Assembly (NCBI GenBank): GCA_015501605.1
Contig: JADNRZ010000002.1
Span: 310,001 to 374,000, forward strand
DNA: 64,000 bases
Direction of reading: 5' to 3'
Source: Panaeolus papilionaceus
Taxonomy: Eukaryota > Basidiomycota > Agaricomycetes > Agaricales
Shown one piece after another: positions 1 to 64,000 of the stretch. The position numbers and the translations under genes were made by a program. Each line of letters begins with the position of its first letter. The first letter of the stretch is position 1. The notes under the pieces are model-generated. The model did no database searches. It saw nothing but the letters and a program-made list of their open reading frames with translations, and was not told the origin of the DNA.

Positions 1-3000
1 CTGACAACCCGTCAGGTGTATGACGAGTACCTTAACTCTGGAGGGGACAATGCAGGTACCCCCCAGGGCTCAGCTACCTATTTTCCCTGGAATATTCCTA
101 CTTTTTCATGTATCTAAACCATAGGGTCCTTGTAAATCTATCGGCGGTGTCTCACTCGAGCGAGCGATACACTTGGCCCTGGCAGTCGGTTCACCTTAGA
201 CATCCATATGGCATCCTTCTATAAGCTTCGAGACCGGTATGGCGCATAGAGCAGCGGTACTTCTACCAAATAATTACCCCTGGTTGACCTCGGATTAAAG
301 TAGCGTTCTGACTCGGACCCTAAGATTTATCCGCAACTTCTTGCCTGCGGTATTTGCGGCGGAGGTAATACAATGCTAATTTTAAGTTTGATAGCGACCT
401 GATAGTCGTCAAATGATGCTCTGTCTAAAGTACCATCGGCGGTACTTGGGGCAGACCTTGTGGTACTCAGATGACCAATATCGTGCATTTTTTATCAGAT
501 TAGAAAGAGCACTTCGAAACCTAAGCTATGATGATTCCACTTTAAGAATTAGGCCGTGGAGTTTAGCAAAGAATGATTATCTGGGCAACTGCTACAGTGC
601 GGCTTTAAACTTGTCGGATGCACTCCCCACAGTCTCAAGGGGCTCCGCAGGAGCAAGTTAGCCATGGCCGCCGACCAGTGAGTGAAGAACTTGCAGCAAC
701 ATCCCAAGGACGTATTATTCTTTATTATGTTTTCATGAACCCCCTGTGCTGGATCGACTTCGAATGATGACCGCAATTATGTTCTTTATCTATGACCCAC
801 ATAGTGTATATCGGAGCGTTCACTAGTACTACAAATGTCGGTACTAATTAAACGTGTGATACACCCCATACCTGTAGTGATGCTTTTCCCAGACGTCGAC
901 GTTCATATTATGAACTCTCAAAGGGCGCTACGACCCAATTAGGCACGCCTACTCCCAATTTTGTGTTGGCCAGCCTCATGTGCACGCGGTGCCGAAGCTG
1001 TTCGACCCATGGTGGTTTGTTCGGTTACCCCACTGCAAACATTCTTCATGATCCCAAGGCTCTCAATAACAGTCGAAATGAAAGCGGGGTTGTGGCGGAC
1101 AGCCCAAACAATCAGAACTATAATTGAAGTCAAAACGCTTATTTGTAATCCCAAATCTCACAGGGGTTTGCAAATAAGGCCTAGTGTCGACATTCGTGAC
1201 AGATGAGGGACTCTACATTCATGCCCAGCGGCTAATTGCGCTGCAGTTGACTGTCTCTACTCCTCTCTTCCTCTTCTCCATCAACGCCACACTCAATATG
1301 ATATTCATTTTATTCCAGTGATAAGAGGAGGGGGGCGCCATCGTGACACTTGGCATGAATGTTGCTGCTGCAAGCAATGGAAGTCCACTTAGTCAGGCGA
1401 TATCCAGAAATGTCTAGTATTTGAAAGCTTGAACATACATACATGGATACTTGAGTGGCATATCATGGATGATCTGACATCATTTGCCTATGGACCTCTT
1501 ATTTATTCAGTGGAGTGTATCCTCCCCCTTCTCAATGCGCTGCTCAAGATGACGGTAGAGCAATGACGACTCTGTTGCAACAGATTCCGAGAGTTTCACG
1601 AATAGTATCAATAGGCAATTAAACTTCTGAATCTGAAGGACCTAGTAATTACTGAACAGCACGTTGTTTCTAGCTCGGAAGTCGATATTTGATTTGATAA
1701 CGAGGTTGCTTCTCTTGCTCAGACGCGGTCATGCAGTGATTTGCTACAAAGTATACCTATGAGTACTCTGTAAGGACACGGAAAGGACTTCGCGTTCTGT
1801 GCCCGCTCCACCTCTTCAGCACATCGTCATTCGTTGTCATCGAACCCCGCACATGCGTACAGTTGACTTGATACTCGAAGATTTGATGGTGTGCTTATCT
1901 CGAACGTCTAAACATCTCGAAGCTCAGTAGCTCCCCTCGGAGGGCGTCTTACTGAATACACGAGGCTCCTCGGTGACGTTAAATTAGAGGATCCCTTAGA
2001 CTTCCTTGATGGCTCATCCCCAATTGCCGAGAATTGGGATCAAACGATTGCTGTTCTTTGATGCCATTGGATGATGCAACCTAAATCTAATTGTATAGTA
2101 GCGCTGGATACTCTGATACGTATCATATGTCGAAGTGGGTTAGATTATGCAATAGTTTCCAAACTTCATTGAGATATTGCGTAGAGGGGATTGGCGCTGT
2201 GTCCCCTCCATAAGCCCGTTGTTTGGCATCTCTCAGAAGACGTCCCACCAGACTTCACGAAAGTCCCCTACATATCAGCTTCTACGACTTGGCTTGCCCA
2301 CCAAAAACTCTCAATTGAATTGGTTGGAGCACTTTACACGTCTAGACAGCGAAGCGTAGATATGAAGGGATACCCTTTCTCTTAAGCGTTGCTGGAATTC
2401 GAAGTACTAGCATGGAGCCCACAGCTAGCTTCTATGGAAGTAGATCGACGAAGTTACGATGTAAAACCACGATATTCGGCGTCAGTTATTTGAGATTCAC
2501 GCTCCAGTTAGCTTAACAGCGAGTTGAACTATCGACGCTCCACAGGTGCGTGCCACTGTCAGCCTTCCATATTCTACGATCGTCGACACCCAGCGTTCTT
2601 TGGGTAGCGACCCACCTTTTTCATTTTAAGCGCAACATCTCTGTCAAACATTCTAAATGGCTCATGTCGAAACTCTCGCGTAAGGAGGTAGATCCTCGAG
2701 TTTCTTACCCCGACACCGTGGCATCAGAGCCCGTACTACCACCGCACCCCACAGTTATTCATTCAGCTGGGAGACCACAAGAGCATTGACCCACATACTT
2801 AGATTCTCTTAAACCCCTCTGTCCACATAAATCCAACTTACTGTTTACGGTAGGCTTAGCATTAGGCGCGGATGGGATACATCCGGGAGCAGGAGGTGTC
2901 AGACAGTTCTCAGGGTTACTCCTCATGACTTCAAAGGCACACGCCACGCACCTATATGTGTCTCCTGATTGAGCGTCGGGCAAGAACGGAAGGGTCTGAC

Positions 3001-6000
3001 GACGAGGGTGTGGGGTAAAGAATGCGGGGTACAGAGCAGATAGACATCACGAGCAGTGGAAATCGTGGGTAGAGAGGGAGGCATTTAGCATTATCTCCAG
3101 TTCGTGGCCCCCCCCTCGAAATTCACGGAGTTGAGAGTGTTGTGACACTGAATTTTGAGAAGAACATAGATGTTTCTAGACGCGACGATTATATCGTCCC
3201 CAGACTTTGGGGATATTCAGTCCTCCATTTTATGCCAAACTGCCGGTAGTGGTCCCGGTAGGTGTATACCGACTCGAATACCAGCATCTGCCATAGTGCG
3301 CTGTAGCGAGCATTTTATTACCTACACATGCATTCTGTTGACCAAACAGCTAACGCGGCCAGCTCTAGTTCTTATCGATTAGTAGGTATCCGTTTAAAAG
3401 TTACACTAGTCATATTTCCATATGTACCTAACTTATGTGTATGTTCAAATTGAATTATAGGCGCCGCACGGGCATTTGTCCTCCCGAAACGCCGCCCCCA
3501 CAAAAATGTAATTTACTACTCCAACGTTCGACATAGAGACGTACAGTCTTCAAGGCTCGAGCACATTGCCGCCATGCATCGTCCAGGCGTCCAGTAACCG
3601 TGCGTACAAGCAATTCAATAATTTCCTCGGCCTTATAAATACCCGTTCGACGGCCCCCCTTCCTCTCTACCCTTGGCGCATGGAGAAAACCGACAGGTGA
3701 ACACCGCCCAAAATCGCATCAAACATTAATGCTCAAAGATAAGCCCAACGTAAGTATGTACTAGCAAGGGTCAGGTCACCGTCACTTCCGAGACCACGAA
3801 TCAAAGAGCACCCTCAGTATCATTCAACGTAATCGTTCCAAGATATCTCCTGAAACGCCGGAAGGCGCAGTATGTTGTTCGGTGTTCACAGTTTGGTGCC
3901 TCAGCCTCGCTCCTTTCCTGCAAACTACCTAAAAAGGAAAGGACGCGCAACGCGTGCGTGGGAGCGCATTTTGATTGGATGAGGAGCGTTGTTTGCGTCA
4001 TTCGAATCGGGGCGGCGTCCTGTTCGCAAGTCGCAACAACAGCACAGCAACGCTGATGGTAGACAGAAGTCTGACATTCTGACAGTACTCGTACCTGAGC
4101 ACCGCAAGTGAGAGTTCTGAGCCAATTCGCTGTGTTGGGCGAATTCAAAAGTTGATCCCGAAAAAAACCGATTTAAAAACTTATTCGGTACCGAATGTTT
4201 TTTAGAATAGAATTTCGGGATGATTTTTACGAATTTCTATTTGGATGTTCTGTCACAGCGTTGTGGACGGTGCAGAGTGCAGGTCAAGGCTCATGTTCGA
4301 ACATCCACAGCCTGGGCTCTCAGTTACTTTGAGCCACCTGGTTCGAGGGAGAGTTGTGATGCCACTGAGAAAAAAACCTCGAAATACATGAACGTGTTCA
4401 CAATCATATTCATGGACATTAGCGAATGCAAGTACCAGCGACATCTGAACGGCAGGGATCGCCAGGTTACATCGTCATAAAAGCACCCACACATTGTTCC
4501 AGGCCTGTTCGAAAGAACTGGATTTGCCCTCCGTCATAATCTAGACTTTTCACAGACCCTCATTATTGTCGGCGATAAAGAGGCGATGCACCTACAACAC
4601 AGCCAAGGTGTTCCGCCTTTTGATTGAGAAGTTACTCCCCCGACCTTTTCGTCCTCTGTAATCAGTTATTACTAGTATGCTACCCGTACGCTGCGCACCG
4701 AGAAGCAGAGGCCTAAGCATTTCGGTCCTCGAATACCCAAACCGACGTCGGAGGGATGTATCGGCGAGATGCGAGATGCCGAAATTTATCTCGTTCGATA
4801 CTGTAATGCAATATTCGATGGGGTCATTCTAAACCCCAAATATTCCCCAGAGTCTAGAAAATCATTACCCTACACCATACCAACTGACAAACGTGCTGGA
4901 GAAATACTCTTCACACAGCGAGGCTCAACGTTTCGGACAAATATCCCGTACTCAAGTTAGTAAGGGTCGTGATCTTTGTCCCTTATCGTCTGAATCCGAA
5001 AGCCTACATGATATACAATGAAAGTATCACACCACGAGCAATCACTTCGTTCTGAATCAAGAAGAACAACATACAAATCAAGAGGCGCCGCATTGAATGG
5101 AATCAGAAAGGTGAAAAGCCACAACAATGCAATTCCCCACCTACCTTCGTCCCGACACAGTTTGAATAATCCCATCAACAGGCCAAGGTCGCGCAGCCTA
5201 CTACATCCAGTAATCAAGGACTCAAGGGGCGGAACCCCTGTTTTCAAGCTTTTCCCTAGAAAACAAACTTCGTGGGTTTTGGTTACTGTTCGATAATTAC
5301 TTAGCTGGAAAGATGATTCAGAATGTTTACATAGTCCTTAGCACGAACTATGCGCAAGAATGGCGTGCTGAGGTTAGACTCATTTTCTCAGGTTGGTTCA
5401 TCATTGATTCAGACGCTCGATGCCCAAGTCATAATCGTACAATTGAGCTTTAAACTCATAGAAAAATTTGTCCTCTCCGAGATAACAAGGGGAGAAAATG
5501 TCCATTTTTTTTTAATCCCGACGAGCCAAGCTGAAGCGGAAGCTTCGAGATCATCCCTCCAAAACAGCTTATTTCCTATACCAAGACCATGTTAATAGGA
5601 GAACAAATTGGTTGTGGGTGCATTCAGACCTCCTCAAAACCTCTTTGTAGACCGTTTCTCTCACTGCTGAGTTTTGCTCGTTCTTCCATGGTGAGGAAGG
5701 GAGATATCGGCAATCTAAGGTCAAAAAATTTCCAAAATTCAATTGGCGTAATTCTCAGTTTCAGAAAAGGCAACAGGGGGTATTGTCACACACTAGTGAC
5801 ATGCAGATAAGACGAGATTGGGGCACCCGATCGTGATCTACCAAATCTCTGTCTGGGCTCTTCGTTTTGTTTTTGGAAGAGGTTTTGAGGGTGGGTCAAT
5901 GGGAGGGAAGGTGGGCATGAATGGCCAGCCAACTGATCCGATCGGGCGTGGACCTTTCTTATTATTGAGAAAGGACGGGAATGCTCGAAAACCAAGGTTT

Positions 6001-6458
6001 GGTATACACCCTCAAGTGCCAACCACCATAGTCGCAGGGGCAATTACATTCCAATCTCTCATCAAAATTTTTCAGTTTCGGCAGGGTTCAAATCGCATTA
6101 CATATATATCTCACCACTTTATATCAGGCCCTCTTTTTTTTTCTTTCTCATTGCATATCCTCATTCCTCCATCCCCCCCATCCCTCGCTGGTAGTCGCGT
6201 CGCACATTGCTAGTCGATACTAGCTATCCACGTTCAACGTCTTAGCCGCCGACCGAGACGACAAATTACCCAGCCTAGCGGCCATTTCGCTTATCGGGCA
6301 GGAAAGGTTTCTTGAAGAATAGTTGACGTCACTGTGGTTTTCCTTTCTATACCCGTTGTCTCAATCCCAACCCACCCACCCACTTCTCCCTCACCACTCA
6401 GCTCCCCTTGTACTCACTCCATTCTCCCTTGTCTCCCCATCTTCGTACATTCTTCGAC
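1..6458. other. Gene-free stretch upstream of the CBM21 gene
   Basis: Only short open frames without plausible splice partners, conserved motifs or domain-like composition occur here. I see no transposase, reverse transcriptase or tRNA. One notable structure is the imperfect palindrome at 4155-4221, listed separately. The last 340 bases (about 6121-6458) become strongly pyrimidine-rich on the + strand, as expected for the promoter and leader of the downstream gene. Decayed repeats cannot be excluded without a genome-wide comparison. Confidence 0.6.
4155..4221. repeat. 67-nt imperfect palindrome
   Basis: The centre is a perfect 14-nt palindrome, ATTCGGTACCGAAT (4183-4196). It is flanked by matching AAAAAC (4175-4180) and GTTTTT (4197-4202), and the outer ends are ATCCCGAAA (4155-4163) and TTTCGGGAT (4213-4221). 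The two halves could fold into a hairpin with small internal loops. It could be a miniature inverted-repeat element, a protein-binding site or chance; copy number in the genome would decide. Confidence 0.55.
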
Positions 6459-9400
6459 ATGCCTTATTCAGTCCCCGCACCACAACCCGCACCTCTGCCG
6501 ATCCACTCACAAGGCAGAGCTGGCCACCGAAGGTCGTATACCCACCACTTCCATCCTGAACATTCGACCACCACCAAGACGCAAAGCAGCGCATTTTCAT
6601 CCCTTGGCGCACTCCCTCGCAGGCGAACCAACTCTTCTATGTCTATCATGACCCAGAACCTGCCCAAAAAACCTACCTTCCACCTTGGAAGAGATGAGGA
6701 CGACGACGAAGATTCGTCTCCAGATGACCAACCCACGATCTCAAAGCCAACGAGCCATGATAATGACCGCAAGCGTAATGAATTTGACGACGACCGCACT
6801 TTGCCTCCCTTACGCCTAAAAGTAAAACAACTGGGGCCTTACTCATCTGGCCAACCTTCTTCTCCGAGATCCTCCCCTCGATCATCACCTCCACCACAAA
6901 TTCACCTCCAGCCATCAACCGCCGCAGCTCAAACTGGCGCCGTCCCTTTCCCTCGCACCTCTCCCCTTGGTTCGCCAACCGCAACGGCACCTTTCACATA
7001 TCCCACTGACAAGCCTGCCGAGCGTTCACCCCGACCCTCCGTCAACCGTACATCCTCTTCACCCATCCTTCTCTCCAATGGCAAACCATTAAAATCATCC
7101 CTAAAATCATCCTCATCCTCCCCAGATATCCCCTTCCCACCGCAGTCGCTCGTCCCCAGCAGGATGTATCCAGAACTTCACCCACACCACCATCACCATC
7201 ACCACCACCACCACCACCACCACCACGCACATCAACGCGCTGCTTCAGCCCCTTCAACTCCACATATCTCTACGATTTCCATTCCATCCAGCACCAACTC
7301 GAGCGCGGCATCCTCTGAAGCGGGAAGCCCACCACCATCACCGCTCCCAACACCAAAAGCCGTCCACTTCCCCTCTTCAGAAGAAGGTGGACTCGCAACC
7401 ATCAAGCTCTTCAACCGCACGGGAAAGCCAGCTTCTCTCTCGCGCAACGTCGACGAAACCGAGACAGAGACAGAGGGTGAGAGTTCAGCGTCGGGAATGG
7501 GGCCGATGGCGGCGTTTGGTATGAGGGGTGGATGGGGTAGCGTCGGTGCAAAGCAATCTCGCGGATATCCTTTCCCAAAGGTTCCCGCTTCTCCCAAGAG
7601 CCCACTCAGGGAAATATTCGAGTTTATCTCAGAATATGGCGTCGACGCGACGAGGTCTGACGTGATCCCTCGTCTCGGAGCGGAGCGGGGTGACGGGAAC
7701 GTTTATATTGAGAGTTTGGGCTTCGCTACCACCAGGGCTCCAGGTGAGCACGCTAATATTTATTTTTTGTCGAGCCCTTTCTGAACTCTTTTCATTAGAT
7801 GGCACATTTATTCAAAAATCCCCACTCACCCTCCTCGGAACCCTCTTGGTCCGCAACCTCAGTTACCAAAAAACAGTCGCTGTTCGCTATACCCTTGACG
7901 AGTGGCATACCACCAACGAAGTCCTCGCAACCCACGTCAAATCCCTTGATGCGCTCCCCACAGCTCTCTCCCACCTCGGACGCGGTCAAGGCGTGCGTCG
8001 CATTCGCGGCCCAGATGATATCGAAGCCGAGGAAGCGACTGGGTCTGGTAAAACCTGGGGTGACCTGCACCCTGCATGGGATCGCTTCGCCTTCGATATC
8101 TCGTTAGAAGGCTACTCATCTACACTTGAGAGGCGTACCATGTACATGGTTGGCAAGTACGCGACAAACGCCGTGGGTGGAACCGGCTATGCCAATCTGG
8201 TACGCGCCGGCGTTAACGCTGGTGCGGCTGGAGAGTGGTGGGACAACAACAATGGTACCAACTATCGCATTGGATTTGCCAAGACGGGACGTGAGGTCAA
8301 GGTGGAGAAGGAGCTTCCCAAAGAAGCAGAGGAGAGCACCGAAGGGTACAAACGCAGCACTGTCGTCAGCGCACCTTGTGAGTATCTGATAATTTTCCTT
8401 TGTCTTGATGATCGCCTGTTCTGATAAAATTTTATCAGCTGTCTTCATGCCTAAACCCATCCCAGCGCCCCCTCAGATTTCAAATTCAGTCTCGTTCCCA
8501 TCCACGAGCTATCAGACACCTGGACCTCAATCTATCTATAGCCCGCAAGAAGCTCAGCAGCGCCAGGCAGCGCTTACCCAAAGCACGCTTGCGCGACTCA
8601 AGAAGCTTAACCTGCGCAATTACGCCGCACCTAATGTCCCCAGCAGGCCACACACGTCGAGTATCAGCAGCGTCAACAGTACTGACTCAATCAGCAGCAC
8701 GTCAACCTCTTCCAGCCACAGCACCGTTACCAGCACTGATTCGACGCCATTGCACACTCCAATCTTGGAGGACTGCAAGGAGCCATACGGAGTCCAGCTC
8801 GCTACACATGACCCTGATACCAACCTCCTTGGTGGCAACGGATCACTTCTCTCTAGGCGCACCGATAGTCCTGCTGTTCAGTCTCTGAGTATGCACCTCG
8901 AGAACGGATTCCCAGCTACCTACATGGCCGATAGAAGGAAGCCTGATACCAGTGTCCCATCTCTGCCAGAGTTGGGATCCAGTCCTCCGTTTAGCGACAT
9001 GTCTGGCATCCAGATGGCTGGAGCCACCAGGAACGGCAAGGTATCTGACCATCCCATTGATAGCAATGCGAGCTGGTCATGGGGATCGTTCACTGCTGCA
9101 GCCAAATCCGCTCAGGACGAGGACGAGGTCGACCCTACGAGCTATCAGTCTCACTCACGCTCATCCTCTGGATCTGGTGCCCCAATCGGTATGGGTGCCA
9201 TCGCACCACCTCAGAGGCGTCGTCCATCCGGTGCAAGTGCGCATACACCCACCTCTCATAACGGACACGGCCACCACGAGGCTGGCTCTAAAGGATCTGA
9301 TGATTCAAGTTCAGGTTCTGGGTCAGACTCTCGTCGTCGTTCCGCTAATGCGACGCCGACACCTACCAGGCCGATGTCCCCTATATCTCCTCCCGCTTCA

Positions 9401-9688
9401 CCTCGCCGTGTCTGGGCTCCCCTCTCGACATTTGCTGGAGGTGCCCACGTTCCAAGCCCAATGGGACGTACTGGCTCGCCTATGGGCTCTCCTGCTCCTA
9501 GTCCACCCCCTTCCAACCTTGCCACTCCTACTGGGACGACGTCGCCTGCCTCCCCCAAGGACGACGCCGTCTATCAGGCTTTCGTCAGGCAATGGTGCTT
9601 TGCTCAAGGTCCTGCTCCCAGCCCTGGACCTGGTGCCAGCATGAGCACAGCAGAGTCAACACCAGAGAAGAGGTTGGCGGTGAACTGA
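6459..9688 (+). CDS. CBM21-domain protein, likely glycogen-targeting regulatory subunit of protein phosphatase 1
   Basis: Three exons, 6459-7743, 7799-8377 and 8439-9688, join in phase (1037 aa). The start is the first ATG (MPYSVPAPQ); the open frame extends upstream only to a TTG. The N-terminal ~400 residues are Ser/Pro-rich and hold a run of 14 His (7185-7226). A CBM21 domain spans the end of exon 1 and exon 2: a segment reading LLGTLLVRNLSYQKTVAVRY, then YTLDEW, FAFDISL and the ligand-binding WWDNNNGTNYRIGF. CBM21 proteins such as yeast Gac1 and animal PPP1R3 bring PP1 to glycogen to activate glycogen synthase. The C-terminal ~420 residues are again low-complexity with many SP sites, suggesting phosphorylation control. 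I did not find a clear RVxF PP1-docking motif by eye, so the PP1 role rests on the family. Confidence 0.88.
7185..7226 (+). repeat. Polyhistidine-encoding CAC/CAT run
   Basis: Fourteen consecutive His codons, mostly CAC with two CAT, lie in the disordered N-terminal half of the CBM21 protein. The near-pure CAC array suggests expansion by replication slippage. Confidence 0.95.
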
Positions 9689-12600
9689 AGAGGTGTGGGT
9701 GGGTGATACTGTGACGAGTCGCAGTGGTGGAGAATGCCGAGCGCTGGTGACAGTGATTGACAGCCTTCTCGCACTGATAATATATTATTCCAAACTTTAT
9801 CGCTCTCTTTCAAGGCGTTGAAGGCGTTGGGAAGCGAAATGAGCTCGTTGAGGTCGACATCTTTTCTTTCTTTCATTCGTATGGACTTGTACCCATTTAT
9901 TTTTTCTTGTTCTTTTCCTCAACATCAGTGCGCTATGATGTGTACGCACGCGCGCTTCTTTATCGTCGTTCAACACCTACAAACGTACGCTGCGATTCAA
10001 CTCGGTCTCATCTATGACCAGCATTTTTTATCCCTATCCTATCTATCCGTGTCTGTTTCAACCTTGAGTTTCAACATCTATCCTTATCTATGTCCCTTAG
10101 CTGTATCAGTATATGTTCTCGCCCTTTCCCCTTCGCCTTACCCCCTATCCACCCAAAATTCTCTCGATTACCATTCATCTGCCAATCGTGACATCTGATT
10201 CATGTTTCTTCGTTCCTACATAGACTTTCGGTTGAACGTTTATCTTGCATATTCCATTCCATCCATATCAATTTTCATCTTTCCCCCGCCACCCATACCA
10301 TGCACATTTTCTTCTTTTCATATCTCTTAATTGTCTCCGTCTCTCTCTATACCGCCTCTGTACAATAGCACTACATTATATTGTTTTCTTTAGGATTTTT
10401 TTCTTCTTAGTTTTCATCATGTCATCAAATCAACCTGTTGTTTTTTTGGGCTCTCTTCCTTTATCAATCAACCTATTCTGTTTCGCTTCCCTAAAAGTGC
10501 TTGAGTGCTTGTGCCTTCATCTTAAGAGATTGAGCATTTACTTGGTGATCAGCAAGATTTGAGTCAATCATCAACAGGGAGCAGCATTCTTGCTCTTCAT
10601 ATCCTCTTCATTTCCGACCATAATCTTACTACATGCCGCGGTATGCCCCTGACTTCTAACAATATCAATCCCTTGCCGACGGTCAAATCAGCTTTCAAAG
10701 GGGGGCACGATCGCGCCCTCAATGCATCAATAATAGAGTGCACCTTCCATTCTTGACACTCCACAGTCATCGATAAAGCTTCAAGACACTTTGGGACTTT
10801 TGGGACTTTCAATCGCGACCAATTGAGTTTCCTGTGCACGTTCGACCCAGTGCCAACCTATCCACTATTTTTTTAGTCAAGAGTGATTTGATTCCTTTTC
10901 TTCGATGAGAAGCTGCGGAAAAATATTATAAACATGTATGCATACGGCGTCGGTGATCGCAGAACTTCGAGATTCGAACAGCTTTAAAACTGCGTCGGGG
11001 CACGCAATCAACCGGTCCCGTGTGTTAGGCGTCTCGGTATGCGTGTCGTACAAAATCCTCATTTATCTCGGTAATACGGCTACAAAAATGTGTTTTCTAA
11101 TATTATTACACGCACAACGCGCTGACATAGCGCTTACTGATCTTTCCTCGTTCCGGAATGTCGTTTTCTAGCGTGCAGTGAGTGGTCGTGGCGCAAGCGT
11201 AGGAACTCGAATGAGGCTGACTGAGAGCATTTACAAGTTCGATCAGCGAAATTGACCCAGGTAAGACGTGTGTTTGCAATTACCGTGGTACCCTTGAACT
11301 AGTTGAACCTCATTCACTTTTACAGGGGTGAATAATAGCCGACATTGCATCCACGAAAGCCTAAGTTCGACTTTTTATTCACAACAGGGAAGGGCTTCGG
11401 AGTGATAAGCATATAGTTACAGGGTGCGTTGTGTAGCGAGTCTCGCACTGAGGCTGACACCGCTAGTGCTATTTTTATCATCCCATCTCGCGCTTTCAAG
11501 TTATTCATAAAACATGCCCTATAATTTATAATGCAGTATTCAACCATGTCGGCGAAACTCCCAAGCACGAATAGAACAACTACTCAGCCTCGAACTTCCT
11601 GGAAAAACATATACAATAAGAGATGGGGTGCAATCATAAATCGTCAAATACAATCAGGAAGCACAGGTGGACAGCCCTCGCATCACTTCGAATTCAGTTT
11701 TGCATCTACTAAACAATGCTCATATGCCTAGATCTCAATGTCCTCTCCACGTATCCAGTGAGTGGTATCCCCACGCGCCATTGTCTCTCATTCCGAAGAT
11801 CTACAACTCTGGTCAACTGTATTGAAACCCAAATTAAGCACCACTAAAAACACCTCGTTTTACGTTTTTCAATCATCCTTATTCAATGGATCGCGTGCTC
11901 AATTCAAAAGGCGAGAGAGAAATATCCTTCAAGGATATGTTTCTTTTGCATGCGCACTCATCGCTTTGTATTCTCGCTGATGCGACCGCTCTGCATCGCT
12001 TTATCCCGTCAGGCTGTTCGTGGTCGCCCACCCACGCCCACAAGATATTCACATCCGCTTCCGACGTTGGGGCGTATCAGCTCGCTCTCGATAGCGTGTG
12101 TATTCTCTGCGCAAAATCCCAGATAAGGGTCTATCTGATAAGCGTTTCGCAAAGTCAACAAGGTTAGAGATTGCGTCAGCATGAGTCTAAGTGAACCATG
12201 GTTCAGTGATGGATCTACAATTGTGACTATCGTAATCAAGCTGACCGCCGCTCGACAGGGATATACCTTCCGTTCGACCACAGTCGGATGGAATGAGTAA
12301 GTCGAAAGAATGTGGGTCTTGACAACTGCGGTTAACACCATACCTCAACGGCATTCCGATACCATGGCGGGCACACTGGAGCACCATGATGCCCTCCAAT
12401 AATCGAAATACATTATCTTTTCTTGTCATTTTCTCATGCTCTCAAGCCCTGAAGCATCGCATCACCTTTTTGTATGAAAACTGATGTTCTTGTTAGAAAT
12501 AAGCCTTCACACCATCAACAACGATGTGGCGCCGGTTACAGGGAATAATGCAGCACGACGATGAGAAGAAACCCTGAGAAACGCAGCTCCTCTTCTGTCC

Positions 12601-15600
12601 TTCACAAACGAACAGGGATCATCAATGATGCAACTACTTGCATCATAACGCGTATTCTACACTTTTGAACTCAGTATATAAGCTCAGTAGATGCTCTTGC
12701 CGTCGCGGTGTCAGGATGCCCGTGTGGAGCAGGAAGAACTCTTTAGAAATACACGAAACGGTTATAGCGAATCTGGTATATCATTGATACGGATGCTGTG
12801 GTCTTGTTTTCTCTGTATTCAGTTCTGATATCCAAGCAGACCCAGCGCAGCGTTTCTATTCGACTTGCTTTATTTGATGACTGGCATTGGGCTCGCATAA
12901 TGACTTGTGGCTTCTAGTGCTGGGGGGTCGTTATCTAATCGGCCGATGTGATTTCGAACCATAGCTACATGTTTTCGACCCTTCGTGCTCTCTTTCGAAA
13001 TTGACTTTCCTCAAAAGGACCTAACACTGAGCGAGAAAAACAAGCTTCAGTTCCATACGTCACCCCTCCCCCAGCCCTTGATTAGGAACGTGCCCTAGGT
13101 CTCTACAAACCTACTGTTATCAGATTACCCACCGCCTACTATTCAGCCGCGTTCGCACCCATTTAGACACCCTATGTTATCATCACATTAAACTCAAGCT
13201 TTCAGACGTAAAATAAACAAAGCTTCATGTAAGCTCGATATCTGTTATCTAACTCGTCCTCTTGGGCGCTTCAACCCGCCAGTACGCTTTACGACTTTTT
13301 CTGTTTTTCGGAGGACCAAGAAGATGATCATCGGATTCAGGCCCGTACCTCCATATTGTCCCCAACGCTAAGGTCGGAATAAAGGAACGGTCAGATATTG
13401 AAACAATGGAATTTATTGATGCTTTGATGACCGCAATATCCACCGACCGGTGTCTTTGCGAGGGCGTTGAGGCCGCTTTCCCGTAAGGGTGATTAGATGA
13501 GAACAACAAATGTTGGACACACATCTACGCAGTATCTTTCACGGAGACTTGCGTATTTTCAAATAGCGTGTACATTCGAAGCCAGGGAGGCCCTTGTATG
13601 TTCGACTCGAAACACCCTCACATGACTTTTCCTTGCAACTCTGGATTCACGGTGATCCCTTCGAGACCAAATGCCCAGGTTGTTCTTCCATTACTTCCTG
13701 AGTAAAGTTCTACTATACGCGCCTACTGACCGTGTCACCGCATAAATTACGAGACAGAATGATGAGCGGGACAAGGCTTATCCCTCTCTACTTGAACACC
13801 GCACCAACAGTTTCAGCTCTCCCATCTCAAGACTGGCTTCATTTCATGGAGGCGCTTCTCTGGCTACTTATTAATACCACCCCAATTCTCAATACTGTAA
13901 GGGAAAATTTTCATTGATTAGGGACGGAGTCAAAAGGCGTTTTCCGGTCACTGGCTCCGATAAGAAGGCTTTGCACATCGAGCGGCGTAAATTCTCTCAC
14001 ACAACCCATGTCGCTTAGGACGAGTGAAATAAGCCTTCCAGGCGTGCCTTGCACGCGCGTATCACATCATACAGGATCCACTGTATGTAAAGCTTTATAA
14101 ATGCACTTGATAAATTAAAATACCATTCGTAGTCGTGTCTTGGCGCAGAGTAGCCAGAAGTCGAAGTAAATGCAGCACATTCACCATTCGAGTGTCTTCA
14201 GTATTCCTTAACATACTTAGTAGTTACCCACACCCATACAAAGAACGTTCGAACGGTGTTGATGCCATCTGAACACCGGAGTCCGCTCGCAGCTCCGTTT
14301 ACAGCTCCGCTTCAGCAGCTCCCATCTCCCAAAGTCCTTTGTTTTCTTGTAGCTACAAAGACGCTTGGTTGATTCTACGAAGCTCTTCAAATACCCCTCT
14401 AGCACCTACATATTATAACCTACATCCCATTTTTTCCAACCCTGCACAATTTATGGCGCCTGGCTAAGAACTGGCCATTGCAACTGCTCTAGCCTCCAGC
14501 TTGAGTCTACGCCGAGTCTCACCTGACTCTGATTCGGCCATTCCAGCCAAATTCCGTATCTCTATTTGAATATCAAGATTGGTGTATCCAAAGACCCAAG
14601 TTCACAGGAAGAGAATCGAAGAACGTCGTCGAAGCATCAAAACATAGCAAACAGTGCTGAGCAGTACAACTTCTCCACGTAGATTCATTCAATGGCAAGT
14701 GACGGTTTGAATAACGTTTTCCCAACTCATAGCTTCAACTTCAGCCACGAGTGTACGGTGGGTCCACGTGTGCCCATCCCTCGAATCAACTATCGAAAGG
14801 GATTCCATATCCGGAAGTATGGTCCAAATCATCGAGGGGCCATTTCCATAAAAGCGCTGTATGTTCGAGTCTTACTCAATTGTCGATATGAGTCTTGTAT
14901 AGTTGCCAAGATGTACCTGAGAGTGCGATAATGTGAGATTGGAAAGGGGTAAATGTATGTTTGTTGCACAAAGGGTTAATCTTATCTGTTGCTTCCGAAA
15001 GTCTGTGCTACCTGCGATAGACAAGTCACGATAGAGCTCACCACGGTCTGCTGGTTATCTCGAAGCGTTCTTGCAGTGAGGTAGCTTAGATAACTGTTCG
15101 TTCGTTCAACGATCTACGATAAAAGAAGTCAGTTACAATATGATACGACGCCAGATACCAATTCAAGTCCATGCACCCTCTATCAGAATCGGTTGATTGT
15201 CCATCCGGTATGTTATGTGTCAATCAATGTTTGTCGTTCTTCCTCCTATCCCTAACTCCTTCTAATCCGACCTCGTTCGCATCGGAGATGGATGTTCTGC
15301 ACGGCCATGCTATGCTGATGTCCTGTCTTCGGCACGGTAAAACGAGGGACTCGAATCAACTCGTGCATGCGCATCCTCTAGGCACAAACCGCACCCCGCT
15401 GATCAATTTTTAATTCTCAGCAGACTTAACAACGGCTTGATCTTCCTTTCGAGTATGTACAGCTTTCGAAAAGTCGATTCTCAGTTCTGATTCCTTTGGT
15501 GCTCCACAGGCAATCTTGACTCAAGTCCGGGTATTTCCGAAAGTTGTGACTATGTCACTCTGCGAGGGGGGGCTCGGTGATAAAAGTGGAAGGAGGGAAT

Positions 15601-18018
15601 CGGGCTTCTTGATTAGATTTGATTTGCCTTGGGCCGATAATGATATGCTGCCTTGTCAGTGAACAGAAGGAAGGGAACGTCGGATAGTTTGTATATGTTC
15701 TCGCAGAACATCATATCGCTACGTTTTGATTGTCCACGTCAAACTGAAAACAATGCAATGTCTAGGTATGGGAGATAGACTGTAAAGGCTGTAGGTCCCC
15801 ATTTTTGAATACGGAATACATATAGGATTACTCGAGTCCGAACTCCTCCTTGTAAGCACTAGCTATTCGAGCTCTTCTAATCCTATGGTGTTCTCTTGAG
15901 TTGACAATAGAAACGACAAGACGTTTAGCCTCATTCACACACTAGGTAGCACTGTCGTTATATATTTCTCTTCCTTATCGTCAGCCGTAATCCTCGTCCA
16001 GCGCGGGCTTGGGATTTTGAAACCGCGGTTATATTGAAAAAAGCGTTATCGCTGCTGTTAAGTACGGTAACCGCGTTCAATGGTAAGGTATTTACGTAGC
16101 CTTCGGACAGTTTCGGGTGTGCACGATACTTGTTTCGTAAGAAAGTTCTATGCGCTGCCAGAGTAAAAAAATTAGATCTGTATACAAACCCAACTGCGCA
16201 CCTAGATGTGCACAAACATGTCACCAGATGGTTGGTGGATAAACTTGTTCAGCATGACCTGGTCTATCCTATCTCGGTGAACGAGCAACCGTAAGGTGTT
16301 GGATTAGAAGGTCACGCTCACTCTCTCGTGCATCCTTGTATCATGTACACGACAGTACCTGTATACATTTGCGGTGATTAGCCTCTCAACCAGTTTAATG
16401 GGGAGTGCCCGAGCCTTGTGATTGGTGGTAGAAGTAATAGAAACCGCCGAAGTCTTCCAACAGCGATACTGGGGTATAAATTCATAAACTTCGGAAACGC
16501 AAGTGTACCTTTCCAACCCCGCTGTTAGCAAGGAATGATGATGAGTACCACCCCCAAACCTATCTGACGATGTGGTCAGCTTGATGGTCGCTGTGTGAAT
16601 TGATGAGCTACATATGTTCCAGGAAGGCTCCCCATCTTCGACGAACGCATTCCTCCATTATCAATCATGGTCTCGTGAGGCACAGATACTTTACAGAGCT
16701 TGGATAATCAGAATCGAAGCATCATACCGGAGGCACCCGCTCAGAGGAGATTGGCTCTGAAAAGGTTAAGCATCAGACGGATTCTGAACACAACACGTAA
16801 ATCGTTCTCCAACTCACCGGTATTAATGGCAGATGTTCGTAGTAAGCGACGCCATGGGCTGTCAGGCTTTGAAACGGTAGAATATCGACCGTTGTTGTCT
16901 TTTTGTGTAGATGCTATGACTTCGGATACATCGAAGGTTTCCTAAACTTGATCCAAAGCATGATAGACACAAGATAATAATATGATAAGCCCCGGCAAGT
17001 CACAAGAACAGCCCACCAAGATACACCCAAGAAAAACATACCCTATTACAAGTCCGCCACGAATAAATATGTTTGTCAATGACGTCGACAGTGGCGATAA
17101 ACGGGTTTACATCCTGTTCAATGGCGGTCATGAGGCAGAGATCATCAGAGGAAGGCACCAGTCAGACGACTAAACAAAGTCACGCAGATATGCGACGAAA
17201 AGACCGGAAACAGATAGCTATGACTCGGTCCTATCGGGCAGGAGAAGGCAAGTGCATCAAGGACGTGCATCTTGATTTGAGATCAAATATCAAGAAGTGA
17301 CGTGAAAAGCGGTTGTAATTGGTAGTAGTACAGGGAATACAGAAGTATTTGAACGTGTCATAGGACGAGACAATCACCTGAAAAAATAGTAGAAGTCAGT
17401 ATGATTGTTTGTATTAATATGATAAATCAAAAGGTTCAGAGACTTGAATGGTTCCCGAAGGAATCTAACCCATCGTGCAAACACGTCGAGAAGTTTTGCA
17501 GAAAGTTTTGCATCATAATAATCACAACATAGGCCAATTCTCACCATAAAATTTACATCTGCTTTGAGCGTGGATATATAAAACATAAAACCTGAAATCG
17601 AAGGAGCTATGTCAGTGACTGAGAACTTGTGAAATTTATCAGAATAAAAGATCAGAAATAATATCGTGTTCTTCTCATAACCCATAGGGCGTCGAAGTGA
17701 GCTGAGTTAACGAAGTAGGATCATCAAGTAAAGATCTCAAGAATGACGAGAACAATAACAAAGCCATTTACTCACCGTTGGACACTACGACGACGACCTC
17801 GACGAGAAAGAATGACAAGAGAGACAAAAACGCGAAATTTCATGAGACGTGTCGGTCACGTGTGTATCACGAGGTGCCCACCCTAAAGTCAGCCACCGAC
17901 TGTCAGCTATACAGTTACGGTTTCTAAATTCCCACCGTCCCCCAACACCCAAGAGTATCATTCACGGTGAGTACATAATTTAGCCGTCCTCCTCGCCGCC
18001 GTCGCTCACAAATCCAAG
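9689..18018. other. Long gene-free stretch between the CBM21 and ubiquitin-L40 genes
   Basis: The first ~900 bases (9689-10560) are strikingly C/T-rich on the + strand and probably form the 3' UTR and downstream flank of the CBM21 gene. From there to about 17.7 kb I see only short open frames (up to about 103 codons) with no recognisable motif or convincing splice signals. The last ~300 bases, with pyrimidine-rich patches near 17930-18010, should hold the promoter and leader of the ubiquitin-L40 gene. Highly diverged mobile-element remnants are possible but not recognisable by eye. Confidence 0.55.
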
Positions 18019-18592
<574 letters not shown>

Positions 18593-19908
18593 TCCACTCG
18601 CTCCTCTATCATCTGGCGTATTTGGAAGGGTTCATGGCGTCTCTTTGCGTTGTATGTGCTATAAGACCACGTTAATAATCAATCCACTATCGCATCAAAC
18701 TCTGTCAATGCCATGTTTTTCATTTCCTCTGACTGGAATTAATTGTATTCATCAACGCGAATTCATGACACCACGCTTTACGGATCGACCTGTCTTTTGC
18801 CTTGAAACCCTATTCTGTCTTCACTTCGGTGTCTGCGCTGCAACGGGAGTGTTCGCTCTTTTTTTACCTCCTAGATTTTATCAGCACCAGGGCGCCACCA
18901 GCGGACACTAATCTTGTTTTCCGTGGAATCCGGGCTATCCTTTCTGTTCACCAACGGTAAAGAAAAAGCATCAGCATGAATCGTCTGCATGGTCCTTGCC
19001 GTCAAATTTCCGCCTCTTAGCTACCACCAAAAGCCATCTCTATCCACGTTGGGATTGCCTTTTTGAAGAAAAGAGTAATCGTCCTCCAGACCGATGATAG
19101 TTGGGTTTTAGACTGGTTCACTTGAACCCAAGTTTGCTGGGGTTGGCGCCTACACTGACAATCCATCTAGCACGAGGGTGTCTACATTTTTCAAGACAAT
19201 CTGGTAACAATACAGTGTATATATCAGGAACCGAGTTTACCATTCAACAGCAAGATCGCGCACTCAGACTTGAGGACAAACTATCTGAAACCCAATTCCT
19301 ACTTTTGTCAGTCAAAGGGAACCCAGCATCCTCAGTCCTTCACACCCAAGTATATGTATCAGCGAGTCTAATTATGACAGCCAACAAAGAATAGAAACAT
19401 GAAAGGAAAGGACGATAACGATCGATCTCGAAACGGTCAAAGATGTAGGACGTAGGTGAACCAGAAGACAATGTCGTATGTACATAAACCCTCATTGGAA
19501 CTTATTCCAAGTGCAATTCCAGAAGAGTAAACGAGGATTAGGACGTTATCATCAGACGACATGTCCAAACTAGTGAACACGGTATGGGGTGGCGTCCTAC
19601 TGAATGGAACCGCTTGTCCAGGTCAGGAATAGGTTTAGGGTGCAAAATGATGAGAGAAATCCGATGGGTTTTGGAGAGTTAGACTGGAATGTATACCAAT
19701 GTAGAAATGTATGAATTTGAGATGCAAAAAAATGCGGCGAATGAAAAACCCGAAAGTCTTGACAGATGGGAAGGATAGGGAGCGCGCGTAAAGGAAAGGA
19801 GGAGAATGATAGTAGGGTAGGAATGAAGAGGTATGTTTATATGTATAGGATAGATGAACCTCCAACGAGAGGTCAACAAAGATAGCTGGTGATACTGCAC
19901 AACTGACT
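18593..19908. other. Convergent intergenic region
   Basis: This lies between the 3' ends of the ubiquitin-L40 gene (+) and the DUF726 gene (-). From about 19390 to 19908 the + strand is purine-rich, so the 3' UTR of the minus-strand gene is pyrimidine-rich. No further gene is seen. Confidence 0.6.
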
Positions 19909-22900
19909 CTACGACCAAGGGTTTGCAGCAAAACTATCCAACGGTGTTGATCCCTTCTTCTTCGCACTACCCAACGGGGGAATAGACCAAGAATCAGCGG
20001 CTGATCCTTTACTAGATGTAATCGAGCCATCTGTAGACCCAAACGACAACGCAGGGATGGATGGGCCAGCTGCATCGCCAAACCTTGCGCTGGAGAACGA
20101 GGAGGAAGAGGCTTTATTGATGCCTTCCGAGTACGAAGAGAACGGATTGGTCAGAGGCGAAGGTATATTGTACAGTGGTTGACTAGAATTTGACGCCGAT
20201 GACCCAAATGTGGTAGATGGGAGAGACGAGAACGTAGATGTGTTAGAAGGCGTGTTTGAGAATGAAGCTGAGCCCCAGGAGGGTATGACATCGTCGGGAA
20301 GGCCGAGGGACAAGGATTGCGCGGTTGGTGTAGAGAAATTTCCGAAGGAAGATGATGAGGGCAAGGAGTCATCATCTGGGAATGAAGAAGTAGAAAGAGA
20401 TGTTTTCCTGTAAGACGAACTAGAAGGATAATTCCGCGATGATGCGTCGTTGGAAGAAAATGATCTAGAATAGGGTGAAGAAGTTGTTGAAGCAGGTGTG
20501 CCCAGACCAAGAGATGAAACCTTCTCGCTCTTTGAAGGTGTACTTGGGTATTCCATTGAAGACGATCTGGGAGAAACGTCGTTGTCCACTGGCAATGTGG
20601 GAGGAGTTGACTGAGATCTATGTGTAGGCGGCGCGACAGGTGGAGGGGCAAGTGTTCCAGTGAAGCCTTTCTTCGGCGTAGCAGACGAAATGCCAGAAGG
20701 TGATGCCTTTCCTTGTTCCGACTCTGCGTCCTGTACTGCATGCTTAATTGCCGTCAAGTCGAATCCGGCGTGAATAGGCAGTTCAGTGGTAGATTCAGAG
20801 GCAGGGTGCGAAGGAGTAGGGGTAGTCCTGCCAGATTCGTTCCCAGTAGTACTTGTCTTTGCCGGTGAACCCTCACGAGGAGGAAGATCGTCATCAGCGT
20901 CGTTGGTAGCTGGTGTCTTTGCTGGAGAGGACGACTGGCTTGGCCTCTTTGCATGTGCAAAGGTCGCAGCAGAAGGGGGTCGTTGGACGTGTTTCTGAGG
21001 GGTAGACGATGTAGATGTTTTCTTTCTGGAGAACCAACCTGAGCTCTTCTTTTGGTCTTCCTCGCGAACCACGATACGGTCTTCACTGAATTCAGGTTCC
21101 TAAACAATGTTAGATAAGGACACGCACACGTCTGAATAAGAGAATAGCATACCTCAGGTTCGTCAAAGAAATCTGAAAACACCGGGAAACCCAACTGATC
21201 CAAGATCAGAGGCATGAAGGTCCTGTAGCTCATGTGGCCTGCAATCTTGTCCGTAACATCCACATTTTCCAGGCCGGGAACATTCTCTACTGGTCTCAAC
21301 CCAGCAACAGTTCCAACACCCCCACTGGTCGCTCGGAATAGGTAATTGAGTACCCAATCGTTGCGAGCAAATGCGTTGACATAACGGCCTGAGACCACCG
21401 ACCTGGTTTCACACCACATAGATTGTGAGACGGTCAACGTCGCACCCATCAAGAAAACATCTTGCACAATGCCAAACTGTTTTTGCTTAGCGAGCTCGAG
21501 AAGAGCGTAGAAGATGACACGAGCACCCAAAGAGAAACCAATCAGGGTGATAGGTCGGACACCGAGATGACGGTGAATCAGTGTTTCTGCAAGGACCTTT
21601 CCTGCACCCTTTGCGCGATCAAGGGCATTACTCCACGGGTTGTCGATTAGATATCCAAGTTTGGTTAGAACTAGGATAGAAAGCAGGTGAGTTTTATAAT
21701 AATAAAAAGGGGGAAACACGCGACATACTGATGGGCCATTGTAGCGCGCTCATGAGACCAGCCATGACCGTGGCTTGGAGAACTGTCATACCGACCTGAG
21801 ACAACACCTCCCCGGTAAGAATCTTCAACGCGCTACCAGTTTCCCTGATCATCTCAGGCTCCCATAATACACTAAACACGTCGCCAACAATAGGATCCAG
21901 AACACTGAAAGGCAGGCGGACATCGTCGTTGATCCCATTCATAAATCTGGGCAATGGTCAGCAACGAATGAGATTTGTGATAAATTCAAACATACCCAGG
22001 GACCGTCAGGATGCAGTTGACTCGCTTGTTATTGTGCAAGGGAAGAATTTCAAACGTTCTAACTTGTTGGGTACGTTTAGCCATACCCTTCACCGCGATC
22101 CCTGACCCGGTAAGGACACCGCCGGTAGTGATGACTGCTGCTCCTGCAGTACCACCTAAAAATGCACCGGTTCCAGTCACACCGACTGTGGTTAGTGCGC
22201 CTGCGAGACCGAGTCCAATCACGGGAGCTAGAAGTCCAGCAGACAAGCCAATAACTAGGCCACCACCTATCAAATAGTTTGGGTCGTTTAGGTTCAGTTT
22301 GTACTTAAAATAAACAGTTGGATCTGACCTAGTGTTGCAAGACCCAGCATCACGTATCGCCTTTTTTTACCGGCGTTCCTGGCACCTTCAACAATCTCCG
22401 TTTGTTCCAAAGTTTCGACGTCTTCTTGGATTTCTAGCGCTTGAGAGACGCGGCTCTCGAATTTAACAACGTCCAGCCACCCTAGGCCGAGCTTCAAAGC
22501 AACCTGCTCCAACAAGACTCGCGAGCGTGCATCATACACGCTATCAGCAATCAGGATGAGAAATAGATCGCAAAGCACTGTCCATCGGATGTCGAGAGTA
22601 ACATTTTCATCAGTCGATGATAATGATGTGGTAACACCTGGCATAGCAGCTGTTGATGTATCTTGTAGAACTCGTTGTGTTGTTGGGACTTGCTTTATCA
22701 ATGTAGAAGGTGATATAGTAGATGGATCAGGGGGAGGAGGCGCTGCTAACGTCTGTGTTGGAGAAGCCGTTCTTGTGGGTGTCTTATCGCCGTCCTTTTC
22801 AGGTTCTTCGACGAGAGTTTGGCCAGAGATAGATTCAGCGTCCTTGTCGTCTTCTTCGTCAGAGTCTATGGTGGCAGGACCTCGAGCATCCTCCTCTTCA

Positions 22901-23630
22901 GCCTTTCTCCGCGCTTCTTCTGGGTCGTACTCTGGATTGGCAACTGTGTGTGTGGTCATGAGAGCTGGCACAAGATCGGAGGCTAGCACGCCATGTGTGG
23001 CTAAACTCTCAATCATTTTCTGCTCTGTACAGCAATAGAAGATGAATGACGAGTAATACCACAGTAAAATAAACACATACCTTGGGTTTCTAGTTCCATA
23101 TGATAGTATAAGCGACCCATGATCTTCATCGCCCACAGCTCCATGTTAGCTATAGCAGCTTTCAACTCTTTCCGATGAGTGGTTTGAAGACTTTGAAGCA
23201 TTTCTCTACTCGTTAGAGCACATAGTCCAACATAAGCTATCCGTTGGGCCTCAGTTAGGAGGTTCTTGGTGGCTTGCATTTGACTGAGAGGCGTCATGGC
23301 TTTATCCTCATCAAACAGGTACTTTGTCCGCAGATGCACCTCGTCCGCATCTTCATCTTCAATGCCCCTAAGTCTCGTATACTCGCTCTCATTCTGGTCG
23401 ATCTTGGATCTCCACTCGTTCCCCCAATCATCAACGTCAATCAGGTTGCCTGTTGCATTGGCGGCTGTTGTCCCCTTGGCTGAAGGTTGGTAATGATATT
23501 TCTTCAAATCTTCCTCATCCATGCCACTGAGTGATGTATCCTCTCTAACAATGGGCATATCTTGCCAGCCATCGTCGTCATCGTCGTCGAAGATGTCCTT
23601 TGGAGGAGGGAAGGATGAAATTGGAGGCAT
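19909..23630 (-). CDS. DUF726/TMCO4-type membrane protein with alpha/beta-hydrolase motif
   Basis: Six exons on the minus strand: 23630-23081, 23024-22329, 22266-21996, 21946-21729, 21670-21153, 21099-19909 (about 1147 aa). I start at the ATG at 23630 (MPPISSFPPPKDIF); the frame stays open upstream to 23675, but only GTG is available there. The N-terminus is acidic (DDDDDDGWQDMP), as in this family. Exon 3 encodes a Gly/Ala-rich hydrophobic stretch (GGGLVIGLSAGLLAPVIG onward) likely to insert in membrane. Exon 5 holds the nucleophile elbow G-F-S-L-G near residue 623, typical of lipases, and NPW...DRAK. The C-terminal ~390 residues are Ser/Thr/Pro-rich and probably disordered. Relatives include human TMCO4 and yeast Mil1 (YFL034W), an AP-1 adaptor-binding putative lipase; the exact substrate is unknown. 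Confidence 0.9.
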
Positions 23631-26600
23631 AATCGGAGTCGAATTGACCGCTTGACTTACCGGCTTGACATACACCTGTGCCGATCCAGCCGAAGTGCGG
23701 CACCCATTGTTTGTGCACCGGCGCCCCTATCTTTGAACCCAACCTTCACCCTATACCTCCACCTTCAATGCGACTCGGAAGAAGAAACCAGTTCGACATC
23801 TGGTTTGCATAAGTACCTATATATTTTATGCACCTTATAATTCAGCGCAGCCAACTTCATTCACTGACACGGGATCACCCTCTTCACGACGTTCACCACT
23901 TGAATAAGCAACAGTGATCTCTAAACTCCGCAATTAACTTCATGGTATATTTTGACTGTCTTTGCCACATCTTCAATTGAATGGCAATCAGATGTAATTT
24001 AGACAGCTGACCCGGCCCCTACCAGGATTTGTCGCCGGAGTGCTGTTTTCGTCTGACAAAGATGCATCGAAAGTTCAAAATCGACATTCATGCAAGCCAG
24101 CTCGATGGTTAGCTCGGTGAAGTTGCTGTCCCCTGCAGCTGCTTTCAGGGTAGATGTGTAACGCCAGGGCTTATGGCACTTGCCTGCAAGGTTTCAGAAT
24201 CAGTATGTAATATCATTTATAATTGCCCAACGGTTTCACCTAGGCTCGTGGTCTATATGGTACTGTTAATAGGAAGCGGAATCGACAACGTTCTTGCATG
24301 ACCCAAGTGCACTTGAATTGGTGAATTTTTTTCATAAATGCCACAAGAATTGGATGCGTGCTGAAGGAATCCATGGATCAGGTCGTTGATACTGAAAGAC
24401 ATGGACCTCCGGCTCTTTATTGCCATGACAGATTCACAGCCTTCGACGTCTTCAGTGTTAACGTTGACGAGTGTCGATTTTGCAGGGCATTGAACGCCGA
24501 GAAATCCTTGGTGCGCGCGTCCGCAGCCGTGCGTTCTCGAGCGCCATCTGTGCGGCAGTGTGCCTCGGGTGACTTGGAGTTGTCCGAGTAATGGAATTAC
24601 CGCCAATAATCATCAACAATACATTCGTTCTGCGTTCAGGTTGGCAATGCATGGAAGGAAGCCCGAGGAGGTGAGCATAATCCATCACGATCATTCATTC
24701 ACTCCGGTTCATCAAATTTTTCGCAGTAGAGTAAATTTAGCAAACGAATGTGGGGTTAGGAACCCACCCTTCAAGATAGTGTGTGTAGTGCTAAGTGTAG
24801 AAGTCCATCATGAAAAACACCAAACAACCAAGGGCGCTTGATCTTCCGTGAGGCGTCTACATGCAAAACGTACAAAGTTATCCACAAATTACCATCCTGT
24901 TCTGCCATCATCCACAATGATCTACATTCACTGGAAACTCAAAGAACCAGAAGCTCACAGCCAACACATTTGCCTTTTTGTTTTCATCTCAGCATCATCA
25001 TCATCATCTGTCTGGAAGTAATAAAAGGTCATCCAACACTCACCATCAAAACATGTTTTCGGATGCGTGTATATTATCCATCCGATTTACCGTACACCCC
25101 AAATTCAACCGGACAGATCTTTCTCATAACCTTCGCCACATCACTCGTCGTGAAGGTAGGGCGATGGCTATCGAATGCATGATAAGTGGTATCTATTATT
25201 GGCACTTCGCGCTACAGAAGCGGTTTAAAAACCTATGCAGTACCTTACCACAAAGAGTTGGATGGATGGATGGCCCCACTTTCAATTCGGCATCAGCGAT
25301 GCACTGCTCGGGAGTAAACATCTATCATCATGTTACTCCCTTATTTATTTTTGCACTTTCTCCACATCAGGAGGTTCCTTCCTGTGTGTCATGTTTCGCC
25401 CGACGAACGTAATCAACGTGCACACAGCACGCGTCTTATTAAGTATCTTTTCCGAGTCGGCGTGCGCGAGTGCTCTGGTTCGTGCCACTGCAAGCTTGTG
25501 AACTTGTTCAAGTGTCTTCGATTGACCGAGTTCGCCATTGGTGCTGCTAACGACTCGGCACCCTGCTTCTCTCGTTGATCGACCCTGTTTCTTGAGAGGA
25601 AAGCGGGGCTTGGATTCCTATCCGCCACCCGACTGACAGTACATATCGTGTGCACGTAAGGTCCTCGCGTTTCAGGCGCGTCTTCTTGGTAAAAGCCCCG
25701 GCCAAAATTCCGAAATGCTTTTATTTCTATGCTTCATCGCTCAGCGATTGGGGTCACATTTCTGACTCCTGAGCGCTATTCAGGCTGCGGGCTGCGCACT
25801 CACTAGGCCATATTCACCCTCAATTATGTTGCCATGTATCAACCAGGTATATACAGACGCGACCAAACTGCCGACGCGAACCTGAAATTTGCTCACAGGT
25901 GATCGCGTTGCGACATCGATTTATATATGTCAGTTAGGCCGGTTGCGTCGCACTAATACAAAGTACTCACCCAGGGCCTCCAAAACTCCGAATGGTGCAA
26001 GTCGGTTTCGAATGAATTGAACTGACTTGAATGATCGTTGCATGACCATCTTAGAAAATACGAAGTCTATGGAATACAATGGCAATAAGGAATGGAATGC
26101 AAGTAGCTGGGAGGTTGTTGTATGCCTGGGGATAATTTCATCGCTTTTTTGTGCTAGCATATTAGATGCACTGTCAGCGCCGAAGGAACGACAGGGCGCG
26201 CCATATTACATACTAGTAAGAGACGGTAAACATCGGTGGAGTACCCTTGTCCTCAATCTAATTCATGCCGGAGAAATAGATACATTTGTCTATATCACCA
26301 CGATTCGGGTTCGTCCACCGATAACTCTCATAAGCTGATGAACGTTTGAGCGTTGCTTCTATCAAACTCGGAGATATAGCTATTTTAATCTGTGAATGTG
26401 GATGGAATATCAACAAGAAGTCAGTATTTTCGGTGAGTGTTATATTCCGGGGCGCGATTTTGCCATATTGCTCCGTTCTCAGCTCTCGACCCTCGCGATA
26501 GTAAGAAAGTATATGTTTAATCTCTACACCTTTCACAGTATGCTCATGAGACACGGTGATGTCTTTCATTAGATAACTCGAATCCAGAGGCTGATGCGTG

Positions 26601-27264
26601 TCATTTCGAAGCCTTGAACACAGGTTCAGAGACAGGCATTTCATCAATCGATCACTGTTCAAGAGGACATTTCCAGGGTCATTTTGCCCAGATGATGAAT
26701 CAAGCCAAGCTGGGTCAATCGGATCGCCGTCGATGGTACTAAAAGGTCACATTCAGGATTTAATATTGGTCAACGGATGAATAAGAGGTTTAACAGCCTT
26801 TAAGTAGTTGACGACGGTAGAGAAGCTGAAGACAATACTGTGACCTCGATGCAATGAAAGCAATACAGGGCGTTGAATGTTCTGGGCGATATATAATATA
26901 TTGTAACCAAGTTGGCAAGGCTGTACAAAAGACTCACAGGCGAATCGATCGTTTGCATTCAGGGTTTCAGCATGTGGACAAACTAACCCCCTTTAGCAAC
27001 CGTGATGGGTGATATATAAGTCATTGCCCACCATCAACCTCCCCCCATCTTCACTCACATTCGTAGTGTGTCACTAACGAATTACGACTTAACGATGTAT
27101 GTTCTCTCAAACTCTCTAGACATGTTTTATCCTGACCTTGCGATATAGTGAATCGGCTCTGGCTTGCTGGTCAAGACATTGCTTGTCCCAATTGAATCTA
27201 TTTCCATCGCACTTTTCAAACTACTCAACAACTCACTCGTCTCACTTGCTTATTTCAAAACAAG
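23631..27264. other. Intergenic region between divergent genes
   Basis: It contains the promoters of the minus-strand DUF726 gene (left end) and of the plus-strand motif protein (right end). A TATATAAG at 27013-27020 fits the latter. CAT and GGAT microsatellite-like runs occur near 24990 and 25258. I see no convincing gene. Confidence 0.55.
27013..27020 (+). promoter_or_regulatory. TATA-like box before the 27265 gene
   Basis: TATATAAG lies about 245 bases before the ATG at 27265. A good donor (GTATGTTCTC at 27097) and an acceptor ending just before the ATG (AAG at 27262-27264) suggest a 168-nt intron in the 5' leader, which would bring the TATA box to a normal distance from the spliced start codon. 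Confidence 0.4.
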
Positions 27265-28374
27265 ATGTCTTCCACTTCAATTCTTAGAAATGGTCTCGCC
27301 TCCCCAGCTCGCAGCATGATGACCCAGGCAGGCTCAGCGCGCGCTGTCCTCAAGCGCCCCGGAGCTCTTGCACTGCCTCAAACGCCTCCAGCAGCTGCTT
27401 GCTTTTCCCTTCACTACTCTCCTTTGAAGTCTCCCCACGTGCACTTCCCACCTTCCCCTGGCCAAATGGTTGCCACCTTCACCGCCCACTCCGCAGCGTC
27501 GTATGACCGCGCGCCCATCTCCATCTCCCCCAACCCTCTGGAAATGCCGGGTAGGGGTGAGCGCGTCTGGTCCCCATCCACTGACAGCTTCCGGCTTGCA
27601 GCAGTGCCTCGTGCCTTCCGCACTTTGGCCTTCCAGGATTCACCTGTGATGTCGGAGTTTGAGGACCCTCGGTCTCCCAAGATCCAACCTGCAGCAACCA
27701 AAGCGAACAACGTCCGATTTGGTCAGCTTTCCAAACCTGCAGCTCACGCTCCTCGTGATGCCAGCAGGTCGTTGACAACTTATCCCAGGTCGCCCTACCC
27801 ATCAGCGCCTCTGAATGAACAGGATTCGGATTCGGCACAGGATTGGCCAAGTGATCGGGCTGCCTCCTTACAGACGATGGGCAAGAGGAACAAGAACGGT
27901 CTTTCAATTGGTGGTGCCGCCGTTTTCGCGTCAGCAGATCCGGTACAGTCGCCTCAAGTGACTTCCATTAAACGCACCAAGAAGCCGGCCCCGTTGCCAC
28001 TCGAGTCATCCGAGACTGACAAGCTCAACCAAGCATTCTGGAACTCAGTATGTTTGGATTCAGCAAACCAAGTCATGGTCACCGCTCTCGAGTACCCAGA
28101 GTCCGCTGTAGAATTCCAGGAGAAGCAGGAGATGGTTGACCAGACAGCAGGCACGGCATCGATCATGTACGCCGATGCAAGCGGAGCGCTTTGGTCACCA
28201 GCAGTTCCCCGCCCGGGAGTCGCCCTAAATCGCATCAGAGATTCGTTGATGAGCCCTGCCATTAATAAGCCGATGAGGGCTGTGGTAAGGAGAGAGGTTA
28301 CTGCGCCCTCGCCTAACGACCCCTTCGCCGCCTTCCCATCTTTCGCGGCTGTCTTGCAAATGAACGCAGCTTAA
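27265..28374 (+). CDS. Agaricomycete HVHFPP/YDRAP-motif protein, copy 1 (unknown function)
   Basis: Single exon, 369 aa, no signal peptide or membrane segment. The only clearly structured part is a block at about residues 52-95: SPHVHFPPSP, then AHSAASYDRAPISIS and MPGRGERVW. The same block recurs in the neighbouring gene at 30048, although the rest of the two proteins differs. The remainder is rich in Ser, Pro and Ala, and probably disordered. The spacing HVHFPP-x(n)-HSA-YDRAP-NP-GRGER looks like a short linear binding module. I recall this motif block as recurrent in mushroom genomes without a known role. The start is the first ATG after a candidate 5'-leader intron. Function is not assigned. 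Confidence 0.75.
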   Translation: MSSTSILRNGLASPARSMMTQAGSARAVLKRPGALALPQTPPAAACFSLHYSPLKSPHVHFPPSPGQMVATFTAHSAASYDRAPISISPNPLEMPGRGERVWSPSTDSFRLAAVPRAFRTLAFQDSPVMSEFEDPRSPKIQPAATKANNVRFGQLSKPAAHAPRDASRSLTTYPRSPYPSAPLNEQDSDSAQDWPSDRAASLQTMGKRNKNGLSIGGAAVFASADPVQSPQVTSIKRTKKPAPLPLESSETDKLNQAFWNSVCLDSANQVMVTALEYPESAVEFQEKQEMVDQTAGTASIMYADASGALWSPAVPRPGVALNRIRDSLMSPAINKPMRAVVRREVTAPSPNDPFAAFPSFAAVLQMNAA

Positions 28375-30047
28375 TGGTCTGATAGGTTTACAGAGGAGTT
28401 TAGGAGTAAAATAGGTGCATCATCTTCGATACGAATGTTGTTTGCTGAGAAAGAGAATTTGTGTTGATGATGATTCATTGGATACTTACATCGCTCATGG
28501 TGTTGTTTAACTCACATCATGAGCAGATTGTCGGAGAATATTGTTTATCTTTGATCTTTATAAGGGACATAAACGTTCACTTGAATGAACATGATGTACA
28601 TACTTTATGATAATGGTAATGCTCCACTGCAAGGTATAATTTCCGAGGTGACATCCACGGTGGTGGTGCTCGATGTTGAGTTCAGTCGTCAATATTAAGT
28701 ACTCACCAGGCCATCGCGTCCTTGTAATCGCGTCATTCAAACTGCCACTTGAGAGCTCACAATGACGTCGTATGGTCTCGTGCCAGTGAGTGTATAACGA
28801 TGCAGTGCTTATTTGCAACACAGCAGAGTTAAAGAGTTTCTAAAATTAAGCCAAGAACGGCTTGGGGATGGGGTCAAATGGCTTCTAACCGACCTCGATT
28901 GTCATCCGAGGCCACACATTGCACCAGCGCTCAAACTTTGTTGTAGTCCGCTGGGTTATGGGCATCCGTTCCTCGGATCTTGACTCTCAGACTTACATCC
29001 ACAAGCATTTTTTAAAGAAACAAAATCCATCCTTTCGTGAAGCAGGGCTTGGGCAGCATCCGGATCTTCACGAAATATCACCAAGTGCCAGACAATTAAA
29101 CTTGAACTTGTCTATCAGCACTATCGAGTGGATGCCTCGTCCTTATTGTTCACGTTGTTGACGACGAACTCTCTCTATTCCTTATCTCGAGAGGGACATT
29201 TGTATTGTGCAACAATGATATCATTGGCGTTGTTGCCAAGTCAATATACCTGCCTATAATTGAACAGGGGCTGATCGAACAGCTGATCCGGTCCACTTCG
29301 AAAAGTTTTCATCATCAGTGGCTTGCCAGTTTGCTTTACATACCATGGGTATGACAATTTGCCTCTTTGTTATCTTTTCAGATTCCTCTTATGATGTGGA
29401 GAGCTGCCGATTCCAGGCTCCGCTGTCCCGATGGTTCATTTTTGAGACGGCACTTAAAAAGATTATCTGAAAAATAATTGATGCATTCTTCCTTCTATCC
29501 ATTCATCAGCGTTTCTGAAGTCTGACTGCTTGAGCACTACTCAAAACGTGCGCTTCTGCGTATCTCTGACAGAGGATTACCTATCCCCTGTTGGTCCCCG
29601 ACATAATCGTACAAAGCCAGCCACGTTCTTAAAGGGACGACCGGGTGTTGCCAAATACTGATTCATTTCAATTTGGTTCGCTATAAACCACAGCTGTGGC
29701 ACGGCCACGGTGTTCAAATATAAGCGAAAGGCTTTTGGTGGGTTTCCGTGCCACCTCTTCCCTTGCCTTGTGTTCTAATCATTTTACCTGCTCGTCTTGG
29801 GTTTATTTTACAGCATCTGCCTCCTGTTGCGTCCATTTATTGTCTGGGGCTGGGATATAACACCCTGACTGATTGTGGCTTGCGGGTCAAGTCGGTGTAG
29901 CAGCTGTGACCTTCCCTAGATCTTGGACGTCTCCCATCCCTCCCTGGTGGCGAGTCGTACCACATACCATTTATACCCCCGACTAAGGTCCAGCTCTGCA
30001 CCCTTCTTGCTTCTTGCCAATAACCTACTGCTCGTCTATTCGTCTTA
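28375..30047. other. Intergenic region between the two HVHFPP-motif genes
   Basis: No open frame here shows gene-like content. The right end (about 29690-30047), with ATATAAGCG near 29719 and pyrimidine-rich patches, is the likely promoter and leader of the gene at 30048. Confidence 0.55.
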
Positions 30048-31031
30048 ATGCCTGCTCCACGGCCTATTCTCAAGCTTTCAGAGCCAGACCCCACCTATGT
30101 TGCAGCGTCAGCCCTTCCCTTCACCGAGTCCCGTGGTTTCGACACCCCTCATGTGCACTTTCCCCCAACACCAATCATGACCTCAACTGCCACAACGCAT
30201 TCAGCTTCCATATACGACAGGGCGCCGATCGTCGTCAGTCAAAATGTTTGCGAGCTCCCAGAACGCGGTGAACGGTCATTCATTCCGGACCTTAACGTGA
30301 GCTCTTCAAAGAGGCCCAGCTGTAAACGCAGCAACACAGGTTATTTTCATCCCAGTGCTAGGGGTTCTGAGGATTCGTTTTCATCGGAGGATGTGGTATT
30401 ATCGTCGTCTCCCGCCCTAATATCTCCCAGAGGACTCAATGACTTTTATAACTACCACACGCAACTGCAGCAAGGTCTCAACCCCATGCACCACCGACCA
30501 CCACCACTCGTCCTCGACCACGGATCGGATGCGGAATCCCCGTTGTCGTCTTCTATCTCCCACATCTCGATCCGACATTATAGCGCGTGTTCCGTCCCCA
30601 CGTCACGAAGCGTCAGCCCCACTCACACCCTCTCCGGATCTGCCTCGTCCTTCGTTTCATGTCCTCCTTCACCAAGTATGACGTCGGACAAGGCACTCAG
30701 TGCCAGGATGGTTGGGCTAAGCTTGGGTATCACTTCCAACACCTCGGCTACTTCTACTATGACGGCAATGACTGCGACGACGTTAATGACGACAGAGCCG
30801 CGACTTAAATCACGGGGCAAAGACCGTTCTCGGGAACGGGAACGGGACCGCGATCGACAAGACAAGCGAGAACGGTTCAGCGGAGAGGATGGCGATTCAT
30901 GGTCAAAAGATTACTCGGAGGATTTCTCACCACGGACTAGTACCAGTAAGTCCAGACGCAGGCGTCTGAGTGTTTGTAGTGCCAGTAGTTTCCAGGAACC
31001 CGTACTTGAGGGATGTCTTGGTGGCTTTTAG
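30048..31031 (+). CDS. Agaricomycete HVHFPP/YDRAP-motif protein, copy 2 (unknown function)
   Basis: Single exon, 327 aa. It starts MPAPRPILKLSEPDP and has, at about residues 32-77, the block HVHFPPTPIMTSTATTHSA, then YDRAPIVVSQN and ELPERGER, which aligns with copy 1 upstream. Downstream it is Ser-rich, then has a Thr/Met-rich stretch and a highly charged segment of alternating Arg, Asp and Glu near 30820-30880, and ends in basic KSRRRRL. Same orientation as copy 1 and about 1.7 kb away, so a local duplication with rapid divergence outside the block is likely. No enzymatic motif is visible. A role as a disordered adaptor or regulatory protein is only a guess. Confidence 0.75.
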   Translation: MPAPRPILKLSEPDPTYVAASALPFTESRGFDTPHVHFPPTPIMTSTATTHSASIYDRAPIVVSQNVCELPERGERSFIPDLNVSSSKRPSCKRSNTGYFHPSARGSEDSFSSEDVVLSSSPALISPRGLNDFYNYHTQLQQGLNPMHHRPPPLVLDHGSDAESPLSSSISHISIRHYSACSVPTSRSVSPTHTLSGSASSFVSCPPSPSMTSDKALSARMVGLSLGITSNTSATSTMTAMTATTLMTTEPRLKSRGKDRSRERERDRDRQDKRERFSGEDGDSWSKDYSEDFSPRTSTSKSRRRRLSVCSASSFQEPVLEGCLGGF

Positions 31032-33126
31032 AGCTTGTCAAATTGGATCATATATATTTTGACTAGATTTTCCAGTCATTATAGCGTGAACAATTTTGAT
31101 GCTCTACTATATACCCCTTCATGAACTTGAATGTTTGTTAACGAGCTTGTACGAAATAAATGATTTTATGGTGTCAAGAACGACGACAGGTTCTACATGG
31201 CTTGTTCTGGCAGGCAAATCGTCCAATGCTTCGATTTTAGCTTGCTGATCATCATGTTCTTAAGATCTCAAGGATTGACAGTCTTCGACTTCTAATTAAA
31301 CTTTTCCCTGTCATTCCAGGCTTCTGTGATTCTGATCACGTTTGGCGCCCATAGAACGCAGCACTCATGTTTCCAACCAGAGACTGTGATCACGTTCGAC
31401 CTTTTCATCGAATTGGAGGTGAAGGTCACTGAAAGCACCACTTCCTAATCCTATGACGTGTTAATATGCATTGGACTCGCAGCCTCGAGCTCTGTTCAAG
31501 CGTATTCTGGAAGGAACCCGATTCCCTTTCCACGGAGATGAAAGTGGACCTTTGTGAAGACATGAGCACACGACCGAGTGCAACCAGTGGGAGAAAAACA
31601 GCATGTGTTCTCAGCTTCATACGAGGCATGCTGAAAAGGCCTTTTACCTAAATGATAGCATGTCGAATTAAGTGCAGGCGAGATGCTGAGATGACCCAGA
31701 GGTGACCCGTCTACTAAAGTAATCGTCCAACATATAAGGATGTATGAATGCAGCTCTCCCAAAGCAGAGGAAATCATACTTAGTACATTTGCATAAATCA
31801 ATCCATCTAATATAATGTTCAAGCCGGCTTGTTATCATAATTTGAGCAAAGGATTGTTGAGGATTGTTGACGTACTTAAACTTTAAAAAATTCTGCTCAT
31901 TCGAAGGTTTCGCATTTGTTTTCTCTCCTTTATGCGCCATTTAAATCGGACTTGAAAACTTGAACGACTTAATCAGGTGGTTGACACCTTTCACCGACCT
32001 TCAAGTTGTTCTGCTGTTGCCGTTCACATAACGAGTCGCCATGAGGTGATAACGATAAGCATGTGCTTGTGGTATTAATGCCTCAGGAATGACATCTGCT
32101 CATCAACCAAGAGCAGCTCAGCCTTTGTAAGCAGGTGGAAGGTTAGCAGCTGTCCCAAAGCACCTAGGGATTCCTTATCTTCATGCACTCTTGCCTACCC
32201 CTGGTTTTCCAGTCCTTGCCCAAAGTTGTTCTTCACCTTTCAGGAGAGCTATTGTAGCTCATTCCACTTGTGTTACCCGTGCAGTTTGTGAGATATACTT
32301 ATACTGGCGCCTAACCATACTGTGGGTCATCAACCCGGTGTGGTGCGCTTCAATCTTTTTATCTTCTTCAACCCATTCAATTCATTATGCTAGGGTGTGA
32401 AGCATTCCTCGCTCCCATACCATGTGCTCCAAACATGTGTACCCAAACCACAAGAACAAGACTGAAAGTAGACTTAGACCCACAATACTACCAGATAGGT
32501 GCGCTAAGATTGTTAATCGGCGCGTGATAAGTATGAAACACCTGTGCATACAGCAACACGTCTCGTTTCGTCTTCCCTGGCCATTTAACAATTCATCTCT
32601 GAGTTCCTTGATGATTCAGGCCTACACTGATCAGTGTGTTGTCAACACATCGCTTCAACGAACTCCTCAACCTGTTTTAGTCTGGAAAAACCTCGTATTC
32701 GCGTTTCACGTCTCTGTTCCCATCTATGCCGAAACTGGTCCAACAGAGAGACTAAAGGCGTCTTGGATACAAGAAATCAAACTCTGCAGGTTGTCTGGAG
32801 GGGGTTACTCAATGACTGCACAAGATATCTAACTGGACGGATTCGAAGCCTTGACGAGAGGGTACACATGCAACCAACCGTTATCAATGAGTGTTGTGGG
32901 GTATTGAGCGTCTTATCCTGTCTTATCTGGTAAAGCTTCCATAAAATTCATATGGACATCATTTCGGTGCTTTGACTACCACTCTAACAATCACTAAACG
33001 ATGTCTTGGCGCTTAACGGCATCGTGAAGCACTAAAGCGATGGGAGCCGAGGAGACAATTTCATGAATTGGTGTTGTTCCATAAATATGTCGGCCTAGTA
33101 GCTCCTTCGCCCTATTCTTCCCCGCC
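31032..33126. other. Intergenic region before the first LVIVD-like gene
   Basis: No gene is recognised. A tandem 10-nt repeat (GGATTGTTGA, twice) sits at 31851-31870. The right end holds the promoter of the gene at 33127. Confidence 0.55.
33081..33087 (+). promoter_or_regulatory. TATA-like element of the 33127 gene
   Basis: ATAAATA lies 40 bases before the ATG. The tandem copy at 35819 has the same word (35752-35758) 61 bases before its ATG, so the element was conserved or duplicated with the gene. Confidence 0.45.
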
Positions 33127-34739
33127 ATGAAGCTTTCCTTGTCCGTCGTCGCTCTCTCTGTTTCTGTTGCTCTTGCTGCTGAGCGCCCCGTCGATGCTGT
33201 CGCAGCCCAGCGCTATGATTCAGGCGATGTCATGGCGAAGATGATGGCGAAAAAGGAAGCCACCTGGAACCGCTTTAGAGGACTTGGTTTCTTCAAACAC
33301 GGTCGTTACCGCACTACGAACACGTACTCCGCCTGCAACCAGGACTTTGTTACACTCAAAACCAAGTCGTATTCGGAAAAGTTCGCGTGCAAGAATTTGG
33401 ACGTTACAGGTCACTTGGTTCACGGAGACTTGGGCTCGACAGATGAGAGTGGTGAAGTTGGTACGTAACTTCTGTTAACCTGATCATTATGTTTCGTGTT
33501 CAATGATTCTATAGGCAGCTCCCTTTGGGGCTATACCGTCGATGGACGCGAATTCATCGCCATTGGTCAGACCGATGGAACTGCCTTCGCCGAGGTTGTG
33601 GGCAAGGGTTGGTGGAACTATGTTCCTTTCATTGGAAAGGCAGCAGGTACCCTCGATTACATCGGTCGTCTTCCTCAATACAGCACACCCAGCTTGTGGC
33701 GCGAGATTCGTGACTACAAGGGCCGTTATGCGATTATCGGTTCCGAGGCTGTTGAGCATGGTATCCAGATCTTCGACATTCGCAAGGTATGCTCAAATTG
33801 ACATCGTCAGCATTTATCATGCTCACGACGTTTCCGCAGCTTCTCGAAGTTCGTCCTTCATGGAACCCGCTCTCTACGAAGACCAAGGTCTTCGATATTC
33901 ATGCCGACTCTTCTCACTTCGCAGACCTTCCTCTCGGTCGATCCCACAACGTTGTCTCTGCAGAGGCTTCCAATCACATCGTCGCAGTCGGTGCCGCACC
34001 TCGCAACGATGTTTGCCGCAGTGGTCTCATCTTCATCGACCTTGCTGACATCAACAACCCCAAGCGAACAGGTTGTGCTGCTGGTGATGGCTACGTCCAC
34101 GACGCTCAATGTCTGATCTATCACGGTCCCGACAAGAAATACGAAGGCACTGAGATCTGCTACGGATACAACGAAGACTCATTGACCATTTACAATGTCA
34201 CTGATAAGACAACCACCAACATCATCTCCAGGACCTCGTACGATGGTGTTGCCTACGCTCACCAAGGCTGGGTCCTTGATCCCAACGACCAGTCTTTCCT
34301 TCTCATGGACGACGAGTTCGACGAAGTTGACCGCTTGGGCGCTGCCGCCGACCAACGTGCAACCACCCTCATTTGGGACATTCACTCACTTGAGGGCCCC
34401 AAGCTTACGGGCACCTACAAGAGCTCCGTCATCTCTATCGACCACAACCAATACGTCAAGAACATGTTCTCATACCAGGCTAACTACGGTGCTGGTGTTC
34501 GCATTCTCGATGTCAGCACCATTCCCAGCAATCCCACTGGTGCTGGCGTTTCGGAGGTGGCATTCATCGATATCTTCCCCGAAGATGACGATATTACTGC
34601 TGACCCTGACTTCATGGGTACCTGGCACACCTACCCCTTCTTCCAGAGTGGCCACATAGTTCTCAATACCTTCGATCGTGGCGTTTTTGTAGTGAAACGA
34701 AGCGCGAAACTCACAGGGAAAGTTCGTGCGGAATTCTAA
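33127..34739 (+). CDS. Secreted LVIVD/choice-of-anchor-B-like protein, copy 1
   Basis: Three exons, 33127-33460, 33515-33786 and 33840-34739, give 501 aa. An N-terminal signal peptide (MKLSLSVVALSVSVALA) is followed by ERPVDAVAAQ. Exon 1 ends with a Cys-containing region (YSACNQDF, FACKNLD) and DLGSTD. Exon 2 reads SSLWGYTVDGREFIAIGQ, RLPQYS and WREIRDYKGRYAIIGSEA, then GIQIFDIRK. Exon 3 holds more repeats of this kind (GRSHNVVSAEASNHIVAVGA, HDAQCLIYHGPDKKYEG, HQGWVLDPN, THPF-like C-terminus). Short strand-rich repeats ending in hydrophobic-D are typical of LVIVD repeat proteins, which form a beta-propeller. The protein is likely extracellular; its ligand is unknown. It is duplicated 1.1 kb downstream. 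Confidence 0.85.
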
Positions 34740-35818
34740 GGACTATTTCATTTGGCAAACTCGATGCCCACATTATAAATTACCTACAATCCTTGTAATT
34801 ATTACATTATATATTACTGAATACAGCCATTCCTTCAAGTTTCTACGGTTTCCGTTTTCTGTGTAACTCAGGATCAGATGAAAGCATAGGGTAATTCCGC
34901 GCTTCCATGCAAGCTGATCACGATAGCTAAAATAGCCAGGCATTGCAAGGTCCTTCCAATGTCCATGGCTTCGTATGCCAAAGAATTAACTTGGGAAATT
35001 TACTACAAGAAGCATCAGAATGAGTACCTCCTGAACGATGTAGACTGTTGAAAGAAGCACGAAGCTCCGTTTACTCTTTCGTAGGGCTCTGGCGTTCCAG
35101 CTCATATTCAAACTTTCGATGCACCGACCACATTGATAGTTTTGAATTCTATCGACAGGTTATAGTTTCAATACAGTCCATATTTACAAATCTATTCAAA
35201 GCAGATAACTTACGACCTCACCCATTTCCTCATCCGATAGCGTCGGTGGAGTCAGATACTAGCCGCGCAATTGGCGCAATCGAGAGCCAAGCTCCTACAC
35301 GTGATATACACCGCGCGTAAACTGCCCGAATCGCGCTCAGGTTTGTTTCCTACCACCATGCTGTTACTGTCTATACCGCTGCTTGGCATCGAATTCGAAG
35401 CCACGAAGTCAACGTTGACGATAAACGTCGTATGGCGAGTGGACGATTGCGCGATACACTGATGTTAGCGTTTTCTGAGCCGACTTTGTAATGCTATTCA
35501 CCACCTTGACTTGTCAATCATGTTCGTGGTTTTTTGGCATATGCTCGGAGCGCTCCTGGTGGCTCATGGTTCTCACTATCTCTGACCATGTGCTTTCTAT
35601 GCTCCGTAGTTCCCAATAACTCCTCATTAGACCCCGGATTTCAGTATGTGCACGGAGCCTTGGTTTGTCAAGAATTATATGAGGATACCTGGCATTCATA
35701 CGCAATTTAATCGACAACACATGCTTGAAAAAACGTCACTTCAGAGGGAGCATAAATAGCTCTTGGTGAAGAGGCATTTTCCCTAGTGCTCTTCCTCTGT
35801 TCTGCACCTCAGCTCGCG
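34740..35818. other. Spacer between the tandem LVIVD-like genes
   Basis: It holds the 3' flank of copy 1 and the promoter of copy 2, including ATAAATA at 35752-35758. No other gene is recognised. Confidence 0.6.
35752..35758 (+). promoter_or_regulatory. TATA-like element of the 35819 gene
   Basis: ATAAATA sits 61 bases before the ATG at 35819, matching the element before copy 1. Confidence 0.45.
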
Positions 35819-37463
35819 ATGAAGCTCTCATTATCCGTCGTTGTTCTCTCCGTGTCCGTTGCCCTCGCTCGCGAGAGGCCTGTCGACCCCATGAAGCATC
35901 GCAAATATGCCTCTGGAGAGGTCATGGACAGGATCATGGCCCAAAAGGAAGCCACCTGGGAGAAGTACAGACAGCTCGGATTCTTCAGCGGCAAGAAGTA
36001 CGGCAGCAGCAACAAGTTCTCCGCCTGCAAGGATGGATACATCTCCGTCAGCTTCAACAACACCTCCGAGAAGTACCAGTGCAACAACCTCGATCTCACT
36101 GGCCACCTGACGCATCAGGATCTCGGTTCTACTGACAAAAACTACAAGATTGGTTCGTTCTTTACCTAACCTCTCTGTGGAGATTATCTGACCAAACTTA
36201 CAGGAAGTTCTGTCTGGGGTTTCACCATCGATGGCCGTGAATTTGCTGCTGTCGCTCAGCAAGACGGTGCTGCCTTTGTTGAGGTTGTCGGAAAGGGTTG
36301 GTGGAACTGGGTTCCCTTCATTGGAAAGACTGAAGGTTCTCTCGATTACCTCGGTCGTCTTCCCCAGTACAGCATCCCCAGTTTGTGGCGCGAAATTCGC
36401 GACTACAAAGGTCGCTATGCCATCATTGGCTCCGAAGCTGTAGGACACGGAATCCAAATATTTGACATGCGCAAAGTCAGTACTGAGTACAGTTCCCGCA
36501 ACAGAATCTGTCCACGAGAAGACGAAGCTGACGCGTCCTTTTCATTCTCTTTTTCTTTGATAGCTTCTCGAAGTTCGTCCCTCGTGGAACCCTCTTTCGA
36601 CCAAGACCAAGATTTTCGACATCCACACCGATTCCTATCACTTTGCGGATCTTCCAGTTGGCCGCTCCCACAATGTCGTCTCTGCTGAAGCTTCCAACCA
36701 CATCATCGCCGTTGGAGCTCAACCCCGCACAGACGCCTGCCGCAGTGGTCTCATCTTCATCGACGTTTCCGACATCGCCAACCCTAAGAGGACTGGCTGC
36801 GCTGCAGATGATGGCTACGTCCACGATGCTCAGTGCTTGATCTACCACGGCCCCGACAAGAAGTACGAAGGCACCGAGATTTGCTACGGTTACAACGAAG
36901 ATTCCTTGACCATCTACAACGTCACCGACAAGACAACTACTAACATTATCTCCACCACTTCCTACGACGGCGCCACTTACACCCACCAGGGCTGGGTTCT
37001 CGACCCCAACAACCAGGAATTCTTGCTCATGGACGACGAACTCGATGAGGTTGATAGCGAGGGTGCTGCAGCTGACCAACGCGCCACGACCTTCATCTGG
37101 AACATCACATCCCTCGAAAACCCCATCCTCTCTGGTACCTACAAGAGCGACATCGTCGCCATCGACCACAACCAATACGTCAAGAATTTTTTCGCCTACC
37201 AGTCTCAATACGGTTCCGGCTTGCGCATCCTCGATGTCTCATCTATTCCCTCTGACCCTACTGGCTCTGGTGTCCACGAAGTCGCTTTCGTTGATATCTT
37301 CCCCGACGACGATGACAAGACCTCCAACCCCGAGTTCATGGGCACATGGCACAACTACCCCTACTTCCCCAGCGGTCATATTATCCTTAACACCTATGAC
37401 CGTGGCGCATACGTGGTGAAGAGGAGCAAGAAAATCACTGGCAACCTTAGAGGAGGCTTCTGA
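35819..37463 (+). CDS. Secreted LVIVD/choice-of-anchor-B-like protein, copy 2
   Basis: Exons 35819-36152, 36204-36475 and 36564-37463 have exactly the lengths of copy 1 (334, 272 and 900 nt), giving 501 aa. The signal peptide MKLSLSVVVLSVSVALA is nearly the same, followed by RERPVDPM. The same landmarks follow: SACKDGY, DLGSTD, GSSVWGFTIDGREFAAVAQ, RLPQYS, WREIRDYKGRYAIIGSEA, HDAQCLIYHGPDKKYEG and an ending like GGF. Several Asn-x-Ser/Thr sites (e.g. NNTSEK, YNVTDK) fit a secreted glycoprotein. The in-frame extension upstream of the ATG lacks another ATG. Intron 2 (88 nt) is longer than in copy 1 (53 nt). Identical exon structure and adjacency show tandem duplication; the copies may be differently expressed. 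Function unknown. Confidence 0.85.
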
Positions 37464-37817
37464 GCAACCTCAACCTAGATTGTTTAGAAAGTAAATTTTG
37501 TATCGAGTAGCAACATTGTAAATGCATTTTTATTTGCTATCCAATTTATACCAAGACCAAGCTACCTGAGTGATGGGTTCGTATCCACAAAATAATGGAA
37601 CACGACGTCGTATATCCATGAACTAGTACTGGCTCTACTGTCCAATCTTGGTGAACATGCCTGGAGCTGCAATTTCCCTTCTCCGACTATGACATCGTCC
37701 AGGAGAACCAAAGGCGCGTACTTTCGTCTAAATGGCACCATTACGACAGAGCTGCACCCTCTTCTTGCTTCCTTGCGTAACAAAACAATTCGTTACAGGT
37801 ATTCTTTACCAAATATA
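37464..37817. other. Short convergent intergenic region
   Basis: This 354-base spacer separates the 3' ends of the LVIVD-like copy 2 (+) and the CstF-like gene (-). No gene is seen. Confidence 0.65.
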
Positions 37818-38744
37818 CTATACTGCCGGTGTAGGTATACCCAACGTGGTTCTCTGAAGTAAACGATATTAGAAAGATATAGAGGGCTGCGGTAAAGAGA
37901 ACAACGTACAATTTGCACGTATGTTGATCGTTCCGCTGGGGGTAGAGCGTGAATCTGTTCTGGCGTCATTGAAATTACACGCATGATCAGAGCCTATAAC
38001 ATCTCGTCAATAATTTCTCCTGGCAATAAAAATAAAATTAATGTACCTTCTGGTCATCCGGAATGTTAGCCAAAGCTTCTGGCAATCCTGCTGGTGTCGG
38101 CGGCATAGCAGTCTGTGACTGCGATGGCTGGCCACCATAAGCAACCTGTGGTGGATAACCATGTCCATGGTGACCATATGCAGCTTGTGGAGGAGGGTAT
38201 GAAGGGTATCCCTGCGACTGAGGCTGGCCATACGGCGCACCATAGCCCACTGGTGGCGTAGGCGCATGGTGTGGAGGTTGCCCGCCATTGGGGTAGGGTG
38301 GGTAGGGTGGCGTCGATGTATGTATTGGAGGTGTTGCATTCCTGTACTGGGCTTGCATATGAGGTGGTATAGGAGTAGGGGCTATTGGAGGTTTGGGCAC
38401 TGGCGGTGCAACACCGCTCGCTGCCATGCCTGCTCCATTAGTTGTATTGAATTCTGCTAGCGTTTTCTGGCCGTTCATACATCGATTGAGGACGTGAACA
38501 TACTCTGAAATAAGTAGTACACCTACCTGGAAGACCTGAATGTCTACAGCATTCATTTGGACCATAAGAGTGATCAAGGCATAGGCAATAGCGGGTTGAT
38601 TGTTCAGAATGTCGCGTGCGGCTCCTGGCGTTGTTTTCTGGAATAAATTAGCTCGCCCTCTAATTAATAATAAAAATTTTGAAGTACCTTGAGGGTAAGT
38701 AAAAGCTCCAGTAGCTGCTCAGTCGCAAGGTTGGGGTTCGACAT
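37818..38744 (-). CDS. CstF-64-type hinge and C-terminal domain protein lacking an RRM
   Basis: Five exons on the minus strand: 38744-38688, 38637-38527, 38466-38047, 37993-37910, 37853-37818 (235 aa). The N-terminus (MSNPNLATEQLLELLLTLK, TTPGAARDIL, PAIAYALITLMVQMNAVD) resembles the CSTF2 hinge. A Pro/Gly/Tyr-rich linker follows. The C-terminus (PEALANIPDDQKALIMRVIS, MTPEQIHALPPAERSTYVQI, RTTLGIPTPAV) is the CSTF_C three-helix domain that binds Pcf11-type partners. Usual CstF-64/Rna15 proteins start with an RRM; this one has none, and no upstream exon with RNP motifs is visible. It likely works in mRNA 3'-end cleavage or termination. Intron 2 (38467-38526, 60 nt) is in frame and stop-free, so its splicing is inferred from its GT-AG ends and from the family. 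Confidence 0.8.
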
Positions 38745-39008
38745 GTGGTGGAATGAGGACAAGCTGCGAGCGCCAAACAAAGCGATCAGAGGCTAATTTG
38801 ATGATTACAACTTGACCACGGCCTTTTGTCTTCTGTTCTCATGATACATGATACACTCTCCACGATACAGGCAATAAAATGGTGCAAGCCCTTGCTTTTA
38901 CACATCTAAAGGACCATTTTCTTGAAAGATACTATCGCTTCCTCAAATAAACACGGAATTTAAGTAAAACAATGAGCGTTTTAACTTTGACCCCTTCTAT
39001 CTCCTAAC

Positions 39009-40585
39009 ATGGTGTCTTCCGTGCCTTTGACGAAAAGTCAGACTACCTGGACTCTGAATAGGCGTACCAAGCCGTTTAAATGGGAGACAAAGTATTCATC
39101 CACTCCTTTATTATCTGAGGATCCATTTGCCTTTGCCCATTTGGTACGGGGAGAACGAATCTTAGAGATTACCGCTTTGCACGATGCGTGTTCCACTAGG
39201 CCCTTTGACACCCCTTCTCAATGGGCCGGTGAGGATGCAACAGATGTTGAAACACGAAGCCCACCCGAATTCCCGTTAGTGGGGGTCATATCTTCTGGAG
39301 GGGTGGAGGACGCGTTTTCTACCAACGAGCTCACCAGTATGCAACCTTGACATCTGATTACGGCTATTATACTCATTCAAACACAGCGTGTAACCCAAAC
39401 CAGGAAAACTCGTTCTTTTTACCCGCAAGTAACCAATCCATGACGGAGGACAAGACGAGCCCGGGAGGTGATCAACAAGATAATGTCCCTACTGCTGATA
39501 GTAAAGAACGTGATCAAGCCGACGATGGCGACGATGACGACGACGAAGACACCTATCCTGACGATTGGGACGACTTCCTTTTTCCGACAGGCGAACCTCT
39601 ATCAGATGAACCCATCCCACTCCGAGCATTCCCTGAACCCGATGTCAATACCCGTGCCAAGCACCGCCTCGACACCATCAAGAAATTCGTCGCAGCACAA
39701 CTCCAACTTCCCGCCAGCTCCAGAGTGGATACCATTGCGTTTGAAGATCCTCTGCCCAACGACTTTCTAGCCGTCGACGGCTTGACGTTTAAACACCTCG
39801 AACTCCAAACCGGTGTAACAGAGGAAATCGATCTTACAGCTGTTGCACAACTCTCAACGTCTTGGGATACCATTGAATCTGTTCTTCTTGACAGTGTCTG
39901 CGTCCCGCTGGTGTATAATCGCCAACCATACTCTGGGAGCGTAAAAGAGCAATGGACAGCCATTCCATCCACCATCAAAACCCTTCAACTCAACCTCTCC
40001 ACCTCAAGCTTCGATTTCAGGCATCCCGACGGGGACTATCGCTCTCTACAAAACCTGAAGCTGGTCGACAATTCCGCCATCGACCTGTTCTGCAAAGCAT
40101 GGAGACAAGTCCCTAATTTTACCACTCAAATCCAAATCTTGCATCTCATCAGCACTAACAGATGCGACCTTTATTTATATACAACCGAGGACCTCAGAAG
40201 ACGACTAAAAACGTGCACAGGAATCAAGACGCTCGTCCTCGCTTTGCAAATGGTCGGTGAGAGAAAAGAACAAGATATCGATACAACTATGGCCGACTGC
40301 ATTCCTCCGTTTGTCGAAAATCTCTCATTTCACTTCACCCAATCCGACGCTATGTTAAAGGATTTGGATACCTGGATCGAAAGGGCTTGTAATCCTGAAT
40401 GGTTGCCTCATCTACGACATATAAGGCTCAAGCCCGATGCAAAACAGCAAGGATACTGGTACGGATATCTACCAGAATTAGAACGTTGCACTCCCTATGT
40501 TCACGACCCCCGCTTCGAGGCAAAAATTCAAACCATCTATCAAAACCTTTCTCAACGCCAGCCGCCTGTGCAGATTCTGGAATAG
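39009..40585 (+). CDS. Hypothetical acidic protein (possible leucine-rich/F-box-like)
   Basis: Two exons, 39009-39336 and 39387-40585, separated by a 50-nt GT-AG intron whose removal fuses the two open frames in phase (508 aa). The start is the ATG MVSSVPLTKSQTTW. Residues around 39530-39570 form a run of Asp/Glu (DDGDDDDDEDTYPDDWDDF). The C-terminal half (LDSVCVPLVYN, IKTLQLNLSTSSFDFRHPDG, SLQNLKLVDNS, IKTLVLALQMVGE, VENLSFHF) has spaced hydrophobic strands like the degenerate leucine-rich parts of fungal F-box proteins, but no F-box is visible. Only 264 bases separate its start from the divergent CstF-like gene, so the two may share a promoter. I do not recognise a known family. Confidence 0.7.
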
Positions 40586-41227
40586 AGAAGGAGGTAGATT
40601 GGTGCTTCACGATGAATGCGATTTTGCTCAGATGAGGGAAAGCAGAATTCTTTTCGTTGTATATAAAATACATGTAACGTCGATCTTTTGCGTATTCCTG
40701 GTTGTTATTGTGTATATGATACTAATGCGAAATTTGAGTCATGCGAGTGTGAAAAGGGTCAATAGCTATCTAGTGAAAAGAAGAGAACGAGGGACGAAGT
40801 GAAATGATACAGGGGGGAGAACGAAAAGAAAGAGAAAAAGAACAAAAGGGTGGCTCCAATGGGGCCAAAGAATTGAAATCTGAGAATACATAGAGCAACA
40901 AAAGACAAAGACGAAACGAAAGAAATAGTAGCGGATGGAAAAGAAGGGAAAGGAAAGAAACGTGAAAATGTAGGGCATAAGGATGAATTAAGTGGTGGGG
41001 ACACAGAGAGCAGATGAAAACAGGTGGAAGGTAGAGGGTCTTGTGTAGTAGATAGATACTTAAATATTAGCACATACAACACAGCACGATATACAGGCAG
41101 AGAACAGGAGAAAGAACAGGGAGGGCGAAAGAAAACGAACAGGTCGTTTCATGGGTCATAGCAAAGCATGTCGGGTTGAGGGGATAGAGACCAGTGGCTG
41201 GCCAAATGGGACGATGCTGCGGCGCGT
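40586..41227. other. Convergent 3' region with purine-rich + strand
   Basis: This lies between the 39009 gene (+) and the Snf1 gene (-). From about 40770 to 41150 the + strand is strongly A/G-rich, so the 3' UTR of the minus-strand Snf1 gene is pyrimidine-rich. No gene is seen. Confidence 0.6.
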
Positions 41228-43666
<2,439 letters not shown>

Positions 43667-46600
43667 GGGAGGAGGAGGAGGATGGGAGGGCGAGGATCGT
43701 TGTAGATGGTGGTGTGGGGTATAATTCTATTTGGTCTTATTTGGGTCACTCGAGAAATGTAAATGCTGCCCGGATCGGCCATGTTATCGCTCCTGAAGGA
43801 AACAAATCAGCAGCTTCAATGTAACTTTGGGGGTACGGAAGACCCTGAAGCCTGTCAAGACACTTGTTATCCTATTCCTATTCTAATAGCACCATTCATT
43901 TATCACCAAAATGTCCCGAGCTTACCCTTTACTGTATCTTCATCGTAAGCCAGGGCGTTCTCGCCAGTTCCGCCATCGCTCGAAGCATCCGAAGGCTTCA
44001 TGTTATAAAATTTTAGTCCACATACATATTCAAGACGTCATAATATTGATTAGCGCTGAAGCGACGACTGCGATTCAGGTTCAAGGTTCCTTGGCTTCCA
44101 GCATAACCGGTGTCGCCTCCCGTCGCTTCAAAATATGACACTTGCTACTTTGCTTAACCATTCGAAACTTCTGGAAACGGCACACGGCATGAGCAACAGC
44201 CAAACACACAACTCTTTTCGGAATTGAAAGGAATTTCTTCTCAAACTCCATGGAATCGTTTTCATTTATAATCAAGTGGAGTTGTGCGTTATCTGGCCTC
44301 CAGGTGGTGCGCTCCAACAACAATCCTGTTCGATACGCGATAGAGCAACGGTCATTTGCTTCAGGTGGCAGGTGTGGAGCAGAGCATTTTCGGGTTTACC
44401 TGGTAGATATCAGTTCTGGGCTTGCCTAGACTCATGAGGTCACCACCTTTCGCGGGAGAAGGTAGACGAGCGTTACTCGCACAGTATTGGCGCGCGTTTA
44501 AATCAGCAAGCGCCTGATGTTCTCACTGAGAATCTCGTCTTGAGTTTGAATGTTTGGTGAGGGAATCAAAAGATCAAATAGCGTGTCTCTTGAATGTATA
44601 ATTTATCTAAAACGGTTTTTCGAACTGAGATCAATCCCCACCTTGCCGCCGTTGGTGAAAATCGCCGCTCACCGCTTGAACAAACACTGGAAACTCTCAA
44701 AATAAGGCCTCAGCACACTGGAAAACCATTCTATAATGAGAGACAATATGTTTGAATAGCTTTTCCGTCATAGCGACGCATTAAACCTTCTGTGGTATAT
44801 AACTCGCAGTCTAATACTCGGATGCAGTCGTAGTGATTAGCCGCCCCTCCCTCAAGCCGTTCAATGGCCGCACACGAGCGCATGAACGCAGCAGCTGGCC
44901 AAGCTGTAAACATTAAGCACCTATTGAATTTAAAATAAATAGCAATAACTTCCCGTACCAAATTTCTATTTGAGCCTCGGGTCGTGTGTCGGGGCCACTG
45001 AGAGGACACTCACCGCCAATTTTGGATGTCTGTAGCCGTGCGTATGTTTCGTACACAGTGACGCCACCATTTCTATCAATAAATCAACACCTCAAGCGAC
45101 GCTGACGCTTGCCTTCGCCAAAAAATAACAAGCGCATAAACCTAGAAACAGATAAATCATGGTTACACACCGCGTGCTTTCGGGACTTCGACCATTCGAA
45201 GCTCGAGGCCCGTGCAGCTATCTAACATTCGTCTCCTAACCATCAGTGCATGCGCATCCCCTCTACGTCAGCGTCTTCATATGCTCCGGAAGACAGGACC
45301 ACGTAGGTGCCACCTAGAAGCTGCTACCTTCATTCGACCTGGATGATGAGAATGGTATTTCCACAGCTACGCCACCGACGGCGTTTAACAGGTAGTTCTG
45401 GTTATCTCCTGTGTATGTGCTGAAGATAGCTCCTAGAGAGTAGTAGTAATATTGTCCATCATACGGGATCATAAAGACGTCCTCAGCAACGGTCAGCCGC
45501 TTCTTTGAATCCTTAGAGCTAGCTCTCTCCCAGTACCTGGCCATTTTAGTATGATGACGATCGATCAGTGGAAGCTCTATTAAAAGAGGGGAAATTAGCT
45601 AGGCGGCTTTAGCGCTTGAAGAGGGGGGCGGGTATTCGTAGTATGCAGTATGAATCCCGATACACGCGACGGTATGTGTGCAACCCAAGAGGTACCACGA
45701 CAGAGCTTCGACGTCAAACGCTGGTTGGGTGGGAACGCCGCCCTTGTATATGGTGCACGAAAAGGTGGGGTAGCACTGACTTGGTATGCATGCGAATTCA
45801 GATAGACCTCTTCGCCCCGTTGTGGTGAGAGTAAAGTACCATTTTTTGCTTGTTCCTGGTTATTTCTGCCTTAGTGTCAGAATGAGGCGTCGACAAACTT
45901 TGGCTTCTTTTCATAGGCTTTTCTCGACTATCACTGGATCAGTACTTTGAAAGCACACAAAAAAGCAGCAGTTGGAGCGGGACAAATACACAGGTTATTT
46001 TTAACTTTGTTTTGTTCTCCACATACCATCAGCTTCGATGGACGCTTGAATTGTTTGCCCAGCCCAACCTCCATACTTTCTTCAGCTGATAATCAAAGCT
46101 TGGAGCTTCCTTCCAACAAGTAAAATCTTCTACTACATGTGGTTATAGACATACTTCGATTCCATCCCTGCATATTGTGCGGTAACTTATTACCACGACT
46201 TTGAATAGTTTTGTCACTTGCCATGTCAATGCCAGAATAAGCTACATCTCGACACCCCTATATAGCCATATAATCATTCTCGCCGAAACCTCGTCCATAA
46301 CACGGATACAACAGTACCACGTCCGTCTGATTGTCAAAATAACTGCAAGTGCCAAACATAACGATTTATCTCAATTGTATGATCCCCGTCCACTGGTAAC
46401 GCGTTTCCACCTGAGTTCTTAGCTTCATGCCTCGTGTGCTACCCTTAGTTTTCATTTGACGTCTAAAAATAAGCGCACTCATTGCTATCATTGCTATCCG
46501 GAGATATCGCCCAGAGGGGAAGTCATGAGGAGCAAGAGCGAAACGAAGACAACTTGTGAACGTCGTGTAGAAATTCGAAAGGCCGTTTATCGCACAATCT

Positions 46601-46885
46601 TCAGTGTCAAAGCCCGACATGTCAAAAAATTTCAATACAGAAAAAGGAACAATGCGAATAGTAACGGACGGAAAAACGGGAACGAGATAGGAAGAGGGAG
46701 AGCCTGAAGAGTTGCTGAGGACGAGTGGAAAGGGAGACTACAGGGTCATCCCCATCAGTGCTCAACGTCCCTGAGCCACAGGGTTGCCCTCGGTGCCACC
46801 TAATCTTTAATTCTGCTAATCCCAAATGAAACCATCATGATGTTCATAACTTCATATTACGATAAACTATGACGATTCATATCCC
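43667..46885. other. Intergenic region upstream of Snf1
   Basis: The first ~80 bases are the pyrimidine-rich Snf1 leader (minus strand). Beyond this I see no convincing gene. One minus-strand ORF at 45314-45544 (76 aa, ATG start, stretch GQYYYYSLGAIFSTYTG) looks somewhat protein-like and is listed separately. Confidence 0.5.
45314..45544 (-). CDS. Possible small protein, unknown
   Basis: A 76-codon ORF from ATG at 45544. Its middle (DVFMIPYDGQYYYYSLGAIF) is more protein-like than most random frames here, but there is no signal peptide, recognised motif or neighbouring exon that extends it. It may be a gene remnant or chance. Confidence 0.2.
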   Translation of the reverse strand: MARYWERASSKDSKKRLTVAEDVFMIPYDGQYYYYSLGAIFSTYTGDNQNYLLNAVGGVAVEIPFSSSRSNEGSSF

Positions 46886-47682
46886 CTACAGCTCAACCCC
46901 CGACCCAGCCAGCCACCTCGAATGCTCCTCCTGGTTCTGCTTAACAGCATTATAAACCGCCTCCCAATCTTGGCATTCATACACCCCACGCCAATCAATT
47001 GGATTCTTGTGTGAAGCGAACTGGAAAGACTCGAGCTCAAGATCCCCGCGGCACATAATGATTTGGCGCATGTAATTTAAACAATGTCTGCCCATCTCTG
47101 ACGGCCCTGAGATTGAGTGGTCGCGCACCATATCTTGGCGGATTATATCCAGACATTTTAGCTGGTGTATCATCCCGACGGTGTAAGGCTGCTTATGAGG
47201 ACCGAGGTGAACTACCCCATTGCCTGGTGCGCTTGCTGCCCATTCTGCTGCCCCGTCTTCAGATTCGAGCGCATAGTGCTTTGGGTTGTCGAATTGCATG
47301 GCCACCATTTTTCGTTCGATGGGCCAAACCTCGGGATAGTCATTTCCAACGTAGCCTACGTATCAAAAGTGAATGATGATAGGTGAGATTTTGAATTATG
47401 GCAGGGGAGAAAAAGCGGCCTATGATGACGATGATAACGAAATGCTCAACATGTGATGAAGGGCGTGGATGATGACAGCAAACCCGCCTCTGCATGCTTG
47501 CGAGAGTGGAGTAAATACTCACTATATTCTCTCTGGATAGACAGATGAGCTATTTGTTTCTTGATCCAAAGGGTTCCAACGAGTTTGACCAGCAAACTGA
47601 TAGCAGCGAAGATGCAGCTCAGGGTCAGTAAAGACCCTGAACTGGGGGAATTGCTGCGTTTCGAGAGGGTTAAAGCAGGCAT
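46886..47682 (-). CDS. UstY/DUF3328 family protein, degenerate HxxHC motifs
   Basis: Two minus-strand exons, 47682-47523 (160 nt) and 47355-46886, with a 167-nt intron; 209 aa. One membrane helix at residues ~17-40 (SLLTLSCIFAAISLLVKLVG) precedes the family signature EYSYVGNDYPEVWPIE at 52-67. In the two copper/catalysis-related HxxHC motifs of UstYa-type proteins, this protein has HQLKC (117-121) and MGRHC (141-145), so one His of each is replaced. The second motif is followed by the typical NYMRQIIMC and GDLELESF. UstY proteins cyclise ribosomal peptides oxidatively in dikaritin pathways and often work in pairs. Its neighbours are a seven-helix protein (divergent) and, 5.4 kb away, the repeat precursor at 53037. 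It may be an inactive partner subunit. Confidence 0.85.
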
Positions 47683-48425
47683 TTTCGAATCAGGTTGGAA
47701 GAGCGCTTGTTTCTATCCCTGAGATGGCCCAATCTGCTTTTCTGACCGACCACTGCCTGGATACCTGGTTGACACTGTTGGACAGTTGGATGGCTGTTGA
47801 ACGGTGGTTATTCCATTCGGGATTACCATAGACAGTCTTTATTTGTAGCGTGGAACTTCACATGGAATGTCATCGATCATCAATCAACCGCGGAATTCGC
47901 AAGAAGTTGAGGAAGTCTTGCCAACTCGGCTGTTGGCGAGCCCGAAGTTCAATGTCCACAGAGCCAAGTCTCTGGAGGTGTGGAGGTGGGTGGGATTGTT
48001 CGAATCTTCGTTGGGCAAGTACCTTGAACATCTAAGCCCCGCAGGTCGCAGAAGCCATAATATATAGATGAGCTCTCTTCAATTTCTTGTATTATTCTAG
48101 GCTCGATCTGCCAAGTATCCTATAGACGCTTATATGACTTCGAGATATGAACTCGAAACTACCACAACAACTTTTTTGAATCCCTTACGATTTTACCGAT
48201 TTCGAGTGAGTTGATCGACGATTCAGGGAGCTGCCAAAGGAATTACATCGCCTCGCCTGGTGTGCACTTTCTAAACTTAGAACGGCTACATACCACATGA
48301 GAATAGATAGGTGGAGCTAGAGATACATAAACCCCTCCCATTGGCTTTGATGAAAGAACCACCAGCCAACCCATCTACAGTGCGGACCTGAGGCGCAACC
48401 ATCTCATCGTTCATTACTTTCCAAG
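47683..48425. other. Divergent promoter region of the UstY and seven-helix genes
   Basis: This 743-base spacer separates the start codons of the minus-strand UstY gene and the plus-strand membrane protein gene. It may coordinate both genes. No further gene is recognised. Confidence 0.6.
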
Positions 48426-49662
48426 ATGTTTGACCTCACAACCTTCGAGCATGCCTACTACATTGGAAACTACATGAGCGGTATCCTCTATGGTGAGTGG
48501 ATGTCACTAGATTCAGGGTTGATTTACCTCCATAGGTTCTAATCAATATCATTTAGGTGTCGAACTAGTCATGTATTTCCAGACAATGCAGGGTCTATTC
48601 CGCACAAAGGACAACCACAACACCCCTCGTAGCAAGAGATTCTTCACAATTTACAGCACTATCCTCTTCCTCCTCATTACTCTTGATATTTCCATCAACG
48701 CGGTATGGGGTGAAAATATGTGGATCACCTTCCGTGATGGACCTGGGGGAGTCCCGGCCTGGTTCGCTGCGAACGTCTCTGTCTGGTACCAAACCATGGG
48801 CTCTACCTGTTCAGTTTGCATGATCTTCATGGGAGACGCGCTTTTGGTGTGTTGGGCTTTCTGATCTCCTAAAATGTATTGTTACTGACCCAAACCGTGC
48901 AGCTCTACCGCCTCTTCATCATCTACGGGTCCAGCTACTACGTTATCGCCCTTCCATGCCTTGCCTACCTCGCTGGTCTCGGTGAGTTCTCATGACCGCG
49001 CATCCATTCCCACTGTGTCTAATCTCAGGACACAGCGTTGGCTATCATTGAGTTGGTTTTGGCCGGCAGTCCCGGTGGCAACTTCTTCCATGGCAAAGTG
49101 ATCAACTTCGGCGTTCCTTACTACACCATCACCATCGGTTTGAACATCATCATCACATCTCTTATCTGCTTCCGCCTGTTGAGACTCGGAAAGGCTGTCT
49201 CAAAGGCTTTGGGCCGCGAGAGCGCGCGGATGTACACCAGCGTGGCTGCCATGTTGATTGAATCAGCTGCTCCTTACAGTCTAGTCGGCATCATGTTCCT
49301 TATCCCATACGCCCTCGGAAGCGGAACAGCTATCGCATTCGGTCAGGTCTGGGCCAAGCTTACTGTAAGTTGCGAGTCTACTGAAGCCATCCATATTGTC
49401 TAATAAACCCTTCTTTTAGTGTATAGCACCTCAGCTCATCGTGCTTCGCGTCGTCACTGGCAGGGCTTGGGGTCGTGAGGTCATTACTCAGGCTCAGAGC
49501 AACGTTGAATTCATGCACCGAGGAAGTGGAGGTCGCTCAACAGGTATTGAACTCCGAACCACTACCGTCACCCACGGTAATACCACCCTCGGAGATATGA
49601 ACCCACCCTCCGAAAAGTGGGCAGGCAGCACAAAAAGTCTGTCGAACTCCGACATGGCGTAA
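48426..49662 (+). CDS. Seven-helix membrane protein of an Agaricomycete family, copy 1
   Basis: Five exons (48426-48492, 48557-48846, 48903-48981, 49036-49364, 49420-49662) give 335 aa. About seven hydrophobic segments can be counted, from HAYYIGNYMSGILYGVELVMY to AAMLIESAAPYSLVGIMFLI. Family landmarks are GILYG, WGENMWI, VWYQTMGS, GDALLLYRLFIIYG, GGNFF and FGQVWAKL. The C-terminal ~60 residues are hydrophilic. Such proteins form a large expanded family in mushrooms with no established function; the topology is receptor-like, but that is inference. A paralogue with the same exon plan lies at 58674, so the pair brackets the peptide precursor. Transport or sensing of the peptide is conceivable but unproven. 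Confidence 0.85.
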
Positions 49663-52600
49663 AGAGGTTCTGGTTGATTTTTTAGAGGGTAATAGGTGTC
49701 TAATGGCACTGCTGGTGTCTCATTGAGAAAGGTTGTTAGTGATTACATTAATTAATTTATTAGTAAAGATGGTCCTGAGACCGTCGTATCATTATTTTCT
49801 CAGCTTAGGTGATACCCCGTCCTTTCGCCGACATGCGGCTTTATAGAGCCAACACCGATCTGCAGGACATTTGCTCTCCTAGGTAGAGACCCACCGTGTC
49901 ATATGTACTTTGGAATGCAACAGGTTAAAATTACAGAAGTGCGAAGCCTTCCATTCTAGTTAGACTCCTTGGCTTGTTTGTTAATTTTTTTTTGCCTCTT
50001 GTCCTTATATCGGAACACTACCCTCGGTAACCGCCGCTTCGAAATATTTATGGACTAGAGAGCTGGGAACCTACTACTCCATGTGCTTTCACCACAGCGG
50101 TGGTGTATGGACAGTGCTGCGAGGTGTAGGAGCCTCAAGTCAGATTGCGTGTGGTGGAGGCACGTGGAGAGGAATTGAGGTGAGTCGCGACCCTTTTCAA
50201 CGTCCGAAGTTCAACTCTGATTCTGAGCTCGAAGAAAGTCTGATAGGTGGTAGCTTTGAGGGTATGGAGCGCTGTCACACCTAGCGACCTTGTTGCGTGC
50301 GTTCATGATGATGGTTGGGCACAAAAGACGAGGAAGAGATGACTCGGCTCGTCAGCCCGTTCTTATAGCAGTCACGGTGGTCCAATCTGTTCCACGCAGA
50401 AATCCACGAATTGAACAATGGTGACAAACGTACATATGGCGGAATCATCCTATGACGATTTCAGAGCGTATGGCAGTTTGTTCATAAATCAGTCCCATTA
50501 TCACCAAGAACGTAATAAACCTCTTAGTGAAGGCCAGCGCAATGATGAAACGAACCCTTCATACATCCTTTTACGCCTCGCGAAACACGAATGTTGGTGT
50601 AATTCTGTGCCTTATGTAGCAAACGTCAGACATCTCCGACTCTATGTGGACTGCTCGTTGCTATGTCACAATTAAGGGCTCAAGCCTACTTACTCCTACT
50701 ACATATTGAGAGCACTGTTCTAATAGCTCGAGGTTCCTACAACATTTAGTTCGGTGAAGTACGGAATATGATACGCGCGAGATGCAGGAAATTTTGTCAA
50801 TTTTGTCGCTCATGCTCGATTGTCAAGCAGCTTTTTTTGACACGAGATGGTCAGTTCATTTAGACAAGGAAGGTTGATAAAGTAAGCTTCTTGTGGGAAG
50901 CGATTATTGAGAAATAGATTATCTTCTTGAGAGATTATAAATCCAATTTTTCGTGTATGTCACTGTATCCATCACCGCCATCACAAGTTATCACCACGTG
51001 CTCCGAGACCCAGGAAAATACCTTAGTCAGGCGCTTGACTCTTAGTGCGTGCCACGGGCGCCAATCAGCAACTCAGTGCAAAATCTTGCCCAGTGGCCCT
51101 TGGGAGCGTAGACCAAGAGCCAGGCTCTCTACCAAGCTCAGGTTGAAGAAATGATACCCCAAAATGGAGGGTTTCCAATATAGTTTTAATTAATGAAATG
51201 TGGCAGGCTCCGTCATTCTCGCATTGATCCGAGGCGGAAGCGCTCTCTTAAAGCGCCTCGTTCACTATCATATGCATATATTACGACTGAGGCGGCCACT
51301 CTGCTGTTATCACGTCTGTACGCCATCTTTTATGTGCAACTTCTGTCAATTTAGAGATAAACAGGTATATTCGGCACAGTACAGGATCATCGCAGCACAA
51401 TGAATAGCCGCAGGATACGCGAGTCATTTTTATTTCTTCTGAAACTTGGAGAAGGGGTCCACAATGAAAGGTCTTCTCTGTCGGACGCTGGAAAGGGGGT
51501 AGACGCTGTAATTCCTACGTATGTCACTCCCCTTAATGCATCGAATTGAACAGCCGTATAAAGTAGGATAGAAGAAACGACGTAGAACACATACCCTATC
51601 AAACAGCAGCCCAAAATTGGTTTGATTACACTGGTTGTTCAATTTGTCATGTCAGATCGATAGTCTTATGAATATTCAACAAGAAACCCTGTAGTCTACA
51701 GTTCCTTCTTTACTTTATTTGCTTTAAGGTCCATGTGATGAGTGCAATGCATATATCTATTATCCTCGTGCGGAGAAGATGTCGCTCCTTCAAACATAGA
51801 AAGAGCCGTGCGGACTGTCCAAAAATAACTATGAATGCTCAATCATTTGAATAAAGACAATGTCCAATATTCACTAGTCCCTTTTTCATGCTCTGGCATG
51901 GCATAGTGGCTGACACATCCTTACTGGCTTGCATTGAGACATGATATGAAGATGGCATCGAAGATTGGTAATTGATTTTGCGCAGCAAAGTCCTATTAAT
52001 ACCACACATGACATAGTTTATATTCGAGAGACTTAACACCCTTTATCGGAGTTTTATATTATTATTCATAGGGTCTCGTCCATGATATTTCTTTACGGGA
52101 TTATATTCTCAATAGTCCATCTTGGTCGCTCCATACCATCGACATATTTCTCATGTGCATGCAATTGAGTGCTCCGCCGGCAACCTGTGAGAGGTTGAGT
52201 AAGAGAGATTTCATTTTATATATGGAAATGTTAACGTTCAGAATTACGCATGTTTTAAACGTCACACAGCTAAGGTGGCGCATCTCCCTAAAAAATTTCA
52301 ATGCCCAGTGAGCAAGTTTTTATCGTAATGGATCTGCAGTAGTCTATTTCAGCCTTGCAATCGGAAAGATACACCCAATCTGCTCTTAAAAGTATGAAGA
52401 TTCCACTCTTAGCCGCGCTAATGCAGAAGTCTCCAGTTTCAAATCGATAAATGGTAGGACGGGACGTCATCTCGAACTGCAATATCCGGCGGGCTAGACC
52501 ATGCATCCATATGCAAGTCTCGACACCATAGGCGAAAGCGATGGGTTTTTTACATTTGCCTGACAGATTGGAGTGAGCGATGTCCGGCACGGCATGTCAA

Positions 52601-53036
52601 CCCTTTCAAATCCCCAATATCGGAGCGAATGCCATAAATGTCAACTCGAATCAGCTGCTCTAACACGCACCTCAGGGTGAAGGGGAAAACAATCCACGCT
52701 GGTAGAAACCGAACGAGTTCATTGTAGGTATTAGGGCAGTTTCATGACGAGATGGTATATTCGTATAGTTCAGTTGCCAAAACGAGAGATCGCGCGCATT
52801 ACATTCCAGACTTCAATTGACAGGGCAATTGACCCTAAGGGTGTTAGTTTGGCCCCCGATAGTAACGCGGGCGCTCCATCTGAAGATCTTGAAGTCTCGT
52901 ACATCACCGTTATTCAGCACACCAAACGCGGTCAATAGCTGATAACCTCCAGAGTATAAAATGCCCGTGCTCGCTTGCGTTATTGCTTCAGCAGCTTAGC
53001 TTCAATATCAGCTACTTCGATATCAATACCTCGACA
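49663..53036. other. Gene-free stretch upstream of the repeat precursor
   Basis: Short frames only. The right end holds the promoter of the precursor gene, with TATAAA at 52955-52960. No transposon or RNA gene is recognised. Confidence 0.55.
52955..52960 (+). promoter_or_regulatory. TATA box of the repeat precursor gene
   Basis: A canonical TATAAA within AGAGTATAAAATGCC lies 77 bases before the ATG at 53037, the spacing expected for a strongly regulated fungal gene with a short leader. Confidence 0.6.
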
Positions 53037-53937
53037 ATGGTCAAGCTCGCAGTCTTCACACTCCTCGCCGTCGTCGCTTCCATCTCAGCTGCACCCACCA
53101 TCGTGCTACGAGGTAAATATCTCACCCCTTCGATTATGCTTGCTGTTCTCTGATCGCTATACTAGATGACCTTTCTAGCAGTGATACCACCCGAGTCGAC
53201 ACCAAATTCTTGAGAGGTATTGTCAAGTTCTTCTGTCTAATGACGTTCGAGATTACTGATCGCATGCCAATCCAGATGACACGGGCTCTCGAGTCGACAC
53301 AACATTCTTGAAGCGGAGTCAGTTTTCCAGCCACTTTTATGATGAAGCTGTTCATCGCTTACTGGGTAAAACCCTACAGATGACGATAGCGGCAGAGTTG
53401 ACACTACGTTTTTGAGGCGAGGTTAGTTTTCGAGACCCTTGGTATGATGTCGCCACTCATCACTCACTGCACATTTCAGCCGATGATAGCAGCAGAGTCG
53501 ATACCACATTTTTGAAGAGAGGTGAGTATGGACCCATTAAACTTGTCTTGTACCTCAAAAGCCAGTGATTTGACGGTACCTCATTCTTTGTTCGATCTAG
53601 ACGGAGAGTCAGATCGTTCTGACACCTTATTCTTGAAAAGAGGCAAGTAGCCATCGCTTAATTATCCATAACGTCTGAACGGCGTCTTACCATCCCTGAA
53701 AACATCAGATGACGGCGTCCCTGACGCTACCTGGCTCAAAAGAGGTACGAATCCACAAAATGCTCCGAAGTGAATGTTATCTGATGTCGATATTCATTTC
53801 TGTCTATTTTCAGAGGTTCAATTGGAGTCATTGCATTCTGCAAGAGGTGAGCTGAATAATGTTCGATGTAAGCGCACATCGCGCTAAAAACATGATCAGG
53901 AGACGATTCGGAGCGAACCGACACCGCTTTCCTCTAA
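53037..53937 (+). CDS. Secreted repeat peptide precursor (Kex2-processed, dikaritin-like RiPP candidate), one unit per exon
   Basis: Nine exons: 53037-53112, 53166-53216, 53276-53317, 53380-53421, 53480-53521, 53601-53642, 53709-53744, 53814-53846, 53900-53937; 133 aa. Exon 1 is a signal peptide (MVKLAVFTLLAVVASISA) plus a short linker ending in R. Each later exon encodes one unit. Units 2-4 follow the consensus (D/N/A)-D-(D/T)-(S/G)-x-R-V-D-T-T-F-L-(K/R)-R; unit 1 has an insert and a single R, unit 5 has SDTLFLKR, unit 6 ATWLKR, unit 7 is divergent and ends AR, and unit 8 ends DTAFL at the stop. KR/RR are Kex2 sites, so peptides ending in -FL are expected. All introns (53-79 nt) fall one base after the last Arg codon (phase 1); intron 6 has a GC donor. 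UstY genes nearby support a RiPP precursor, but a plain secreted signal peptide precursor remains possible. Confidence 0.85.
53166..53937 (+). repeat. Eight exon-borne repeat units of the precursor
   Basis: Exons 2 to 9 measure 51, 42, 42, 42, 42, 36, 33 and 38 nt (the last includes the stop). Every internal exon is a multiple of three and bounded by phase-1 introns, so a unit can be gained, lost or skipped without shifting the frame. The introns differ in length and sequence more than the exons do. Confidence 0.85.
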
Positions 53938-54536
53938 ACGAGCTTGGCAAGCGACGCACACCTGCCTTCATTGTAAGTCATTTAAGTTTGATCCTAAAGG
54001 TCAAAAATTCTCACTGAAAACCATCGCCAGATTTATCTCATCTATCCGGCGTAACTGACGTGAAATAGTTCTTGTCGCCTACGCGAGACAGACTTGGCCG
54101 ACGTTTTGATATTTATTTATGTGTACATTTTCTTGTATGGACGATTCTTTACATTTCTTTATCTGCAATTGATACGTTGGGAACAATTATCAGTCGCCTT
54201 ATAAGGTCTAGCTAAAACACACAAGTCATACATTTTGAGAAATGAAAGTCTGCCTCGTTGGCTGGGGAGCACAAGATCCCGAGGAATACGAGGGGTTCCT
54301 TCAAAGGCGGTGAAAAGGGACAAAGATATGTGTACGGAAACAAGGAACCTGTTGACGACTTGCACCATGTATTTTCCATATACCAGCCGAAGTGCGTGTT
54401 TCAACTCCTGAGTCTGCGTGTTTGCGCCATCACTGATCGGAATCCTCCATTAACGAGCAAGACGTGCGGGGAAGAGGTTACAAGAGGCATTAATCCTGCA
54501 AGCAGATAAATAAACATTATGGTGACTAGTACATGA
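53938..54536. other. Convergent spacer after the precursor
   Basis: This separates the stop of the precursor gene (+) from the stop of the But2-C-like gene (-). T-rich words such as TATTTATTTATG near 54110 fit a 3' UTR. No gene is seen. Confidence 0.6.
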
Positions 54537-55547
54537 TCAAACAGTCTGGTACTGTCGAATAAAAACACCTAGATGAATGGAAGTGGATGAGTTGAAGTTA
54601 TTAGAATAAGGAACGAGAAATGGTACACACCCCAAGTCTGATTTTGGTTGGTCCATACGTCGATGTCGCATCCAAAGGATTCTTCCGCACATGAAATCTG
54701 ATAGGCTAAGTAGTCGCCAGATTTGCAATAGAAAGGCTTCATCTCGACTTCTCCCCCGATCTTGGCTTCTACAACCCCCAAGTCGCGGGCACAAGACGGT
54801 TTTGTATCCCAAGAGAGTTTGTGCTCCTTCAACGGCCTATGCGCATCAAGTTGGCAGATACTGAGCCGCACAGAGTCCCTTGAAGTCGGTAGGGTATATT
54901 GATGAGGCAGAACGTCACCACGATTTGGCAGTCGTACAGCCAAAGTGCACTTCTCCATCCCGTAATCCAGAACATTGTACTGAACAATCGTATGGACCTG
55001 CCACCATCCTCATGAACAAGAGCCAGAAATAGATGGTAAAAATCACATACTTCACTTGTAACTTTGGTGCGCCGATCGGGAGGTGAAACCAAACCAAAGT
55101 TGGTAAGCCATCTGTGTTCGTCGAACGGGAAGACCTTCTTGGGCTCTGCTGGGCTGACCTGAGCTGCTATTCGTGGTTCGTTGATTATAGGGTCGTGCTT
55201 TGAGGCCTTAACGGCTTGTGAACTGTAGAGCTCGTCGAGACCAATATATGGATTCCTTAACTCCATTGTATCCGGGTCTCTGACCTGGTTCCCAGCATCT
55301 AGCAGAATTTTGGCCACGGAAAAGAAGGCGTAGATGTCGACAATAAAGAATAAGACGACGAATGCAGCTGCAAAGACTGAAATCTTGCTAGTGCGACCCT
55401 CATCATCCCGTCCTTCTAGCGATTTGCCAATATGCTCAGAAAGTAGACCACGAGTAGTAGATGACGCTACTCGCCTTTCATCACGATGAAGTCGTCGTCG
55501 TCGCTAAGAAGAGTACGAGACTCAAAATCACTGTTTGTCTTGCCCAT
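54537..55547 (-). pseudogene. But2-C-like single-pass membrane protein with an apparent frameshift near its start
   Basis: Minus-strand exons 55547-55051, 54997-54631 and 54568-54537. ATG at 55547 opens MGKTNSDFESRTLLSDDDDF but meets a stop at 55467-55469. The family-like sequence continues in another frame (DERRVASSTTRGLL, from about 55484), then a membrane helix (ISVFAAAFVVLFFIVDIYAF), NPYIGLDELY, IAAQVSPAEP, HRWLTNFGLVSP, VLDYGMEKC, DIDVWTNQNQTWG and the ending RQYQTV. I found no intron joining the two frames in phase, so a one-base-type frameshift (mutation or sequencing error) near 55470-55500 is the simplest reading. From memory, such proteins in mushrooms are annotated with a But2 C-terminal-like domain; function unknown. 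Everything downstream is intact, so it may be a recent lesion or a model problem rather than an old pseudogene. Confidence 0.6.
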
Positions 55548-56297
55548 GGTGACCAGGTATGCTTCACACTGGCGATGATGCTGGTGGGGGGGAAAGCAGG
55601 TTCGCAAAGCAGTTGACTAACTTGACTTCTTCTGGACGAGGATGTAAATCTCTGGATAGATATGAGAACCATTAAGGGATCTGGTTTCGAGATCTGAGCA
55701 CTGATGTATTCTTGGAGGTATGGATAGCAAAGGGCCTTTGGCTAAGTAAGTCTGACCGGCAGAGAACCGGGAAGCACATGGCTAGTGGGGGAAAGAGTTA
55801 AGATTGAACTGCCGAATAAAATCTGGAAGCAATGGGAACTCGCGCTTTCGGGGTCCTTGTTTGGTCTCCTCGATAGTTTTCCCATGAAAGATAAAATTAG
55901 CTTCCTATAATAAGATGAGGAAACAGCTGTGGTGTCAGTGTCTAAAGCATGATAAATTATGGACGAATGCGTACTGGATGGCTTTGAGTGAAATTATGTT
56001 CATCCTCAATTGAAGAAGGAAACGGCGCGTAGGAAGGCCACCGGCGGTATGATCGTCTTGATGTTAACTTCACATGAGATTTGACGGAGCAGGCCGAATG
56101 GGAATGTTCAAGACAAAAGCCCCAAATTTTGGGTGGGGTTCATGACAGTGGGTGTCTACAAGAAATAAGTCTAGAGCATTGGATAACTGCGTTCAACTTT
56201 GGTTTCTGTCGTGAACATGGAACAACGTGCTGGGCTAGCCGAGGCTTGCTTGACGAGAGAAAAAAATTCGTGTATTTCCAAACAGATACCGGCGTAT
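55548..56297. other. Spacer between two minus-strand genes
   Basis: It contains the upstream region of the But2-C-like gene and the 3' flank of the GNAT gene. A small ORF on the other strand overlaps the GNAT gene and looks like its shadow. No further gene. Confidence 0.6.
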
Positions 56298-57317
56298 TTA
56301 CTGCAGTTTTGAAGTGTCTAACGAGAAGACATGAAGAGGCCAATCTCCCCAGGGAGATGGCATTGGCAACGTTCCATGATGATGGAAGCCCAGGCCAACA
56401 TAGACAGGAACCTATAATCAGTTTTACATTTAGCAATTAAGCAATATCTCAACGAGGTTTCTCTTACGTTGGAATCAGTGGTCGTGCTTGTAGCCAGGAC
56501 CTCTCCTTTCGCTTTGGCCTGAGAATCATAAACTCTCTGATTTAAGAATATGTTATGACTCAAGTCCTACCTTTTCTTTCACCAAATTTACCAAGGCTCT
56601 CGCGATTCCTTTTCGTTGATGTTCAGGTACAACCGCGGCGTTGTGCAGCCACCAAGAATCTATTTTGCCCTGAAAAGACGTCAAGAAAATGAATATGCAC
56701 ATCGATCGTGGATACCCACTGTTGGTCCAAGGTGTTGGTTCACGAATGCAGGAAAACGTGCAAGATACTGGACTTTTTGTCAGTCTGATATACGCAAATG
56801 GGGAAGAATAATAATACCGTATTCTTGAAGTAGTCCATGCCAGCTGGGGAAATACGAGATAAAAATTCGTTGAGCCCTAGGGCCCTCTGTTGTTCCCTGA
56901 TACAGAAATGTGGGACAGTGAACATCGAATTTCGGGATCACTTACGTGCTGAACATTTCTTGGCCTGGAGGCATCCACGCTGTGTATCCAAGCAATTTCC
57001 CATCTTCATCGGTCGCCGTATAGATCTCCCCATCCAGGGCAATGGCCTTGACCATTGCCGTTAACTGGAGTTTAAAAAGAGATATGTCTCCGCCGCAAAG
57101 ACTGAGAGCAGCCTTGTCTGCAGGTTACCGATATGGATGTTGAACACTCCAAGATACAGGCCCGATACTTACCTTGATGCATCACGCTGTAAAATAAATC
57201 AACGGCATTGGAAATCAACTCCTCTGTTATTGTGTCCAATGTCAGTGTCAGGTCCCTGACCGAAAATGACATCTTACCCGAGGGGTTTTCAACGCGTTGA
57301 ACGGTGTAGTTGACCAT
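56298..57317 (-). CDS. GNAT-family N-acetyltransferase
   Basis: Eight small minus-strand exons: 57317-57278, 57223-57173, 57117-56946, 56896-56818, 56767-56720, 56669-56571, 56518-56468, 56411-56298; 217 aa. All joins are in phase. Exon 3 encodes an acceptor-side region (GEIYTATDEDGKLLGYTAWMPPGQ). Exon 6 carries the acetyl-CoA motif A: WWLHNAAVVPEHQRKGIARA, with QRKGIA at 148-153 as the pyrophosphate-binding loop. Exon 7-8 give LATSTTDSNVPVYVGLGF and SPWGDWPLHVF. Intron 1 (54 nt) is in frame without a stop, so an unspliced form would add 18 residues. The family acetylates small molecules or proteins; the substrate is unknown. Its place near the peptide precursor would allow a tailoring or self-protection role, but such genes are common in fungi. 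Confidence 0.85.
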
Positions 57318-58673
57318 TTATGCTGCCGAGGCGTGTAGTAAAACGACCAAGGAATAGGTATTTAGGGCGACGATGCTATGGAGAACAGGTCTGTGATAAT
57401 GTAGAAACAAAAGTTCGAGGAATCAAATCAACCTCTGTGGACTTGGATTTTTATCTGTCAGCAGCTTCGACCCGAAGATTTAGAAGAAATTCAAAGCCCT
57501 CACATGGTCATATGTCCTCGGAGGCTCCTGCTTAGGCAACCCTGATGACGACTTTGACCGGCCAGTGCCACCAAAGGGTCCCAGTGAATGAATTCACTGC
57601 CATCAGAAAACACTATGAATAGATTCTATAGATGCTCATGGAAGAAAGGAAAAGATTTTCAACATCCTAAATATATTTTCAGGTCAGATCTGTCAGAAAG
57701 GAAAGTTGTAAAATGGAGTCTAAGCACAACTCACCAAAAAACCCCATTATGATTGAAATTCCTCCGACCTGACCTTACTGTAGTCATGGAACAGGAAATA
57801 AATTGCTAGAAGCTTCAATATCTTGATAGCAGTATTTCAGTTTTGTATCACGGTAATGTCAAAAGCAATGGTATTGAAGGTTGCAACGGACGTTTTGTCG
57901 GGTTTCGACTGTCAATGTCAAGAGTCAAATATCACTCAGAGTGTAAACTTCATGATGCACCACCAAGCGGGCTTGAAGCGGGTGTTGAAATGTCTAGCAT
58001 CGTCCCACGAGAATGATCCAACCAGTCTCAACAGTGGATTCGGGTGGAATGCATCCTCATCGACCCGGACAATAGGCGACAACCTTAGGCTTGAATCAAG
58101 CTTGAATTTACACTTTGACATATTCTGTTTTTATTTAGAAGTTTCTGAAATTTTTCAGAAATGCACTGTCTGCAGCGCTTGGCCATGGAAAACTTCTTGA
58201 AAATCGCAGCTAGTTGTTCAATTTACAATAGACCGCTCAGGTATGTCCTAATCAGGTTTATGAACTTCTCCGCCATGGATTATCACTGAAAGTAACACCA
58301 GGTGAGGTAGAAATGGCAACAGGTCTTGATGTGCGAGCTCGCTGTTTTAGTGCTGTCGCGATATCAAAGACATGCTGCATTACACGACAAATGCACCAGC
58401 CGCGAGCGGGTTTAGTTCGTCATAACCGCATTACAGGTCATATTTGTCTTCGAACGTCAAGTCGGGCGACAGTTGTGTCTTTATACCACTTTAACGACTC
58501 TTAACCCAGTTTTGACAAATTGCTTTGATCTTGAGAGGTGCATCCGTCAATTATGGCCCATTGCTTCCACATAGCTTTTACGGCAATCAGCTATGACTAT
58601 CTATATAGCCTAGGTTGACGAGTTCTTCAGTTCTTCCTCTTCCTTCCCCCTGCCGCTTGGCGACGGCGTCAGC
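57318..58673. other. Divergent intergenic region
   Basis: It lies between the GNAT gene (-) and the second seven-helix gene (+). A 125-codon frame at 57823-58200 has no motif and no splice partners. TATATAG near 58602 is a possible TATA element for the gene at 58674. Confidence 0.5.
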
Positions 58674-59861
58674 ATGTCCTCTGATACTCACGCCTTCGAA
58701 CATGCGTTTTACATAGGCAATTTCATGGGTGGCATCCTCTATGGTATTGGCTTTCTTTACATTCGTCGTTTGATGATTTCGCTAACGCACATATAGGGGT
58801 GGAGTTGGCACTCTATTCAATGATTCTTTATTATATATCTTCTCCAAGGAATCGGTTGTCTACTAGCAATCGACGATCCTGCATTTTCTTTAGCACAGTC
58901 ATGGTCTTCTTTTCAACTATTGGTGCTGCTGCTAATTCTGCATGGGGCGCAGAATTGTGGATAACACAGCGGAATAAGCCCGGAGGAGCGGCTGCCTTCA
59001 TCGAAGGATCCACGAATGTTTGGTATGAAACATGGGGTTCCGTGTCAGTGGTGATAACCATTTTCCTTGGTGATGCTCTCCTGGTGAGGTTTTCCATTTG
59101 TCATAACATCAATTCTCTCCAATTATTGACTGGAAACAATGCCTGGAAACATAGCTGTGGAGGCTGTATATCGTCTTCGATAAAAGTACAAAGGTCATCG
59201 CAGGTCCCATTGTGGCATACCTCGTTGCTCTCAGTGAGTGTGATTGTAGTCTTCCCCTAAGTTATCTAAATCTTCAACATAATAGGCCTTGCTATCACAC
59301 AACTTGTGATCGCGGGACGTCCTCATGGTAATTTCTTCGGGCCTCAAGCTGTCAAAGTGGCAGTGGCATACTACGTCATTACCATTTGTTTGAATATTCT
59401 AGTCACGATTCTCATCTGCTCTCGACTGCTGGGCGTGTCTAAACGCGTTGCGTTGGCACTCGGAGATGAACCTGCTCAAGTTTATATTGGCGTTGCTGCT
59501 ATTCTTGTCGAATCTGCTGCCCCGTACACGGTTCTTGGGATTATGTTTTTGGTTCCATATGCCTTACAAGCTGGTGTCGCGATATGTTTCGGACAGTTAT
59601 GGTCGAAAATGAGTGTCAGTGCTTCGTTAACTATTTGTGCAACGGCAGCTTTATACTGACGAATTATTATTCTAGGCTATTGCGCCGTTGTTGATCATTC
59701 TGAGGGTGGTACATGGCAGCGCTTGGAGGCAGGAAGTCTTGGCAGAAAAGTTCACAGCTCTCCACTTCGCGACCTCGAATCCACACCCCGAATCGCGCTC
59801 AACCTCAAAATCCTTTCAATTAAGCTGTGTGGTTCTCAGGGAAGTACAAGTAACGCGATGA
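58674..59861 (+). CDS. Seven-helix membrane protein of an Agaricomycete family, copy 2
   Basis: Five exons (58674-58743, 58797-59083, 59155-59233, 59286-59614, 59676-59861) give 316 aa. It aligns throughout with the gene at 48426: HAFYIGNFMGGILYGVELALY, WGAELWI, VWYETWGS, GDALLLWRLYIVF, PHGNFFG, LVESAAPYTVLGIMFLVPYAL and FGQLWSKM. Exons 3 and 4 have the same lengths (79 and 329 nt) in both copies. The hydrophilic C-terminus is shorter and unrelated. Both copies face the same way and lie about 10 kb apart on either side of the repeat precursor, which points to a segmental duplication or to recruitment into the locus. Molecular function is unknown. Confidence 0.83.
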
Positions 59862-61393
59862 TATCGGTTTGTCCCACCTTTTAGTCTTTCTCATGCAGCG
59901 TATATTGATAATTGTAACAGCAATGTAGTCCCCATGGGGCGTCGTTACCGTCGGAATACACTTTTTCTCAGCCTCTTCCAATGGACCTCTCTTAACCTTT
60001 CTTCTGGCTCCGGTATCTGTATCTATATTATTCTGTTTCGGGTAGATTTGGATTTGGGATTTAATCGCGCAGCTTCAGAAAAACCCCACAAAACACATCC
60101 ATCCAAGCAATCACGTTCGCTAACTTCAATGTATCGTTGTCCGCATCGAATTCATCGTAGACTCTATTAATGACGCACCGCATATTCATCCCCTCTCTTG
60201 TTAGAATTACGCCCTTGACGTTTCATGACAGCTATTTTTAGTAGGCAGGTATTCTGGAATATCCACTACACTTTGAATTCGTTAACCCCCTGAGGTTTTT
60301 GAGTCAAGTGTCCACATCACGAATACTTGTTTTTGCATCTCGGAACCAGATCATGGTTGGCCCTGCAAAACGCACAAGTTCACCGTGACTTACATCTACC
60401 AAAGCGGGAATTAAACGCAATTAAGCATAATGGTTATTCAGTTAATTTTCGCAGAGGTCTGCGAAGATAAGTTCAGCACTTCGGTGCAATGTGTTGCGAT
60501 GTGTCGCGTGCTCTTCTCAAGTCTTTTAAATTATAATATACGGGGTAGATCCGACGAATAGCATGACTTCGCTTAACGGTTGAGCTGGACATCATACCCA
60601 GTGTCCAATCTCCCGCCGCCGCCGTATTCAGGGTTGTGCCTATTCCCTCGTCGAAAGGATATATCTTAAATCTAAAAGTAGGAAAGGGTATGACATAGCT
60701 CCTCAGTATTGGTGACACCACTACAGCGACAACGTTTTTCTCTTGTCAAGATGTGATAGTGGCGATGGAGTACTCGGGTCTGGAGCAGTGGTCCCGTTTT
60801 TCCGGAGTACAAATTCTGCGTGTCTTCTCTGATAAACACCGTGTTCTAACCAACTTCTAACAACATAGTGCGGCCGCTCTCCAAGTGGTCACTTTGAAGG
60901 ACAAGAGATAAAGTGCTTCCATGCTAAATATAGAATCACCGCCTTGATGAGTACTTCGAGACTTGGCTGTCGAGCAGAGGGCAGCTTCGGAAGAAAGCGA
61001 ACAGTTGCTGTATATTATAATTGATCGAAGGGCATTATGTGCTGTCTATGTCCACTTCGGGATTTCGAACAAACATTGGGAGTGTTCGAGGTCCTCCTGC
61101 CTACCACAATTGCTCGTCATTCAATCGGAGTATGCTATTTTCGCATCGGAAAGATGGACATAATATCGTTAGAAGCCAGCGTAATGAACCCGAAAAAGCT
61201 CAGCCAAAGCACGAGCCCACCGCGGGAGCCTCGATTCTATTCTGGAAGGCCCAAAGAACAGATATGCACTTCTTCTACACGCCAATGTACTTGAATTATA
61301 TCAGCCATAGTATCTCCTGATTCGCTCCGTACCCCTTTCATTCGTTAGCTTATTTTCGTAGGCTTGCAAACACCCCATACCCACCCTCGCGCG
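59862..61393. other. Intergenic region before the second UstY gene
   Basis: Short frames without motifs. The last ~60 bases are the likely leader of the UstY gene. No RNA gene or mobile element is recognised. Confidence 0.55.
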
Positions 61394-62101
61394 ATGAGCA
61401 AAGGACAAACTCGACAGATCTTTGCGCTTGTTCTTCTTGGAGCGGCCTCTCTGTACTTGACCTGGTCATTGGTCACTCTGGCGAATGACGTTCAACAACT
61501 TATGAGGTTGCAGCAGCAACGTAGTTATGATCCGCGAGGAGAAGATGATTACTGTTTGTATTTCGTATCCTACTCTATTAAAGCAGTCGCTAACAAAGCC
61601 CATGTAGCGTATATTGGCCATGATCACCCCAAACGATTGCCTATTGAGGAGCGCCTGATCAAGCTCGTCGCTCAGGAGAGTGTTCATTACAGCATTAGCG
61701 ATCCTGAGGCCAACGACGAATGGCTATGGACAGCAAGCGTTGGAGATGGTCACGTCAGGCTAGGGAAGGATGAACGGATGTTCGCGGTCGTCGCATTCCA
61801 CGAGCTGCACTGTTTGCGGAGTATGCGCCATGCGATCGAGAACGGCTGGCAGAGCTTGCCGAAGGCGCGCCAAAGACACATCCTGCACTGCTACAATTAC
61901 ATCCGACAATGGACGCTCTGTGCGGCAGATGCGACATTAGAGCCAGGAGACTTCATGAAGAGAAACTTTACGAAACATCGAACGGGTGCGACTCATACCT
62001 GTGTCGATTGGGTGCCTGCATATGAAAAAATGAAGGACAAATGGATGGAATGGGATCAGTATCGTATCTCTCATGATATTGCTTACATTGATGCCGACTA
62101 G
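61394..62101 (+). CDS. UstY/DUF3328 family peptide oxidase candidate, intact HxxHC motifs
   Basis: Start ATG at 61394 (MSKGQTRQIFALVLLGAASLYL). I splice a 54-nt in-frame intron (61554-61607), giving exons of 160 and 494 nt and 217 aa. Splicing restores DDYSYIGHDHPKRLPIEE, which aligns position by position with EYSYVGNDYPEVWPIE of the other UstY gene, and exon 1 is 160 nt in both. One membrane helix at about 9-30. Both catalytic motifs are complete: HELHC (118-122) and HILHC (144-148), the latter followed by YNYIRQWTLCAADATLEPGDF. In ascomycete dikaritin pathways UstYa-type enzymes form side-chain rings in Kex2-released peptides. It is 7.5 kb from the repeat precursor; action on that precursor is inference. 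Confidence 0.88.
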   Translation: MSKGQTRQIFALVLLGAASLYLTWSLVTLANDVQQLMRLQQQRSYDPRGEDDYCLYFVSYSIKAVANKAHVAYIGHDHPKRLPIEERLIKLVAQESVHYSISDPEANDEWLWTASVGDGHVRLGKDERMFAVVAFHELHCLRSMRHAIENGWQSLPKARQRHILHCYNYIRQWTLCAADATLEPGDFMKRNFTKHRTGATHTCVDWVPAYEKMKDKWMEWDQYRISHDIAYIDAD

Positions 62102-62714
62102 CGGAACTAGTTATTATGTATGTATGTGATCTTTGTACGTTATTTCATTTCATGCTATTTAAATGAACCTGCAAATCAATAAGTGGTCCACGGAATGGCA
62201 GCATGCCCGACCTTAACTGCATCCGACTCAGGTTAAAGGCAAACTCTGCGATTCTCGTCTTGCTTGATTGTAACGGGCTTCTCGGGATGACCACCGACAC
62301 ACTCGAGACATGATTAAGATGTCAAATCTTTGCGAAGTGTCTCGGCAGAAATAGGGGCTTTTGTCTCAGTATCTGGCGCTAATTGCTATGGTGTGACGAT
62401 CATGATCATTCTAAAATGACCTAGCGAGCGCTCCATTCTCCATCCACACGAGAGCGGGAGAGTGAATTCGCGGAAAGTGACTAAACAAATTTTTCACCGA
62501 CGAAAGTCATTCCAGGGCCGCTCTGCTCGATGCGATACTTCAGAACAAAAGCATTAACTGAGACATTACGAGTCTCGACTCGGGCACAGAAAATTCCGAC
62601 TGAGACTTTCTGAAGTTTCGTCTCGTCGTGTCTATAAATTCCTGACTTCAGCATCGAAAAATCTTTTACAACTCTTCACAAACCACCATCATCTATACTA
62701 TCCAAACCAAAACC
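62102..62714. other. Intergenic promoter region of the 62715 gene
   Basis: It contains TATAAAT at 62633-62639, about 80 bases before the next ATG, and an A/C-rich leader (AAACCACCATC, CCAAACCAAAACC) typical of well-translated fungal genes. Words such as GAGACTTTCTGA and ACGAGTCTCGACTCG (near 62570) form short inverted repeats. No gene is seen. Confidence 0.55.
62633..62639 (+). promoter_or_regulatory. TATA box of the 62715 gene
   Basis: TATAAAT lies 82 bases before the ATG at 62715, in front of an A/C-rich leader. Confidence 0.5.
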
Positions 62715-63434
62715 ATGACTACTCTTTACCAAACCCCCTCTGTCTTCAGAGACTTTGGCTTGAATCCTCTTTCACCAAGCCTGTCGGTCGACAGCTCACC
62801 ATCATTCTTCCAAACTGCTCTCGATTCGCCACACTGCCCCCCTTCCATGGCTTCCTCAATGACCAATGACTCGTTTCATGGTCACAAGGAGGTTGCTCTG
62901 ACCACTTCTGAGTTCATCCACGAGAAGTTCGGCTGTAGCCTGGACGGCGACAGCTCAGACGAGTCCTTCTGCTACGGTCTCGACCTCCCCCATTTCATCG
63001 CCCAGTGCATCCACCTCGGTGGAATCCCCTACAATTACATCTGGGGAACTGTCCTCCTCCTCATGCGCTACCACGACACATTCGACAAAGGTTGGGACAA
63101 GGCTGTTGATGGTGCAACCCCCCTCCTTGGTCACTCGATGTTCCTCTGCGCTCTCTACTACACCACCCAGGAGCACTTCGATCCCACTGGACGGACATAT
63201 CAGTATGGGGATTCGTCGATCTGGGTCGAGATGACTGGCTTCTCCATGGATGAGACCGCTCTCCACGAATACTTCTGGGATTTCTTTACCAACCTTTCAG
63301 GCAACGTCGATGTCGAGTGCCATCTCGACGCCGTCCCCAAGGCAGACCCTGACTGCTTTGAACCACCCCCATCACGCGGTCTCACATCCAAGGAGTTGTC
63401 TAAGCTCCCCAAGCCCCCTGACTTGTGCTATTAG
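62715..63434 (+). CDS. Cyclin-box-like hypothetical protein
   Basis: Single exon, 239 aa, starting MTTLYQTPSVFRDFGLNPLS. The first ~70 residues are Ser/Pro-rich. The middle resembles the helices of a cyclin box: LPHFIAQCIHLGGIPYNYIW, GTVLLLMRYHDTFD, GHSMFLCALYYTTQEHFD, YGDSSIWVEMTGFSMDETAL and HEYFWDFFTNLSGNVDV. The order (helix with CALYYTTQEHFD, then SSIW-TGFSMDE, then a final helix) matches PHO80-like cyclins, where the corresponding parts read ALLLASKYLDD, W and GLSxxELN. Identity is low, so a CDK-binding role is uncertain. The C-terminus is Pro-rich. A GT-AG intron seems to lie just past the stop (63471-63530). Confidence 0.6.
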   Translation: MTTLYQTPSVFRDFGLNPLSPSLSVDSSPSFFQTALDSPHCPPSMASSMTNDSFHGHKEVALTTSEFIHEKFGCSLDGDSSDESFCYGLDLPHFIAQCIHLGGIPYNYIWGTVLLLMRYHDTFDKGWDKAVDGATPLLGHSMFLCALYYTTQEHFDPTGRTYQYGDSSIWVEMTGFSMDETALHEYFWDFFTNLSGNVDVECHLDAVPKADPDCFEPPPSRGLTSKELSKLPKPPDLCY

Positions 63435-63867
63435 ACACTCCCATTCTTAGCTGGCAAGAGCTTAGCTGTGGTATGTATCTTCGCTTCACGAGTCATGAGT
63501 TCGTACTGGATGCTGACTTTTCGCTTTTAGTCTTCGAGTCGACACTGCAGGCTACTTGTCTCAGTGGTCGCGCATTTCAAAACCTTCATACCACTATTTC
63601 TTTCCTACATAAATACACTTCAATAAATAATTTTACCTACTACTACATTGGGTTGTGGATTCTGAGTTGAGTCGTCATCTGAGCCCCTATTTGGTCATCG
63701 TGAGAAACGTTTGGTAAGCTCCAGAGCCTCAGCCATTTCGCGTATCGTTTGAACTCATCACTGGCAATCCAAAACTGGTCTCTCATAGAATTCGAACCTT
63801 CATGTTATTTGCTCTGCTTTAATTTATCTTGGTATCAACAGAGTTCTCAGAAGTTTACTAACCAGTA
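63435..63867. other. 3' flank of the cyclin-like gene
   Basis: It contains a well-formed 60-nt GTATGT...TTTTAG segment (63471-63530) that is probably a 3' UTR intron, then A/T-rich sequence. No tRNA was confirmed although GGTTCGAATTC occurs on the minus strand near 63794; its arms do not pair. Confidence 0.5.
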
Positions 63868-63960
63868 ATGGATCCAGAAATACATGAAATGCTACGGCAA
63901 TATGCGTGCCAACATTACACAACAGACTACATCTCATTCTCAGAAAACCTCGTTGGCGAG
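63868..63960 (+). CDS. Possible first exon of a gene running off the window
   Basis: ATG at 63868 opens MDPEIHEMLRQYACQHYTTD and continues for 31 codons to GEG-like ...LVGE, directly followed by a strong donor GTATGT at 63961. The rest lies beyond the window. No family can be named from so little. Confidence 0.4.
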
Positions 63961-64000
63961 GTATGTTTTTCCAGGGTTTTATACATGTACGCCTATTGAA

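Follow-up and report, generated by a model that had tools for sequence, protein, structure and literature searches.

Each of the eight repeat units of a peptide precursor gene of the mushroom Panaeolus papilionaceus sits on an exon of its own, and the Kex2-type protease sites between the units coincide with the exon junctions. We consider the gene to be, probably, a secreted multi-core precursor of the KEP kind and most likely the substrate of UstYa-family oxidases encoded on both sides of it, which would make it a dikaritin-like RiPP precursor. The interpretation given in the initial annotation survives in part; it missed the flanking UstYa genes, and it missed that the architecture goes beyond one family, since two unrelated precursors elsewhere in this genome, also linked to UstYa, are built in nearly this way with other intron phases.

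The window, by which we mean the whole stretch of 64,000 nucleotides that was analysed, covers positions 310001-374000 of contig C12 in the 50.85 Mb assembly. The gene occupies window positions 53037-53937, exactly where a signal-peptide exon and eight unit exons had been annotated, and consists of nine exons and eight introns.

53037..53112, plus strand: exon 1, signal-peptide-like leader of 76 nt, ending in LR plus one base; present in the database model P0001
53166..53216, plus strand: exon 2, unit DDLSSSDTTRVDTKFLR
53276..53317, plus strand: exon 3, unit DDTGSRVDTTFLKR; part of the match in the exon-chain scan described below
53380..53421, plus strand: exon 4, unit NDDSGRVDTTFLRR; part of the scan match
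53480..53521, plus strand: exon 5, unit ADDSSRVDTTFLKR; part of the scan match
53601..53642, plus strand: exon 6, unit DGESDRSDTLFLKR, followed by a GC-AG intron; part of the scan match
53709..53744, plus strand: exon 7, unit DDGVPDATWLKR; part of the scan match
53814..53846, plus strand: exon 8, divergent unit EVQLESLHSAR, without the core aromatic residue, with a counterpart in the P. cyanescens protein P0002; part of the scan match
53900..53937, plus strand: exon 9, last unit GDDSERTDTAFL, followed by a stop at the point where most units have KR or RR

The coding sequence of 402 nt specifies 133 amino acids and a stop, and because the unspliced frames hold many stops, splicing is needed to produce it. 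All eight introns (53-79 nt) are in phase 1 and cut one base past an Arg codon, as had been claimed, and the seven internal exons (51, 42, 42, 42, 42, 36 and 33 nt) are without exception divisible by three in length. The intron at 53643-53708 has a GC donor. The leader sequence MVKLAVFTLLAVVASISAAP is signal-peptide-like in appearance. The units measure 11-17 residues, not 10-17, and the description of most of them as ending in KR or RR holds for five of the eight, the remainder ending in LR and AR (each a single Arg) and, for the last unit, in FL followed by the stop. A core of the form D(T/A)x(F/W)L is common to seven of the eight units, where at least three similar repeats are expected of a KEP. 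Between the VDTTFL cores of exons 3-5 there are five nucleotide differences, all at third positions, a weak observation given that these exons were chosen for their identical core. A TATAAAA sequence lies at 52955-52961, 82 nt upstream of the start codon. The precursor is adjoined by an open reading frame with a But2 C-terminal domain (54572-55009, minus strand; E 3.2e-7), and a partial GNAT acetyltransferase match, barely above the Acetyltransf_1 cut-off (21.7 against 20.7 bits), is located at 56556-56876 on the minus strand.

The spliced product is letter for letter the P. papilionaceus database protein BJ165DRAFT_1427838. This protein and CVT24_000937 of P. cyanescens, which is 60% identical over 92% of the query, were the two of 102 candidates that reached E<=1 in a protein search. 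The P. cyanescens relative carries nine units against eight in our precursor, and two adjacent ones are identical; it also ends in FL without KR, and its lack of a signal peptide start is read as the mark of a truncated model. Within its own genome the whole protein gives seven matches, all at the precursor locus, to which both matches of the pattern DTxFLxRG followed by an intron GT belong as well.

A PF11807 (UstYa) search of the 50.85 Mb genome returned 13 matches, which we count as at least 11 genes at five loci. Three of these matches surround the precursor, at window positions 46955-47224 (minus strand) and 61772-62011 (plus strand) and, beyond the window, at C12:382611-382859. The two in-window genes lie 5.8 and 7.8 kb away, one on each side, thus providing the nearby UstYa/DUF3328 genes expected of a dikaritin precursor.

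46889..47362, minus strand: UstYa-like enzyme open reading frame, PF11807 E 2.5e-15, with HQLKC and RHC
61349..62098, plus strand: UstYa-like enzyme open reading frame, PF11807 E 4.4e-13, with HELHC and LHC

The third gene has HQLKC and RHC too. The typical UstYa motif is HxxHC, and the occurrence of HxxKC instead in one of the two flanking genes counts against the modification of the peptides by these enzymes. The minus-strand frame at 46889-47362 and another at L019 8545-9063, both with HQLKC, are alike by eye.

The other four UstYa loci were searched for repeats, each within a stretch of 23-30 kb, gene models being drawn by eye and then checked by script. Two further precursors emerged, so that three of the five UstYa loci (on contigs C12, C70 and C50) have one, and each gene keeps a single intron phase, namely 1, 0 and 2, respectively.

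C70:426095-427165 (L032 4095-5165): C70 precursor, 10 exons, WSxY cores, 1.3 kb from a UstYa gene
C50:48058-49396 (L030 58-1396), minus strand: C50 precursor, 9 exons, 6.7 kb from a UstYa gene

In the C70 gene, units such as RESTADEAVPPEAWSGYK occupy separate exons. Since all nine of its introns are in phase 0, the K-R or R-R pair is itself split across exons. The first unit is spread over two exons of 12 and 42 nt, the final junction falls between K and I, and the last exon is provisional. No homologs of the C70 protein were found at E<=0.01 among 1509 candidates. Two of the three precursors have a GC-AG intron among their units (window 53643-53708 and L032 4552-4604).

The C50 gene likewise places units such as (K)RSVDDVYLDARGNVLSKPV... 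on separate exons, and all eight of its introns are in phase 2, the cut at KR sites falling inside the first codon of the pair. Its first and last modules take up two exons each, both with an internal phase-2 intron at ..DPRL Q-F(T/I)GG.. (the hyphen marking the junction). The database protein P0003 matches the C50 protein over all 291 residues with two differences and is encoded on a contig of 1063 nt; this is shorter than the 1339 nt from start to stop in P. papilionaceus, and the contig therefore cannot hold those introns. P0004, whose contig measures 971 nt, is a relative in which the KR-type units number four against five. We infer that both contigs are transcripts; in principle an intronless copy of the gene could also account for them. 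The database search with the C50 protein yielded no named Panaeolus protein among the 7995 candidates scored, models of odd length being such as would be missed by this search and by that for C70.

The C2 and C27 UstYa loci gave no repeat precursor within the 30 and 23 kb fetched. At the former, four UstYa genes are packed into 6.4 kb (C2:705021-711392) with no recognisable repeat precursor in the 30 kb, and at the latter 41-nt tandem repeats lie near a UstYa gene (L026 7990-8358).

Contig C7, which has no UstYa match in the PF11807 genome search, provides a single contrast to the unit-per-exon genes. Its array (L054 3601-5322), to which a W-(R)(R) triple pattern led us (30 matches against 24 in the control), consists of 29 RRHGSGERN... 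units within a single 574-residue open frame and is KEP-like in its repeats. A second, more diverged array lies downstream (L054 5771-6391).

How closely do the protease sites follow the junctions? The C12, C70 and C50 proteins contain 5, 6 and 5 KR or RR sites; none of the 16 is more than 1 nt away from an exon junction. Conversely, introns fall at such sites in 5/8, 6/9 and 5/8 cases, against random positions a binomial P of 7e-4, 7e-5 and 2e-5. The nine of 25 introns located elsewhere comprise three after a single Arg in C12, the A-R, T-S and K-I junctions of C70 and, in C50, one in the codon before RS and two in Q before F. The C50 protein also has a KK pair, which lies away from the junctions, and a few units in the three precursors span two exons.

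The same property can be sought without any similarity. A scan for chains of symmetric exons of 30-120 nt, separated by introns of 45-85 nt and assembling KR or RR at every junction, returned from 429,646 strand-bases three chains of at least three exons, which are the C12, C70 and C50 genes, one per phase, and no chain from the reversed-sequence control. The scan was written after the three genes had been seen and was run on the window, on the other stretches from the five UstYa loci and on the C7 region; as these are mainly regions chosen for UstYa, it gives no genome-wide rate, and because it demands one phase per chain, uniformity of phase is not tested by it. Chains of more than two exons were also absent from a background of 30 loci (186,092 strand-bases), which were picked by pattern matches, several of them overlapping and three lying over the C7 array, and from the initial 45 kb of the window, whose 90,000 strand-bases already form part of the 429,646. 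An earlier version found the C12 gene only, because its rule that exons end in Arg left no room for K-R and phase-2 junctions.

The first simple pattern tried gave five matches, none of them in the window. A genome-wide pattern of phase-1 paired KR/RR-G-GT ends matched 11 times and its control 12 times (7+4 against 5+7); one of the 11 is at the C12 locus, and the pattern is uninformative beyond that locus, while a stricter AAR pattern with no match (two in the control) misses the C12 gene too and thus has no sensitivity. A conserved KEP peptide of C. cinerea found no match in this genome, which is uninformative for so short a query.

What could the gene be making? The claim of a Kex2-type repeat precursor is borne out by the repeats with KR or RR between them, the exact gene model and the database protein. 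Exon 1 would lead the precursor into the secretory pathway, where Kex2 would cut past KR or RR and perhaps also past single Arg, and a Kex1-like carboxypeptidase would trim the basic residues, releasing peptides of about 10-12 residues that mostly end in DTxFL or ATWL. Such processing is suggested by the KR and RR sites themselves, by the cleavage after single Arg that has been suggested for KEPs of Agaricomycetes on expression in P. pastoris (Vogt 2022, PMC9769878) and by the end of the last unit, which in both species is FL without KR, as if FL were the mature end. The presence of a Kex2-type protease in the genome is indicated by its P domain, P_proprotein (PF01483), which exceeds the cut-off at two loci. 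That a dibasic site ends only five of the eight units, with single Arg after two and the stop after the last, counts against this explanation. UstYa enzymes may then modify the peptides, as the position of their genes suggests, the likeliest target being the aromatic residue of the core, which is F or W in seven of the eight units.

The alternative that best withstands the evidence is a plain linear KEP yielding signal or defence peptides, with UstYa genes that merely happen to be near; we regard it as rather improbable but still to be reckoned with. The KEP peptides of Agaricomycetes that mass spectrometry has revealed to date are linear and little modified (PMC9769878). UstYa neighbours are absent from most basidiomycete KEPs and occur with 103 of 1680 (Umemura 2020, PMC7329392). 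The cores of the C12 precursor, moreover, lack Tyr in all eight units, which speaks for a linear product and against the best-known UstYa chemistry: Tyr is the cross-linked residue in the named UstYa products and is present in 65.6% of the repeat sequences of UstYa-linked KEPs (PMC7329392). As Tyr is thus not general, its absence leads us to the term dikaritin-like rather than dikaritin. A linear product would also fit the lack of any further tailoring enzyme known from such clusters among the 40 open reading frames scanned, out of 235 of at least 75 aa. Against it stand the UstYa genes on both sides in a genome where they were counted at only five loci (11 genes, a lower bound), and the linkage to UstYa of all three unit-per-exon precursors, found by a search centred on UstYa loci, whereas the C7 array is one open frame.

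A spurious model or a decayed gene is very improbable: the gene is known from a predicted model, one donor is GC and a simple YTRAY branch motif is present in only 14 of the 25 introns of the three genes, but the database holds an identical model and a P. cyanescens relative, and for the sister gene type on C50 there are matching proteins whose contigs fall short of the genomic span.

The dikaritin-like precursor that we favour can be set beside several known systems. With described KEPs (Le Marquer 2019, PMC6339444; Umemura 2020, PMC7329392; Vogt 2022, PMC9769878) it shares a signal-peptide-like start, short repeated units with KR or RR between them and a mature end that is likely trimmed, and it differs in having one unit per exon and the Kex2 site at the junction. 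With dikaritins (RiPPs of the ustiloxin, phomopsin and asperipin type) it shares a KEP-type precursor near UstYa/DUF3328 genes, and differs in the lack of core Tyr, the basidiomycete host and the unit-per-exon gene. Schistosome micro-exon genes also encode secreted proteins in many short exons; they are defined by short exons together with long introns, which reach 5 kbp (PMC10526429), in contrast to 48-79 nt in the three mushroom genes and 53-79 nt in C12, and unlike them the mushroom genes devote most exons to repeated Kex2-bounded peptides. The words "intron" and "exon" do not occur in the main text of PMC7329392, and PMC9769878 has "exon" nowhere and "intron" once, for cDNA cloning, so that neither text describes the exon layout of KEPs. 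We found no description of a unit-per-exon KEP or RiPP precursor in the main-text literature consulted (PMC7329392, PMC9632046, PMC8893723, PMC9233826, PMC6339444, PMC9769878).

Growth by exon duplication, as initially proposed, is the better of the routes considered. Because each core lies on one symmetric exon, a gain or loss of exon plus intron by duplication or deletion would change the set by one core in frame, with a complete protease site at the new junction. Such duplication probably underlies the single phase per gene, the match of units to exons and the repeated two-exon module of C50, and is in line with the eight against nine units in the two species. Traces of it may persist in the introns: the C12 3/4 and C50 3/5 pairs, selected for their top two scores among 92 within-gene pairs, each exceed 5000 shuffles (0/5000 reach C12 3/4), but the remaining 90 stay at or below the best score among 208 between-gene pairs.

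That most intron pairs show no detectable relation speaks for separate intron gains at Lys and Arg codons resembling preferred splice-donor contexts (AAR, AGR before GT). The three bases before the donor at KR or RR junctions indeed include AAG, AGG, AAA, AGA, GAG and the like, and Basidiomycetes are termed intron-dense (PMC9233826). We nevertheless hold this origin to be unlikely, since a KR site can accommodate any phase across the three genes and yet the phase is constant within each (8/8, 9/9 and 8/8); the similarity kept in two intron pairs, the C50 module repeated with its intron in place and the identical adjacent units in P. cyanescens point the same way. Tandem duplication that itself created the introns would likewise give one phase, and stays under consideration beside exon-plus-intron duplication. 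As far as frame is concerned, skipping of C12 unit exons, which the initial annotation proposed as a way of tuning the peptide mix, would be possible.

We suggest, tentatively and with more doubt than confidence, that UstYa-linked mushroom precursors form an exon-cassette gene class, with one core per symmetric exon and the Kex2 site made at the splice junction, a design that may have been reached separately in all three phases, that would allow cores to be added, lost or skipped singly, and that could defeat gene prediction to the point where most of its members are missing from databases. An odd single gene has in any case become a testable rule, in that the three UstYa-linked repeat precursors found here mostly give every peptide its own exon and place the protease site where exons join, and scanning for exon chains that assemble KR or RR at their junctions offers a way of searching for others that is free of similarity. 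The design suggests a simple route for the in-frame growth of peptide sets. As the searches returned no database protein for the C70 gene and no named Panaeolus protein for the C50 gene, annotation may be missing such genes, and the low number of UstYa-linked precursors reported from Basidiomycota may in part be due to this.
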